Shown: one piece after another, positions 1 through 52,470 of the stretch
How the letters are laid out: each line of letters begins with the position of its first letter
Position numbering within the stretch: position 1 is the stretch's first letter
NCBI GenBank assembly: GCA_031291075.1
Contig: JARLJS010000061.1
Location: 1 to 52,470, forward strand
Length of the DNA stretch: 52,470 nt
Origin: Nevskia sp.
GTDB lineage: Bacteria > Pseudomonadota > Gammaproteobacteria > Nevskiales > Nevskiaceae
Direction of reading: 5' to 3'
Position numbers and translations under genes: made by a program
Notes under the pieces: model-generated
What the model was told of the DNA's origin: nothing
Seen by the model: the letters and a program-made list of their open reading frames with translations, nothing else
Databases searched by the model: none

Positions 1-95
1 ACACACACCAGCCACATCTTCCCCCCCCCCCCCCCCCCACCAACAAACAAACACACAAACCCCCCCCCCCCCCCCCCCCCACCCCGCCGGCAGGT
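1..95. repeat. C/A low-complexity contig end, probable artefact
   Basis: The first 95 bases are almost only C and A, with two long C homopolymers (about 20-37 and 61-80) and CA dinucleotides. Nothing else in this balanced GC-rich window looks like it. It reads as a sequencing or assembly artefact at a contig end, so the true upstream context of the first gene is lost. Confidence 0.75.
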
Positions 96-797
96 ATGCT
101 GGACCGCGCCGCCAAACCGGTTTCGACCATGCTCATCCCGAACCTCGTCCACATCGGTTACTCGCTCATGTTGATCGCCCTGCTGGCGCGCGATGTGTTG
201 TGGCTGCGCCTGATCCTGGTGTTCGCGCAGACCAACCTCAGCTTGTATTCCTACTTCCGCGGCATCGACAGCATTGCCGCCTGGAACGCGGCCTTCGTCG
301 TCATCAACACGGTATGGGTGATCCGCATCCTGCGCGAGCGGCGGGCGGTGCAGCTGCCGCCGGAACTGGCGGCACTCCACGACCGCTACTTCGCCGCGCT
401 CAGCCCCCCGGAGTTTCTGCGCCTGTGGGGCCTGGGCGAACGGCAGATCCTGAGCGGCACCGCCCTGACGCGCCAGGGCCAGGCCACGCCCGCGCTGTAC
501 TTCCTGCTGCGCGGCGCGGTGGTGGTGCGGCAGCAGAACCGCGAACTGGCGCGGCTCGGCGCCGGCGACTTCGTCGCCGAGATGAGCCTGCTCACCGGCG
601 CCACCGCCACCGCCGACGCCGAGACCGACGGCGAAGTCGAGCTGATGCGCTGGCCCTCCGACAAGCTGCGGCAGCTGCGGCGCAACGCGACGCTGTGGAC
701 CAAGATCCAGAGCGTGCTGGGGCACGACCTGGTGGTGAAGATCCAGCGCGCTTCGGGAGGGACGGAACTGGCGGAGGTGCCGGTACAGGCGGTGTAA
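96..797 (+). CDS. Membrane protein with cyclic-nucleotide-binding-like (Popeye-type) domain
   Basis: This 233-residue protein has three hydrophobic segments (about residues 15-33, 35-52 and 60-78) followed by a cNMP-binding beta-roll fold at about 105-205. That is the layout of bacterial Popeye-like membrane proteins. The phosphate-binding cassette region reads GDFVAEMSLLTG; the acidic residue is present, but the Arg that normally contacts the cyclic phosphate is replaced in the following ATATAD stretch. Classical cAMP binding is therefore doubtful. ATG at 129 is an equally good start because family members begin close to that point and the bases before 96 are unreliable. A repeat follows directly. 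The function in this organism is unknown. Confidence 0.7.
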   Translation: MLDRAAKPVSTMLIPNLVHIGYSLMLIALLARDVLWLRLILVFAQTNLSLYSYFRGIDSIAAWNAAFVVINTVWVIRILRERRAVQLPPELAALHDRYFAALSPPEFLRLWGLGERQILSGTALTRQGQATPALYFLLRGAVVVRQQNRELARLGAGDFVAEMSLLTGATATADAETDGEVELMRWPSDKLRQLRRNATLWTKIQSVLGHDLVVKIQRASGGTELAEVPVQAV

Positions 798-834
798 GAA
801 GCTTGCCGTGGTCGTACCGGATGGAAAGCGGGAA

Positions 835-912
835 GTAGCCCGGATGAAACGAAGTGGAATCCGGGACATCCGGCGCCAAGCCCCGGATTCCGTTTCACTC
901 CCTCCGGGCTAC
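835..912. repeat. Dispersed palindromic repeat, family A copy 1
   Basis: A 78-bp inverted repeat starting GTAGCCCGGATG and ending CTCCGGGCTAC, with inner arms GTGGAATCCGGG and CCCCGGATTCCG. Near-identical copies lie at 11492-11569 and 27313-27388. This type of REP-like palindrome is widespread in proteobacterial intergenic DNA. It lies just downstream of the membrane protein gene and could fold in the mRNA 3' end. Confidence 0.9.
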
Positions 913-946
913 GTAGCTGTCGTGCTCGACGAAGGGATGTAGAAAA

Positions 947-1200
947 ATGGCACTGACAAGCACAGAAGTTCGGCAGCTATTGGCTGCGCTGGAAGGCATT
1001 GGGTGGCATGGAAAAAAGAATTCATCTATGCACCAAATGAAACGATGTGGCTGTCGATAGCAAAGCCGTGGGAGGGCTCCTTGTCCGATTTCCACGGCCG
1101 TATGAAAGCGCGACTTGAGCGAGTTGAGCGTCAGCGCAGCCACTATGAAAGCGATGTGCAGCATCAGGATGTAGTGAGCGACACCAGGGGTCTGGTGTAG
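947..1200 (+). pseudogene. Small hypothetical protein, frameshifted
   Basis: Two short overlapping frames make one plausible small protein. The first begins at ATG 947 (MALTSTEVRQLLAALEGIGW) after an A-rich stretch. The second continues from about 1003 (KKEFIYAPNETMWLSIAKPW) to the stop at 1198-1200. Adding one base near 1010 joins them into a protein of about 84 residues reading GIGWHWKKEF across the join. The second half contains a basic helix. I do not know the family. Either the gene is broken or a base was lost, next to the A6 run at about 1013-1018. Confidence 0.5.
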
Positions 1201-1256
1201 GTGCTTGGGAGATTGGACCCCGCCTGACCCAAGCGGAGGCTGTGTCTGCGAGCAAC

Positions 1257-1922
1257 CTACTTCATATCATCCAGATAATCCGGGCCGAGCTGACGCATCT
1301 GCTCCTCGATGTCCATCGCCCGTTCCTCCACGTACGCCGACGGCTTCCCCACGTGCATCCGCTCCGGGCTCGGCAGTACCGCCGCCAGCAGTGCCGCCTC
1401 GCGCATGTCGAGCCGCGCCGCCGGCTTGCCGAAGTAGCGCTGCGCGGCTTCCTCCACGCCGTAGACGTCGGGCCCGAAGCGGGCGATGTTCAGGTACATC
1501 TCGAGGATGCGGTGCTTGGGCCACAGCGCTTCCAGCAGCAGGGTGAAATACGCTTCCAGGGCCTTGCGGAAGTAGCTGCGGCCGGACCACAGGAACAGGT
1601 TCTTGGCGGTCTGCTGGCTGATGGTGCTGGCGCCGTGGACGCGGCGGTGCTTGAGATTGTGCGAGTAGGCCTTGTCGATGGCTTCGAAGTCGAAGCCCCA
1701 GTGGTCCGGGAACTTCTGGTCCTCGGAGGCGACCACGGCCAGCTTCGCGGCCGGCGAGATGCGCACCCAGTCGACCCAGCGCTGGTGCACCGGCCGGATG
1801 TCGGCTTCCAGCATGAACGCGGTGGTGGGCGGCGGCAGCCAGCGCAGCAGCAGCACCGCCAGCACGCTGCTGCAGACGGCCGCGGCGGCGACCTGCAGCG
1901 CCCGCAGCAGGAAGCGGTTCAG
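1257..1922 (-). CDS. mtgA: Monofunctional peptidoglycan transglycosylase
   Basis: A family GT51 enzyme that polymerises lipid II into glycan strands at the outer face of the inner membrane, without a transpeptidase domain. About 221 residues. An N-terminal membrane anchor (about 7-25) is followed by the GT51 signature: the catalytic Glu in VVASEDQKFPDHWGFD, then HGASTISQQTAKNLFLW, and a conserved EMYLNIARFGPDVYGVEEAA stretch. The start is not firm: there is no ATG before the anchor. The best candidate is CTG at 1922-1920, which overlaps the TGA of the upstream channel gene, suggesting translational coupling. Length fits MtgA. Confidence 0.88.
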   Translation of the reverse strand: MNRFLLRALQVAAAAVCSSVLAVLLLRWLPPPTTAFMLEADIRPVHQRWVDWVRISPAAKLAVVASEDQKFPDHWGFDFEAIDKAYSHNLKHRRVHGASTISQQTAKNLFLWSGRSYFRKALEAYFTLLLEALWPKHRILEMYLNIARFGPDVYGVEEAAQRYFGKPAARLDMREAALLAAVLPSPERMHVGKPSAYVEERAMDIEEQMRQLGPDYLDDMK

Positions 1923-2548
1923 GGCGGCGGCTCGTGGTCCTGCAGGCTGAACACCGGCAGGGTGAGGTGCCAGGCGATGGCGGCGAAGCGCAGGCCGGCG
2001 ATGAATACCATGCCGAGCACGGCGGCGGGTGCGTGCGGCAGGCCCAGCGCCCGCACCGCCACGTAGAGGGATACGCCGGCGATGACCGCGGTGGCGTAGA
2101 TCTCGCCCTGGCGCAGGATCATCGGGATGTCGTTGCACAGCACGTCGCGCAGCACGCCGCCGAAGACGCTGGTGATGGTGCCCATCGCCACCAGGATCAG
2201 GCCGGGCTGGTGCGCCGCCTCGGCTACCTGCGCGCCGCTGATGCCGAAAAAGGCGAGGCCCAGGCCGTCGGCGACCTGCAGCGTGCGCCAGGGCAGCTGC
2301 CGGAAATGGCGGGCGTAGGGCACGGTGAGCAGCGCGGCGGCGACGATCACCAGCAGGTAATCGGGCTCGGCGATCCAGAACACCGGGTGGCGGTCGAGCA
2401 ACAGGTCGCGTACGGTGCCGCCGCCGATCGAGGTGAACAGCGCGATCAGGACCACTCCCAGCAGGTCGAAGTTTTTGCGTCCGGCCGCCAGCGCGCCGCT
2501 GACGGCGAACACCGCGACACCGGCGTAGTCGATCAGGTGCAGGATCAT
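1919..2548 (-). CDS. TRIC-type (UPF0126) cation channel membrane protein
   Basis: A 209-residue polytopic protein of the YadS/YicG (UPF0126) family, related to trimeric intracellular cation channels. It shows the internal duplication typical of the family: SIGGGTVRDLLLDRHPVFWI in the first half and SVFGGVLRDVLCNDIPMIL in the second, each a glycine-rich break in a membrane helix followed by an Arg-Asp pair. About seven hydrophobic helices cover nearly the whole length. The physiological ion in bacteria is usually given as potassium, by homology only. The stop overlaps the presumed start of mtgA, so the two genes are probably cotranscribed. Confidence 0.85.
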   Translation of the reverse strand: MILHLIDYAGVAVFAVSGALAAGRKNFDLLGVVLIALFTSIGGGTVRDLLLDRHPVFWIAEPDYLLVIVAAALLTVPYARHFRQLPWRTLQVADGLGLAFFGISGAQVAEAAHQPGLILVAMGTITSVFGGVLRDVLCNDIPMILRQGEIYATAVIAGVSLYVAVRALGLPHAPAAVLGMVFIAGLRFAAIAWHLTLPVFSLQDHEPPP

Positions 2549-2611
2549 GCGCCGCGATCATGGCGGCGGTGCCGGCACCGCGTCAAACGCCGGCCGCAGG
2601 GCCGGGTGCGC

Positions 2612-5611
2612 TCAGGCGCTGCGCCGCCAGGGCGCCGGTTCGGCGTGCAAGCCGGATTCCAGCGGGCCGGGGTCCGGCGTACCTTCCTCCGTTTCGAAGG
2701 CGGCGACCGAGCGGGCCAGCGTCTGTACCTGCTCGGCGAGGCTGGCGGCGGATTCGGCGGCCGACGCCATCACCGTCACGTTCTGGCTGGTGCTGCGGTC
2801 GATCTTGGCGATGGCCTGGTTGATCTGCTGGATGTCGCCGCACTGCTCGGCGGACGCCGCGGCGATGCGGTCCATGATGGCGGCCACTTCGCGGATCGCG
2901 CCGACGATGGACTGCATGGTGGCGCCGGTCTGGCCGACCAGCTTGGCGCCGGACCCCACTTCGGCGGTGGAGGTCTCGATCAGCGTCTTGATCTCCTTGG
3001 CGGCGGCGGCGCTGCGATGCGCCAGGGTGCGCACCTCGTTGGCCACCACGGCGAAGCCGCGTCCCTGCTCGCCCGCCCGCGCCGCCTCGATCGCGGCGTT
3101 CAGCGCCAGGATGTTGGTCTGGAACGCGATGCTGTCGATGATGCCGGTGATGCCGGCGATCTTGTCGGCGCCGCCGGCGATGGTGCTCATGGTCTGCACC
3201 AGGCGGCCGACCTCGCTGCCGCCCTTCTGCGCCACCTCGGCCGCGCCCGTCGCCAGCTCGTTGGCCTGGCGGGCGTGCTCGGCGCTCTGCTTCACCATGC
3301 CGGTGAGGCGCTCCATGCTGGAGGCGGTCTGCTGCAGGCTGGTGGCCTGCGCCTCGGTGCGCTCGGACAGCTCGGTGTTGCCCTCCGCGATGGCCTGCGC
3401 CGCGGTGTCGATGGTCTGCGCCGCCTCGCGGATCGCCGCGACCATGCTGCGCAGCTGAGACACCGTGAGGGTGGCGTCGCTCTGCAGCTGGGCAAAGGTG
3501 CCGGCGTAGCGGCCGTTCATCTGCTGACGCAGATCGCCGCGCGCCAGCGCCGCCAGCAGCCCGGTCACGTCTTCAACCGGTGTTGCCACCGCGTCCAGCA
3601 GGGCGTTGATCGACTCGGTCAGCTTGCGGTAGTCGCCGTGGTGGCGGCTGGCGTCGACGCGCGCATCGAGCCGGCCTTCCGAGCCGGCCTGCACCAGCGA
3701 TTGCACCTCGCGCGCCATGCGCCGCACCGTATCCATGGTCTGCGCCGCCTGCTCCTGCACCTGGCGGAACTCGCCGGCCGCGTTCACGTCGATGCGGCGG
3801 TCCAGGTTGCCCTCGGCCAGGGCCGCCATGGCCTGGGCCAGCGCGGCCATGGTCGACTGCAGCTGATCGAGCGAGGAGTTGACGCGGTCCTTGAGCGATT
3901 TCAGATCGCCGTGGGCGTCGACCTCGATCCGCTGGCGGAACTCGCCGGCCGCCAGCCCGGCGATCACCCGGTTGGTGTCGCCGATCGCCGACTGCAGGGA
4001 CTGCATCAGGGCGTTGAAGGCGGTCACCGCCTGGCTCACCTCGTCGCGGTCGCCGCCACCCTGGGTGCGGGCCGAGAAGTCGCCGCTCTCCGCCACCCGC
4101 ACCAGCGTGGCCGACAGGCGCGACAGCGGCGCGGTGATGGAGCGGCCGAGACGGGTGCTGACCAGGAAGCCGCCGACGAACAAGGCGGCCGATACGGTCA
4201 GGATGATGACGAAAGAGCGGTGTACCGAATCCTGTACCAGCCGCACGACTTCCTGCTGGTGCTCGCCGATCGTCTGCACCTGTTGCTCGCTGCGGCTTTC
4301 CTGCTGGCTGGAGGTCTCCTTGACCCGCTCCAGCAGCTGCTGCAGCGCGGCGTCGCTGGCCAGCAGGCTGCGCTTGGCGGCGACGATCCTGCCGGTGGCG
4401 GCTTCCACGCCGCCGAGCTGGGCGGCGATGGCGTCGGTGTCGGTGGCCAGCCGCAGCTGCGCCGCCTGCTGCAGGCCCTTGCGCATGGCTTCGACGTTGG
4501 TGCGCGCATGCGCGCCCACCCGTTGCGAGTCGGCGACGATGCCGTCGAGCTCGCCGCCCGAGCTGCTCAGCATCACCTGCCGCACCTGGGTATTGAGTTC
4601 CTTGACGTCGCTGTTGACCGCGTCGCTGGCGTCCGAGATGCGGGTTGCGCCGGCCATGAGGGTGTAGGCGGCGGCGAGCTTCTTGCGGTCGTCCACCAGC
4701 TCCAGCTCCAGCGGGTCGATGGCCTGCAGGATGCGCGTGTTGAGCCCGTCGAGCGACTCGACGATGCTGCCTTTGAGCGTCTGGTACTGCGACTCGTCCT
4801 TCGATGCCAGCGCCTGCGCGCGCAGCGCGAGCAGGCCGTCGCCGTCCTTGGTGACGCGCTGCGAAACCTGCGCCACGGTGTCCTGCACATCCTTGACGAT
4901 GGCGGGGTCGCCCTCCTCCTTCGGCACCGCCTTGACCGCGTCGGTCACCGCGTTGAGGCGCTCGCGCAGGGGCTCCAGCCGGTAGCGGCTGGTGACCGCG
5001 CCGATGTCGCCGACGATGATGATCAGGTCCTTGACCTGCGCCCGCAGGTTGCCGAGCTACTCGATGGCGCGGCTGGACACCAGGTTCGACTGCTGCGCCT
5101 TGGCCACCACCGTGGCGGCGTCGCCGTTGAGGTGCTCCAGCGCCGTCTTGATGGCGGCGATGGAGTTGCCCATCGCCTTCAGCACCTGGTCCACGCCGGA
5201 GGATTCGCTGCGGAACACGCCGGTGTCGTGCAGGCGCTGCTGCACCGCCTGCATCACCGCACCGTGTACTTCGCGGAACTCGCCGGGGTCGGCCTGCGCC
5301 TGGCTGTTCTCCAGCCGCGCGATGTCCTGCCGCAGCTTGACGATGGTGGCGATGTCCGCGTCGATCGCGTGCGACAGCTGCTCCGCCTGCGCCGCATCCG
5401 CCGACAGGCCGAGCTTGAAGAAGCCGGCGGAAAGCTTCTCGATCGTCTGCTGCAGCTCCAGGGTCTTGAGCTGCAGCGGGGCCGATTCCTCGGTGAGCTT
5501 GTGGACGCTGGCTTCCACGCCGGTCAGCGCGTAGAGGCTGGCCACGCCGATGGCGACCACGCCGGCCAGCAGCAGCGCGGTGCCGGCGAACAGCTTGGTG
5601 CTGATCTTCAC
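2612..5611 (-). pseudogene. Methyl-accepting chemotaxis protein interrupted by an in-frame amber codon
   Basis: One continuous reading frame of about 999 codons (GTG start at 5611) is broken only by TAG at 5059-5057, codon 185; a single change from CAG would restore it. Residues about 8-28 form TM1. A long, mostly helical periplasmic region follows, TM2 is at about 467-485, then a HAMP domain. Four HAMP-like segments follow, beginning [30 protein letters not shown] and [10 protein letters not shown]. The C-terminal signalling hairpin contains [20 protein letters not shown], the kinase-contact tip. Reading starts only 36 bp behind a periplasmic binding protein gene. A nonsense mutation, a base-call error and amber suppression are all possible; the flanking frame shows no other damage. 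Confidence 0.8.
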
Positions 5612-5647
5612 CTTAAGGCCTGTGGCATACCGTAATCCGGCGCGCCG

Positions 5648-6805
5648 TCAGTGACCGATGGTCTGGATCGGGGTGATTTTGCCGCCCTGGATCTGGGTCA
5701 GGAATACGGCGCTCGACGCCTGGTGATTGTCCGCGCCCAGGCTCAGCGACATGCCGCCGATGTCCACGTTCTTCATCGCCTCGAACGCGGCGATCAGGCC
5801 GTCGCGGGTCGGCGGCGAACCGGCCTTCTCCAGCGCCATTGCCATCGCCTTGGCACTGACACAGCCTTCCAGGTTGACGAAGCCCAGCTTTTCGCCGGGT
5901 TCATACTTGTCCAGCAACGCCGCGCAATCCTTCACCACCGGCACGCTGGCATCGCCGGGGAACGGCACCACCTGCGAGATCACCACGCCGTCGCCGGTGT
6001 TGCCGACCAGCTTGACCAGGTCGTCGGTGCCGACGAAGGACACCGTCGCCAGGCCGGCCTTGAGTCCCGCCTCGCGCGCCGACTTGATGAACTCCGCCAG
6101 CGGCGTGTAAGGGCCCACGATCACCACCACGTCGGGGTTGCCGGCCATCACCGCCGCCAGCCCGGTCTTGACCGCGGTGGTGCCGCGCTGGAAGGTGCCC
6201 TTGGCCACCACTTCCATGCCACGTTTCTTCAGCGCCGCCTCGGTGCCGGACAGCACCGCCTGGCCGAAGCCGTCGTCCTGGTAGAACACGGCGAAGCGCT
6301 TGGCGCCCTTGTCCTTGACGAAGCGGTCCACCAGCATTTCGGCCTCGTCGGCATAGCTGGCGCGGATGTTGATCACCTGCGGCACCACCGGCTGGCGCAG
6401 GCTCATCGCGCCGGTGAACAAGGCCACCAGGGGGGTCTTGGATTCCTTCACGATCGGCAGCACGGCGTTGGCCGTCGGCGTGCCGACGTAGCCGAACAGC
6501 GAGAACACCTTCTGCTCCTCGATCATCTTCAGGGTGGCGTCGATCGACTTGTTCGGGTCGTAGCCGTCGTCGTCGACCAGCAGGTTGATCTTGCGGCCGT
6601 TGATGCCGCCCTTGGCGTTCACGTCCTTGAACACCGCGTCGGCGCCGATGCGCATGCCGGTGCCCAGGCCGGAGGCCGCGCCGGACTGCGCGTTGACCAT
6701 GCCCATCCGGATCTCGGCATCGCTCACACCCTGATCGGCCGCGTAGAGCGGGCCCGCCAACGCCGTCGCCGCGGCCAGGGCCGCCAGTATCAAGGGGTGT
6801 TTCAT
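5648..6805 (-). CDS. ABC-type periplasmic substrate-binding protein (LIV family)
   Basis: A 385-residue periplasmic binding protein of the branched-chain amino acid/amide (Peripla_BP_6) type. A signal peptide (MKHPLILAALAAATALAG, cleavage probably after YAA) precedes the mature sequence opening SDAEIRMGMVNAQSG. Typical blocks are KGGINGRKINLLVDDDGYDP, LFGYVGTPTANAVLPIV and FAVFYQDDGFGQAV. The start ATG at 6805 has a strong Shine-Dalgarno, GGAGGAG. No permease or ATPase genes are next to it. Instead a chemoreceptor follows after 36 bp, which suggests ligand presentation to that receptor. The ligand cannot be read from sequence. Confidence 0.85.
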   Translation of the reverse strand: MKHPLILAALAAATALAGPLYAADQGVSDAEIRMGMVNAQSGAASGLGTGMRIGADAVFKDVNAKGGINGRKINLLVDDDGYDPNKSIDATLKMIEEQKVFSLFGYVGTPTANAVLPIVKESKTPLVALFTGAMSLRQPVVPQVINIRASYADEAEMLVDRFVKDKGAKRFAVFYQDDGFGQAVLSGTEAALKKRGMEVVAKGTFQRGTTAVKTGLAAVMAGNPDVVVIVGPYTPLAEFIKSAREAGLKAGLATVSFVGTDDLVKLVGNTGDGVVISQVVPFPGDASVPVVKDCAALLDKYEPGEKLGFVNLEGCVSAKAMAMALEKAGSPPTRDGLIAAFEAMKNVDIGGMSLSLGADNHQASSAVFLTQIQGGKITPIQTIGH

Positions 6806-6951
6806 TGATCTCCTCCGTGGTCGTCCCGCGGTTGGAGCGGGACGCCGGTTGCCGTTGCGAGGCCCCTGGGCCTGGGGCAGGCACGACCGAGGAAACTGAT
6901 ACGCCAGTCGTGTGACAGGCTTTCGGCCGTTCGCGGCGATTCTTGAGGGCC

Positions 6952-6981
6952 AGCCGAACGGCCTTTTGCTACCGTTCGGCT
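6952..6981. other. Perfect 10-bp inverted repeat in the metF-SBP gap
   Basis: AGCCGAACGG (6952-6961) and CCGTTCGGCT (6972-6981) form a perfect stem with a 10-base loop, downstream of metF and upstream of the binding-protein gene. There is no T-run in either direction, so it is not a canonical terminator. The rest of this 205-bp gap shows no gene. Confidence 0.55.
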
Positions 6982-7010
6982 GTCCCGGAAGGGGAGGGGA
7001 GCGGAGCCGC

Positions 7011-7928
7011 TCAGCCGGCCATGGCGGGTGCGGGCACGGTGACCGGCAGGCCCAGGTTGCGCCATAGACGCAAGGTCGGCTCGGCCTGGTTGATGGTATA
7101 GAAATGCAGCCCGGGCGCGCCTGCCTGCAGCAGGCGCTCACACAGCCGTGTCGCCACGTCGAGGCCGAAGTCCAGCAGTGCCGGCTTGTTGTCCTGCAGC
7201 TCCTCCAGCCGCAGCCGCACCCAGCGCGGCAGGTCGGCGCCGCAACTGGAGCAGAAGCGCACGATGTTCTGGTAGCCGGTGATCGGCATGATGCCGGGCA
7301 CCACCGGGATGTCCAGGCCGGCGCGGCCGCAGCGGTCGACGAAATCCAGGTAGGCGTCGGCGTTGTAGAACAGCTGGGTAAGGGCGCCGTCGGCGCCCGC
7401 TTCGACCTTGCGCCGGAAGTGCTCGAAGTCCTGCTCCGGACCGGAAGCCTGGGGGTGCATCTCCGGGTAGGCGGCCACCTCGATCTCGAAGGCGTCGCCG
7501 TGGGTCTCGCGGATGAAGCTGACCAACTCGTTGGCGTAGTGGAACTCGCCCGGCGCCGAAGCCGACATCGCGGTGGCCGGCAGATCGCCGCGCAGCGCCA
7601 CGATGCGCCGCACCCCGGCCTCGCGGTAGCGTTCCAGCAGGGCCGCGATGCTGGCGCGGGTGGAGCCGACGCAGGTCAGGTGCGGCGCCGCCTCCACGCC
7701 GGTCTGCTCGACCACGCGCACTACCGTCTCGTAGGTGCCGTCCTGGTTGGAGCCGCCGGCGCCGTAGGTGACGGAGAAGTAATCGGGCCGCACCTCCGCC
7801 AGCTGGCCCACCACCAGCGGCAGCTTGGCCACGCCTTCCGGCGTGCGCGGCGGGAACAGCTCGAAAGAGAACGTCAGCAGCCGGGAGGCGGGAGGCGGGA
7901 GGCGGGAGGCGACGGGATCGGTGGTCAT
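7011..7928 (-). CDS. metF: Methylenetetrahydrofolate reductase
   Basis: Reduces 5,10-methylene-THF to 5-methyl-THF with FAD, supplying methyl groups for methionine synthesis. About 305 residues. The family fold starts at TFSFELFPPRTPEG, with the conserved Glu at the barrel entrance. FSVTYGAGGS, the folate/FAD region RGDLP, the EIEVAAYPEMHPQA block and QLFYNAD are all recognisable. It is third in the metK-ahcY-metF order. The first residues after ATG 7928 are odd: the segment ASRLPPPASRL is encoded by a tandem heptamer array (7883-7910) and no good ribosome site precedes the ATG, so the native start may have been displaced. Confidence 0.93.
   Translation of the reverse strand: MTTDPVASRLPPPASRLLTFSFELFPPRTPEGVAKLPLVVGQLAEVRPDYFSVTYGAGGSNQDGTYETVVRVVEQTGVEAAPHLTCVGSTRASIAALLERYREAGVRRIVALRGDLPATAMSASAPGEFHYANELVSFIRETHGDAFEIEVAAYPEMHPQASGPEQDFEHFRRKVEAGADGALTQLFYNADAYLDFVDRCGRAGLDIPVVPGIMPITGYQNIVRFCSSCGADLPRWVRLRLEELQDNKPALLDFGLDVATRLCERLLQAGAPGLHFYTINQAEPTLRLWRNLGLPVTVPAPAMAG
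7883..7910. repeat. Four perfect tandem heptamers GGGAGGC inside the metF 5' end
   Basis: Units at 7883-7889, 7890-7896, 7897-7903 and 7904-7910 are identical (GCCTCCC on the coding strand). They encode part of the non-conserved N-terminus of MetF. Because 7 is not a multiple of 3, gain or loss of one unit would shift the frame of the start region. Related heptamers occur at 8008-8051, 30264-30340 and 42501-42528. Confidence 0.9.
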
Positions 7929-8007
7929 GTCGATGCGTTGCTCTTGAGCGCCCGCAAAGTCGTGGAGCGTCGAATCTGAGCGCAAGTCCGAACTTTCGTG
8001 ATCAGGG

Positions 8008-8051
8008 AGAGAGGCGGGAAGCACCACTTGGTGCCCCCGCCTTCCGCCTCA
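8008..8051. repeat. Heptamer-based hairpin between ahcY and metF
   Basis: The left arm has heptamers GAGAGGC and GGGAAGC; the right arm has GCCTTCC and GCCTCAC. Between them GGCGGG (8012-8017) pairs with CCCGCC (8035-8040), and GCACC pairs with GGTGC around a small loop. It ends just before the ahcY stop codon, so it lies in the ahcY-metF mRNA. It has the same logic as the larger element in rsmH. Confidence 0.7.
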
Positions 8052-8053
8052 CG

Positions 8054-9490
8054 TCAGTAGCGGTAGTGCTCGGGCTTGTACGGCCCGTCCTTGCTCACGC
8101 CCAGGTAGGCGGCCTGCTTGTCGCTGAGCTGGGTCAGCCGCACGCCGATCTTTTCCAGGTGCAGGCGCGCCACTTCCTCGTCCAGCTTCTTGGGCAGGCG
8201 GTACACGGTCTTCTCGTACTGGTCCTTGTTCGCCCACAGGTCGAGCTGCGCCAGCGTCTGGTTGCTGAACGAGTTCGACATGACAAAGCTCGGATGGCCG
8301 TGGGCGCAGCCCAGGTTGAGCAGGCGGCCTTCGGCCAGCACGTAGATGCTGTGGCCGTCGGCGAAGGTGTACTTGTCCAGCTGCGGCTTGATGGTGTCGC
8401 GCGCAACGCCCTTTTCGGTATTGAGAGCGTCCATCTGGATCTCGTTGTCGAAGTGGCCGATGTTGCCCACCATGGCGCCGTCCTTCATCGCACGCATGTG
8501 CTCGATGGTGATGACGTCGCAGTTGCCGGTGGTGGTGATGAACACGTCGGCGGTCTTGACGTAATCCTCGATCCGCGCCACCTCGAAGCCCTCCATCGCC
8601 GCCTGCAGGGCGTTGATGGGGTCGATCTCGGTCACCACCACGCGCGCGCCGAAGCCGCGCAGCGAGTGGGCCGAGCCCTTGCCGACGTCGCCGTAGCCGC
8701 AGATCACGGCCAGCTTGCCGGCGATCATCAGGTCGGTGGCGCGCTTGATGCCGTCGGCCAGCGACTCGCGGCAGCCGTAGAGGTTGTCGAACTTGGACTT
8801 GGTGACGGAGTCGTTGACGTTGATCGCCGGCACCAGCAGCTTGCCCGCTTCCATCATCTGGTACAGGCGGTGGACGCCCGTGGTGGTCTCCTCGGAGACG
8901 CCACGCCACTCGGACACCACCTTCTGCCAGAAGCCGGGGCGCTCCTTGGCGGTGCGCTTGAGCAGATCCTTGATCACCTGCTCCTCGTGGTTGGAGGAGG
9001 GGCTGTCCACCCACTTGTCGCCCTTCTCCATCTCGTAGCCCTTGTGGATCAGCAGCGTCACGTCACCGCCGTCGTCCACCACCAGCTCTGGGCCCTTCAG
9101 GCCGGGATGGGTCACCGCGTCCAGCGTGCAGTCCCAGTACTCTTCGAGGGTCTCGCCCTTCCAGGCGAAGACCGGGATGCCGGCCACCGCGATGGCGGCG
9201 GCGGCGTCGTCCTGGGTCGAGAAGATGTTGCAGGAGGCCCAGCGCACCGAGGCGCCGAGCGCGGCCAGCGTCTCGATCAGGACCGCGGTCTCCTTGGTCA
9301 TGTGCAGCGAGCCGGTGACGCGCACGCCGGCCAGCGGCTTGCCGACCGCGTGCTTGGCGCGGATCGACATCAGGCCGGGCATTTCCTCCTCGGCCATCTT
9401 GATGCGTTTGCGGCCGAGTTCGGCCAGCGCGAGGTCACGGACCTTGTAGTCGCCGGCGGCGGTCTTGAGTGCAGCGAGTTGTGCGTTCAT
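8054..9490 (-). CDS. ahcY: Adenosylhomocysteinase
   Basis: Hydrolyses S-adenosylhomocysteine to homocysteine and adenosine using bound NAD, relieving product inhibition of methyltransferases. It has 478 residues, full length for the bacterial form with the extra loop ([14 protein letters not shown]). Visible motifs are [16 protein letters not shown], the NAD site [10 protein letters not shown] (265-274), [13 protein letters not shown] with the catalytic Lys/Asp region, and the C-terminal KPEHYRY that closes the neighbouring subunit's cofactor site. It lies 15 bp behind metK, so the two are surely one transcript. Confidence 0.97.
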
Positions 9491-9505
9491 GCGTCTTCCT
9501 CTTAC

Positions 9506-10738
9506 TTACTTGATGCCGGCGTCCGCGCGCAGCGCGGCGGCCTTGTCGGTGCGTTCCCAGGTGAAGGCGGTGTACTTCTCGCTCTTCTTCACCTTCCTGC
9601 CGTTGTCGCTGTCGTCGAACTCGTACACGCCCTCGACCGGATGGCGGCCGAAGTGGCCGTAGGCGGCGGTGGCCTGGTACATCGGGTGCAGCAGGTCGAG
9701 CATGCGGGTGATGGCGTAGGGGCGCAGGTCGAAGTGCGCGCGCACCAGTTGCTCGATCTTCTGGTCCGAAATCTTGCCGGTGCCGAAGGTGGTGACGTAG
9801 ACCGAGGTCGGCTGCGCCACGCCGATGGCGTAGCTGATCTGGATCTCGCAGCGGTCGGCCAGGCCGGCGGCGACGATGTTCTTCGCCACGTAGCGGCCGG
9901 CGTAGGCGGCCGAGCGGTCGACCTTGGACGGATCCTTGCCTGAGAAGGCGCCGCCGCCGTGGCGGGCGTAACCGCCGTAGGTGTCGACGATGATCTTGCG
10001 GCCGGTCAGGCCGCAGTCGCCCACCGGACCGCCGATGATGAAGCTGCCGGTGGGGTTGATGTGGATCGCATCGGACGGGCAGTGCGCCAGCCACTCCTTC
10101 GGCAGCACATGCTTGATGATCAGCTCCATCACCGCTTCGCGGATGTCGGACTGCTTGACGTCCGGGTCGTGCTGGGTCGACAGCACCACCGCGTTGATGC
10201 CGACCGGTTTGTCGTTGTGGTACCTGAGCGTCACCTGCGATTTGGCGTCCGGCCGCAGCCAGGGCAGCAGCTTGCCCTTGCGCACTTCGGACTGCCGTTC
10301 CACCAGGCGGTGGGCGTAGCAGATCGGCGCCGGCATCAGCACGTCGGTCTCGTTGCTGGCGTAGCCGAACATCAGGCCCTGGTCGCCGGCGCCCTGGTCC
10401 TCGGGACGGGCGCGGTCGACGCCGGCGGCGATGTCAACCGACTGCTTGCCGATGATGTTGAGCACGCCGCAGGTGGCGCCGTCGAAGCCGACGGTGGAGG
10501 AGTCGTAGCCGATGCCGCTGATGACCTTGCGCACCAGCTCTTCCAGGTCCACCCAGGCCGAGGTGGTGACCTCGCCGGCGATGATCGCCACGCCGGTCTT
10601 CACCAGCGTTTCGCAGGCCACGCGCGCGTACTTGTCGCGGGCGATGATCGCGTCCAGCACCGCGTCGGAGATCTGGTCCGCCATCTTGTCCGGGTGACCC
10701 TCGGACACGGATTCGGAGGTGAAGAGATAATCGCTCAC
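9506..10738 (-). CDS. metK: S-adenosylmethionine synthetase
   Basis: Makes S-adenosylmethionine from methionine and ATP in the cytoplasm. 410 residues. Family motifs include [20 protein letters not shown] at the N-terminus, the flexible-loop region around [12 protein letters not shown], and the P-loop-like [16 protein letters not shown]. Translation starts at GTG 10738 with GAGGA about 11 bases upstream. It heads the metK-ahcY-metF run on the minus strand and is divergent from a redoxin gene. A promoter candidate with a tandem hexamer lies just upstream. Confidence 0.97.
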
Positions 10739-10758
10739 AGGTCAGTCCTCGCCATCTG

Positions 10759-10788
10759 TTTATACGGATAAGCGGATATTGTACACAA
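10759..10788 (-). promoter_or_regulatory. Candidate promoter of metK-ahcY-metF
   Basis: On the minus strand TTGTGT (10788-10783) and TATAAA (10764-10759) are separated by 18 bases, close to a sigma-70 promoter and about 20 bases before the metK start codon. The AT-rich patch stands out from its GC-rich surroundings. The -35 is weak. Confidence 0.5.
10765..10778. promoter_or_regulatory. Tandem CGGATA operator candidate in the metK promoter
   Basis: CGGATA occurs twice with 8-bp spacing (10765-10770 and 10773-10778), lying between the putative -35 and -10 of metK. A repressor bound there would block polymerase. An ArsR-family methionine-cycle regulator such as SahR would be a natural candidate, but I cannot verify the motif. 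Confidence 0.35.
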
Positions 10789-10897
10789 AAGCCCGGCCGC
10801 GCGCACCCGCTCCCATTGGCGCGGAACCGGCCTTACCATGCGCCACTCCATATTGCGGTTTCATGTCACCGCCCCGTACCGTCAGGAGGAAATCGCC

Positions 10898-11467
10898 ATG
10901 GCCGAAACACCATCCACCATGCTGCCCCTCGGCACCTCGGCCCCGCCGTTCGACCTGCCGGATACGGTGAGCGGTCGCTCCCTGAGCCTGGAGCAGCTCA
11001 AGTCGGACAAGGCCACAGTGGTGATGTTCATCTGCAACCACTGCCCTTACGTGAAGCATGTGTTGTCGGGGCTGGTGCGGTTGGTGCACGACTACCAGCC
11101 GCGCGGCGTGGCCTTCGTCGCCATCAGCAGCAACGATGCGAAGGGCTACCCGGAGGACAGTCCCGACAAGATGAAGCAACTCGCCGCCAGGGCCGGCTTT
11201 CCCTTCCCGTACCTGTATGACCAGACCCAGGACGTGGCGCGCGCCTACCAGGCGGCGTGCACGCCTGACTTCTATGTATTCGACCCGGCACTGCGGCTGG
11301 CGTACCGCGGACAGCTCGACGATGCACGGCCGGGAAACGGCAAGCCGGTTACGGGCCAGGACGTCCGCGCGGCGCTGGATGCCTTGCTGGCGGGTAAGAC
11401 GGTGAGCCCGGATCAGAAGCCGAGCGTGGGGTGCAATATCAAGTGGGCCAAGACCGGCGGACGGTGA
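10898..11467 (+). CDS. Thioredoxin-family redoxin with CNHC motif
   Basis: A 189-residue AhpC/TSA- or TlpA-like thioredoxin-fold protein. The active-site motif lies in VVMFICNHCPYVKHV, i.e. Cys-Asn-His-Cys at the start of the first helix, and the cis-Pro region is in AACTPDFYVFDP. DNAKGYPEDSPDKMKQLA and DDARPGNGKPV are typical of the widespread thioredoxin family protein annotated near stress genes. There is no signal peptide, so it is cytoplasmic. Start ATG 10898 is chosen because AGGAGGA lies at 10884-10890 with ideal spacing; an earlier ATG at 10838 has no such site. Substrate unknown. Confidence 0.88.
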   Translation: MAETPSTMLPLGTSAPPFDLPDTVSGRSLSLEQLKSDKATVVMFICNHCPYVKHVLSGLVRLVHDYQPRGVAFVAISSNDAKGYPEDSPDKMKQLAARAGFPFPYLYDQTQDVARAYQAACTPDFYVFDPALRLAYRGQLDDARPGNGKPVTGQDVRAALDALLAGKTVSPDQKPSVGCNIKWAKTGGR

Positions 11468-11491
11468 CCGGACTCCACTGTCGCAGCGATC

Positions 11492-11569
11492 GTAGCCCGG
11501 ATGAAACGAAGTGGAATCCGGGAATTCACCGTTGAAGCCCCGGATTCCGTTTCACTCCATCCGGGCTAC
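11492..11569. repeat. Dispersed palindromic repeat, family A copy 2
   Basis: A 78-bp palindrome from GTAGCCCGGATG to CATCCGGGCTAC, nearly identical to 835-912. It sits between the converging redoxin and argB genes and could act as a bidirectional 3'-end structure. Confidence 0.9.
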
Positions 11570-11613
11570 ATGGGCTGCATTAAACCTTGCCTGAATTTGC
11601 GCAAAAGAGTGCC

Positions 11614-11697
11614 GCAGGCTGGGTTGAAGTGAAACGAAACCGGGCAAGCTTACTTTAGTGACGACGCTGGGATTCGCAGCGCTTCGTCCCAGCCTAC
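11614..11697. repeat. Second palindromic repeat type between redoxin and argB
   Basis: Outer arms GCAGGCTGGG (11614-11623) and CCCAGCCTAC (11688-11697) match at 9 of 10 positions. The right arm holds its own stem, GCTGGGA with TCCCAGC. The sequence differs from family A, so two unrelated elements lie back to back in this convergent gap. Confidence 0.7.
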
Positions 11698-11722
11698 GAT
11701 TCCCCGGCAGCGGCGGCACTGT

Positions 11723-13087
<1,365 letters not shown>

Positions 13088-13091
<4 letters not shown>

Positions 13092-14368
13092 GTGTGGTCG
13101 GGAAATGCGGAGCGGGTTCCGCCGTGGGTGGAGCAATAGCGCTCCGCGATCAGCGCGGCGAGCTGCTGCGCGATCATGGTCTTGAGGCCGGGGCCGAAGC
13201 TGCGCTCGCCGTCGTGCCAGAACACCTGCAGGGTGTTGTCGTCGCGGTCGAAGGCGAGACCGGCGCCGACGCGGTTGGCGGCCACCAGGTCGAGGCGTTT
13301 GCGCTTGAGCTTGTCGCGGGCGTGCTCCGCAACTTTCTCCGTTTCCGCGGCGAAACCGACAATGAACAGCTGCGGTTGCTCCGCGCGCACGGCGCTGAGG
13401 ATGTCGGCGTTGCGGGTCAGCGCCAGCTCCAGCGCCTCGGCGTGTTTCTTGATCTTCTGCTCCGCCGGCGCGGCCGGGCGGTAGTCGGCCACGGCGGCGG
13501 CGCCGACCAGGATCTGCGCCCCGTCGACCTCGGCCAGGGTGGCGGCCAGCATCTGCTGCGCGGTTTCCACCTCGATGCGCTTCACCCCGGCGGGCGCCGC
13601 CAGGTGCACCGGCCCGCTGACCAGCGTCACCTCGGCGCCGAGCTGCGCCAGGGCGTCGGCCAGGGCGTAGCCCTGCTTGCCGGAGGAGCGGTTGGTGATG
13701 AAGCGCACCGGGTCGATCGGCTCGCGGGTCGGTCCGGCGGTGACCACCACGCGCACGCCGGCGAGTGGTCCTTGATGCGGCGCAGCGGATGCCGCCGGAT
13801 GGTGTCCCAGGCCGGCCAGCACCTCGGCGGCGATGCCGGCCGGTTCGCTCATGCGGCCTTCGCCCACCTCGCCGCAGGCCTGGTCGCCGCTGGCGGGGCC
13901 GATCACCCGCACACCGCGGCTTCGCAGGGTGGCGAGGTTGGCCTGGGTGGCGGCGTTGGACCACATCAGGCGGTTCATCGCCGGCGCGACGTGGAGCGGC
14001 CGGTCGGTGGCGAGACACTGCGTGCTCAGCAGGTCGTCGGCGAAGCCGTGCGCCAGGCGGGCCAGGAAGTTGGCGGAGGCAGGGGCGACGACGATGGCGT
14101 CGGGCCAGCGTGCCAGCTCGATGTGGCCCATCGCGGCCTCGGCCTGCTCGTCCCACAGGCTGCTGCGCACCGTGCGACCGCTCAGCGCCTGGAAGGTCTG
14201 GGCGCCGACGAAGCGCTGCGCCGAGTCGGTCATCACCACCTGCACCTGGGCCCCGGCCTTGACCAGCTGGCGCACCAGCTCCGCGGCCTTGTAGGCGGCA
14301 ATGCCGCCGGTCACGCCGAGCAGGATGCGCGGGCCCGGCGCGTTGGCCGGCGGTAAGGGTTCTGACAT
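13088..14368 (-). CDS. coaBC: Bifunctional phosphopantothenoylcysteine decarboxylase/synthetase
   Basis: Carries out two steps of coenzyme A synthesis: ligation of cysteine to 4'-phosphopantothenate (CoaB) and FMN-dependent decarboxylation (CoaC). 426 residues. The CoaC half shows [14 protein letters not shown], the catalytic His in [17 protein letters not shown], and the substrate-clamp Cys in [12 protein letters not shown]. The CoaB half shows [20 protein letters not shown] and the lysine cluster [11 protein letters not shown]. On the minus strand a TAGAAT box (14380-14375) lies only 7 bases before the ATG. First gene of coaBC-dut-argB. Confidence 0.96.
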
Positions 14369-14458
14369 GCGCGAATTCTATCCTGGCCCTGTGCCGGCCG
14401 CTGCGGGTCTGGCCTGAATAATGCTACCTTGCGCCCGGGATCCCGGGGGAGAACGGCG

Positions 14459-15046
14459 ATGATCGGCTTGATCGTGTTGGCGGTTCTGGTGGTCGCGGTG
14501 ATCTTTCTGGTCACGATCTACAACGGCCTGGTGTCCTCGCGCAACGTCTACAAGAACGCCTTCGCCCAGATCGACGTGCAGCTCACCCGTCGCTACGACC
14601 TCATCCCCAACCTGGTGGAGACGGCCAAGGGCTACCTCAAGCACGAGCGCGAAACGCTGGAGGCGGTGATGGCCGCGCGCAGCGGCGCCGTCAGCGGCCT
14701 GCAGGCGGCCAAGGCCGCACCGGGAGACCCCAAGGCGATGATGCAACTCTCCAGTGCCGAGGGCGTGCTGACGCAGTCGCTGGGTCGGTTGATGGCGGTA
14801 GCCGAGGCTTATCCCGACCTCAAGGCCAACCAGAACATGATGCAGCTGTCGGAGGAGCTCACCTCCACCGAAAACCGCATCGCCTTCGCGCGCCAGGCCT
14901 ACAACGACGCGGTGATGAGCTACAACACCAGGCGCGAGGTGTTCCCCAACAACTTCGTCGCCAACACCTTCAACTTCGCCGCGGCGCAGATGCTGGAGAT
15001 CGAGAAGCCGGAAATGCGGGCGGCGCCGAAGGTTTCCTTCACCTGA
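14459..15046 (+). CDS. LemA family membrane protein
   Basis: 195 residues. One N-terminal membrane helix (about 2-20) is followed by YNGLVSSRNVYKNAFAQIDVQLTRRYDLIPNLVETAKGYL, the LemA hallmark, and a long helical bundle ending in YNTRREVFPNNFVANTFNF. The start ATG 14459 follows GGGGGAG. LemA proteins are anchored with the bulk outside the cytoplasm and are frequently paired with membrane proteases; here an M48 protease follows at 68 bp. The exact role is unknown; a partner or scaffold role for the protease is inference. Confidence 0.92.
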   Translation: MIGLIVLAVLVVAVIFLVTIYNGLVSSRNVYKNAFAQIDVQLTRRYDLIPNLVETAKGYLKHERETLEAVMAARSGAVSGLQAAKAAPGDPKAMMQLSSAEGVLTQSLGRLMAVAEAYPDLKANQNMMQLSEELTSTENRIAFARQAYNDAVMSYNTRREVFPNNFVANTFNFAAAQMLEIEKPEMRAAPKVSFT

Positions 15047-15114
15047 GGCACCCCTTGAAACCGCACCTCGTCCAGGCCGCCCGCCGGCCGGGACCAGTCC
15101 ACGGGGGCGTGTAA

Positions 15115-17049
15115 GTGGACTTCTTCCAGCAACAGGCCAGGGTCCGACGCCATTCGCGCTGGCTGCTGCTGCTGCTCCTGCTGGCGGTGATCGGCACGGT
15201 GGCCGCCGTCGACCTGCTGGCCCTGGCGCTGCTGCTGTACTACCAGCACGACAGCCACGGTGGGCCGCCGGTGCCGGTGCAGCCGGTGCTGACCGCCTCC
15301 ACGCTGGTGGTGGTGACGGTGATCGCGCTGTCGATGCTGTACCGCGTCGCGCGGCTTTCCGGCGGTGGCGCCAAGGTCGCCGCCGAGCTGGGCGCGGCCC
15401 TGGTGCCGCCGGACACCGCCGATGCGCGCCAGCGCCGGCTGCGTAATGTGGTGGAGGAGATCGCCATTGCCTCCGGCGTGCCGGTGCCGCAGATCTTCGT
15501 GCTGGAGCAGGAGACCGGCATCAATGCCTTCGCCGCCGGCTTCTCGCCGGCCGACGCCGCGGTGTGCGTCACCGCCGGCGCGTTGGACAAGCTCAGCCGC
15601 GACGAGCTGCAGGGCGTGATCGCGCACGAGTTCAGCCACATCCTCAACGGCGACATGCGGCTCAACATCCGCCTGATCGGGTTGCTGTTCGGCGTCATGG
15701 TGCTGGGCATCATCGGCGGCAAGACGCTGCAGCTCGGCGGCAACAGCGATTCGCGCGGAGTCGGCCCGGCCCTGTTCGTGGCCGGCCTGGGCCTGCTGGC
15801 GATCGGCTACATCGGCGTGTTCTTCGGGCGCCTGATCAAGGCCAGCGTGTCGCGCCAGCGCGAATACCTGGCGGATGCCTCGGCGGTACAGTTCACCCGC
15901 CAGTCGGCCGGCATCGCCGGCGCGCTGAAGAAGGTGGCCGGCCTGAACGCCGGGTCCCGCCTGCACAGCACCCATGGCGAGGAGGTGGCGCACATGCTGT
16001 TCGGCGACGGCATCGGCTACTCGGCCCTTTTCGCCACCCATCCGCCGGTGTTCGAGCGCATCCGGCTGCTCGATCCGGACTTCAACCCGCTGCGGCTGCC
16101 CGAGCTGGCCCAGGCCTGGAACGAGCCCGGCTATGCGCCGCCGGACGAGGAGCGGGCGGTGCTGTCGGATTTCGCCGCGCGGACGCCGGCAGCCGCGGTC
16201 GAGGTGGTCCCGGCGGCACTGGCCACCAGCGTGGCCCGGCCCGGCGGCGACCACTACGACTGCGCCGCTGCGCTGCACCAGGCGCTGCCGCCGGAGCTGC
16301 TCGCCGCCGCCCATGACCAGGAACGGGCCGGCGACCTGATCTTCGCCCTGCTGCTCGATCCCGGCCAGGAGGAGCTGCGCAACACCCAGCTGCAGGCCAT
16401 CGAGCACGATTTCGGTGCCGCCCACCGCGCCGCCGCCGAGGCCTTGCGCCCCGCGCTGGCCGCGCTACACCCGGCACAGCGCCTGCCGCTGGCGGCGATC
16501 GCCATGCCCAGCCTGCGCCGGCGGTCGCGCCCGGAGCTGATCCAGCTGGTCAGGACGGTGTACGCGCTGATCTACGCCGATGGCCGGGTCGGGGTGTTCG
16601 AGTACTGCCTGGGGCACGTGCTGCGCCTGCACATCGGCGAGGCGTTGCGGCCTGCCGCGGCGGGCAAGCCCGGGCGGCGCAAGCTGGCGGATTGCACCGG
16701 CGACATCGCCCGCCTGCTGTCGGTGGTCGCCGAGTTCGGCCAGGACGATGAACCCTCGGCCAAGCGTGCGTTCCTGCTCGGCATCCAGCGCCTGCCGCTG
16801 CGCCAGGTGCCGTCCTACACGCCGCCGCCGGCCGATGCCTGGGCCGCCGCGCTCGACCAGGCCCTGCGCAACCTGGACGCGCTCGAGCCGCCCGCCAAGG
16901 CGATGCTGCTGGAAGCCTTGGGCGCCACCGTCGCCGCCGACGGCAAGGTCACGCTGGAGGAAGCGGAACTGCTGCGCGCGGTGTGCGCCACCCTGCATTG
17001 CCCGCTGCCGCCGTCGCTGCAGGACCAACCTCTGCGGGACGCGGCGTGA
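15115..17049 (+). CDS. M48 membrane metalloprotease with C-terminal TerB-like region
   Basis: 644 residues from GTG 15115. Two N-terminal membrane helices (about 16-40 and 55-75) precede an M48 domain with the zinc motif HEFSH (171-175) and the third ligand Glu250 in [12 protein letters not shown]; two more hydrophobic stretches (about 188-205 and 220-240) lie between. This matches HtpX-like proteases with the active site at the membrane face. A long C-terminal part (about 330-644), absent from HtpX, ends with [20 protein letters not shown], which resembles the acidic helical repeats of TerB-type domains. It follows lemA and its stop overlaps radC. Substrates unknown. Confidence 0.88.
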
Positions 17050-17720
17050 GCATCCGCGATTGGCCCGAAGGCGAGCGGCCGCGCGAGAAGCTGCTGCAGC
17101 GCGGGCCGCAGGCCTTGTCCGACGCCGAGTTGCTGGCGATCTTCCTGCGCACCGGTGTGGCCGGCAAGAGCGCGGTGGACCTGGCGCGCGAGCTGGTGGC
17201 GCGCTTCGGCGGGCTGCGCGGCCTGCTGCGCGCCGACGAGGCACAGTTCTGCGCCGCCAAAGGCCTGGGCCAGGCCAAGTTCGTGCAGCTCCAGGCGGTG
17301 TTGGAGATCGCCCGCCGCCATCTGGCCGAGACCCTGGACCAGCCGGCCGGGCTGCGCGATCCCGGGCAGGCCCGCAGCTACCTGCGGGCGCGCCTGCGCG
17401 ATCTTGACCACGAGGTGTTCGCCGCCCTGTTCCTGGACACCCAGCACCGGGTGCTCGGCTTCGAAGTGCTGGCCCGCGGCACCCTCAACGCGGCCAGCGT
17501 TTACCCGCGCGAGGTGGTCAAGGCCGCCTTGCGGCACAATGCCGGCGCCCTGATTTTCGCCCACAACCACCCCTCCGGGGTGGCCGAACCGAGCGAGGCC
17601 GACCGCAGCCTGACCCGCCGGCTCAAGGACGCCCTGGCCCTGGTGGACATCCGCACCCTGGATCACTTCGTCGTCGGGGAGGGGGAGCCGGTGTCGTTTG
17701 CGGAACGGGGCTGGCTGTAG
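17046..17720 (+). CDS. radC: RadC family JAB/MPN-domain protein
   Basis: 224 residues from GTG 17046, the standard RadC length; this start overlaps the M48 stop as GTGA. An N-terminal helix-hairpin-helix-like part ([20 protein letters not shown]) precedes the JAMM metal motif [14 protein letters not shown], with two His and the Asp in place. The historical DNA-repair role is not supported, and the function of RadC remains unclear. The position before rpmB-rpmG is conserved in gammaproteobacteria. Confidence 0.93.
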
Positions 17721-17877
17721 GGGCGCTGCGCGCCCCTGCCGTGAGGTCGGCGGCTGCGCCGCCTGTGAGGAGTGAGGCCGCGCCTTCGGCGCTGTGAGGG
17801 GACAAGCGTTTCTCCTCACAGGAGCGCGCAGCGCTCCGACCTCACCGCCTCACAGCCCGCGTAGCGGGCGACCTCAC
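17721..17877. repeat. Modular inverted-end hairpin element, copy 1
   Basis: Begins right after the radC stop. A first hairpin (GGGCGC/GCGCCC, 17721-17735) precedes the core element 17741-17877, which has 9-bp inverted ends GTGAGGTCG and CGACCTCAC. Inside lie four GC hairpins: 17749-17763 (loop TGC), 17780-17792 (loop TTC), 17821-17837 (loop GCA) and 17855-17869 (loop GTA). The linkers TGTGAGGAGTGAGG on the left and CCTCAC-CGC-CTCACAG on the right are inverted relative to each other around a centre at about 17802-17812. Copies 2 and 3 are at 19725-19883 and 49568-49716. Confidence 0.85.
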
Positions 17878-17898
17878 TGCCGGGCGCGCCGGACCGGC

Positions 17899-17927
17899 TT
17901 GCTTCCCGGCGGGTCTGCCGCTATCAT
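17899..17927 (+). promoter_or_regulatory. Promoter candidate for rpmB-rpmG
   Basis: TTGCTT (17899-17904) and TATCAT (17922-17927) with exactly 17 bases between, 35 bases upstream of the rpmB start and beyond the repeat element. It is a good sigma-70 match in a very GC-rich background. Confidence 0.65.
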
Positions 17928-17962
17928 CTGCCCCCTTTCGCGAAGAGCCTTGCGGGTTTCCC

Positions 17963-18199
17963 ATGTCCAGAGTCTGCCAAGTTACCGGCAAGAAGCCGAT
18001 CGTCGGCAACACGGTGTCGCATGCCAACAACAAGCGCCGCCGCCGCTTCCTGCCCAACCTGCACACGCACCGCTTCTGGCTGGAGTCGGAGAAGCGCTTC
18101 GTCAGCCTGCGCGTGTCCTGCAACGGTATGCGCATTATCGACAAGAAGGGCCTCGAGGCCGTGGTGGCCGAGATGCGCGCCCGCGGTGAAAAGGTCTAA
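17963..18199 (+). CDS. rpmB: 50S ribosomal protein L28
   Basis: 78-residue L28 of the large ribosomal subunit. It opens [20 protein letters not shown], followed by [18 protein letters not shown], both diagnostic of the gammaproteobacterial form. It has its own promoter candidate and is followed after 5 bases by rpmG, the usual pair. Confidence 0.98.
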
Positions 18200-18204
18200 C
18201 TCCC

Positions 18205-18375
18205 ATGGCTAAGAAGAAAGAACGCGAGAAGATCAAGCTGGTGTCCACCGCCGACACCGGGTTCTACTACACCACCACCAAGAACAAGAAGAACACCCCG
18301 GACAAGTTCGAGTTCAAGAAGTACGACCCGGTCGTGCGCAAGCACGTGGTGTTCAAGGAAGCCAAGATCAAGTAA
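18205..18375 (+). CDS. rpmG: 50S ribosomal protein L33
   Basis: A 56-residue L33 beginning [20 protein letters not shown] and containing [20 protein letters not shown]. It lacks the paired CxxC motifs of the zinc-binding variant. The gene is short, cotranscribed with rpmB, and followed by a clear terminator. Confidence 0.98.
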
Positions 18376-18400
18376 GCCGCCGCTGGTTTGTGGCGCTGCA

Positions 18401-18427
18401 CAAAGCCCGCCCTCGGCGGGTTTTTTG
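18401..18427 (+). terminator. Rho-independent terminator of rpmB-rpmG
   Basis: CCCGCC (18406-18411) pairs with GGCGGG (18415-18420) around a CTC loop, followed at once by six T (18421-18426). The stem is preceded by an A-run, giving a weak reverse terminator as well. Confidence 0.92.
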
Positions 18428-18529
18428 CTTTGGCACAAAACAGACTATTGATACACCCGAGGCATAGTCCCCAAATATTCATTGCCGGGGAGTACCCTTG
18501 GCTTCCGATTTTCCGAGGACGGAGCTTCT

Positions 18530-19159
18530 TTGAGCGAACCGATGGAATCCGGCCACTCCTTGCAGGACAGCCTGGCGCAGGCGTTGATCGACGCCGGCGC
18601 GCTGTTCCACAGCCGCGGCTGGGTGCCTGCAACCGGCGGAAACTTTTCGGCGCGACTGGCGTCTGACCGTGTGCTGATTACGGCGTCAGGTGTGCACAAG
18701 GGCGAACTGGGCCGGAACGACTTCCTGGTGGCCGGCCTCGACGGGCGGCCGCTGGAAGCCGGCCGCAAGTCCTCCTACGAGACCGGGCTGCACATGCAGC
18801 TCTATCGTTTCGATCCGTCCATCGGTGCAGTGCTGCATGTGCACACGGTGGCGAATACCGTTTTGTCGCGCCGGATGGATAAAATCGTACTGTCCGGCTA
18901 CGAATTGCTGAAGCTGTTGCCGGGCGCTCCCGACCCCGCGGAGAGGGTGGAGATCCCGGTATTTGGGAACGACCAGGACATCGCGCGTTTGAGCGCCCGG
19001 GTCGATGCCCATATGAAGGAGGAGAAAACGGTACCGGCGTACCTGATCGCCGGCCACGGGCTGTATGCCTGGGGCAATAACGTGGCGCAGGCGCGGCATC
19101 GCGTCGAAGCGCTGGAATTCATGTTGGAATGCGAGTTACAGAGCGGGAGGTTGCAATGA
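18530..19159 (+). CDS. mtnB: Methylthioribulose-1-phosphate dehydratase
   Basis: A class II aldolase-fold zinc enzyme of the methionine salvage pathway; it dehydrates 5-methylthioribulose-1-phosphate. About 209 residues. Diagnostic stretches are RGWVPATGGNFSARL, the zinc ligands in VLHVHTVANT, and the C-terminal AGHGLYAWG. I chose TTG 18530 because GGAG lies 5 bases before it and the length fits the family; ATG 18542 and TTG 18482 are alternatives. The stop overlaps mtnD (ATGA). Confidence 0.93.
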   Translation: MSEPMESGHSLQDSLAQALIDAGALFHSRGWVPATGGNFSARLASDRVLITASGVHKGELGRNDFLVAGLDGRPLEAGRKSSYETGLHMQLYRFDPSIGAVLHVHTVANTVLSRRMDKIVLSGYELLKLLPGAPDPAERVEIPVFGNDQDIARLSARVDAHMKEEKTVPAYLIAGHGLYAWGNNVAQARHRVEALEFMLECELQSGRLQ

Positions 19160-19722
19160 GTGAATTGCGTGTTTACGAAGAGTCCGGCAAGCCGGTCGCC
19201 ACGCACCAGAGTTTCGAGGACATCCGCGCCGTCCTGGAAAAGGTCGGCGTGCAGTTCGAACGCTGGGAGGCGGGCCGTCACCTCGACGCCCAGGCCACCC
19301 AGGACGAGGTGATTGAAGCCTACCGCACCTCGGTCAACCGCCTGATGAACCAGTACGGCTTCAAGTCGGTGGACGTCATCAGCATGCAGCCCGACAACGC
19401 GCAGAAGGAAGCGCTGCGCCAGAAGTTCCTCAGCGAGCACACCCACGACGAGTTCGAGGTGCGCTTTTTTGTCGACGGCGAGGCGCTGTTCTACATCCGC
19501 GACGGCGGCAAGATTTACGGCGTGCTGTGCTGCAAGGGCGACCTGATCTCGGTGCCGGCGATGGTGCGCCACTGGTTCGACATGGGCCCGTCGCCCCTGT
19601 TCAAGTGCATCCGCCTGTTCACCACCCCCGAGGGCTGGGTGGCGAACTACACCGGCGACAAGATCGCCGAGCGTTTCCCGCGGCTGGAAGAGCCGCACTA
19701 CCGGCTGCCGCAAGCGGCCTGA
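19156..19722 (+). CDS. mtnD: Acireductone dioxygenase
   Basis: A cupin enzyme that oxidises acireductone. With Fe(II) it gives the methionine precursor 4-methylthio-2-oxobutanoate; with Ni it goes off-pathway. 188 residues. The metal ligands His95, His97 and Glu101 (EHTHDEFEVRFF) and His139 (VRHWFDMG) are all present. The start ATG overlaps the mtnB stop and has GGGAGG before it. A repeat element begins 3 bases after the stop. Confidence 0.96.
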   Translation: MSELRVYEESGKPVATHQSFEDIRAVLEKVGVQFERWEAGRHLDAQATQDEVIEAYRTSVNRLMNQYGFKSVDVISMQPDNAQKEALRQKFLSEHTHDEFEVRFFVDGEALFYIRDGGKIYGVLCCKGDLISVPAMVRHWFDMGPSPLFKCIRLFTTPEGWVANYTGDKIAERFPRLEEPHYRLPQAA

Positions 19723-19724
19723 CA

Positions 19725-19883
19725 GTGAGGTCGCAACCCCGGCCTGGGCCGGGGTTGCTGTGAGGAGTGAGGTCGGAGCGCTTGCGCTCCTGTGAGGTGC
19801 GACAGCAGGCCTCGCTTGTCTCCTTTACAGCGAGCGCTGCGAGCGACCTCACTCCTCACAGGGCGCGAAGCGCCAGACCTCAC
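19725..19883. repeat. Modular inverted-end hairpin element, copy 2
   Basis: Ends are GTGAGGTCG (19725-19733) and AGACCTCAC (19875-19883). Left hairpins are CAACCCCGGCC/GGCCGGGGTTG (19734-19757) and GGAGCGC/GCGCTCC (19775-19790). The right side holds CAGCG/CGCTG (19828-19839) within a GAGCG-rich module, and GGCGC-GAA-GCGCC (19862-19874). Linkers CTGTGAGGAGTGAGG and CCTCACTCCTCACAG are inverted around the centre. It fills the whole mtnD-mtnC gap, ending 5 bases before mtnC. Confidence 0.85.
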
Positions 19884-19888
19884 GTCCA

Positions 19889-20566
19889 ATGATGAAAGCC
19901 ATCGTTACCGACATCGAGGGCACCACCTCCTCGATCGACTTCGTGCACAAATCGCTGTTTCCGTACGCCAAGGCGCACATGCGTGCGTTCCTGCGGCGAC
20001 ACGCGGGAGAGCCCGCGGTCGCGGCGCAGATCGCCGAGACGGCGAAGCTGGAAGGCCGGGCGCTCGACAGCGAAGCGGCCGCCGACGTGCTGGAACGCTG
20101 GATCGACGAGGACCGCAAGCTCACGCCGCTGAAGGCACTGCAGGGCATGATCTGGGCCCAGGGCTATGCCGCCGGCGAGCTGAAGGGGCATGTCTACCCT
20201 GACACCCCGGTATGGTTGCGGCGCTGGCACGGCGAGGGCAAGCGCCTGTACATCTACTCGTCCGGCTCGGTGGAGGCGCAGAAGCTGATTTTCGGCCACT
20301 CCGACGCCGGTGACCTCACGCCGCTGTTCTCGGGCTACTTCGACACCCGCATCGGCGGCAAGCGCGAGGCCGATTCCTACCGGGCCATCCTCAAGGAGCT
20401 GGCGCTGCCGGGCGAGCAGGTGTTGTTCCTGTCCGATGTGGGCGAGGAGCTGGACGCGGCGCGGATCGCCGGCATGCACACTTGCCAGCTTCTGCGCGAC
20501 GACAAGGCCAGGCCCGCGCCGCAGCATCCGCAGGCGCGCGATTTTGCGGAAGTAAAGCTGGTTTAA
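19889..20566 (+). CDS. mtnC: Enolase-phosphatase E1
   Basis: A HAD-superfamily enzyme that enolises and then dephosphorylates 2,3-diketo-5-methylthiopentyl-1-phosphate to acireductone, the step before MtnD. 225 residues. HAD motif I is VTDIEGTTSSIDFV, motif II lies in IYSSGSVEAQKLIF, and the C-terminal FLSDVGEELDAA carries the Asp pair. There is no recognisable ribosome site: the 5 bases before the ATG follow directly on the repeat element, so initiation may depend on the repeat's fold or on coupling with mtnD. ATG 19892 is an alternative. Confidence 0.95.
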   Translation: MMKAIVTDIEGTTSSIDFVHKSLFPYAKAHMRAFLRRHAGEPAVAAQIAETAKLEGRALDSEAAADVLERWIDEDRKLTPLKALQGMIWAQGYAAGELKGHVYPDTPVWLRRWHGEGKRLYIYSSGSVEAQKLIFGHSDAGDLTPLFSGYFDTRIGGKREADSYRAILKELALPGEQVLFLSDVGEELDAARIAGMHTCQLLRDDKARPAPQHPQARDFAEVKLV

Positions 20567-20573
20567 GCCCCCC

Positions 20574-21374
20574 TCAGCGCCTCGTCGCGGTCAGCGCGAA
20601 CACCCGGTGCGGGATGCGCAGTGGCTCCTCCGGGAAGCCGCGCGCCAGCATTTCCGCATGTTCCTGGTCGAACAGCACCACCCGTTCCGGCGGCAGGCTT
20701 GCCGCCACGCCGGCGGAGGCGCGGATGCGGCCGCGCCAGCTTTCGCGGCTGTAGGTCACGGTTTCGTCGTAGGAGAACGATTCCAGGTCGTCGAACCCGG
20801 CCTGCCGCAGGTCGCCGAACCAGCGTGGGTAGATGCCGGTGCCGCCGGCCAGGTGCCAGGCCGGGTTGTGCTTGAGGATCAGCGCCTCGGTGGCGGCGAC
20901 CACGTTGCCGGGCAGGGGCAGCCAGTCGAAATGGGCGATCAGCACCTGGCCGCCGCGCCGCAGCAGGCGGCGCACCTCGGCGGCGGCGCGCGGGCGGTCG
21001 AACCAGTGCCAGCACTGGCCGGCGCTGACCAGGTCGAACTGGCCGTCGCCGAAGCCGGTCGCCTCGGCGCGGGCCACGCGGTACTCGATCTGCAGGTCCT
21101 CGGCGCGGTCCAGGGCGCGCGCCTGCTCCAGCAACTGCGGCGCGATGTCCAGGCCGGTCACCAGGCTGCCGGCGCGGGCGAAGCCGCGGGCCAGCGAACC
21201 GGTGCCGGTGCCGAGGTCAAGCACGCGTTGCCCCGGGATGCCTACGCCGCGCTCGCGCAGGCGCGCGAACAGCGAGCGTGGAAAGCCGGCGCGGTGGCGG
21301 GCGTAGTCGCCCGCGGTGCGGCCGAAATCGGTGCCTGAATCGGTGGGATGCTGCGCCGTTACCGTTGCATCCAT
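20574..21374 (-). CDS. Class I SAM-dependent methyltransferase
   Basis: 266 residues from ATG 21374, chosen because GGAGG sits just before it; a longer upstream frame is not supported. The SAM-binding motif is VLDLGTGTGSLARGFA, followed by TGLDIAPQLLEQAR and QFDLVSAGQCWHWFDR, typical of the methyltransferase_11 type. The acceptor substrate cannot be told. It converges with mtnC only 7 bp away, so the two mRNAs may overlap. Confidence 0.85.
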   Translation of the reverse strand: MDATVTAQHPTDSGTDFGRTAGDYARHRAGFPRSLFARLRERGVGIPGQRVLDLGTGTGSLARGFARAGSLVTGLDIAPQLLEQARALDRAEDLQIEYRVARAEATGFGDGQFDLVSAGQCWHWFDRPRAAAEVRRLLRRGGQVLIAHFDWLPLPGNVVAATEALILKHNPAWHLAGGTGIYPRWFGDLRQAGFDDLESFSYDETVTYSRESWRGRIRASAGVAASLPPERVVLFDQEHAEMLARGFPEEPLRIPHRVFALTATRR

Positions 21375-21470
21375 GGCCACCTCCGTCTGACGGTCCCGTG
21401 CCCGTGCATGGCCGGCATGCAACGGCGGTAGTGCATTTCTCCTTACGGCGTGCACATCCTCTAAGGAAAT

Positions 21471-21578
21471 TCTGATCAATCGTCACCCGGCGAAAGCCGG
21501 GGTCCAGGGGCCGACAGCGCCGCGCTGAATTCCCTGGATTCCGGCTTGCGCCGGAATGACGATTGCGAATTGATCAGA
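21471..21578. repeat. 108-bp palindromic repeat with 10-bp inverted ends
   Basis: TCTGATCAAT (21471-21480) and ATTGATCAGA (21569-21578) are perfect inverted ends. Just inside are CGTCA and TGACG, then a stem CCCGGCGAAAGCCGGGG and a stem GATTCCGGCTTGCGCCGGAA. The inner type, a CGTCATTCCGGCGCAAGC-like sequence, is a common proteobacterial intergenic repeat. It may be a MITE-like element. It lies between the M15 peptidase stop and the methyltransferase start. Confidence 0.85.
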
Positions 21579-21584
21579 CCTTCT

Positions 21585-22136
21585 CTAGATCTTCGACCCC
21601 CCGTTCCAGCACCAGTGCCAGGGCTCGTAAAGATACCCGTAACGGTTGCCGCGTGGGAAGGACAGGCCGAAGCCGAAGCGGGCGGCATGTTCGACCAGCC
21701 AGCGGAAGGCCGGCGTGCTGTCGAATTCCTCTTCCAGCGCCGGGATGTCGCGCGCGCCGATGTCCACGGCGCGGCCGCTGTGATGCTCGCTGCAGCCGGG
21801 CGGAGCGTTGACCGTCAGTACCTCGGCGATGTCGCGCCCCCGCGCCAGCTTGCCGCGGATCAGGGCGAGCTGGAAATCGAAGCTGCGGAACGCCGACAGC
21901 AGCAGCAGCTCGATGCCGTCGGCGGTGGCGGCCTGGCACATCGCCCCCCAGGCGGCGGCGGCGCGCGGGGCCAGGAACTTGTCGCGGCCGTCGGTGCCCA
22001 GGCCGACGCACTGCAGCTGCCGCGCATCGGCGAACAGCGGCAGGCCGCGCCGCTCCGCCACGGTGGGATCCGCGCCCAGCTCGAGCAGCGCGGCGCGCAC
22101 GCGCTGGCGCAGCTCCCTGCCCGGCGCGGCGCTCAC
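21585..22136 (-). CDS. M15 (VanY-type) D,D-carboxypeptidase-like protein
   Basis: 183 residues. The M15B zinc motifs are visible: SEHHSGRAVDIG (first His and Asp ligands) and EPWHWCW (last His), with LLLSAFRSFDFQLALIRGKL before them. Such enzymes trim D-Ala-D-Ala peptides. No signal peptide is present from the GTG start at 22136, so either the enzyme acts inside the cell or is exported by another route. The start lies 1 base after the cysQ stop, so the pair is one operon. Confidence 0.85.
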   Translation of the reverse strand: MSAAPGRELRQRVRAALLELGADPTVAERRGLPLFADARQLQCVGLGTDGRDKFLAPRAAAAWGAMCQAATADGIELLLLSAFRSFDFQLALIRGKLARGRDIAEVLTVNAPPGCSEHHSGRAVDIGARDIPALEEEFDSTPAFRWLVEHAARFGFGLSFPRGNRYGYLYEPWHWCWNGGSKI

Positions 22137-22137
22137 T

Positions 22138-22935
22138 TCAGGCCGCCCGCAGCTTGCCGCGCCAGCCGTAGGCCGGCTCGCCGATGACGATGAAGCCTGG
22201 GTTGAGCAGGTCGGCCTTCTGGTTGTAGCGCAGCGGAGCCCAGTCCGGCAGGGTGCAGACCTCGGCGCCGGCCTGTTCCGCCACGCAATGGCCGGCGGCG
22301 GTGTCCCACTCCGAGGTTGGGCCGGTGCGCGGATACAGGTCGGCGGAGCCCTCCGCGATGAGGCAGAACTTGAGCGAGCTGCCGCGGCTCAAGGCGTCGT
22401 GCGGCGGGGCGTGGGCCAGGAACTCGTCGAGCGCGGCGTCGCGGTGCGACTTGCTTACCACCAGCACCGGCCGCTCGGCGGTGCGCCGGGTGTGGATCGG
22501 CTGGCGTTCGCCGCCGCGGATGCGGAAGGCGCCGATGCCGCGTGCCGCCAGGTAGGTGATGCCGTGCACGGGCGCGTGCACCACCCCCAGGATCGGCGCG
22601 CCGTCCTCGATCAGCGCGATGTTGACGGTGAATTCGCCGTTGCGCCGAATGAACTCCTTGGTGCCGTCCAGCGGATCGACCAGCCAGTAACGGTGCCAGC
22701 CGCGCCGCGTCTCGTAGGGAATGTCGGCCGACTCCTCCGACAGGCAGGGCAAGGCCGGCGACAGGCGCTCGAGGTTGCGCAGGATGCAATGGTGGGCGGC
22801 GAGATCCGCCTGGGTCAGCGGCGACTGGTCGTCCTTGTGGGTGACCGTGATGTCGGAGCCGTACACTTCGAGGATGGCGCCACCGGCTTCTCCGGCGATG
22901 CGCACGCAGTCTTCAAGCAGCGGGGCGAGGTTCAT
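22138..22935 (-). CDS. cysQ: 3'(2'),5'-bisphosphate nucleotidase
   Basis: Removes 3'-phosphoadenosine-5'-phosphate, a by-product of sulfate assimilation and sulfonation. 265 residues of the inositol-monophosphatase fold. Metal-site motifs are LSEESADIPYETR, then WLVDPLDGTKEFI (DPxDGT), and SEWDTAAGHCVAEQAGA near the C-terminus. It is divergent from the yrfG-like gene 37 bp away; this neighbourhood is conserved in gammaproteobacteria. Confidence 0.94.
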   Translation of the reverse strand: MNLAPLLEDCVRIAGEAGGAILEVYGSDITVTHKDDQSPLTQADLAAHHCILRNLERLSPALPCLSEESADIPYETRRGWHRYWLVDPLDGTKEFIRRNGEFTVNIALIEDGAPILGVVHAPVHGITYLAARGIGAFRIRGGERQPIHTRRTAERPVLVVSKSHRDAALDEFLAHAPPHDALSRGSSLKFCLIAEGSADLYPRTGPTSEWDTAAGHCVAEQAGAEVCTLPDWAPLRYNQKADLLNPGFIVIGEPAYGWRGKLRAA

Positions 22936-22972
22936 GAACGGGATCGAGGCGATGAGGGGATATCATAACGAC

Positions 22973-23650
22973 ATGGACTCCACACCCGCCGCATCCCTCG
23001 ACTGGACGAGAGTCGAACACGTGCTGCTCGACATGGACGGCACCGTGCTGGATCTGGCCTTCGACAGCCATTTCTGGACCGAACTGGTGCCCGTGCACTA
23101 TGCCCGCCTGCACGGACTCACCCTGCAACAGGCGCAGGAACGGCTGGCGCCGTTTTTCAGCGGACTGCAGGGGCGGCTGGAATGGTATTGCCTCGACCAC
23201 TGGAGCGAGCTCACCGGCCTGGACCTGGCCGCGCTCAAGGCCGCTGCGCGCGCGCGCATCGCGCCGCTGCCGGGTAGCGAGGCATTCCTGCGCGCGGTGC
23301 GCGACAGCGGGCGCAGTCTGTGGCTGGTCACCAACGCCCATCGCGACAGCTGGCGGTTGAAGATGGAACACACGGGCCTGGGTCCGCGGTTCGACCTCAT
23401 CCTGTGCGCGCATGACTTCGGCGTGCCCAAGGAGGACCCGCGCTTCTGGCCGGCGCTGCGTCAGCAGCACGATTTCGATCCGCGGCGCGCGCTGTTCGTC
23501 GACGACAGCCTGCCGGTGCTGCGCGCAGCGCGCGATTACGGCTTCGGCGCGCTGCGGGCGATCCGCCACCCTGATTCCTCGCAGCCCAGGCGCGAGATCG
23601 AGGAGTTCGCGGCGGTCGACCGGCTGGAGCAGCTGCTGCCGATCGGGTGA
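22973..23650 (+). CDS. yrfG: HAD-family nucleotidase (YrfG-like GMP/IMP nucleotidase)
   Basis: 225 residues. HAD motif I VLLDMDGTVLDLAFD, motif II WLVTNAHRDSW, Lys and acid motifs in FGVPKEDPRFW and LFVDDSLPVLRAA. The insert FFSGLQGRLEWYCLDHWSEL is characteristic of the YrfG group, which hydrolyses GMP and IMP. ATG 22973 is used; ATG 22952 would add 7 residues. The gene ends in a convergent gap holding a palindromic repeat. Confidence 0.85.
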   Translation: MDSTPAASLDWTRVEHVLLDMDGTVLDLAFDSHFWTELVPVHYARLHGLTLQQAQERLAPFFSGLQGRLEWYCLDHWSELTGLDLAALKAAARARIAPLPGSEAFLRAVRDSGRSLWLVTNAHRDSWRLKMEHTGLGPRFDLILCAHDFGVPKEDPRFWPALRQQHDFDPRRALFVDDSLPVLRAARDYGFGALRAIRHPDSSQPRREIEEFAAVDRLEQLLPIG

Positions 23651-23677
23651 AGGGCCCTAGCCGGGGTACTGCGAGAG

Positions 23678-23761
23678 CAGTCCGCAAATGAACGCAAATG
23701 AACGCAAATGGAGAACCATTCAAGATTCTATTTACGTTTATTTGCGTCCATTTGCGGACTG
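23678..23761. repeat. GCAAATG-type hairpin repeat
   Basis: CAGTCCGCAAATG (23678-23690) and CATTTGCGGACTG (23749-23761) are perfect inverted ends. Tandem copies of AACGCAAATG fill the left arm and TTTATTTGCGTC the right. A T-run follows in the + direction. The stretch is strikingly AT-rich here and lies between the converging yrfG and rhlB genes, where it could terminate both. Confidence 0.88.
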
Positions 23762-23771
23762 ACGATTTTTT

Positions 23772-25139
23772 CTAGGCCCGCGGCCGCGCCGGCCGGTGCG
23801 GGCCGCCGCCGCCACTGCGGCCACGCTGGGGTCGCCGCCCGCCGTCACCACCGCCTCCGCCTCCGCCACCGTGACGATGGCGCGGGCCGCGCTCGCGGCG
23901 CAGCGACGGCGGCTCCACGTAGTCGGCGGCGCGCAGCTCGTCGGTATTGGGCAGCTGCGGGATGCGCATGCCGATCATTTTCTCGATGTCGGGCAGCGAG
24001 TAGACGTAGGTCTCGCAGCACAGCGAGATGGCGTCGCCCGAGGCGCCGGCGCGCGCGGTGCGGCCGATGCGGTGGACGTAGTCCTCGGCATCCTGCGGCA
24101 GGTCGTAGTTGATGACGTGGGTCACGTCCGGGATGTGCAGGCCGCGCGCGGCGACGTCGGTCGCCACCAGCACCGGCAGCTTGCCCAGCTTGAACTCGCT
24201 GAGCAGCCGCTCGCGCTTGTTCTGCGGCACATCGCCGGACAGCACCCCGCCCTCGTAGCCGTTGGCCTTCAGCGCCGCCTCCACTTCCTCCGACACGCGC
24301 TTGGTGTTGACGAACACCAGCGTGCGGGTCATCGAGGCATGGTGGGCGTAGTGGCGCAACAGGCCCACCAGCAGCGGCAGCTTGTCGTCGTTGGCGACGT
24401 GGATCAGCGACTGCCGCACGCGTTCGGCGGTGACCTGCTCCGGTTCGATCTCGATCCGGGTGGGGTTGTTCATGTGCTCGTAGGCCAGCTCCAGCACACG
24501 GTGGGACAGGGTGGCCGAGAACAGGTAGTTCTGCCGCGCGCCCGGCTTGGGCATGCGCCGCAGCAGGTAGCGGATGTCGGCGATGAAGCCGAGGTCGAAC
24601 ATGCGGTCGGCCTCGTCCAGCACCACCACCTCGACGCTCTTCAGGACGTAGACGCCCTGCTTGAAGTAGTCGATCAGCCGGCCGGGTGTCCCGATCAGGA
24701 TATCCACCCCGGCTGCGATGGTCTGCCGTTGCGACTCGTAGCCGGTGCCGCCGTAGACCACCGCCATGCGCAGGCCGGTATGCGCGCCAAGCTGCACCGC
24801 GTCGTTGTAGATCTGCAGCGCCAGCTCGCGCGTAGGTGCCAGCATGTAGGCGCGCGGCTGGCCGTCGGCCCCGACCCGCGGCTGGGTCAGCAGCTGGTGC
24901 ATGGTGGCGAGCAGGAACGCGGCGGTCTTGCCGGTGCCGGTCTGGGCCTGCCCGGCCAGATCCTGTCCCTGCAAGGCCAGGGGCAGAGTCGCCGCCTGAA
25001 TCGGGGTGCAGTGGGTATATCCCAATGCGGCCAAGCCGGATTGCAGGGCAGGGTGGAGGGGCAGGCTATCGAACGAAACCTCGCTCAAATGCTGCGGTCG
25101 TATACTTTGTGGAGCGTCGATGCCCTCGGAGGCTTGCAT
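23772..25139 (-). CDS. rhlB: DEAD-box RNA helicase RhlB
   Basis: An ATP-dependent RNA helicase; in enterobacteria it works with RNase E in the degradosome. 455 residues. Motifs in order: Q-motif YTHCTPIQ, Walker [19 protein letters not shown] in [32 protein letters not shown] and [10 protein letters not shown]. The last about 45 residues are Gly/Arg-rich ([11 protein letters not shown]), an RNA-binding tail. It faces away from trxA-rho, the same arrangement as in E. coli, which supports the rhlB name. ATG 25139 gives [11 protein letters not shown]. Confidence 0.93.
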
Positions 25140-25385
25140 TTGCTCTGAAGTTGGATTGAAATAGGCCTAATCAAAACGGCTGCCGCGCGATCCGAGACAC
25201 GAATAGCGCGTGCACACAGCCGGACGCGGAAATTCTTCCAGTATCTTAAATCAGATCATCACGGAACGCGCATTGGATTGCCGCGCGTCCGCCCCACTCT
25301 CGGCGGCATGCGGTACGCCGCCGCCCCTTTGGAAGCCCAATCGGCCCCCACTGGATTCAAAAATAGAGCTTGACCGGAGATTGAA

Positions 25386-25721
25386 ATGAGTGAACACATC
25401 TCGCCCGTAACGGACGCCTCGTTCGACCAGGACGTGCTGAAGTCGGCCGTCCCCGTACTCGTGGACTTCTGGGCGGAGTGGTGCGGCCCCTGCCGGATGA
25501 TCGCCCCTGTGCTGGAGCAGATCGCTGCCGAATCGGTCGGCAAGTTGAAGGTAGTCAAGCTGAACGTCGACGAAAATCCGCTAACACCGCCTAAGTTCTC
25601 GATTCGCGGCATCCCCACCCTGATCCTTTTCAAGAACGGCCAGGTCGCTGCCACCCAGGTCGGCGCCGTGCACAAGGCACAGCTCGCCGCCTTCGTGCAG
25701 CCGCACCTGGCCGCGGCCTAA
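25386..25721 (+). CDS. trxA: Thioredoxin 1
   Basis: 111 residues, full length. Active site WCGPC at 32-36 in [15 protein letters not shown], the cis-Pro segment [12 protein letters not shown], and conserved KLNVDENP. It reduces protein disulfides with NADPH via thioredoxin reductase. GGAG precedes the ATG. It sits 25 bp before rho, and the 245-bp gap to rhlB must hold both divergent promoters, but I found no convincing boxes there. Confidence 0.97.
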
Positions 25722-25746
25722 CCACGCTTCACCCTGTACGAACTTC

Positions 25747-27291
<1,545 letters not shown>

Positions 27292-27312
27292 CCGCTTCTT
27301 GGTAGAGAAGAC

Positions 27313-27388
27313 TAGCCCGGATGGAACGTGGTGGAATCCGGGATGCCGTGCCAAAGCCCCGGATTCCGTTTCACTCCATCCGGGCTAC
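27313..27388. repeat. Dispersed palindromic repeat, family A copy 3
   Basis: A 76-bp palindrome, TAGCCCGGATGG to CATCCGGGCTAC, the same family as 835-912 and 11492-11569 with a few changes. It lies between converging rho and the B12-binding-type gene. Confidence 0.9.
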
Positions 27389-27412
27389 GTGCGGTCGCCG
27401 GCTCACGGCTCG

Positions 27413-28180
27413 TCAGCCGTCCTGGATCCCGGCGATTACGCGCCGCAGCGCCGCGTAACCTTCCACCAGCCGCGGCCCCGGCCGGCCCAGCCATGCCTCG
27501 GTGATCGGCACGATGCGCTGGTGCCGCACGGCGGGAACCGCTTCCCAGCCGGCTCTGCGTTTCACGATGTCGGCCCGGTAGTTTTCCTGCTTTACCCCGC
27601 ACCAGGACATCACGACCGCCTCGGGCGCCGCCGCCAGTACCTGCGCATCGTCCAGCGGCAGGCTCTTGGCGTCGACGCCGCGCCAGGGATTGGTGCCGCC
27701 GGCCAGCTCGATCAGGTCGCTCACCCAGGACTGCCGCGCCGGCGCGATCACCGGCTTGGGCCACCATTCGACCAGTACGGCCGGTCGGCGGGCGCGCTTC
27801 ACCGGCGGCATCGCCGCGCGCATCAGGTCCACCAGCCGGTTGCCGCGCCCGGGCACACCGATGGCTTCGGCGATGCGTCGGATGTCGCCGTAGACGTCCT
27901 CCAGGCTGCGCGGATCGCACACCAGCGTGCGCAGCCCGGCGTCCTGCAACTCGGCGACGATGCGCTCGTGGCCGGGGACGGTGAGCGAGGTCAGCACCAG
28001 GTCCGGGCGCAAAGCGATCACGCCGGCCGTGTCCAGGTCCAGGTCGCGGCCGAGCTTGGGCAGGCGCTGCGCCGCTTCCGCCGGATGGTCGGAGTCGGTA
28101 TCGATGCCCACCAGCAGATCGGCGCAGTCCAGCGCGCAGACAATCTCGGTGTTGGAGCAGGTGTGGGAGAACAGTCTCAT
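27413..28180 (-). CDS. BtuF/TroA-like cobalamin-binding protein
   Basis: 255 residues from ATG 28180. The fold is that of periplasmic helical-backbone metal/B12 binding proteins: EIVCALDCADLLVGID, KLGRDLDLDTAGVIALRPDLV, LVEWWPKPVIAPARQSWVSDLIELAGG, and a C-terminal PRLVEGYAAL. No signal peptide is present, and no ribosome site is clear before the ATG. Such signal-less members are commonly called cobalamin-binding protein. There are no transporter genes beside it. The start is 20 bp from the divergent RNase P RNA. Confidence 0.8.
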   Translation of the reverse strand: MRLFSHTCSNTEIVCALDCADLLVGIDTDSDHPAEAAQRLPKLGRDLDLDTAGVIALRPDLVLTSLTVPGHERIVAELQDAGLRTLVCDPRSLEDVYGDIRRIAEAIGVPGRGNRLVDLMRAAMPPVKRARRPAVLVEWWPKPVIAPARQSWVSDLIELAGGTNPWRGVDAKSLPLDDAQVLAAAPEAVVMSWCGVKQENYRADIVKRRAGWEAVPAVRHQRIVPITEAWLGRPGPRLVEGYAALRRVIAGIQDG

Positions 28181-28188
28181 GATGGGAG

Positions 28189-28194
28189 TAGAAT
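28189..28194 (+). promoter_or_regulatory. -10 box of rnpB
   Basis: TAGAAT at 28189-28194 is placed 6 bases before the first base of the RNase P RNA. The -35 is weak. It lies in the 20-bp gap to the divergent gene, so that gene's start region overlaps the promoter. Confidence 0.55.
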
Positions 28195-28200
28195 AGGCGC

Positions 28201-28607
28201 GGGAGCCGGCCAGACAACCGCTGCCGCGCGCGTCCCAAAACGCGTGCGGGGGAGGAAAGTCCGGGCTCCGCAGGGCAGTGTGCCAGTTAACGGCTGGGCG
28301 GCGCGAGCCGACGGAAAGTGCCACAGAGAACGAACCGCCTAAGTCCGCAGCCGCGGGCCGGCAAGGGTGAAAAGGTGCGGTAAGAGCGCACCGCGTCCCT
28401 GGCAACAGGGGCGGCACGGAAAACCCCACACGGAGCAAGGCCAAATAGGGAAGGTGGGCTGAGGGCCGAAACGCCCTGGCCCGACGCGCGGCCCGCGCGC
28501 CTTCCGGGTAGGCTGCTGGAGGTGCCGGGTGACCGGCGCCCTAGAGGAATGGTTGTCGCGGCGGCGTGCGCGTCGTCGAACAGAACCCGGCTTATCGGCC
28601 GACTCCC
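28201..28607 (+). ncRNA. rnpB: RNase P RNA (type A)
   Basis: The catalytic RNA that matures tRNA 5' ends. The P1 strands GGGAG (28201) and CTCCC (28603-28607) define both ends. Universal core blocks are easy to read: GAGGAAAGTCCGGGCTCC, then GGGCAGTGTGCCAG, the ACAGAGAAC block, GGAGCAAGGCCAAATAGG, and near the 3' end AACAGAACCCGGCTTATCGG. Length of about 407 nt fits type A. The position upstream of mraZ matches Pseudomonas. Confidence 0.96.
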
Positions 28608-28620
28608 ACTTGAATTCATG

Positions 28621-28643
28621 CGGCGCCGGACCTGCCGGCGCCG
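28621..28643. other. GC-rich hairpin after rnpB
   Basis: CGGCGCCGG (28621-28629) pairs perfectly with CCGGCGCCG (28635-28643) around a 5-base loop, 13 bases after the mature end of RNase P RNA. No T-run follows, so it may stabilise the precursor rather than terminate. The rest of the 404-bp gap to mraZ holds no gene; it becomes AT-rich from about 28765 up to the mraZ promoter. Confidence 0.5.
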
Positions 28644-28902
28644 GGAAACGTGCAAATCGGATCTCCTTTCCACCCGGCCCCACACTGCACCATCCAGGGC
28701 TGTGGTGCGCCTGCGGAATGCGCTTGGTCGGGCGTATGCTACCGTCCAGCGGCCCCAATGAGAGGTATTTTACGTTCGCCCGCCGCAACGCCGGCCTTTC
28801 ATTAAATTTCACTTGAATAAGTGCGCGTAAGTAACTGTTTTCTCGTAATTGTATTGTGACAAGAGTTCTGGCCTAAGCCCTTGTCCCGACAGGAAATAAT
28901 TC

Positions 28903-28931
28903 TTGCTAGGTGGTTTTTTCTGGATTATAGT
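28903..28931 (+). promoter_or_regulatory. Promoter of the mraZ/dcw cluster
   Basis: TTGCTA (28903-28908), 17 bases, TATAGT (28926-28931): a strong sigma-70 promoter about 80 bases before mraZ, in the most AT-rich stretch of the region. Confidence 0.75.
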
Positions 28932-28960
28932 GGGGGCTGAGGGAGTCCAGTGGTGGTAGC
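28931..28960 (+). promoter_or_regulatory. Candidate MraZ-box repeats
   Basis: Three consecutive 10-base units start TGGGG (28931), GGGAG (28941) and TGGTG (28951), overlapping the transcription start. MraZ is known to bind TGGG-type repeats with 10-bp spacing in its own promoter. The second and third units here are degenerate, so this is tentative. Confidence 0.4.
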
Positions 28961-29011
28961 AACGGACGATGCTGTCGGGCTCCCGTAGGCGATCAGGGCT
29001 CCGCGGCGCGC

Positions 29012-29446
29012 ATGTCCCAGTTTTCCGGCACCAACCAGCTGACGATGGACGACAAGGGACGTCTGGCAATCCCTGCGCGCCTGCGCACCCAGATCGGCGA
29101 CGAGTACGGCAAGGCGATCGTCATGACCCTCGGCCCGGAGTGCATCGAGGTCTATCCGGTGCCGGTGTTCCGCCGCAAGGCCGAGGCCATCCCCAAGATG
29201 CAGGACCGCGAAAAGCGCACCCTGATGCTGCGCCTGTTCGTCGGCTACGCGGTGGAATGCGAGCCCGATGCGCAGGGCCGCGTGCTGGTGCCACCGGCGC
29301 TGCGCGAGCGCAAGCTGCAGGCCAATGACGTCGTGCTGGTCGGGCAGCTCGATCACTTCGAGCTGTGGACGGAGGCGGAGTGGAACAGCGCCACCGTGGC
29401 ATCGCAGCCCAGTTACGCCGACGCCTATGCGGCGCTCAACCTGTGA
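29012..29446 (+). CDS. mraZ: Transcriptional regulator MraZ
   Basis: 144 residues made of two AbrB-like SpoVT half-sites: FSGTNQLTMDDKGRLAIPAR and CEPDAQGRVLVPPALRERK, each with the Asp-x-x-Gly-Arg core. It autorepresses the dcw promoter and sets expression of the downstream rsmH and division genes. ATG 29012. It is the first gene of the cluster, 12 bp before rsmH. Confidence 0.97.
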   Translation: MSQFSGTNQLTMDDKGRLAIPARLRTQIGDEYGKAIVMTLGPECIEVYPVPVFRRKAEAIPKMQDREKRTLMLRLFVGYAVECEPDAQGRVLVPPALRERKLQANDVVLVGQLDHFELWTEAEWNSATVASQPSYADAYAALNL

Positions 29447-29458
29447 TGGGGTGGCGCC

Positions 29459-30436
29459 ATGCCGAACGTGATGCCCGCCGCATCGATAGGGCGGGCCACT
29501 AGCCGGATGCAAACTCACCGGCCAGTGATGCTCGAAGAAGCCCTGGCCGGACTGGCAGTCCGTCCCGGCGGAATTTACGTGGACGGCACTTTCGGCCGCG
29601 GCGGCCACAGCGGCGCCATCCTGCAGACGCTGGCCGGCAGCGGCATGCTGCACGCCCTCGATCGTGATCCCGAAGCCTGCGCCGAGGCCTGGAAGCGTTT
29701 CGGTGGCCTGCCCAACTTCCGCATCCACGCGCGCAACTTCGCCGAGCTGGGCGCGCTGGCGGCCGAGCTGGACCTGACCGGGCGCGTCGACGGCGTGCTG
29801 CTCGACCTGGGCGTGTCGAGCCCGCAGCTCGACGACTCCGCCCGCGGCTTCAGCTTCGGCCAGGACGGTCCCCTCGACATGCGCATGGACCCGCGCAGCG
29901 GCGAATCCGCGGCGCAGTGGCTGGCGCGCGCCCGCGAGGAGGAGATCGCCGACGTGCTGTGGCGCTACGGCGAGGAGCGCAACAGCCGGCGCATCGCGCG
30001 CCGCATCGTCGACACCCGCGCCGCCGCCCCGCTCACCACCACGGCGCAGCTGGCGGCGCTGATCGCTGCGGTGCCGGGTCCGCGCAGCCGCAACATCCAC
30101 CCGGCCACGCGCAGCTTCCAGGCCATCCGCATCTTTATCAACGGCGAGCTGCAGGCGCTGGAAGCCGCGCTGGCCGCTGCGCCGACGGTGCTCGGGCCGG
30201 GCGGCCGCCTGGCCGTGATCAGCTTTCATTCACTGGAAGACCGCATCGTCAAACGCTTCATGCGGGAGGCGGCAGGCGGCAGGCGGGAGGCGTCGGACCC
30301 GTTCGCTCCCGCGCCTCCCGTCTCCCGTCTTCCGCCTCTCAAGCGCGTTGCACGCGTCTTCCCCGGCGAGGCGGAGATTGCAGCAAACCCGCGCGCCCGC
30401 AGCGCGGTGTTGCGCATCGCGGAGCGCGCGGCATGA
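29459..30436 (+). CDS. rsmH: 16S rRNA m4C1402 methyltransferase
   Basis: N4-methylates C1402 of 16S rRNA at the decoding centre. About 325 residues. SAM motif [16 protein letters not shown], then HALDRDPEA, the [13 protein letters not shown] block, [28 protein letters not shown] and [18 protein letters not shown] 29459 has GGGGTGG before it; ATG 29507 would better match the family N-terminus. Residues about 269-294 ([15 protein letters not shown] region) are coded by an inverted heptamer array and replace the variable loop seen in other species. The stop overlaps ftsL. Confidence 0.95.
30264..30340. repeat. Inverted heptamer array inside rsmH
   Basis: Left: four heptamers GGGAGGC, GGCAGGC, GGCAGGC, GGGAGGC (30264-30291). 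Right: four heptamers of the reverse type, GCCTCCC, GTCTCCC, GTCTTCC, GCCTCTC (30313-30340). A 21-base spacer separates them. The whole is translated in frame and can fold as a long hairpin in the mRNA. Confidence 0.88.
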
Positions 30437-30735
30437 GCGCCACCGGCAACAACCAGGGCGGCGGCACGCTGTTCCCGCTGGCGATGGCGCTGCTGACACT
30501 GATATCGGCAGTGGCGGTGGTGCAGATCAAGCAGCACAACCGCAACCTGGTGTCGCAGCTCGATGGCATGCGCCAGGAGCGCGAGCGGTTGCAGCTGGAG
30601 TGGGCGCAGCTCCAGCTGGAGCAGGCCACGCTGGCGCAGCATGGGCGCGTCGACGAGCTGGCGCGCAGCCAGTTCGGCATGGTCGACCCGCTCGACTACC
30701 AGATCGTCCAGGACGCTGCGGAGCCGGCGCGATGA
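30433..30735 (+). CDS. ftsL: Cell division protein FtsL
   Basis: 100 residues: a short cytoplasmic end, one membrane helix (about 12-32, [20 protein letters not shown]), then a leucine-rich coiled coil ([20 protein letters not shown]) in the periplasm. This is the bitopic partner of FtsB and FtsQ in the divisome. It overlaps rsmH and ftsI by ATGA on both sides. Recognition rests on position and topology more than on sequence. Confidence 0.93.
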
Positions 30736-32480
30736 GGGCCGCGTTCAAGCTGCGTCCGGAGCAGCCCGGCGGCTGGCGGCGCCAGGCGTCGCTCGGTTTG
30801 ATGGCGGCGTTCGCGGCCGCGGTACTGGCGCGCGCCTTTTATCTGCAGGTGATGGAGAAGGACTTCCTCACCCGCGAGGGCAACAAGCGGCAGGTGCGCA
30901 CCGTGGTGCTGCAGGCCGACCGCGGCGCGGTGCGCGACCGCGACGGCGCGCCGCTGGCCCTGTCGGCCCCGGTGGACTCGATCTGGGTGATCCCTTCCGA
31001 CCTGCTCGACGCGCCGCCCTACGTGACGGCGATGGCGCGGCTGCTGCAGACTTCGCCGGGCCAGTTCGAGGGCTTCCTGCGCGAACGCTCGGACCGGCAG
31101 TTCGTCTACCTCAAGCGGCAGATCGATCCCGACGAGGCCAGGCGCTTCATGGCGCTGGGCGCCCCCGGCGTGTTCTCGCAGCGCGAATACCGCCGTTTCT
31201 ACCCGGCGGGCGAGGTGGCGGCGCACGTGGTCGGCTTCTGCGACATCGACGGCAAGGGCCAGGAAGGTATCGAGGCTTCTCAGGACGCCGCCCTGCGCGG
31301 CACCTCCGGCTCGCGTCGCGTGATCCGCGACCGCGCCGGCCACGTCATCGAGGACACCGACGACTACACCGAAGCGCAGCCCGGCCACGACGTCAACCTG
31401 ACCCTCGACCTGCGCCTGCAGTACCTGGCCTACCGCGAGCTGAAGAGCGCGGTGGAGCAGAACTCGGCGAAGGGTGGCCTGATCGTGGTGGCGGACGCGC
31501 GCGACGGCGACATCCTGGCGCTGGCCAGCCAGCCCGGCTACAACCCCAACCGCCCCGACGACCGCGACTCCAGCGGGCTGCGCGACCGCGCGGTGGTGGA
31601 CAGCTTCGAGCCCGGTTCGTCGATCAAGCCGCTGCTGATCTCGCAGGCCCTGGAGACGCATGCCGTCAGCCCCGACATCCGCATCGACACCGGCGCCGGG
31701 CTGTTCAAGGTCGGCGCGCTCACCGTGCACGACGTGCACCCCGAGGGCGAGATCGACCTGGGCCTGCTGCTGGCCAAGTCCAGCAACGTCGGCGCCGCCA
31801 AGGTCGGCCTGATCATGGGCGCCGAATCGGTGTGGAGCGGTTACCAGAAGTTCGGCATCGGCGAGGCGGTCGGCTCCGGACTGCCCGGCGAGGCGCCGGG
31901 CGTGCTGCGGCGCTACACCGAGTGGGGCCAGATCGCCACCGCCACGGCGTCCTACGGCTACGGCCTCACCGTCAACGCGTTGCAGCTGGTGCGCGCCTAT
32001 TGCGCCATCGCCAACGACGGCCTCATGCCGCAGCTGTCGATCCTGAAGCGCGACCGCGTCATCCCGGCGCAGCGCGTGATCTCGGCCCAGACCGCCCGCG
32101 CCGTGCGCGGCCTGCTGGAAGGCGTGGTGGCCCGCGGCGGCACCGCCGCGCGCGCCGCGGTGGCGGGTTATCGCGTCGCCGGCAAGACCGGCACGGTGCG
32201 CAAGAATGCCAACGGCAGCTACGTCGAAGGGCATCACCAGGCGGTGTTCATCGGCATGCTGCCGGCCGAGCACCCGCGCCTGGTGAGCCTGATCATGATC
32301 GACGACCCGAGCGGCGACGACTACTACGGCGGCGCGGTTTCGGGCCCGGTGTTCGCGCGGGTCATGGCCGGCGCGGCACGCCTGCTGCAGCTGCCGCCCG
32401 ACCTGCCGCCAGCCAGTCAGCCGTTGCACACCGTGGGCGGTGGCGCGGTGGCGATGGCGTCGCCGCAGGTGCGGCCATGA
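30732..32480 (+). CDS. ftsI: Peptidoglycan transpeptidase FtsI (PBP3)
   Basis: The septal cross-linking enzyme. 582 residues: an N-terminal membrane helix (about 18-38), a dimerisation/pedestal domain with ADRGAVRDRDGAPLALS and FYPAGEVAAHVVGF, then the transpeptidase domain. The active Ser296 lies in FEPGSSIKPL (SxxK), with KSSN and the KTGTV motif following. The C-terminal tail is short. It overlaps ftsL and murE by 4 bp and works with FtsW. Confidence 0.96.
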   Translation: MRAAFKLRPEQPGGWRRQASLGLMAAFAAAVLARAFYLQVMEKDFLTREGNKRQVRTVVLQADRGAVRDRDGAPLALSAPVDSIWVIPSDLLDAPPYVTAMARLLQTSPGQFEGFLRERSDRQFVYLKRQIDPDEARRFMALGAPGVFSQREYRRFYPAGEVAAHVVGFCDIDGKGQEGIEASQDAALRGTSGSRRVIRDRAGHVIEDTDDYTEAQPGHDVNLTLDLRLQYLAYRELKSAVEQNSAKGGLIVVADARDGDILALASQPGYNPNRPDDRDSSGLRDRAVVDSFEPGSSIKPLLISQALETHAVSPDIRIDTGAGLFKVGALTVHDVHPEGEIDLGLLLAKSSNVGAAKVGLIMGAESVWSGYQKFGIGEAVGSGLPGEAPGVLRRYTEWGQIATATASYGYGLTVNALQLVRAYCAIANDGLMPQLSILKRDRVIPAQRVISAQTARAVRGLLEGVVARGGTAARAAVAGYRVAGKTGTVRKNANGSYVEGHHQAVFIGMLPAEHPRLVSLIMIDDPSGDDYYGGAVSGPVFARVMAGAARLLQLPPDLPPASQPLHTVGGGAVAMASPQVRP

Positions 32481-33982
32481 ATGCCGCCCTCGCCATGCGG
32501 CCGCTGTCCGCCCTGCTGCAGGGTTACGCCACGGCGTTGCCGGACCTGACGGTGACCGGCGTCGAACTCGACAGCCGCAAGGTCGCCCCTGGCGCCCTGT
32601 TCCTCGCCGTGCGCGGCCACAGCCGGCATGGCTTGGCCTTCGCCGGTGAAGCGCTGCAGCGCGGGGCCGGTGCGGTGGCGTGGGAGCCGGACCCCGGCGT
32701 GGCGGCGCCGCGCCTGGCGGTGCCGGTAATCGCGGTGGATCACCTGGGCGCGCATGCCGGCGAGATCGCCGCGCGCTTCTGGAACCATCCCAGCCGCGGC
32801 CTGTTCACGGTCGGAGTGACCGGCACCGACGGCAAGACCTCGACCGCCCATCTCGTCACGCAGGCGCTGGACCGGCTCGGTGCGCCCTGCGCCTACTTCG
32901 GCACGCTCGGCTACGGCCGCCTCGACCGCCTCGCTGTCGCCTCCCATACCACCCCCGATGCGGTGCGCCTGCAGCGCCTGCTGGCCGAGCAGCGCGACGC
33001 CGGCATGCGCGCCTGCGCGATGGAGGTGTCCTCGCACGCGCTCGACCAGAGCCGCGTCGGCGGCGTGGAGTTCCGGGTGGCGGCGCTGACCAATGTCGGG
33101 CGCGACCATCTCGACTATCACGGCAGCCTGGAAAGCTATGCGGCGGCCAAGCGCCGCCTGTTCGCCTGGCCCGGCCTGCAGGCCGCGGTGCTCAACCGCG
33201 ACGACGCGCGCGGTGCCGCATGGGCCCGGGATCGTTTGGATGCGGCAGTCACGCTGTACGGGCTGGACGGCGAGCCGCCGGCGGGGCAGCACGTGCTGGG
33301 CTTCGACCTCCAGCCGCATGCCGCCGGGCTGGGCTTCACCGTGCGCAGCTCCTGGGGCGAGGCGCGTATCGACAGCCGCCTGCTGGGCCGCTTCAACGCC
33401 TACAACCTGCTGGCCGCCCTGGCGGTGCTGCTGCACCACGGCACGCCGCTGCCGGCCGCGGCGGCCGCGCTGTCCGCCTGTGGCACCGTGCCCGGCCGCG
33501 CCGAAGGTTTTCGCGTGCCGGGCTCTCCCCTGGTGGTGGTGGACTACGCCCACACACCGCAGGCCCTGGGCCAGATCCTGCAGGCGCTGCGCCCGCACAC
33601 CGCCGGCCGCCTGTGGTGTGTGTTCGGTTGCGGCGGCGATCGCGACCGCGGCAAGCGTCCGCTGATGGGGCAGGCGGCGGCGCAGCTCGCCGACCGGCTG
33701 ATCGTCACCGACGACAACCCGCGCAGCGAGGATCCTGCCGCGATCGCGGCGGAGATCCTCACCGGCATTCCCGACGCTGCGCGGCAGCAGCTGACGGTGG
33801 AGCACGACCGCGCCCGTGCGATCGAGCGCGCGGTATCGGCCGCGAGCGCGCAGGACGTGGTGCTGGTGGCGGGCAAGGGCCACGAGGACTACCAGCTCTA
33901 CGGCCAGGAGCGGCGTCGGTTCTCGGACCGCGAGTTCGTCGGCGGGCTGCTCGGCGTGGCCGCCGCGGGGCAACAGCCATGA
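32477..33982 (+). CDS. murE: UDP-MurNAc-tripeptide ligase (meso-diaminopimelate-adding)
   Basis: Adds the third amino acid to UDP-MurNAc-L-Ala-D-Glu. 501 residues. ATP loop [25 protein letters not shown], the middle domain [19 protein letters not shown] with the carbamylated Lys, and [10 protein letters not shown], whose DNPR signature selects meso-diaminopimelate rather than lysine. GKGHEDYQ near the end is also typical. ATG 32477 overlaps the ftsI stop; ATG 32495 is an alternative. Confidence 0.97.
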
Positions 33983-35373
33983 CGGCCGAGGCGTGCATGG
34001 AACAGCTGTCGGCGCTGGCGCACCGTGTCGGCGGCACCCTGCTCGGCCGGGACGCGGAATTCACCCGCGTGACCAGCGACACCCGCCAGTTGCAGCCGGG
34101 CGATCTGTTCGTCGCCCTGAAGGGCGAGCGCTTCGACGGCCACGACTATGTGCTGCGCGCCGCCAGCCTGGGCGCAGCCGGCGCGCTAGTGTCGCGCGCG
34201 GTGGAAGGCACCGTGCCGCAGGTACTGGTGCAGGACACCCTGGACGCGTTGCAGGCCTATGCGCAGAGCTGGCGCGCCGATTTCGAGCTGCCGGTGATCG
34301 GCATCACCGGCAGCAGCGGCAAGACCACCACCAAGCAGATGCTGGCGGCGGTGTGCGCCGCGCGTGGCCCGGTGCTGGCCACCGAGGGCAACCTCAACAA
34401 CCACATCGGCGTGCCCCTCACACTGCTGCGGCTGCGGCCGGGCTATCGCACCGCGGTGATCGAGATGGGCGCCAACCACCTGGGCGAGATCGCGCTGCTG
34501 GCCGGCGTCGCGCGGCCGGACATCGCGGTGGTCACGCAGGCCGGCGACGCCCATCTGGAAGGTTTCGGCTCGCGCGAGGGCGTGGCCCGCGGCAAGGGCG
34601 AGCTGTACACCGCCCTGGGCGGCCGCGGCGTGGCGGTGATCAACCGCGACGACGCCTACTTCGAACTCTGGCGCGGGTTTGCCGGCAGCGCCCAGGTGCT
34701 GAGCTTCGGCCTGTCGCCGCAGGCGGACGTGCGCGCCGAGCACATCCATGGCGTACCCGAGCAGGCGCCCACCGCCACCGCCTTCACGCTGGTGACGCCG
34801 CAGGGGAACTGCCGCGTCGAACTGGGGCTGCCCGGCCGCCACAATGTCATGAACGCCCTGGCCGCGGCGGCGGCCGGCCTGGCACTCGGCATCGAGCCGC
34901 GCCAGATCGCCGGCGGGCTGGCGCGGGTGCGGCCGGTGGCCGGCCGCCTGAGCTGGATGCACACGGTGCAGGGCGTGCGCCTGCTCGACGACAGCTACAA
35001 CGCCAACCCCACCAGCCTGCGCGCCGCGCTGGAGCTGCTGGCCGGCCTGCCCGGCAAGCGCTGGCTGGTGCTGGGCGACATGCGCGAGCTGGGCGGCGAC
35101 GCTGCCGCCCTGCACGAGGAGGCCGGACGCCACGCCCGCGCACTGGGCATCGACCGCATCTACACCGTGGGCGAACTGGCGCAGCACGCCGCGGCAGGCT
35201 TCGGCGCCGAGGCGCGGCACTTCGCCGGCATCGACGCCCTGATCGAAACCCTGCGCGACGACCTGTCCGGTACGGCGGCCGGCGAAGCGGCAGTGCTGGT
35301 CAAGGGCTCGCGCTCGTCGCGCATGGAGCGGGTGGTAGCCGCGCTCACCGGCCAGGCAGCGGAGGCGCACTGA
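33979..35373 (+). CDS. murF: UDP-MurNAc-tripeptide-D-alanyl-D-alanine ligase
   Basis: Attaches the D-Ala-D-Ala dipeptide, completing the cytoplasmic UDP-MurNAc-pentapeptide. 464 residues. N-terminal [23 protein letters not shown] loop [39 protein letters not shown] and [17 protein letters not shown]. It overlaps murE by ATGA and ends in TGATG with mraY. Confidence 0.97.
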
Positions 35374-36458
35374 TGCTCTACGCCCTGGCCGAATACCTGC
35401 AGCACTACGTCGGCGGCTTCCGCCTGTTCGGCTACCTGTCGGTGCGCGCCATCCTCGGCATCCTCACCGCGCTGGTGTTCTGTTTCGTGTTCGGGCCGCT
35501 CATCATCCGGCGCCTGCAGGTGCTCAAGTTCGGCCAGGTGATCCGCCGCGACGGGCCGCAGAGCCATCTGGCCAAGACCGGCACGCCCACCATGGGCGGC
35601 GCCATGATCCTCGGCGCCATCGCCATCGCCACCCTGCTGTGGGCCGACCTGAGCAGCCGCTTCGTCTGGTTCGCGCTGTTCGTCACGCTGTCCTTCGGCG
35701 CGGTCGGCTTCGCCGACGACTGGCTCAAGATCAAGCACAAGTCGCCCAAGGGCCTGTCGGCGCGCGCCAAGTATTTCTGGCTGTCACTCACCGGGCTGGC
35801 CACCTCGGTCGGCATCTACCTCAGCACCCGTTCGCCGGCGGAGACCACGCTGATCCTGCCGATGGTGAAGGAGGTCGGACTGCAGCTCGGCTGGCTGTTC
35901 ATCCCCTGGAGCTACCTGGTGATCGTCGGCTCCAGCAACGCGGTCAACCTGACTGACGGCCTCGACGGCCTGGCCATCATGCCGACCGTGCTGGTGGCTT
36001 CGGCGCTGGCCGTGTTCGCCTACACCACCGGCAACGTCAAGTTCGCCAGCTACCTGGGCATTCCCTATGTCTCCGGCGTCGGCGAACTCACCATCTTCTG
36101 CACCGCCATCGCCGGCGCCGGCCTGGGTTTCCTGTGGTTCAACGCCTATCCGGCGCAGGTGTTCATGGGCGATGTCGGCGCGCTGGCGCTGGGCGCGGCG
36201 CTGGGCGTGGTGGCCGTGCTGGTGCGGCAGGAGATCGTGCTGGCCATCATGGGCGGCGTGTTCGTCGCCGAAACGGTGTCGGTGGCGCTGCAGGTGCTCT
36301 ACTTCAAGTACAGCGGCGGCAAGCGCATCTTCCGCATGGCGCCGCTGCATCACCACTACGAGCTGAAGGGCTGGCCGGAGCCGAAGATTATCGTGCGCTT
36401 CTGGATCATCACGCTGATCCTGGTGCTGATCGGCCTGTCCACCCTGAAGGTGCGCTAA
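35373..36458 (+). CDS. mraY: Phospho-MurNAc-pentapeptide translocase
   Basis: A ten-helix inner-membrane enzyme that transfers phospho-MurNAc-pentapeptide to undecaprenyl phosphate, making lipid I. 361 residues. Diagnostic sites: [36 protein letters not shown] with the Asp pair, [15 protein letters not shown], and the His loop [14 protein letters not shown]. It is separated from murD by 2 bp. Confidence 0.97.
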
Positions 36459-36460
36459 CC

Positions 36461-37801
36461 ATGACGGGCACCTACTCGGGCAAGCGCGCTTTGATTGTCG
36501 GCCTCGGCAAGTCCGGCGCCGCGGCCGCGCGCTACCTTGCGCGGGCCGGTGCCTCGCTGGAGCTGACCGATTCGCGCGCCGCCCCGGCCGGGCTGGACGA
36601 GGCGCGCGCGGCGGCACCGCGGGGCGGCTTCCACCTCGGCGGCTTCGAGGCGCCGCAGCCCTGGTCGCAGTACCAGTTCGCGGTGATCTCGCCCGGCGTG
36701 CCGGTGGACGATCCTTTCGTGCAGCAGCTGCGCGACGCCCGGGTGGAGATCCTGGGCGACATCGAGCTGTTCGCGCGGGCGGCGGCGGCGCCGGTGGTCG
36801 GCATTACCGGCAGCAACGGCAAGAGCACCGTCACCACCCTGGTGGGCGAGATGGCGCGTGCCGCCGGCCTGCACCCGGGGGTGGGCGGCAACCTCGGCAT
36901 CCCGGCGCTGGACCTGCTCGATCCGCGCGCGCGACTCTACGTGCTGGAGCTGTCCAGCTTCCAGCTCGAGACCACCGAGTCCCTCAAGCTGGTGGCCGCG
37001 ACCATCCTCAACGTCTCGCCCGACCATCTCGACCGCCACGGCTCGGTCGAGCGTTACACCGCGGCCAAGGCGCGCATCTATGCCCACGCCCAGACCGCGG
37101 TGGTGAACCGCGACGACCGCGCCACCCACACCGGCGCGCACCTGGCGCGCCGCATCGTCAGCTTCGGCCTGGACACCCCCACCGAGGGTCACTACGGGCT
37201 GCTCGACCGCGACGGCCAGCCGTGGCTGGCCTGCGGCGCCGACGCGCTGCTGCCGTTGTCCGCGCTCAGGATCCAGGGGCTGCACAACGCCGCCAATGCG
37301 CTGGCCGCACTGGCCCTGGCCGACGCCGCGGCGATTCCGCGCGCTGCCGGCCTGCGGGCGCTGGCGGAATTCAAGGGCCTGCCGCACCGCTGCGAATGGG
37401 TGGCGGAAAGCGGCGGCGTGACCTGGATCAACGACTCCAAGGGCACCAACGTGGGTGCCACGCTGGCCGCGCTGCACGGTTTCGCCGGACCGCTGTTGTG
37501 GCTCGGCGGCGGCCAGGGCAAGGGGCAGGACTTCACAGCGCTGCGCGGCCCGCTCAAAGAGAAAGCGCGCGCAGCGATCCTGTTCGGCCAGGATGCGGCC
37601 CGGATCGAGCGCGACCTCGGCGGCTCGGTACCGGTAACCCGTGTGCCGGACTTGGCGGCGGCGGTCGAAGCCGCGCGCGTGCTGGCCCGGCCCGGCGACC
37701 GCGTGCTGCTGTCCCCCGCCTGCGCCAGCCTGGACCAGTTCCGCAACTACGAAGAGCGCGGCAGCTGCTTCGCCGCGCTGGCCACGGAGGCGCGCGCATG
37801 A
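36461..37801 (+). CDS. murD: UDP-MurNAc-L-alanine:D-glutamate ligase
   Basis: Adds D-Glu. 446 residues. N-terminal ALIVGLGKSGAAAARYLA, ATP loop GITGSNGKSTVTTLV, GGNLGIPALDLLD, LSSFQLET, DHLDRHGSVERYTAAKARIY, and INDSKGTNVGATLAAL. Its ATG follows mraY at 2 bp and its stop overlaps ftsW. Confidence 0.97.
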   Translation: MTGTYSGKRALIVGLGKSGAAAARYLARAGASLELTDSRAAPAGLDEARAAAPRGGFHLGGFEAPQPWSQYQFAVISPGVPVDDPFVQQLRDARVEILGDIELFARAAAAPVVGITGSNGKSTVTTLVGEMARAAGLHPGVGGNLGIPALDLLDPRARLYVLELSSFQLETTESLKLVAATILNVSPDHLDRHGSVERYTAAKARIYAHAQTAVVNRDDRATHTGAHLARRIVSFGLDTPTEGHYGLLDRDGQPWLACGADALLPLSALRIQGLHNAANALAALALADAAAIPRAAGLRALAEFKGLPHRCEWVAESGGVTWINDSKGTNVGATLAALHGFAGPLLWLGGGQGKGQDFTALRGPLKEKARAAILFGQDAARIERDLGGSVPVTRVPDLAAAVEAARVLARPGDRVLLSPACASLDQFRNYEERGSCFAALATEARA

Positions 37802-39066
37802 GCGCGCAGGGGCTGTCGCTGAGCCTGCCACGGGCGCGCTACGGCCTGGACGGCACCCTGTGCCTGGCGGTCGCGGTGCTGCTCGGCTGGGGCCTGGTGA
37901 TGGTGGCCTCGGCCTCGGTGGCGATCGGCGAGAAGATGTCCGGCTCGCCGCTGTATTTCTTCGAGCGCCAGCTGGTGTTCGTGGCGATGGGCTCGGTCGC
38001 CGGCGCGATCGCCTTCATGGTGCCGATGAAGAGCTGGGAGAGCAGCGGGCCGCTGCTGCTGGCCTTCGCCTTCTTCCTGCTGGTGCTGGTGCTGATCCCG
38101 CACATCGGCGTGCGCGTCAACAGCGCCCGCCGCTGGCTCGACTTCGGCGTGTTCCGCCTGCAGGCCTCGGAGCCGGCGCGGCTGGCCATGATCCTCTATC
38201 TCGCGGGCTATATCGTGCGGCGCCAGCAGCGCCTGCAGACCAGCCTGCTGGGGCTGGCGGTGCCGTTCCTGCCGCTGGGCCTGGTCAGCCTGCTGCTGCT
38301 GGCCGAGCCGGACTTCGGCGCCACCGCCATCCTGATGGCGGTCGCCATGCTGATGCTGTTCCTCGGCGGCGCGCGCCTGAGCTACCTGGGCGGGCTGTTC
38401 GCGGTGGTCGGCACCGTGCTGACCATCCTGGTGCTCACCGCGGCCTACCGCATGAAGCGCCTGATGACCTTCACCGACCCCTGGGCCGACGCCGAGCACG
38501 CCGGCTGGCAGCTTACCCAGTCGCTGATCGCGGTGGGCCGCGGCGAATGGTTCGGCGTGGGCCTGGGCAACAGCGTGCAGAAACTGCTCTACCTGCCGGA
38601 AATGCACACCGATTTCATCTTCGCCATCCTGGCCGAGGAGTTCGGCCTGCTCGGCGTGGCGGCCCTGCTGGCGCTGTTCGGCGTGATCGTGTGGCGCGGC
38701 TTCGTCATCGGCCAGAACGCCGAGCGGCTCGATTGCCGCTTCAAGGCCTATCTCTGCTACGGCCTGTCGAGCTGGCTGGGCCTGCAGGCGATGATCAACA
38801 TGGCGGTGAACATGGGCATGCTGCCGACCAAGGGTCTGACCCTGCCCCTGGTCAGCTACGGCGGCAGCAGCCTGATCACGGTGTGCGTGGTGCTGGCGCT
38901 GATCCTGCGCGTCGATCACGAGAACCGCCTGTTGGAGGCGGGGCACCCCGAGGCGTCACGCACTACCGCCGGCATTCGTGCGAGCCGCGGCGAGCCGCGG
39001 CTGGGCTGGTCGAAGCTGAAAAGCCTGGTCGGTCGCGACGCTGGCATCAGGAGGCGGCAGTCATGA
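37798..39066 (+). CDS. ftsW: Septal peptidoglycan polymerase FtsW (SEDS family)
   Basis: A SEDS glycosyltransferase that works with FtsI at the septum. 422 residues and ten helices. Landmarks: [52 protein letters not shown] with the catalytic Asp region, [19 protein letters not shown], and [20 protein letters not shown]. The C-terminal about 45 residues are a charged cytoplasmic tail. It overlaps murD and murG by ATGA. Confidence 0.97.
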
Positions 39067-40124
39067 AGATCATGATTGCGGCCGGAGGCACCGGCGGCCA
39101 CGTCTTCCCCGGACTGGCGGTGGCGGAGGTGCTGCGCGCGCGCGGCCACCAGGTGGTGTGGATGGGCACGCCGGACAGCTTCGAGGCGCGCACCGTGCCC
39201 CGGCATGGCATCGAGCTGCGTCTGGTGCGGGTCAAGGGACTGCGCGGCAAGGGCGCCTTGAGCTGGCTCGGCGCTCCGCTGCGGCTGCTGCGCGCCCTGC
39301 GCGACGCCGTGGCGGTGCTGCGCAGCGAGCGGCCGGACGTGCTGCTCGGCATGGGCGGCTTCGCCGCCGGGCCGGGCGGGCTGGCGGCCTGGCTGACGCG
39401 CCGGCCGCTGGTGATCCACGAGCAGAATTCCATCGCCGGGCTGACCAACCGCCTGCTGGCGCACCTGGCGCGGCGGGTGCTGGAAGCCTTTCCGGGCACC
39501 TTCGACAAGGCCGAGACGGTGGGCAACCCGGTGCGGCCCGGCTTCGCCGAACTGCCCGACCCGGCGCTGCGCATCACCGGGCACGGCGCGCCGGCGCAAG
39601 TGCTGGTGATCGGCGGCAGCCTGGGCGCGCGCGCGCTCAACGAGATGGTGCCGGCCGCGCTGGCCCTGATGCCGGCCCAGGCGCGCCCGCTGGTGCGGCA
39701 CCAGGGCGGGCGTACCGTGGAGACGGCGCAGCAGGCCTACCTGCGCACGGGCGTGGCGGCGGACGTCACGGCCTTCATCGACGACATGCCGGCCGCTTTC
39801 GCCTGGGCCGACCTGGTGATCTGCCGCGCCGGCGCTTCCACCATCGCGGAGCTCGCCGCCGCGGGTTGCGCCGCGCTGCTGGTGCCGTATCCGCACGCGG
39901 TGGACGATCACCAGACGCGCAACGCGCAGTACCTGGTCGACGCCGGGGCGGCGCTGCTGGTGCCGGAGGAGATCCTCACGCCGGCCCTGCTGGCGGAAAT
40001 GCTGACCGGACTGCTGGCCAGGCGCGAGCAGCTCGCGACGATGGCGCAGGCGGCGCGCCGCGCGGCCTGGCCCGGAGCGGTGAACGCGATCGCCGAGGCC
40101 TGTCTGGAGGTGGCCGCATGCTGA
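39063..40124 (+). CDS. murG: Lipid II synthase (MurG GlcNAc transferase)
   Basis: Adds GlcNAc to lipid I at the inner face of the membrane, making lipid II. 353 residues, GT28 family. [17 protein letters not shown] at the N-terminus, [40 protein letters not shown] and the UDP-sugar site [15 protein letters not shown]. The stop lies 4 bases inside murC. Confidence 0.97.
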
Positions 40125-41554
40125 AGACATCCGGCCAGTCCCAACTCTCCCAGAAGTGGATGCGGCGCGTGCAGCGTATCCACCTGCTGGGCATCGGCGG
40201 TTCCGGCATGGCCGGCATCGCCGAGGTGCTGCTCAACCTCGGCTACACCGTGTCGGGCTCCGACCTGAAGGAGAGCGCGGCGACGCGCCGCCTGCAGGGC
40301 CTGGGTGCGAAGATCGATTACGGCCACGACGCGGCGCGCGTGCAGGGCGCCGACGTGGTGGTGGTGTCCACCGCGGTGAAGGCCGACAACCCCGAACTGC
40401 GCGCGGCGCGCGAGCACCGCGTGCCGGTGGTGCGGCGTGCCGAGATGCTGGCCGAGCTGATGCGCTTCCGCTACGGCGTGGCGATCGCCGGCACCCACGG
40501 CAAGACCACCACCACCAGCCTGGTCGCCAGCGTGCTGGCCGAAGGTGGCCTGGACCCCACCTTCGTGGTCGGCGGCCGCCTGAAGAGCGCCGGCGCCAAT
40601 GCCCGTCTCGGCAGCAGCGCCTACCTCGTCGCCGAGGCCGACGAGAGCGACGCTTCGTTCCTGCACCTGACGCCGATGATCGCGGTGGTCACCAACATCG
40701 ACGCCGACCACCTGGAAACCTACGGCGGCGACTTCCGCCGCCTGCGCGCCACCTTCGTCGAGTTCCTGCAGCGGCTGCCGTTCTATGGCCTGGCGGTGCT
40801 GTGCGCCGACGACCCGGTGGTGCGCGAGATCCTGCCCGACGTCGGCCGTCCGGTGCTGACCTACGGGCTCGACCAGCAGGCCGACCTGCGCGCCGAGGAC
40901 ATCCGCTTCGAAGCCGCCGGGGCGCACTTCACCGCGGTGCTGCCGGACGGCCGGCGCGAGCCGCTGCACCTCAACCTGCCCGGCCGCCACAACGTGCAGA
41001 ACGCGCTCGCCGCTATCGCCATCGCCCACGAGCTGGGGGTGAGCATGGCGGCGGTGCGCAAGGCCTTTACCGAATTCGAAGGCGTGGGGCGGCGCTGCGA
41101 ATCCCACGGCGACATCCGCATCGGCCAGGCGCTGCTCCGCGTGGTGGACGACTACGGTCACCACCCGCGCGAGATCGCGGCGACGCTGGCGGCCATGCGC
41201 GGCGCCTACCCGGGCCGGCGCCTGGTGGTGGCATTCCAACCACACCGCTACAGCCGCACGCGCGACCTGTTCGACGATTTCTGCGCGGTGCTGTCGGAGG
41301 CCGACGCTCTGCTGCTGACCGAAGTCTATGCCGCCGGCGAGGCGCCGCTGCCGGAGGCCGACGGCCGCGCCCTGGCGCGCGGCATCCGCGCCCGCGGCCG
41401 GGTCGAGCCGGTGTTCGTCCACAGCGTGGCCGAAATCCCGGAGGCGCTGTCCACCATCGTGCGCGATGGCGACGTGCTGCTGACCCTGGGCGCCGGCGAC
41501 ATCGGGAATCTGCCGAACCTGCTGGTGCAGCAGTTCGGAGGAGCGCAGTCGTGA
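40118..41554 (+). CDS. murC: UDP-N-acetylmuramate:L-alanine ligase
   Basis: First amino-acid ligase of the pathway. 478 residues. [23 protein letters not shown] loop [36 protein letters not shown], and the C-terminal [16 protein letters not shown] and [16 protein letters not shown]. It overlaps murG by 7 bp and murB by 1-4 bp, depending on the murB start. Confidence 0.97.
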
Positions 41555-42459
41555 TGGCCGAACCGGGGCTGCCAAAACTGCGCGGCGTGCTGCGGCTCGG
41601 CGAGCCGCTGGCGCGGCACACCAGCTGGCGGGTCGGCGGTCCGGCCGACCGCTACTTCGAGCCCGCCGACCGGCAGGACCTGCTCGATTTCGTGAAGCAG
41701 TTGCCGCCGCAGGAGCCGGTGCTGTGGCTGGGGCTGGGCAGCAACCTGCTGGTGCGTGACGGCGGCGTGCGCGGCAGCGTGATCTCGCTGCACGGCGCCC
41801 TCGACGGGCTGTCGCGCGACAGCGAGACCACGCTGTGGGCCGAGGCCGGCGTGCACTGCGCCCGGCTGGCCAAGTTCGCGCAGCAACGGAGCCTCGCCGG
41901 GCTGGGCTTCATGGCCGGCATTCCCGGTACCGTCGGCGGCGCCTTGGCGATGAACGCAGGCGCCTGGGGCGGCGAGACCTGGCGCGAGGTGCTGGAGGCG
42001 GAGGTGGTGTTCCGCGACGGCCGCACTGCCTGGCTCGGCCCGGAGCACTTCGGCATTTCCTACCGCACTGTGATCCCGCCGCGCGGCTTCCTCGGCTTCC
42101 TCGCCGCCCGCCTGCGGGTGTCGCCGGACGACGGCAGCCACGCCCGCGCCACGCGCGAGTCGCTGGCCAGGCGCAAGGCGACCCAGCCGGTGGGCAGGCC
42201 CAGCGCCGGCAGCACCTTCCGCAATCCGCCCGGCGACCACGCCGCGCGGCTGATCGAAAGCTGCGGTCTCAAGGGCCGGCGCATCGGCGGCGCCGAAGTA
42301 TCGACGTTGCACGCCAATTTCATCCTCACCGACGAAGGCGCCAGTGCGGCCGACGTCGAGAACCTCATTCAACTGGTCCGCAGCACGGTGAAACAGCAGA
42401 CAGGAGTCGAATTGGAACCCGAGGTAAAAATCGTGGGTGAGCCGGGAGCAAACCCGTGA
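41554..42459 (+). CDS. murB: UDP-N-acetylenolpyruvoylglucosamine reductase
   Basis: An FAD enzyme that reduces UDP-GlcNAc-enolpyruvate to UDP-MurNAc. 301 residues. TSWRVGGPADRYFEP, LGLGSNLLVRDGG, GLGFMAGIPGTVGGALAMNA and AGSTFRNPPGDHAARLIE with the catalytic Ser; HANFIL and ENLIQLV close the protein. The start is ATG 41554 or the adjacent GTG 41551; GGAGGAG at 41537-41543 serves either. The next gene is 84 bp away, the largest gap between rsmH and ftsZ. Confidence 0.95.
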   Translation: MAEPGLPKLRGVLRLGEPLARHTSWRVGGPADRYFEPADRQDLLDFVKQLPPQEPVLWLGLGSNLLVRDGGVRGSVISLHGALDGLSRDSETTLWAEAGVHCARLAKFAQQRSLAGLGFMAGIPGTVGGALAMNAGAWGGETWREVLEAEVVFRDGRTAWLGPEHFGISYRTVIPPRGFLGFLAARLRVSPDDGSHARATRESLARRKATQPVGRPSAGSTFRNPPGDHAARLIESCGLKGRRIGGAEVSTLHANFILTDEGASAADVENLIQLVRSTVKQQTGVELEPEVKIVGEPGANP

Positions 42460-42500
42460 ACCGGCTGAGAGGGAGCTACAAGGACGCGCCGAAGCGCTTG

Positions 42501-42528
42501 CGTCTCACGTCTCACGTTTCACGTCTCA
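42501..42528. repeat. Four tandem heptamers CGTCTCA before ddl
   Basis: CGTCTCA, CGTCTCA, CGTTTCA, CGTCTCA at 42501-42528, 7 bases before the ddl ribosome site. They fill the only sizeable gap in the rsmH-ftsA run. Read as GTGAGAC on the other strand they resemble the GTGAGGA heptamers of the hairpin elements. Confidence 0.85.
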
Positions 42529-42543
42529 CGGCGGAGGTTCGCA

Positions 42544-43488
42544 ATGCGTAAGCTCACTTCCAACCCCAAGGATTTCGGCCGCGTTGCCGTCCTTATGGGT
42601 GGCTGGTCGGCCGAGCGCGAAGTCTCCCTGTGGAGCGGCAAGGGCGTGCTCGAAGCGCTGCTGCGGCGCGGCGTCGACGCCGTCGGCATCGACGCCGACC
42701 GCAGCACCATTCTCACCCTTGGCCGGCAGGATTTCGACCGCGCCTTCAACGTGCTGCACGGCACCGGCGGCGAGGACGGCACGGTGCAGGCGGCGCTGGA
42801 CCTGCAGGGCGTCCCCTACACCGGCAGCGGCGTGCTGGCCTCGGCCCTGGCGATGGACAAGCTGCGCACCAAGCGCATGTGGAAGGCCGAGGGGTTGCCC
42901 ACCCCCGAATGGATGGTCCTGAAGGATGCCGGCGACGCCGCGAAGGCGGCCGAGGCATTCGGCTACCCCATGTTCGTCAAACCCTCGGAGGAGGGTTCCA
43001 GCGTCGGCATCACCAAGGTCAAGACCGCCGCCGACCTCGACGCGGCCTTCCGCGCCGCGTGCGGCGATCAGGGGCCGCGCGCGGTGCTGGCCGAGCGCTA
43101 TATCGCCGGCGGCGAGTACACCTGCGCCATCCTCGACGGGCAAGCGCTGCCGCTGATCCGCATCGAGCCGGCCGGCGAGTTCTACGACTACCATGCCAAG
43201 TACGTCTCCGAGCAGACACGCTATGTCTGCCCGGCCGGCCTCGATCCGCTGCACGAGGCGCAGCTCACGGCAACCTGCAGCCGTGCCTTCGAACTGGTGG
43301 GTGCGCGCGGCTGGGGCCGCGTCGACTTCATGCTCGACGCCCAGGGGCAGCCCTGGCTGCTCGAAGTCAACACCGTCCCCGGCATGACCTCGCACAGCCT
43401 GGTGCCGATGGCGGCGCGAGCGGCCGGCATGGACTTCGAGTCGCTCTGCTGGGCGGTGCTGGAGACCACTCTGGAGGCCGGCTCGTGA
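42544..43488 (+). CDS. ddl: D-alanine-D-alanine ligase
   Basis: Makes the D-Ala-D-Ala dipeptide used by MurF. 314 residues of the ATP-grasp fold (DdlB type). RVAVLMGGWSAEREVSLWSG, NVLHGTGGEDGTVQAALD, FVKPSEEGSSVGITKV, YDYHAKYVSEQTRYVCPA, and the metal site GWGRVDFMLD with LLEVNTVPGMTSHSLVP. GGCGGAGG precedes ATG 42544. The stop overlaps ftsQ. Confidence 0.97.
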   Translation: MRKLTSNPKDFGRVAVLMGGWSAEREVSLWSGKGVLEALLRRGVDAVGIDADRSTILTLGRQDFDRAFNVLHGTGGEDGTVQAALDLQGVPYTGSGVLASALAMDKLRTKRMWKAEGLPTPEWMVLKDAGDAAKAAEAFGYPMFVKPSEEGSSVGITKVKTAADLDAAFRAACGDQGPRAVLAERYIAGGEYTCAILDGQALPLIRIEPAGEFYDYHAKYVSEQTRYVCPAGLDPLHEAQLTATCSRAFELVGARGWGRVDFMLDAQGQPWLLEVNTVPGMTSHSLVPMAARAAGMDFESLCWAVLETTLEAGS

Positions 43489-44363
43489 GCGGCGCCGTCA
43501 CCATGCCGATGGGGGACACGACCGTGCTGCCATGGCTGCGTTTGCTGCCGGCGATCGTTGCCGCCACCCTGCTGGCGGCGGCGGTGTTGCTGAGCCCGGT
43601 GTTCAAGCAGGTACTGGACCAGCCGGTGCAGACGCTGCGCGTGGACGGCACCCTGACCCGGCTGCGGCCGCAGCAGATCGCCGCCGCCGCAGCGGTCGAG
43701 CCGGGTGCCCTGCTGTTCGATCTTGACCTGGAGGCGGTGCGCAGCCGGGTCGAAGCCCTGCCCTGGGTGGCGCATGCGCGCGTCACCCGCATCTGGCCGG
43801 CACGCCTGGCGGTGCGCGTGTGGGAGCGCCAGCCGTACGCGCTGTGGGGCGATAAGAGCCTGGTCGACGACGAGGGGGTGGTGTTCACACCGCTGGCGCG
43901 CGACCTGCCCGACGGGTTGCCGCGTCTGGACGGACCTGCCGGCCGTGAAGCGACGGTGATGCGCGACTACCGCGAGCTGGCTGCCGCGCTCGGCAGCGGC
44001 GCGTTCGCTCCCAAGGGACTCAAGCTCGACGCGCGCGGTTCCTGGACCCTCTACACCGCCGGCGGCCTGGAGCTGCGCCTCGGCGAGGACGACCCGCGCG
44101 ACAAGGTGGGTCTCATCCTCGGCACCGTCTCGCGCACCCTGGCGCCGCAGCTCGACCGGGTGAGCTACATCGACCTGCGCTACCGCAATGGCTTTGCCGT
44201 TGGTTGGGCCAACGGCAGCAAGGAGCAGTGTAGCGAAGCGCATACCGCGCCGGGCCCGGCGCGGCCGGACTGCGTTGCCAAGAACCCGCTGCCGCCGGCA
44301 GTTCCTGTCATGCCCGCAGCTGCGACGGCCGCCGGGGCAACGGAGGGCATCAAGCATGACTAA
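43485..44363 (+). CDS. ftsQ: Cell division protein FtsQ
   Basis: A bitopic divisome protein. About 292 residues from GTG 43485, which overlaps the ddl stop and has GGAGG 7 bases before; ATG 43503 is an alternative. One membrane helix (about 20-40) precedes a POTRA domain (QTLRVDGTLTRLRPQQIAAA) and the beta domain (WPARLAVRVWERQPYALW, YIDLRYRNGFAVGW). The last about 45 residues are Ala/Pro-rich with two Cys, longer than usual. The end overlaps ftsA by 8 bp. Confidence 0.94.
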   Translation: MSGAVTMPMGDTTVLPWLRLLPAIVAATLLAAAVLLSPVFKQVLDQPVQTLRVDGTLTRLRPQQIAAAAAVEPGALLFDLDLEAVRSRVEALPWVAHARVTRIWPARLAVRVWERQPYALWGDKSLVDDEGVVFTPLARDLPDGLPRLDGPAGREATVMRDYRELAAALGSGAFAPKGLKLDARGSWTLYTAGGLELRLGEDDPRDKVGLILGTVSRTLAPQLDRVSYIDLRYRNGFAVGWANGSKEQCSEAHTAPGPARPDCVAKNPLPPAVPVMPAAATAAGATEGIKHD

Positions 44364-45588
44364 ACGCCAAGCCGCCGAGTACCTGGTCAGCCTGGACGTG
44401 GGCACGTCCAAGGTCGCCGCGCTGATCGGCGAGGTGGGCGAGGCGGGCCAGGTGCGCGTGATCGGGCTCGGCACCGCTCCCAGCCGCGGCCTGAAGAAGG
44501 GCGTGGTAGTGAACATCGAGGCCACCGTCGAATCGATCCGGCGCGCGGTGGAGGCGGCCGAGCTGATGGCCAATTGCCGCGTGCGCGCCGCTCACGTCGG
44601 CATCACCGGCAGCCACATCCGCAGCCTCAATTCGGTCGGCGTGGTGCCGATCCGCCATCGCGAGATCGGCCCGCGCGATGTCGATGCGGTGATCGAAGCG
44701 GCCAGCGCGCTGGCCATCCCGGCCGACCAGCAGATCCTCCACGTCATCCCGCAGGAGTTCGTGGTGGACGGCCAGGAGGGCATCCACGATCCGGTGGGCA
44801 TGAGCGCGGTGCGGCTGGAGGCCAAGGTGCACATGGTTACCGGCACCCTGTCGGCGGCGCAGAACCTCTACAAGTGCGTGGAACGCTGCGGCCTGACGGT
44901 GGAGAAGCTGGTGCTGCAGCACCTCGCCTCGGCCGATGCGGTGCTGTCGCCGGACGAGCGCGAGCTCGGCGTGGCGGTGGTCGACATCGGCGGCGGCACC
45001 ACCGACATCGCGGTGTTCAAGGGCGGCTCGATCCGCCACACCGCGGTGGTGCCGATCGCCGGCGACCTGGTCACCAGCGACGTGGCGGTGGCGTTCCGCA
45101 CCCCCGGCCAGCACGCCGAGCAGATCAAGCTCAAGTACGGCTGCGCGCTGCCGGAGATGGTGCAGCACGACCCCGGTATCGAGGTGCCCGGGGTCGGCGA
45201 TACGCCGCCGCGGCGCCTGTCGCGGCAGATGCTGGCCGAGGTGATGCGGCCGCGCTACGAGGAGTTGTTCCGTTACGTGCGCAAGGAGCTGCACCGCGCC
45301 GACGTGTACGACCTCATGGCCGGTGGCGTGGTGCTGACCGGAGGCGCCGCGCAGACGCCGGGCATCCTCGAGCTGGCCGAGGAGGTGCTGGACGTGGCGG
45401 TGCGGCTCGGGTTGCCGCATCAGGTGGAGGGGATCGAGGAGGTGACGCGCAGCCCGGCCTACGCCACTGGCGTGGGGCTGCTGCTGTTCGCCAGGCAACA
45501 AAGGCCGGCCGGCTTCCACCGGTCGGGCACGGCCGGGGTGCAGCACTGGATGGGGCGCATCCAGGGTTGGCTGAAAGGGCATTTTTGA
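44356..45588 (+). CDS. ftsA: Cell division protein FtsA
   Basis: An actin-like ATPase that anchors FtsZ to the membrane. 410 residues. YLVSLDVGTSKVAALIGEV, VNIEATVESIRRAVEAAELM, the ATP motif VDIGGGTTDIAVF, and VLTGGAAQTPGILELAEEV; the C-terminal GRIQGWLKGHF is the amphipathic membrane-targeting helix. GGAGGG precedes the ATG inside ftsQ. Confidence 0.97.
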   Translation: MTKRQAAEYLVSLDVGTSKVAALIGEVGEAGQVRVIGLGTAPSRGLKKGVVVNIEATVESIRRAVEAAELMANCRVRAAHVGITGSHIRSLNSVGVVPIRHREIGPRDVDAVIEAASALAIPADQQILHVIPQEFVVDGQEGIHDPVGMSAVRLEAKVHMVTGTLSAAQNLYKCVERCGLTVEKLVLQHLASADAVLSPDERELGVAVVDIGGGTTDIAVFKGGSIRHTAVVPIAGDLVTSDVAVAFRTPGQHAEQIKLKYGCALPEMVQHDPGIEVPGVGDTPPRRLSRQMLAEVMRPRYEELFRYVRKELHRADVYDLMAGGVVLTGGAAQTPGILELAEEVLDVAVRLGLPHQVEGIEEVTRSPAYATGVGLLLFARQQRPAGFHRSGTAGVQHWMGRIQGWLKGHF

Positions 45589-45668
45589 GCGGCGGCGGTT
45601 TCGCTTCGGGACTTAAGGCTTTTCGGGATTCGGGTTCGGGCGGTTTTCAAGGTTTGAAGGAGGCTGAC

Positions 45669-46892
45669 ATGGCAAACGTGGTACCGGAGATGTTCGAGTT
45701 GGTGGACGGCCAATGCAAGCGCGCCGTGATCCGTGTGATCGGCGTGGGCGGCGGTGGCTGCAATACGGTCAACCAGATGGCGGCGGCGGGTATCCAGGGC
45801 GTCGAGTTCATTTCCGCCAACACGGACCGGGATCACCTGGAGAAGTGCGTGCCGACGCTGCAGCTGCAGCTTGGCGCCGAGGTGACGCGCGGCCTGGGCG
45901 CCGGCTCCAACCCGAAGATCGGGCGCGAGGCGGCGGAGGAGGACCGCGACCGCATCCGCGAGATGCTGGAAGGTACCGACCTGCTGTTCGTCACCGCCGG
46001 CATGGGCGGTGGCACCGGCACCGGCGCTGCGCCGGTGATCGCGGAGATCGCGCGCGAGCTGGAGATCCTCACTGTGGCGGTGGTGACCAAGCCGTTCCCG
46101 CACGAGGGCAAGAAGCGTATGGCAGTGGCGCTGGACGGCATCCGCGAGCTGCAGCAGCACGTCGACTCGCTGATCCTCATCCCCAACGAGAAGCTGCGCC
46201 TGGTGCTGGGGGGCAACGTGACCCTGCTGTCCGGCTTCAAGGCGGCCAACGACGTGCTGCAGAACGCCGTGCAGGGCATCTCCGACCTGATCACCCGGCC
46301 GGGCATGATGAACGTGGACTTCGCCGACGTGAAGACGGTGATGGCCAACCGCGGCATGGCGATGATGGGCCTGGGCTCCGCCAGCGGCGAGGACCGCGCC
46401 AAGAAGGCGGTGGAGGCGGCGCTGTCCAGCCCGCTGCTCGACGACCTGGAGCTGACCGGCGCGCGCGGCATCCTGGTCAACATCACCTGCGACGAGAGCC
46501 TGACCCTGGACGAGCTGGAGCTGGTCAACGAGCGCATCAACGAGATCGCCTCGGCCGAGGTCGACATGAAGTGCGGTACCAGCTTCGATCCGGCCCTGTC
46601 GGGCGAGTTGCGGGTGACGGTGGTCGCCACCGGCCTGGAAGGCTCGCGCGCGGCCGTCGCCGCCGCCGCCAAGGCCAAGGAGACGGTGCCGGATCCGCGC
46701 CACAAGGCGGCCGGTGTGGTCACGCCGCTGCGCACGCCCTCGGCGTGGCCGCCGCGCGCCCACGAGGTGGAGGTGCCGCCGGTGGGGCGTCATGCCCATG
46801 CACGTGCGGCCGTCGCCCCCGGTCTGATGGCCCTGGACTACAACGAAGAGCTGCTGGATATCCCGGCGTTCCTGCGCGCCCAGGCCGACTGA
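45669..46892 (+). CDS. ftsZ: Cell division protein FtsZ
   Basis: A tubulin-like GTPase that forms the division ring. 407 residues. IGVGGGGCNTVNQM, the GTP signature MGGGTGTGAAPV, NEKLRLVLG, the T7 loop MMNVDFADVKTVM, and the conserved C-terminal peptide DYNEELLDIPAFLRAQ that binds FtsA and ZipA. AAGGAGG lies 6 bases before ATG 45669. The 80 bp between ftsA and ftsZ is the only other real gap in the division part of the cluster. Confidence 0.98.
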   Translation: MANVVPEMFELVDGQCKRAVIRVIGVGGGGCNTVNQMAAAGIQGVEFISANTDRDHLEKCVPTLQLQLGAEVTRGLGAGSNPKIGREAAEEDRDRIREMLEGTDLLFVTAGMGGGTGTGAAPVIAEIARELEILTVAVVTKPFPHEGKKRMAVALDGIRELQQHVDSLILIPNEKLRLVLGGNVTLLSGFKAANDVLQNAVQGISDLITRPGMMNVDFADVKTVMANRGMAMMGLGSASGEDRAKKAVEAALSSPLLDDLELTGARGILVNITCDESLTLDELELVNERINEIASAEVDMKCGTSFDPALSGELRVTVVATGLEGSRAAVAAAAKAKETVPDPRHKAAGVVTPLRTPSAWPPRAHEVEVPPVGRHAHARAAVAPGLMALDYNEELLDIPAFLRAQAD

Positions 46893-46926
46893 ACACGGCG
46901 GCGGCGCAGGCGATGCGCCCGGTTCC

Positions 46927-46945
46927 CCCTGCCGTGGCGGCAGGG
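46927..46945. other. Hairpin after ftsZ
   Basis: CCCTGCCG (46927-46934) and CGGCAGGG (46938-46945) form an 8-bp stem with a 3-base loop, 34 bases after the ftsZ stop. No T-run follows. The remaining 190 bp up to lpxC holds a TAAAAT box at 47018-47023 without a convincing -35. Confidence 0.5.
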
Positions 46946-47132
46946 TGGGGCGCGGCCGCCCTGCCGCTGCGCGTTGCGCAATGTTAAGGGCGGAGACGGG
47001 CCGGGGCCGCGGCATGTTAAAATATCTGTCACAAATCCCGACGGGGCCCGACGGGGTAGGCTGCTTTAAGCATGCGTTCAGCCTGCCGCCGCTAAATTTC
47101 CCGCCGCCCGCCCCTCTACAGACCAAGCAACG

Positions 47133-48050
47133 ATGATCCGGCAGCGAACCCTACGCAATCCGATCCGCGCCAGCGGTATCGGTCTGCACAGCGGCCAGAA
47201 GGTCTTCATGTCGCTGCTGCCGGCACCGCCGGACAGCGGCATCGTGTTCCGCCGCGTCGACCTCGACCCGATGCGGGAAATCCCGGCCGTGGCCGCGGCG
47301 GTCAAGGAAACCACGCTGTCCAGCAACCTGGTGGAAGACGGCGTCAGGGTGGCGACGGTCGAGCACCTGATGTCGGCGCTGGCCGGCCTCGGCATCGACA
47401 ACTGTGTGGTGGAGCTGTCCGCGCCGGAAGTGCCGATCATGGACGGCAGCGCGGCCCCGTTCGTGTTCCTGATCCAGTCGTCCGGCATCCGTGAACAGGA
47501 CGCGCCGAAGCGCTTCCTGCGCATCAAGCAGCCGGTGCAGGTGTCCGACGGCGACAAGTGGGCGCGACTCGAGCCCTACAACGGTTTCCGGCTCAGCTTC
47601 CATATCGACTTCGACCACCCGCTGCTCAAGTCCACCGCGCAGCAGGCGACGGTGGATTTCTCCACCACCGCCTACATCCGCGAAGTGAGCCGTGCGCGCA
47701 CCTTCGGTTTCATGCGCGAGTTCGAGTTCCTGCGTTCGCGCCGCCTCGCCCTCGGGGCGAGCCTGGAGAACGCGGTGGCGGTGGATGACTACCGTGTCCT
47801 CAACCAGGACGGCCTGCGTTACGACGACGAATTCGTGCGCCACAAGATCCTCGACGCCGTCGGCGATCTTTACCTGCTGGGCCGGCCGCTGCTGGGCGCC
47901 TACGTCGCCTTCAAGTCCGGTCATGCCCTCAACAACCAGCTCGCGCGCAAGCTCCTGGCCGATACCTCGGCCTGGGACACGGTGATCTTCGAGGATGAGC
48001 ACGACGCCATCCCGGCGTTTTACACGAAAGCTGCCGCGGCGGCGGCCTGA
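47133..48050 (+). CDS. lpxC: UDP-3-O-acyl-N-acetylglucosamine deacetylase
   Basis: The committed zinc-dependent step of lipid A synthesis, so the organism makes lipopolysaccharide. 305 residues. [17 protein letters not shown] at the start, zinc ligands His78 (TVEHLMSAL), His237 and Asp241 ([10 protein letters not shown]), and the catalytic His264 (KSGHALNN). The E. coli numbering is shifted by one. Confidence 0.98.
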
Positions 48051-48256
48051 TACTGGTCCCTTTTGCGATTTTTGGGGACAGCCGCGGGCAAAATTGACCC
48101 GCAGGGCTGCAATCCGGAACTTTTTTGACCCTTCAAAAGCTTGCTTCAACGGGGCCAAGTCTTTGTAAGCACTGGCTTATTTCATTTGCATGCCAGTATC
48201 GTGCCGGTTGTCTGGTAAATGCACCGCTTTGGCTCACAGGCCTTGCGCCGCGGCCA

Positions 48257-48274
48257 AGAGTCTGATTAGACTCT
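48257..48274. other. Perfect 7-bp palindrome in the lpxC-dciA gap
   Basis: AGAGTCT (48257-48263) and AGACTCT (48268-48274) around GATT, between the converging lpxC and dciA genes. The surrounding 231 bp (48051-48281) is relatively AT-rich and holds no gene; T-runs occur, but none directly after this stem. Confidence 0.45.
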
Positions 48275-48281
48275 GAACTAT

Positions 48282-48608
48282 TCAGCCGTTTCCCCCGGTA
48301 GGGACTATTTTAGCTTCCACTTTGGTGGAAGCCAGATCGAGCCGCTGCCGCAGAAACTGGATCAATTCTTGCTGGCGATAGCGGATTTGGGTCAGTGCAC
48401 CGGCAGAGGCGGCATACACAACAAGAGTACCTTCGCGTTCGTTTGCGACGGTCAAGGAAGAGCCCAGAGGTTCGCCGGCCCACTCCCGGATGGCGGCTTG
48501 TATTTCCGCCAGCCGGTTGGCCCGGGTCAGCAACTTGTGCATGACGGAGCCGGAGTCGTTCAAACACGCGCCGATACCCTTGGCGTCGGGCTCGCGGGAA
48601 TGCTTCAT
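48282..48608 (-). CDS. dciA: DciA-family (DUF721) protein, replicative helicase loader
   Basis: 108 residues. The N-terminal half matches DUF721: LTRANRLAEIQAAIREWAGE followed by LGSSLTVANEREGTLVVYAA and a helix with IRYRQQELIQFL. DciA proteins help load the DnaB helicase in bacteria without DnaC. A place between lpxC and a peptidase/secA is conserved in Pseudomonas. It is the only minus-strand gene in this end of the window and is divergent from the M23 gene. Confidence 0.85.
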   Translation of the reverse strand: MKHSREPDAKGIGACLNDSGSVMHKLLTRANRLAEIQAAIREWAGEPLGSSLTVANEREGTLVVYAASAGALTQIRYRQQELIQFLRQRLDLASTKVEAKIVPTGGNG

Positions 48609-48633
48609 CAGCTTTTAGCGGGGTAGAGTGTCG

Positions 48634-49563
48634 ATGGATATTATTTTAGTCAGCCACGCACGCGGACGCACTTGGCGTCTGCGCCTCGAGCCCCGGAATA
48701 TTCTAGGGTGGCTGCCCGCTCTTTGTTGTGCGCTGGTTCTCATTAGCGGCTGTTTTGTGGCCGGCTGGTGGCTGCATCCGGAAGGCGGCTTGCTGCCGGC
48801 CAAGGTGGTCGGCCAGTGGGATGTCCAGATGCAGCAGCAGCGCGCCGAGTTGAAGGAAGCCCGGGCCAAGGCCGAGGAGGACGCCAACGCCCTGTCGCGC
48901 CGCATCGCCGAGCTGCAGGCCTACGTCATGCGCCTGGACGCCGCCGGCAGCCGCATGACGCAGATCGCCCATATCGATCCTGCCGAGTTCAACTTCGGCA
49001 AGCCGCCGCCCCTCGGCGGTCCGGAAATTCAGCCCAGCGGCCAGCCCGTGGCCCTGGCGGACGTGCTCGGCTCCCTCGACCAGCTGCAGCAGCAGCTGTC
49101 GGACCGGGAACGCCAGATGCGGGTGCTGGAAGACCTGCTCCTGGCCGGCCGCCTGGAAAAAGAGATCAAGCCCTCCGGCTGGCCGATCAGCGACGGTTAC
49201 ATCACCTCCGGCTACGGCTCGCGCACCGATCCCTTCACCGGCCTGCGCGACTTCCATCCCGGCATCGATTTCGCGGCGCCGGAAGGTTCCCGGGTACAGG
49301 CGGTCGCCGCCGGCATCGTCACCGAAGCCGGCGAGCGCAATGGCTATGGCAACCTGGTGCAAATCGACCATGGCAATGGCTACGTCACCCGCTACGGCCA
49401 CAACGAGGCACTGCTGGTCAAGGTCGGCGACCGCGTCCGCAAGGGCCAGGCGGTGGCCCTGATCGGCAATACCGGTCGTTCCACCGGGCCGCACGTGCAT
49501 TTCGAGGTGCTGCTGAACGGTAATGTGGTTAATCCTGAGCAATATATCGAGGCTGCGCGCTGA
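48634..49563 (+). CDS. M23 (LytM-type) peptidoglycan endopeptidase
   Basis: 309 residues from ATG 48634 (GTG 48628 possible). A membrane anchor at about 24-45 (LGWLPALCCALVLISGCFVA), a coiled coil (about 60-105 and 145-172), then an M23 domain with all metal ligands: His208 and Asp212 (FHPGIDFAAPEG) and His287/His289 (GPHVHFEV). It is therefore likely to be catalytic, unlike EnvC-type activators. The substrate is probably peptide cross-links of the wall. A hairpin element begins 4 bases after the stop. Confidence 0.92.
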   Translation: MDIILVSHARGRTWRLRLEPRNILGWLPALCCALVLISGCFVAGWWLHPEGGLLPAKVVGQWDVQMQQQRAELKEARAKAEEDANALSRRIAELQAYVMRLDAAGSRMTQIAHIDPAEFNFGKPPPLGGPEIQPSGQPVALADVLGSLDQLQQQLSDRERQMRVLEDLLLAGRLEKEIKPSGWPISDGYITSGYGSRTDPFTGLRDFHPGIDFAAPEGSRVQAVAAGIVTEAGERNGYGNLVQIDHGNGYVTRYGHNEALLVKVGDRVRKGQAVALIGNTGRSTGPHVHFEVLLNGNVVNPEQYIEAAR

Positions 49564-49567
49564 AAGC

Positions 49568-49716
49568 GTGAGGTCGGGCGCTGGCGCGCCCTGTGAGTCG
49601 CGCCTTCGGCGCTGTGAGGGGTGAGGAGAAAAGCCGGGTTTCTTCCTCATAGCGAGCGCAGCGAGCGACCTCACTCCTCACAGCGAGCCCGGCGCAAGCC
49701 GGGGGAGCGACCTCAC
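49568..49716. repeat. Modular inverted-end hairpin element, copy 3
   Basis: Ends are GTGAGGTCG (49568-49576) and CGACCTCAC (49708-49716). Left hairpins are GGGCGC/GCGCCC (49576-49591) and GCGCC-TTC-GGCGC (49600-49612). The right side carries a GCGAGCG direct-repeat module (49653-49667) and CCCGGC-GCAA-GCCGGG (49688-49703). The centre pairs GAGGAGAAA with TTTCTTCCTC. It lies 4 bases after the M23 stop and 109 bases before secA. Confidence 0.85.
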
Positions 49717-49825
49717 CGGTAGGCTTGAAAAGCAGGCATCTGCAACCATCCTTGGGGCATAATCCGCCTTCCCCAATGGATGGGCCGGGTTTCAGCCGGC
49801 CAGCCGATCCCCTACTCGAACTCAA

Positions 49826-52470
<2,645 letters not shown>

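Follow-up and report, generated by a model that had tools for sequence, protein, structure and literature searches.

Three short intergenic sequences with inverted ends, rich in hairpins, raise the question of what kind of element lies between the protein genes of this Nevskia genome. The window (the whole 52,470-nt stretch that was analysed) belongs to a genome of 5.65 Mb in 302 contigs (G000), which was compared with other draft genomes. All three copies were found at the positions and with the inverted ends given for them in the original prediction. Copy 1 (17741–17877) lies in the gap between radC (+) and rpmB (+), copy 2 (19725–19883) between mtnD (ARD, +) and mtnC (HAD hydrolase, +), and copy 3 (49568–49716) between a peptidase M23 gene (+) and secA (+). 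No strand was assigned to the copies, and the neighbouring protein genes are co-directional in each case. At gathering thresholds, no Rfam family covered the element in a scan of the window. The sole Rfam match in the window was RNase P RNA class A (28202–28610).

The element consists of a core and, on either side of it, an array of the 7-bp unit GTGAGGN, the two arrays being inverted with respect to each other, with GC hairpins between the units. The left arm is built of tandem heptamers, some followed by TC-hairpin-T ahead of the next GTGAGG. The right arm is the inverse, and the core typically reads (A/G)GACAAGC..GCTTGTC(T/C). A heptamer may stand empty, with N mostly A or G, or be filled by TC-hairpin-T. 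Arms therefore carry between 0 and 3 hairpins, and the two modules per half of the original prediction were not retained. Its inverted GTGAGGN linkers were recovered as tandem heptamers, except that the linker of copy 3 is degenerate (GTGAG-TCG). These linkers are the defining part of the element, which is an inverted heptamer array. Copy 1 was divided into a left arm (17741–17799), a core (17800–17813) and a right arm (17814–17877). Its plus-strand hairpins are GGCGGC-TGC-GCCGCC (17749–17763), present in the minus-strand fold, and GCGCC-TTC-GGCGC (17780–17792), recognized in both sequence and fold. The other modules were read from the sequence: on the minus strand of copy 1, right-arm hairpins of the GGAGCGC type (17820–17839) and the GCCCGC-TAC type (17854–17871); on the plus strand of copy 2, hairpins of the GCAACCCCGGCC type (19731–19759) and the GGAGCGC type (19773–19791); and on the minus strand, the right-arm module of copy 2 with its flanking heptamers (19854–19883) and the nested right-arm hairpin module of copy 3 with its own (49676–49716). 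Stems are GC-rich and of few types, and nested palindromes are present. The GCTCGC-type stems are imperfect palindromes with tandem G.A mismatches on the complementary strand (by eye).

To count copies, a strict module was defined as GTGAGGTC-N(10-40)-TGTGAGG, with the reversed pattern as control. The window holds 8 such modules, and none arose in 100 dinucleotide shuffles; the whole genome holds 80, against 0 matches to the reversed pattern. The genome-wide search proposed with the original prediction thus returned far more than a few further copies. The fetched stretches of G000 contained 44 two-armed elements and, under a looser definition, 52 clusters with at least one module, of which a few are spurious. 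The strict module was present in 4 of 58 family genomes, and a GTGAGGKCG-containing pattern in 7 of 85 order genomes, three of these by one match each. A genome of another genus (G052) carries 10 two-armed elements of regular build, with 2–4 modules per arm, mostly 3. A MITE, here of an unknown DNA transposon using GTGAGG ends, would share the inverted ends, the dispersal in dozens of copies and the patchy distribution. We consider this origin improbable: the copies are not near-identical, the heptamers arrayed at their ends vary in number, no transposase with such ends was noticed in the course of the analysis, and by eye the flanks showed no consistent target duplication (TGCC stands on both sides of copy 1, most other copies gave no match, and the relatives are too diverged for exact empty sites).

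Other repeats were noticed in the same genome. A second heptamer type, GTGAGAC, forms inverted arrays at L067:50-146, L071:7700-7884 and L034:7002-7161, and an inverted array with a 10-bp period (CGCAAATGAA) lies at 23683–23756 of the window. Constant flanks around a hairpin characterize two more families, one at L068:454 and L074:853 and 2114, the other, with seemingly variable stems, at L079:2933 and L075:15520-15660.

Reuse of hairpins among copies, as originally described, is real. The 39 perfectly paired 18-nt modules of the G000 genome fall into 7 stem types (11.7 expected under independent columns) and form 191 identical stem pairs (109 expected); neither value was matched in any of 2000 simulations with independent stem columns. 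Among 29 distinct 18-nt modules of G000, 88.5% of the cells at stem positions pair, compared with 68.7% when the arms were re-dealt (maximum 77% in 1000). In unit orientation the loop is TNC in 49 of 53 18-nt modules of this genome, which reads as GNA with a closing C-G pair on the complementary strand. DNA loops of the GNA type closed by C-G are unusually stable. Over 358 kb, perfect 6-bp hairpins with a 3-base TNC/GNA loop numbered 48 inside elements and 41 outside, and those with other 3-base loops 16 inside and 235 outside. RNA folding of copy 1 gave z −8.2 on one strand and −7.6 on the other; z was −7.0 for copy 2 minus its last 11 bases and −4.3 for copy 3, and none of 200 shuffles folded as well in each case. 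The minus-strand fold of copy 1 is the clearest rod with hairpins facing each other; in the plus-strand fold, the outer hairpins pair together instead. Hairpins in mirror slots are identical more often than expected in G052 (P 0.0002), and no such identity was found in G000 (P 0.86). Two related G052 elements (L096 and L098) have the same two kinds of slot-2 hairpin with the arms swapped.

Structures of this kind could also be kept by selection because they are useful to the host as bidirectional 3′ ends (a terminator substitute, an exonuclease block or an RNase III site). Covariation of the stems fits this explanation. So does the position of the outermost TGA: the outer GTGAGG supplies a TGA to a gene reading into the element, and with heuristic gene calls this was the neighbour's stop codon at +4 in 14 G000 genes, vs 1 at +11 and 3 at +18. 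Moreover, in place of the G000 element, intrinsic-terminator-like hairpins were seen by eye in relatives at mtnD-mtnC, at L075 element 1 and at dnaK-dnaJ. Against it, the core of none of the window copies is followed by the T-run of an intrinsic terminator (by eye), and the strict module is patchily distributed, in 4 of 58 family genomes. It would further require that the protein gene described below was captured by chance.

One element of G000, in the dnaK-dnaJ gap (L067:2241-2734), encloses a 121-aa ORF that matched PF05635 (23S_rRNA_IVP, E 1.7e-31) and also TIGR02436. PF05635 denotes the four-helix-bundle protein (S23/IVP) encoded in 23S rRNA intervening sequences. This element was too long to be counted among the 44 two-armed ones. 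In G052, the dnaK-dnaJ element likewise encloses an IVP gene, whereas the three window copies contain none. PF05635 was found in 15 of the 58 family genomes (19 matches) and in 77 of 369 class genomes. A 1.5-Mb genome (G406) has 11 matches, seven with identical E-values, which suggests that its IVP genes multiplied recently. Most IVP flanks in the family carry inverted heptamer arrays, with units such as GATAGTA, GGGAGAC, CAGTGGC, GGGAATC and GTGAGGC. Three junctions recur by eye, metF-ahcY (six loci), nuoI-nuoJ (four) and dnaK-dnaJ (two); gene names were checked for two only, dnaK-dnaJ of G000 from the appearance of the ORFs and metF-ahcY of the window with Pfam. At carA-carB there is a single IVP locus, where no array was detected. 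Genome G026 (86% complete) has arrays and gave no IVP match. Of seven GTGAGG-like IVP loci read in other genomes, six are without hairpin decoration and L303 may have one; such decoration is not a general IVP feature.

The window contains one more inverted heptamer array, without hairpins or assigned strand, in the metF/ahcY gap (7883–8052, genes identified by Pfam). Four GGGAGGC units occupy 7883–7910 and a degenerate inverse 8037–8052. By eye, the IVP loci of six other genomes sit at the same junction. The array resembles by eye one from which the IVP gene was deleted; this candidate was rejected, as the similarity of its interior to IVP genes was not significant in any of 10 comparisons against shuffles.

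The association of IVP genes with heptamers was measured by autocorrelation of the flanks, with a lag-7 threshold of at least 17/21. The fragment matches of G030 (L293/L294) were excluded. The class set comprised the best-scoring 30 loci of the search that matched 77 of 369 genomes and therefore leans to intact genes. In the family set, 9 of 17 IVP loci passed the threshold vs 0 of 15 controls, and none did at lags 5, 6 and 8–12. In the class set, 23 of the 30 best-scoring loci passed vs 1 of 24 controls, with 0 or 1 at the same other lags. The loci below threshold thus numbered 8/17 and 7/30. An inverted match above the control maximum was obtained for 14 of 17 family loci (at L279 the best match is outside the array) and for 26 of the 30 best-scoring class loci; L282 and L290 gave neither signal. 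At the 31 of 47 loci where both arms could be scored, the two arms agree in their unit. Their mean distance was 1.19 within a locus and 3.27 between loci (0 of 5000 permutations), and 3.61 when arms were compared in direct orientation.

Dispersed arrays were then considered in 800 kb sampled from ten IVP genomes. Nine were found in three genomes and none in the other seven. Their distance to the IVP unit of their own genome was 0 in six, 1 in one and 2 in two (mean 0.56, vs 2.68 to the units of others), and two of the nine are no closer to their own unit than to some others. In these few cases, dispersed arrays share the unit of the local IVP. Identity between IVP proteins was correlated with heptamer distance (Mantel r −0.311, 0/5000, 39 loci), and this similarity may reflect common descent rather than recognition. 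The protein comparison was made without L292, L310 and L301, which lacked a clean frame or a motif, and the Mantel test without L282, L290, L314, L320 and L321 (no unit scoring at least 15); for L286, the unit used in the Mantel test was supplied manually.

Relatives of IVP were detected in 31 plasmid records, of which 12 were examined; no match was obtained in phages. Lag-7 autocorrelation was at least 16 in 9 of the 12 named plasmid loci, a set scored without control flanks. The other three (L368, L371, L376; Gemmatirosa, Picosynechococcus, Leptolyngbya) have 8-periodic inverted arrays, with a lag-8 value of 16–21 of 21 in the better arm. IVP genes with inverted heptamer arrays thus occur on named cyanobacterial plasmids too. 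The IVP gene lies between two ribonucleotide reductase genes, in opposite orientation, in Nostoc edaphicum, between cas6 and cas4 in Anabaena 90, and between cas10 and a cmr3-family gene in Picosynechococcus. Since arrays accompany IVP genes in many genomes as well as on these plasmids, chance capture is unlikely, and selection of a host-useful 3′-end structure is in our opinion a rather unlikely explanation of the element.

The IVP gene also bears on whether the element is of the REP/BIME type, moved by a RAYT (Y1) transposase. Both systems combine a short conserved head motif 5′ of a GC hairpin, an inverted unit order and few protein genes with many dispersed copies, and four Y1 matches were found in the genome. 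However, the protein of REP/BIME is a Y1 transposase and IVP a four-helix bundle, and the local Y1 genes have other hairpins: three of the four Y1 matches of G000 (L086, L087, L089) have GTAGGGCGGG hairpins on their flanks. A GTGAGG cluster adjoins none of the four, and only 0–2 single GTGAGG/CCTCAC words lie within 900 bp. RAYT was therefore rejected as the mover, and a REP/BIME origin appears very improbable. The GTAGGGCGGG hairpins around these three Y1 genes are themselves a RAYT/REP-like arrangement. The original prediction, which had set the element apart from an ordinary REP, is supported in this and in its module exchange and structural constraint. The first of these two is supported by the few stem types, the L096/L098 arm swap and a flipped element described below, the second by stem covariation and folding (z −4.3 to −8.2). 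It had missed the linkers as the defining part and the copy enclosing IVP.

Twelve G000 elements were compared with the same junctions in G026, G012 and G022. Eleven could be read in G026, whose contig ends at radC-rpmB and leaves the site of copy 1 unreadable. An array was present at four junctions and absent from six, and one was ambiguous. Two of the four arrays retain GTGAGG, one upstream of recN and one at L067:974, where the hairpins are other ones; at L075:13319 and dnaK-dnaJ, GGGAGGC replaces it. A thirteenth, hairpin-free site carries GTGAGAC in G000 but GGGAGGC in G026, and is contiguous in G012 and G022. Hairpins and heptamers have thus changed at shared junctions. In G012 and G022, no full element was found at the sites read across (L067:974 was unreadable in both, L075 element 1 in G012 and L071:3955 in G022). 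A short GTGAGG..CCTCAC piece is present in G012 at L075:13884. At mtnD-mtnC, G012, G022 and G026 have the terminator-like hairpin instead of copy 2 (by eye). In their M23-secA gap (L154, L155, L156) there is a different repeat, a TGACAAGC-flanked hairpin with a variable stem.

The element upstream of recN (gene name by eye) has the same hairpin type and core in G000 and G026, on opposite arms. The alignment score of the whole element was 66.5 flipped vs 20.5 unflipped; for the core, 0 of 2000 shuffles did as well flipped, and P was 0.059 unflipped. The interior of the element is thus flipped between the two genomes. A tree of five coding pieces (one missing in G026) grouped G026 with G012 and G022 with a support of 100. 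The idea that G000 and G026 share junctions as sister genomes is unsupported, and the shared junctions must result from ancestral presence with losses or from repeated insertion.

The arrays could also arise by mutation alone, with heptamer slippage and palindrome-templated repair making and copying them and no element behind them. The free variation of unit number, the nested palindromes and the few GC-rich stem types are all compatible with such a process. It does not lead one to expect that inverted arms have the same unit, that arrays are placed around IVP genes or that junctions are shared, and by eye inverted arrays occur at metF-ahcY in different genera. There is little chance, in our view, that mutation alone accounts for the element.

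Among known systems, the closest are the 23S intervening sequences (PF05635, TIGR02436), for which the available sections of PMC4990558 likewise describe an IVP gene between inverted repeats, heptamers before the gene, a sporadic distribution and a long RNA stem. For the example of Coxiella burnetii, they report a terminal stem of 28 bp, heptamers in tandem ahead of the S23p gene, and cleavage by RNase III in vitro (same sections of PMC4990558). The terminal inverted repeats of the window copies can also form a long stem. Intervening sequences are located in 23S rRNA; the elements of this study are between protein genes, and the window copies were therefore not classed with them. Most copies here also differ in having no IVP gene and hairpins between the units, and their cutting by RNase III is putative. 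Heptamers of the GGGNATC type, mostly intergenic and near stop codons, are known from Xanthomonas and Nostoc, with 70 convergent inverted pairs in Xcc and 75 in Xac; they are generally not associated with mobile elements, and IVP is unmentioned in the passages at hand (Rehm 2015, PMC4692102). As in that class, the tandem 7-bp units form convergent inverted intergenic pairs. The GTGAGGN element departs from the heptamers as those passages present them in its hairpins between units and in its constant word, which has at most GG, GGG arising only where N = G, and which thus offers no G3 tract for a G-quadruplex. BOX-type intergenic elements are modular and hairpin-forming with a variable unit number, and have no inverted heptamer arms or IVP. 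On the protein side, Avd of diversity-generating retroelements belongs to a family related to IVP: according to the part of PMC10053308 at hand, Avd (4DWL) is homologous to the PF05635 structure 2GSC, whose source is Xanthomonas campestris by a title cited there. The solved IVP structure 2gsc is XCC0516. A CRISPR survey also names the 23S rRNA IVP domain, in one of its figure legends (PMC10910872). No link of IVP to heptamer arrays between protein genes was found in a literature search that had preprints and most subscription journals outside its range.

Taken together, the window copies are probably IVP-less members of an element made of IVP and inverted heptamers, here decorated with exchangeable hairpins. 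The full form would be an S23/IVP gene (PF05635) between inverted 7-bp arrays in an intergenic gap, and the reduced form the inverted arrays and core only. In a read-through transcript, pairing of the two arms may form a long rod of double-stranded RNA from which the hairpins project sideways. RNase III would cut this rod as it does in 23S intervening sequences; the messages on either side would then be detached from each other and the insertion would do no harm. The hairpins between units would add side arms, or may only be tolerated. The arrays would be kept alike, and the hairpins relocated and swapped, by inversion and by strand exchange among arms and copies: arms in inverted orientation permit flips, which together with exchange between copies would produce the shuffled hairpins. 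More speculatively, the IVP protein might recognize the heptamer and take part in the spread or upkeep of the arrays; this is the weakest step. No movement of the element was seen, and its mobility is putative.

A wider reading, which we put forward tentatively and hold for somewhat less likely than its opposite, is a system like RAYT/REP built on another protein. A low-copy IVP and its own inverted heptamer 'address' would spread or be maintained across phyla in gene gaps and, excised as RNA, in 23S rRNA. Heptamer and protein would co-evolve, and the arrays would be rewritten in concert in each lineage.

These results suggest that two long-puzzling features of bacterial genomes belong together, namely the 7-letter arrays and the IVP element, which is small, little understood and seen chiefly within ribosomal RNA genes. 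IVP/S23 proteins are widespread, as their presence in the class indicates, and structurally solved; heptamer arrays have been listed in bacteria with no cause assigned to them. To our knowledge, IVP/S23 proteins have no known function, and we know of no nuclease or recombinase activity for them. Through the link, the protein gains a candidate target, one that varies from species to species, and the arrays gain a candidate source. If true, fragmentation of 23S rRNA would be one case of a general intergenic element, and the IVP genes found in cas and nrd operons would be insertions, not operon members.
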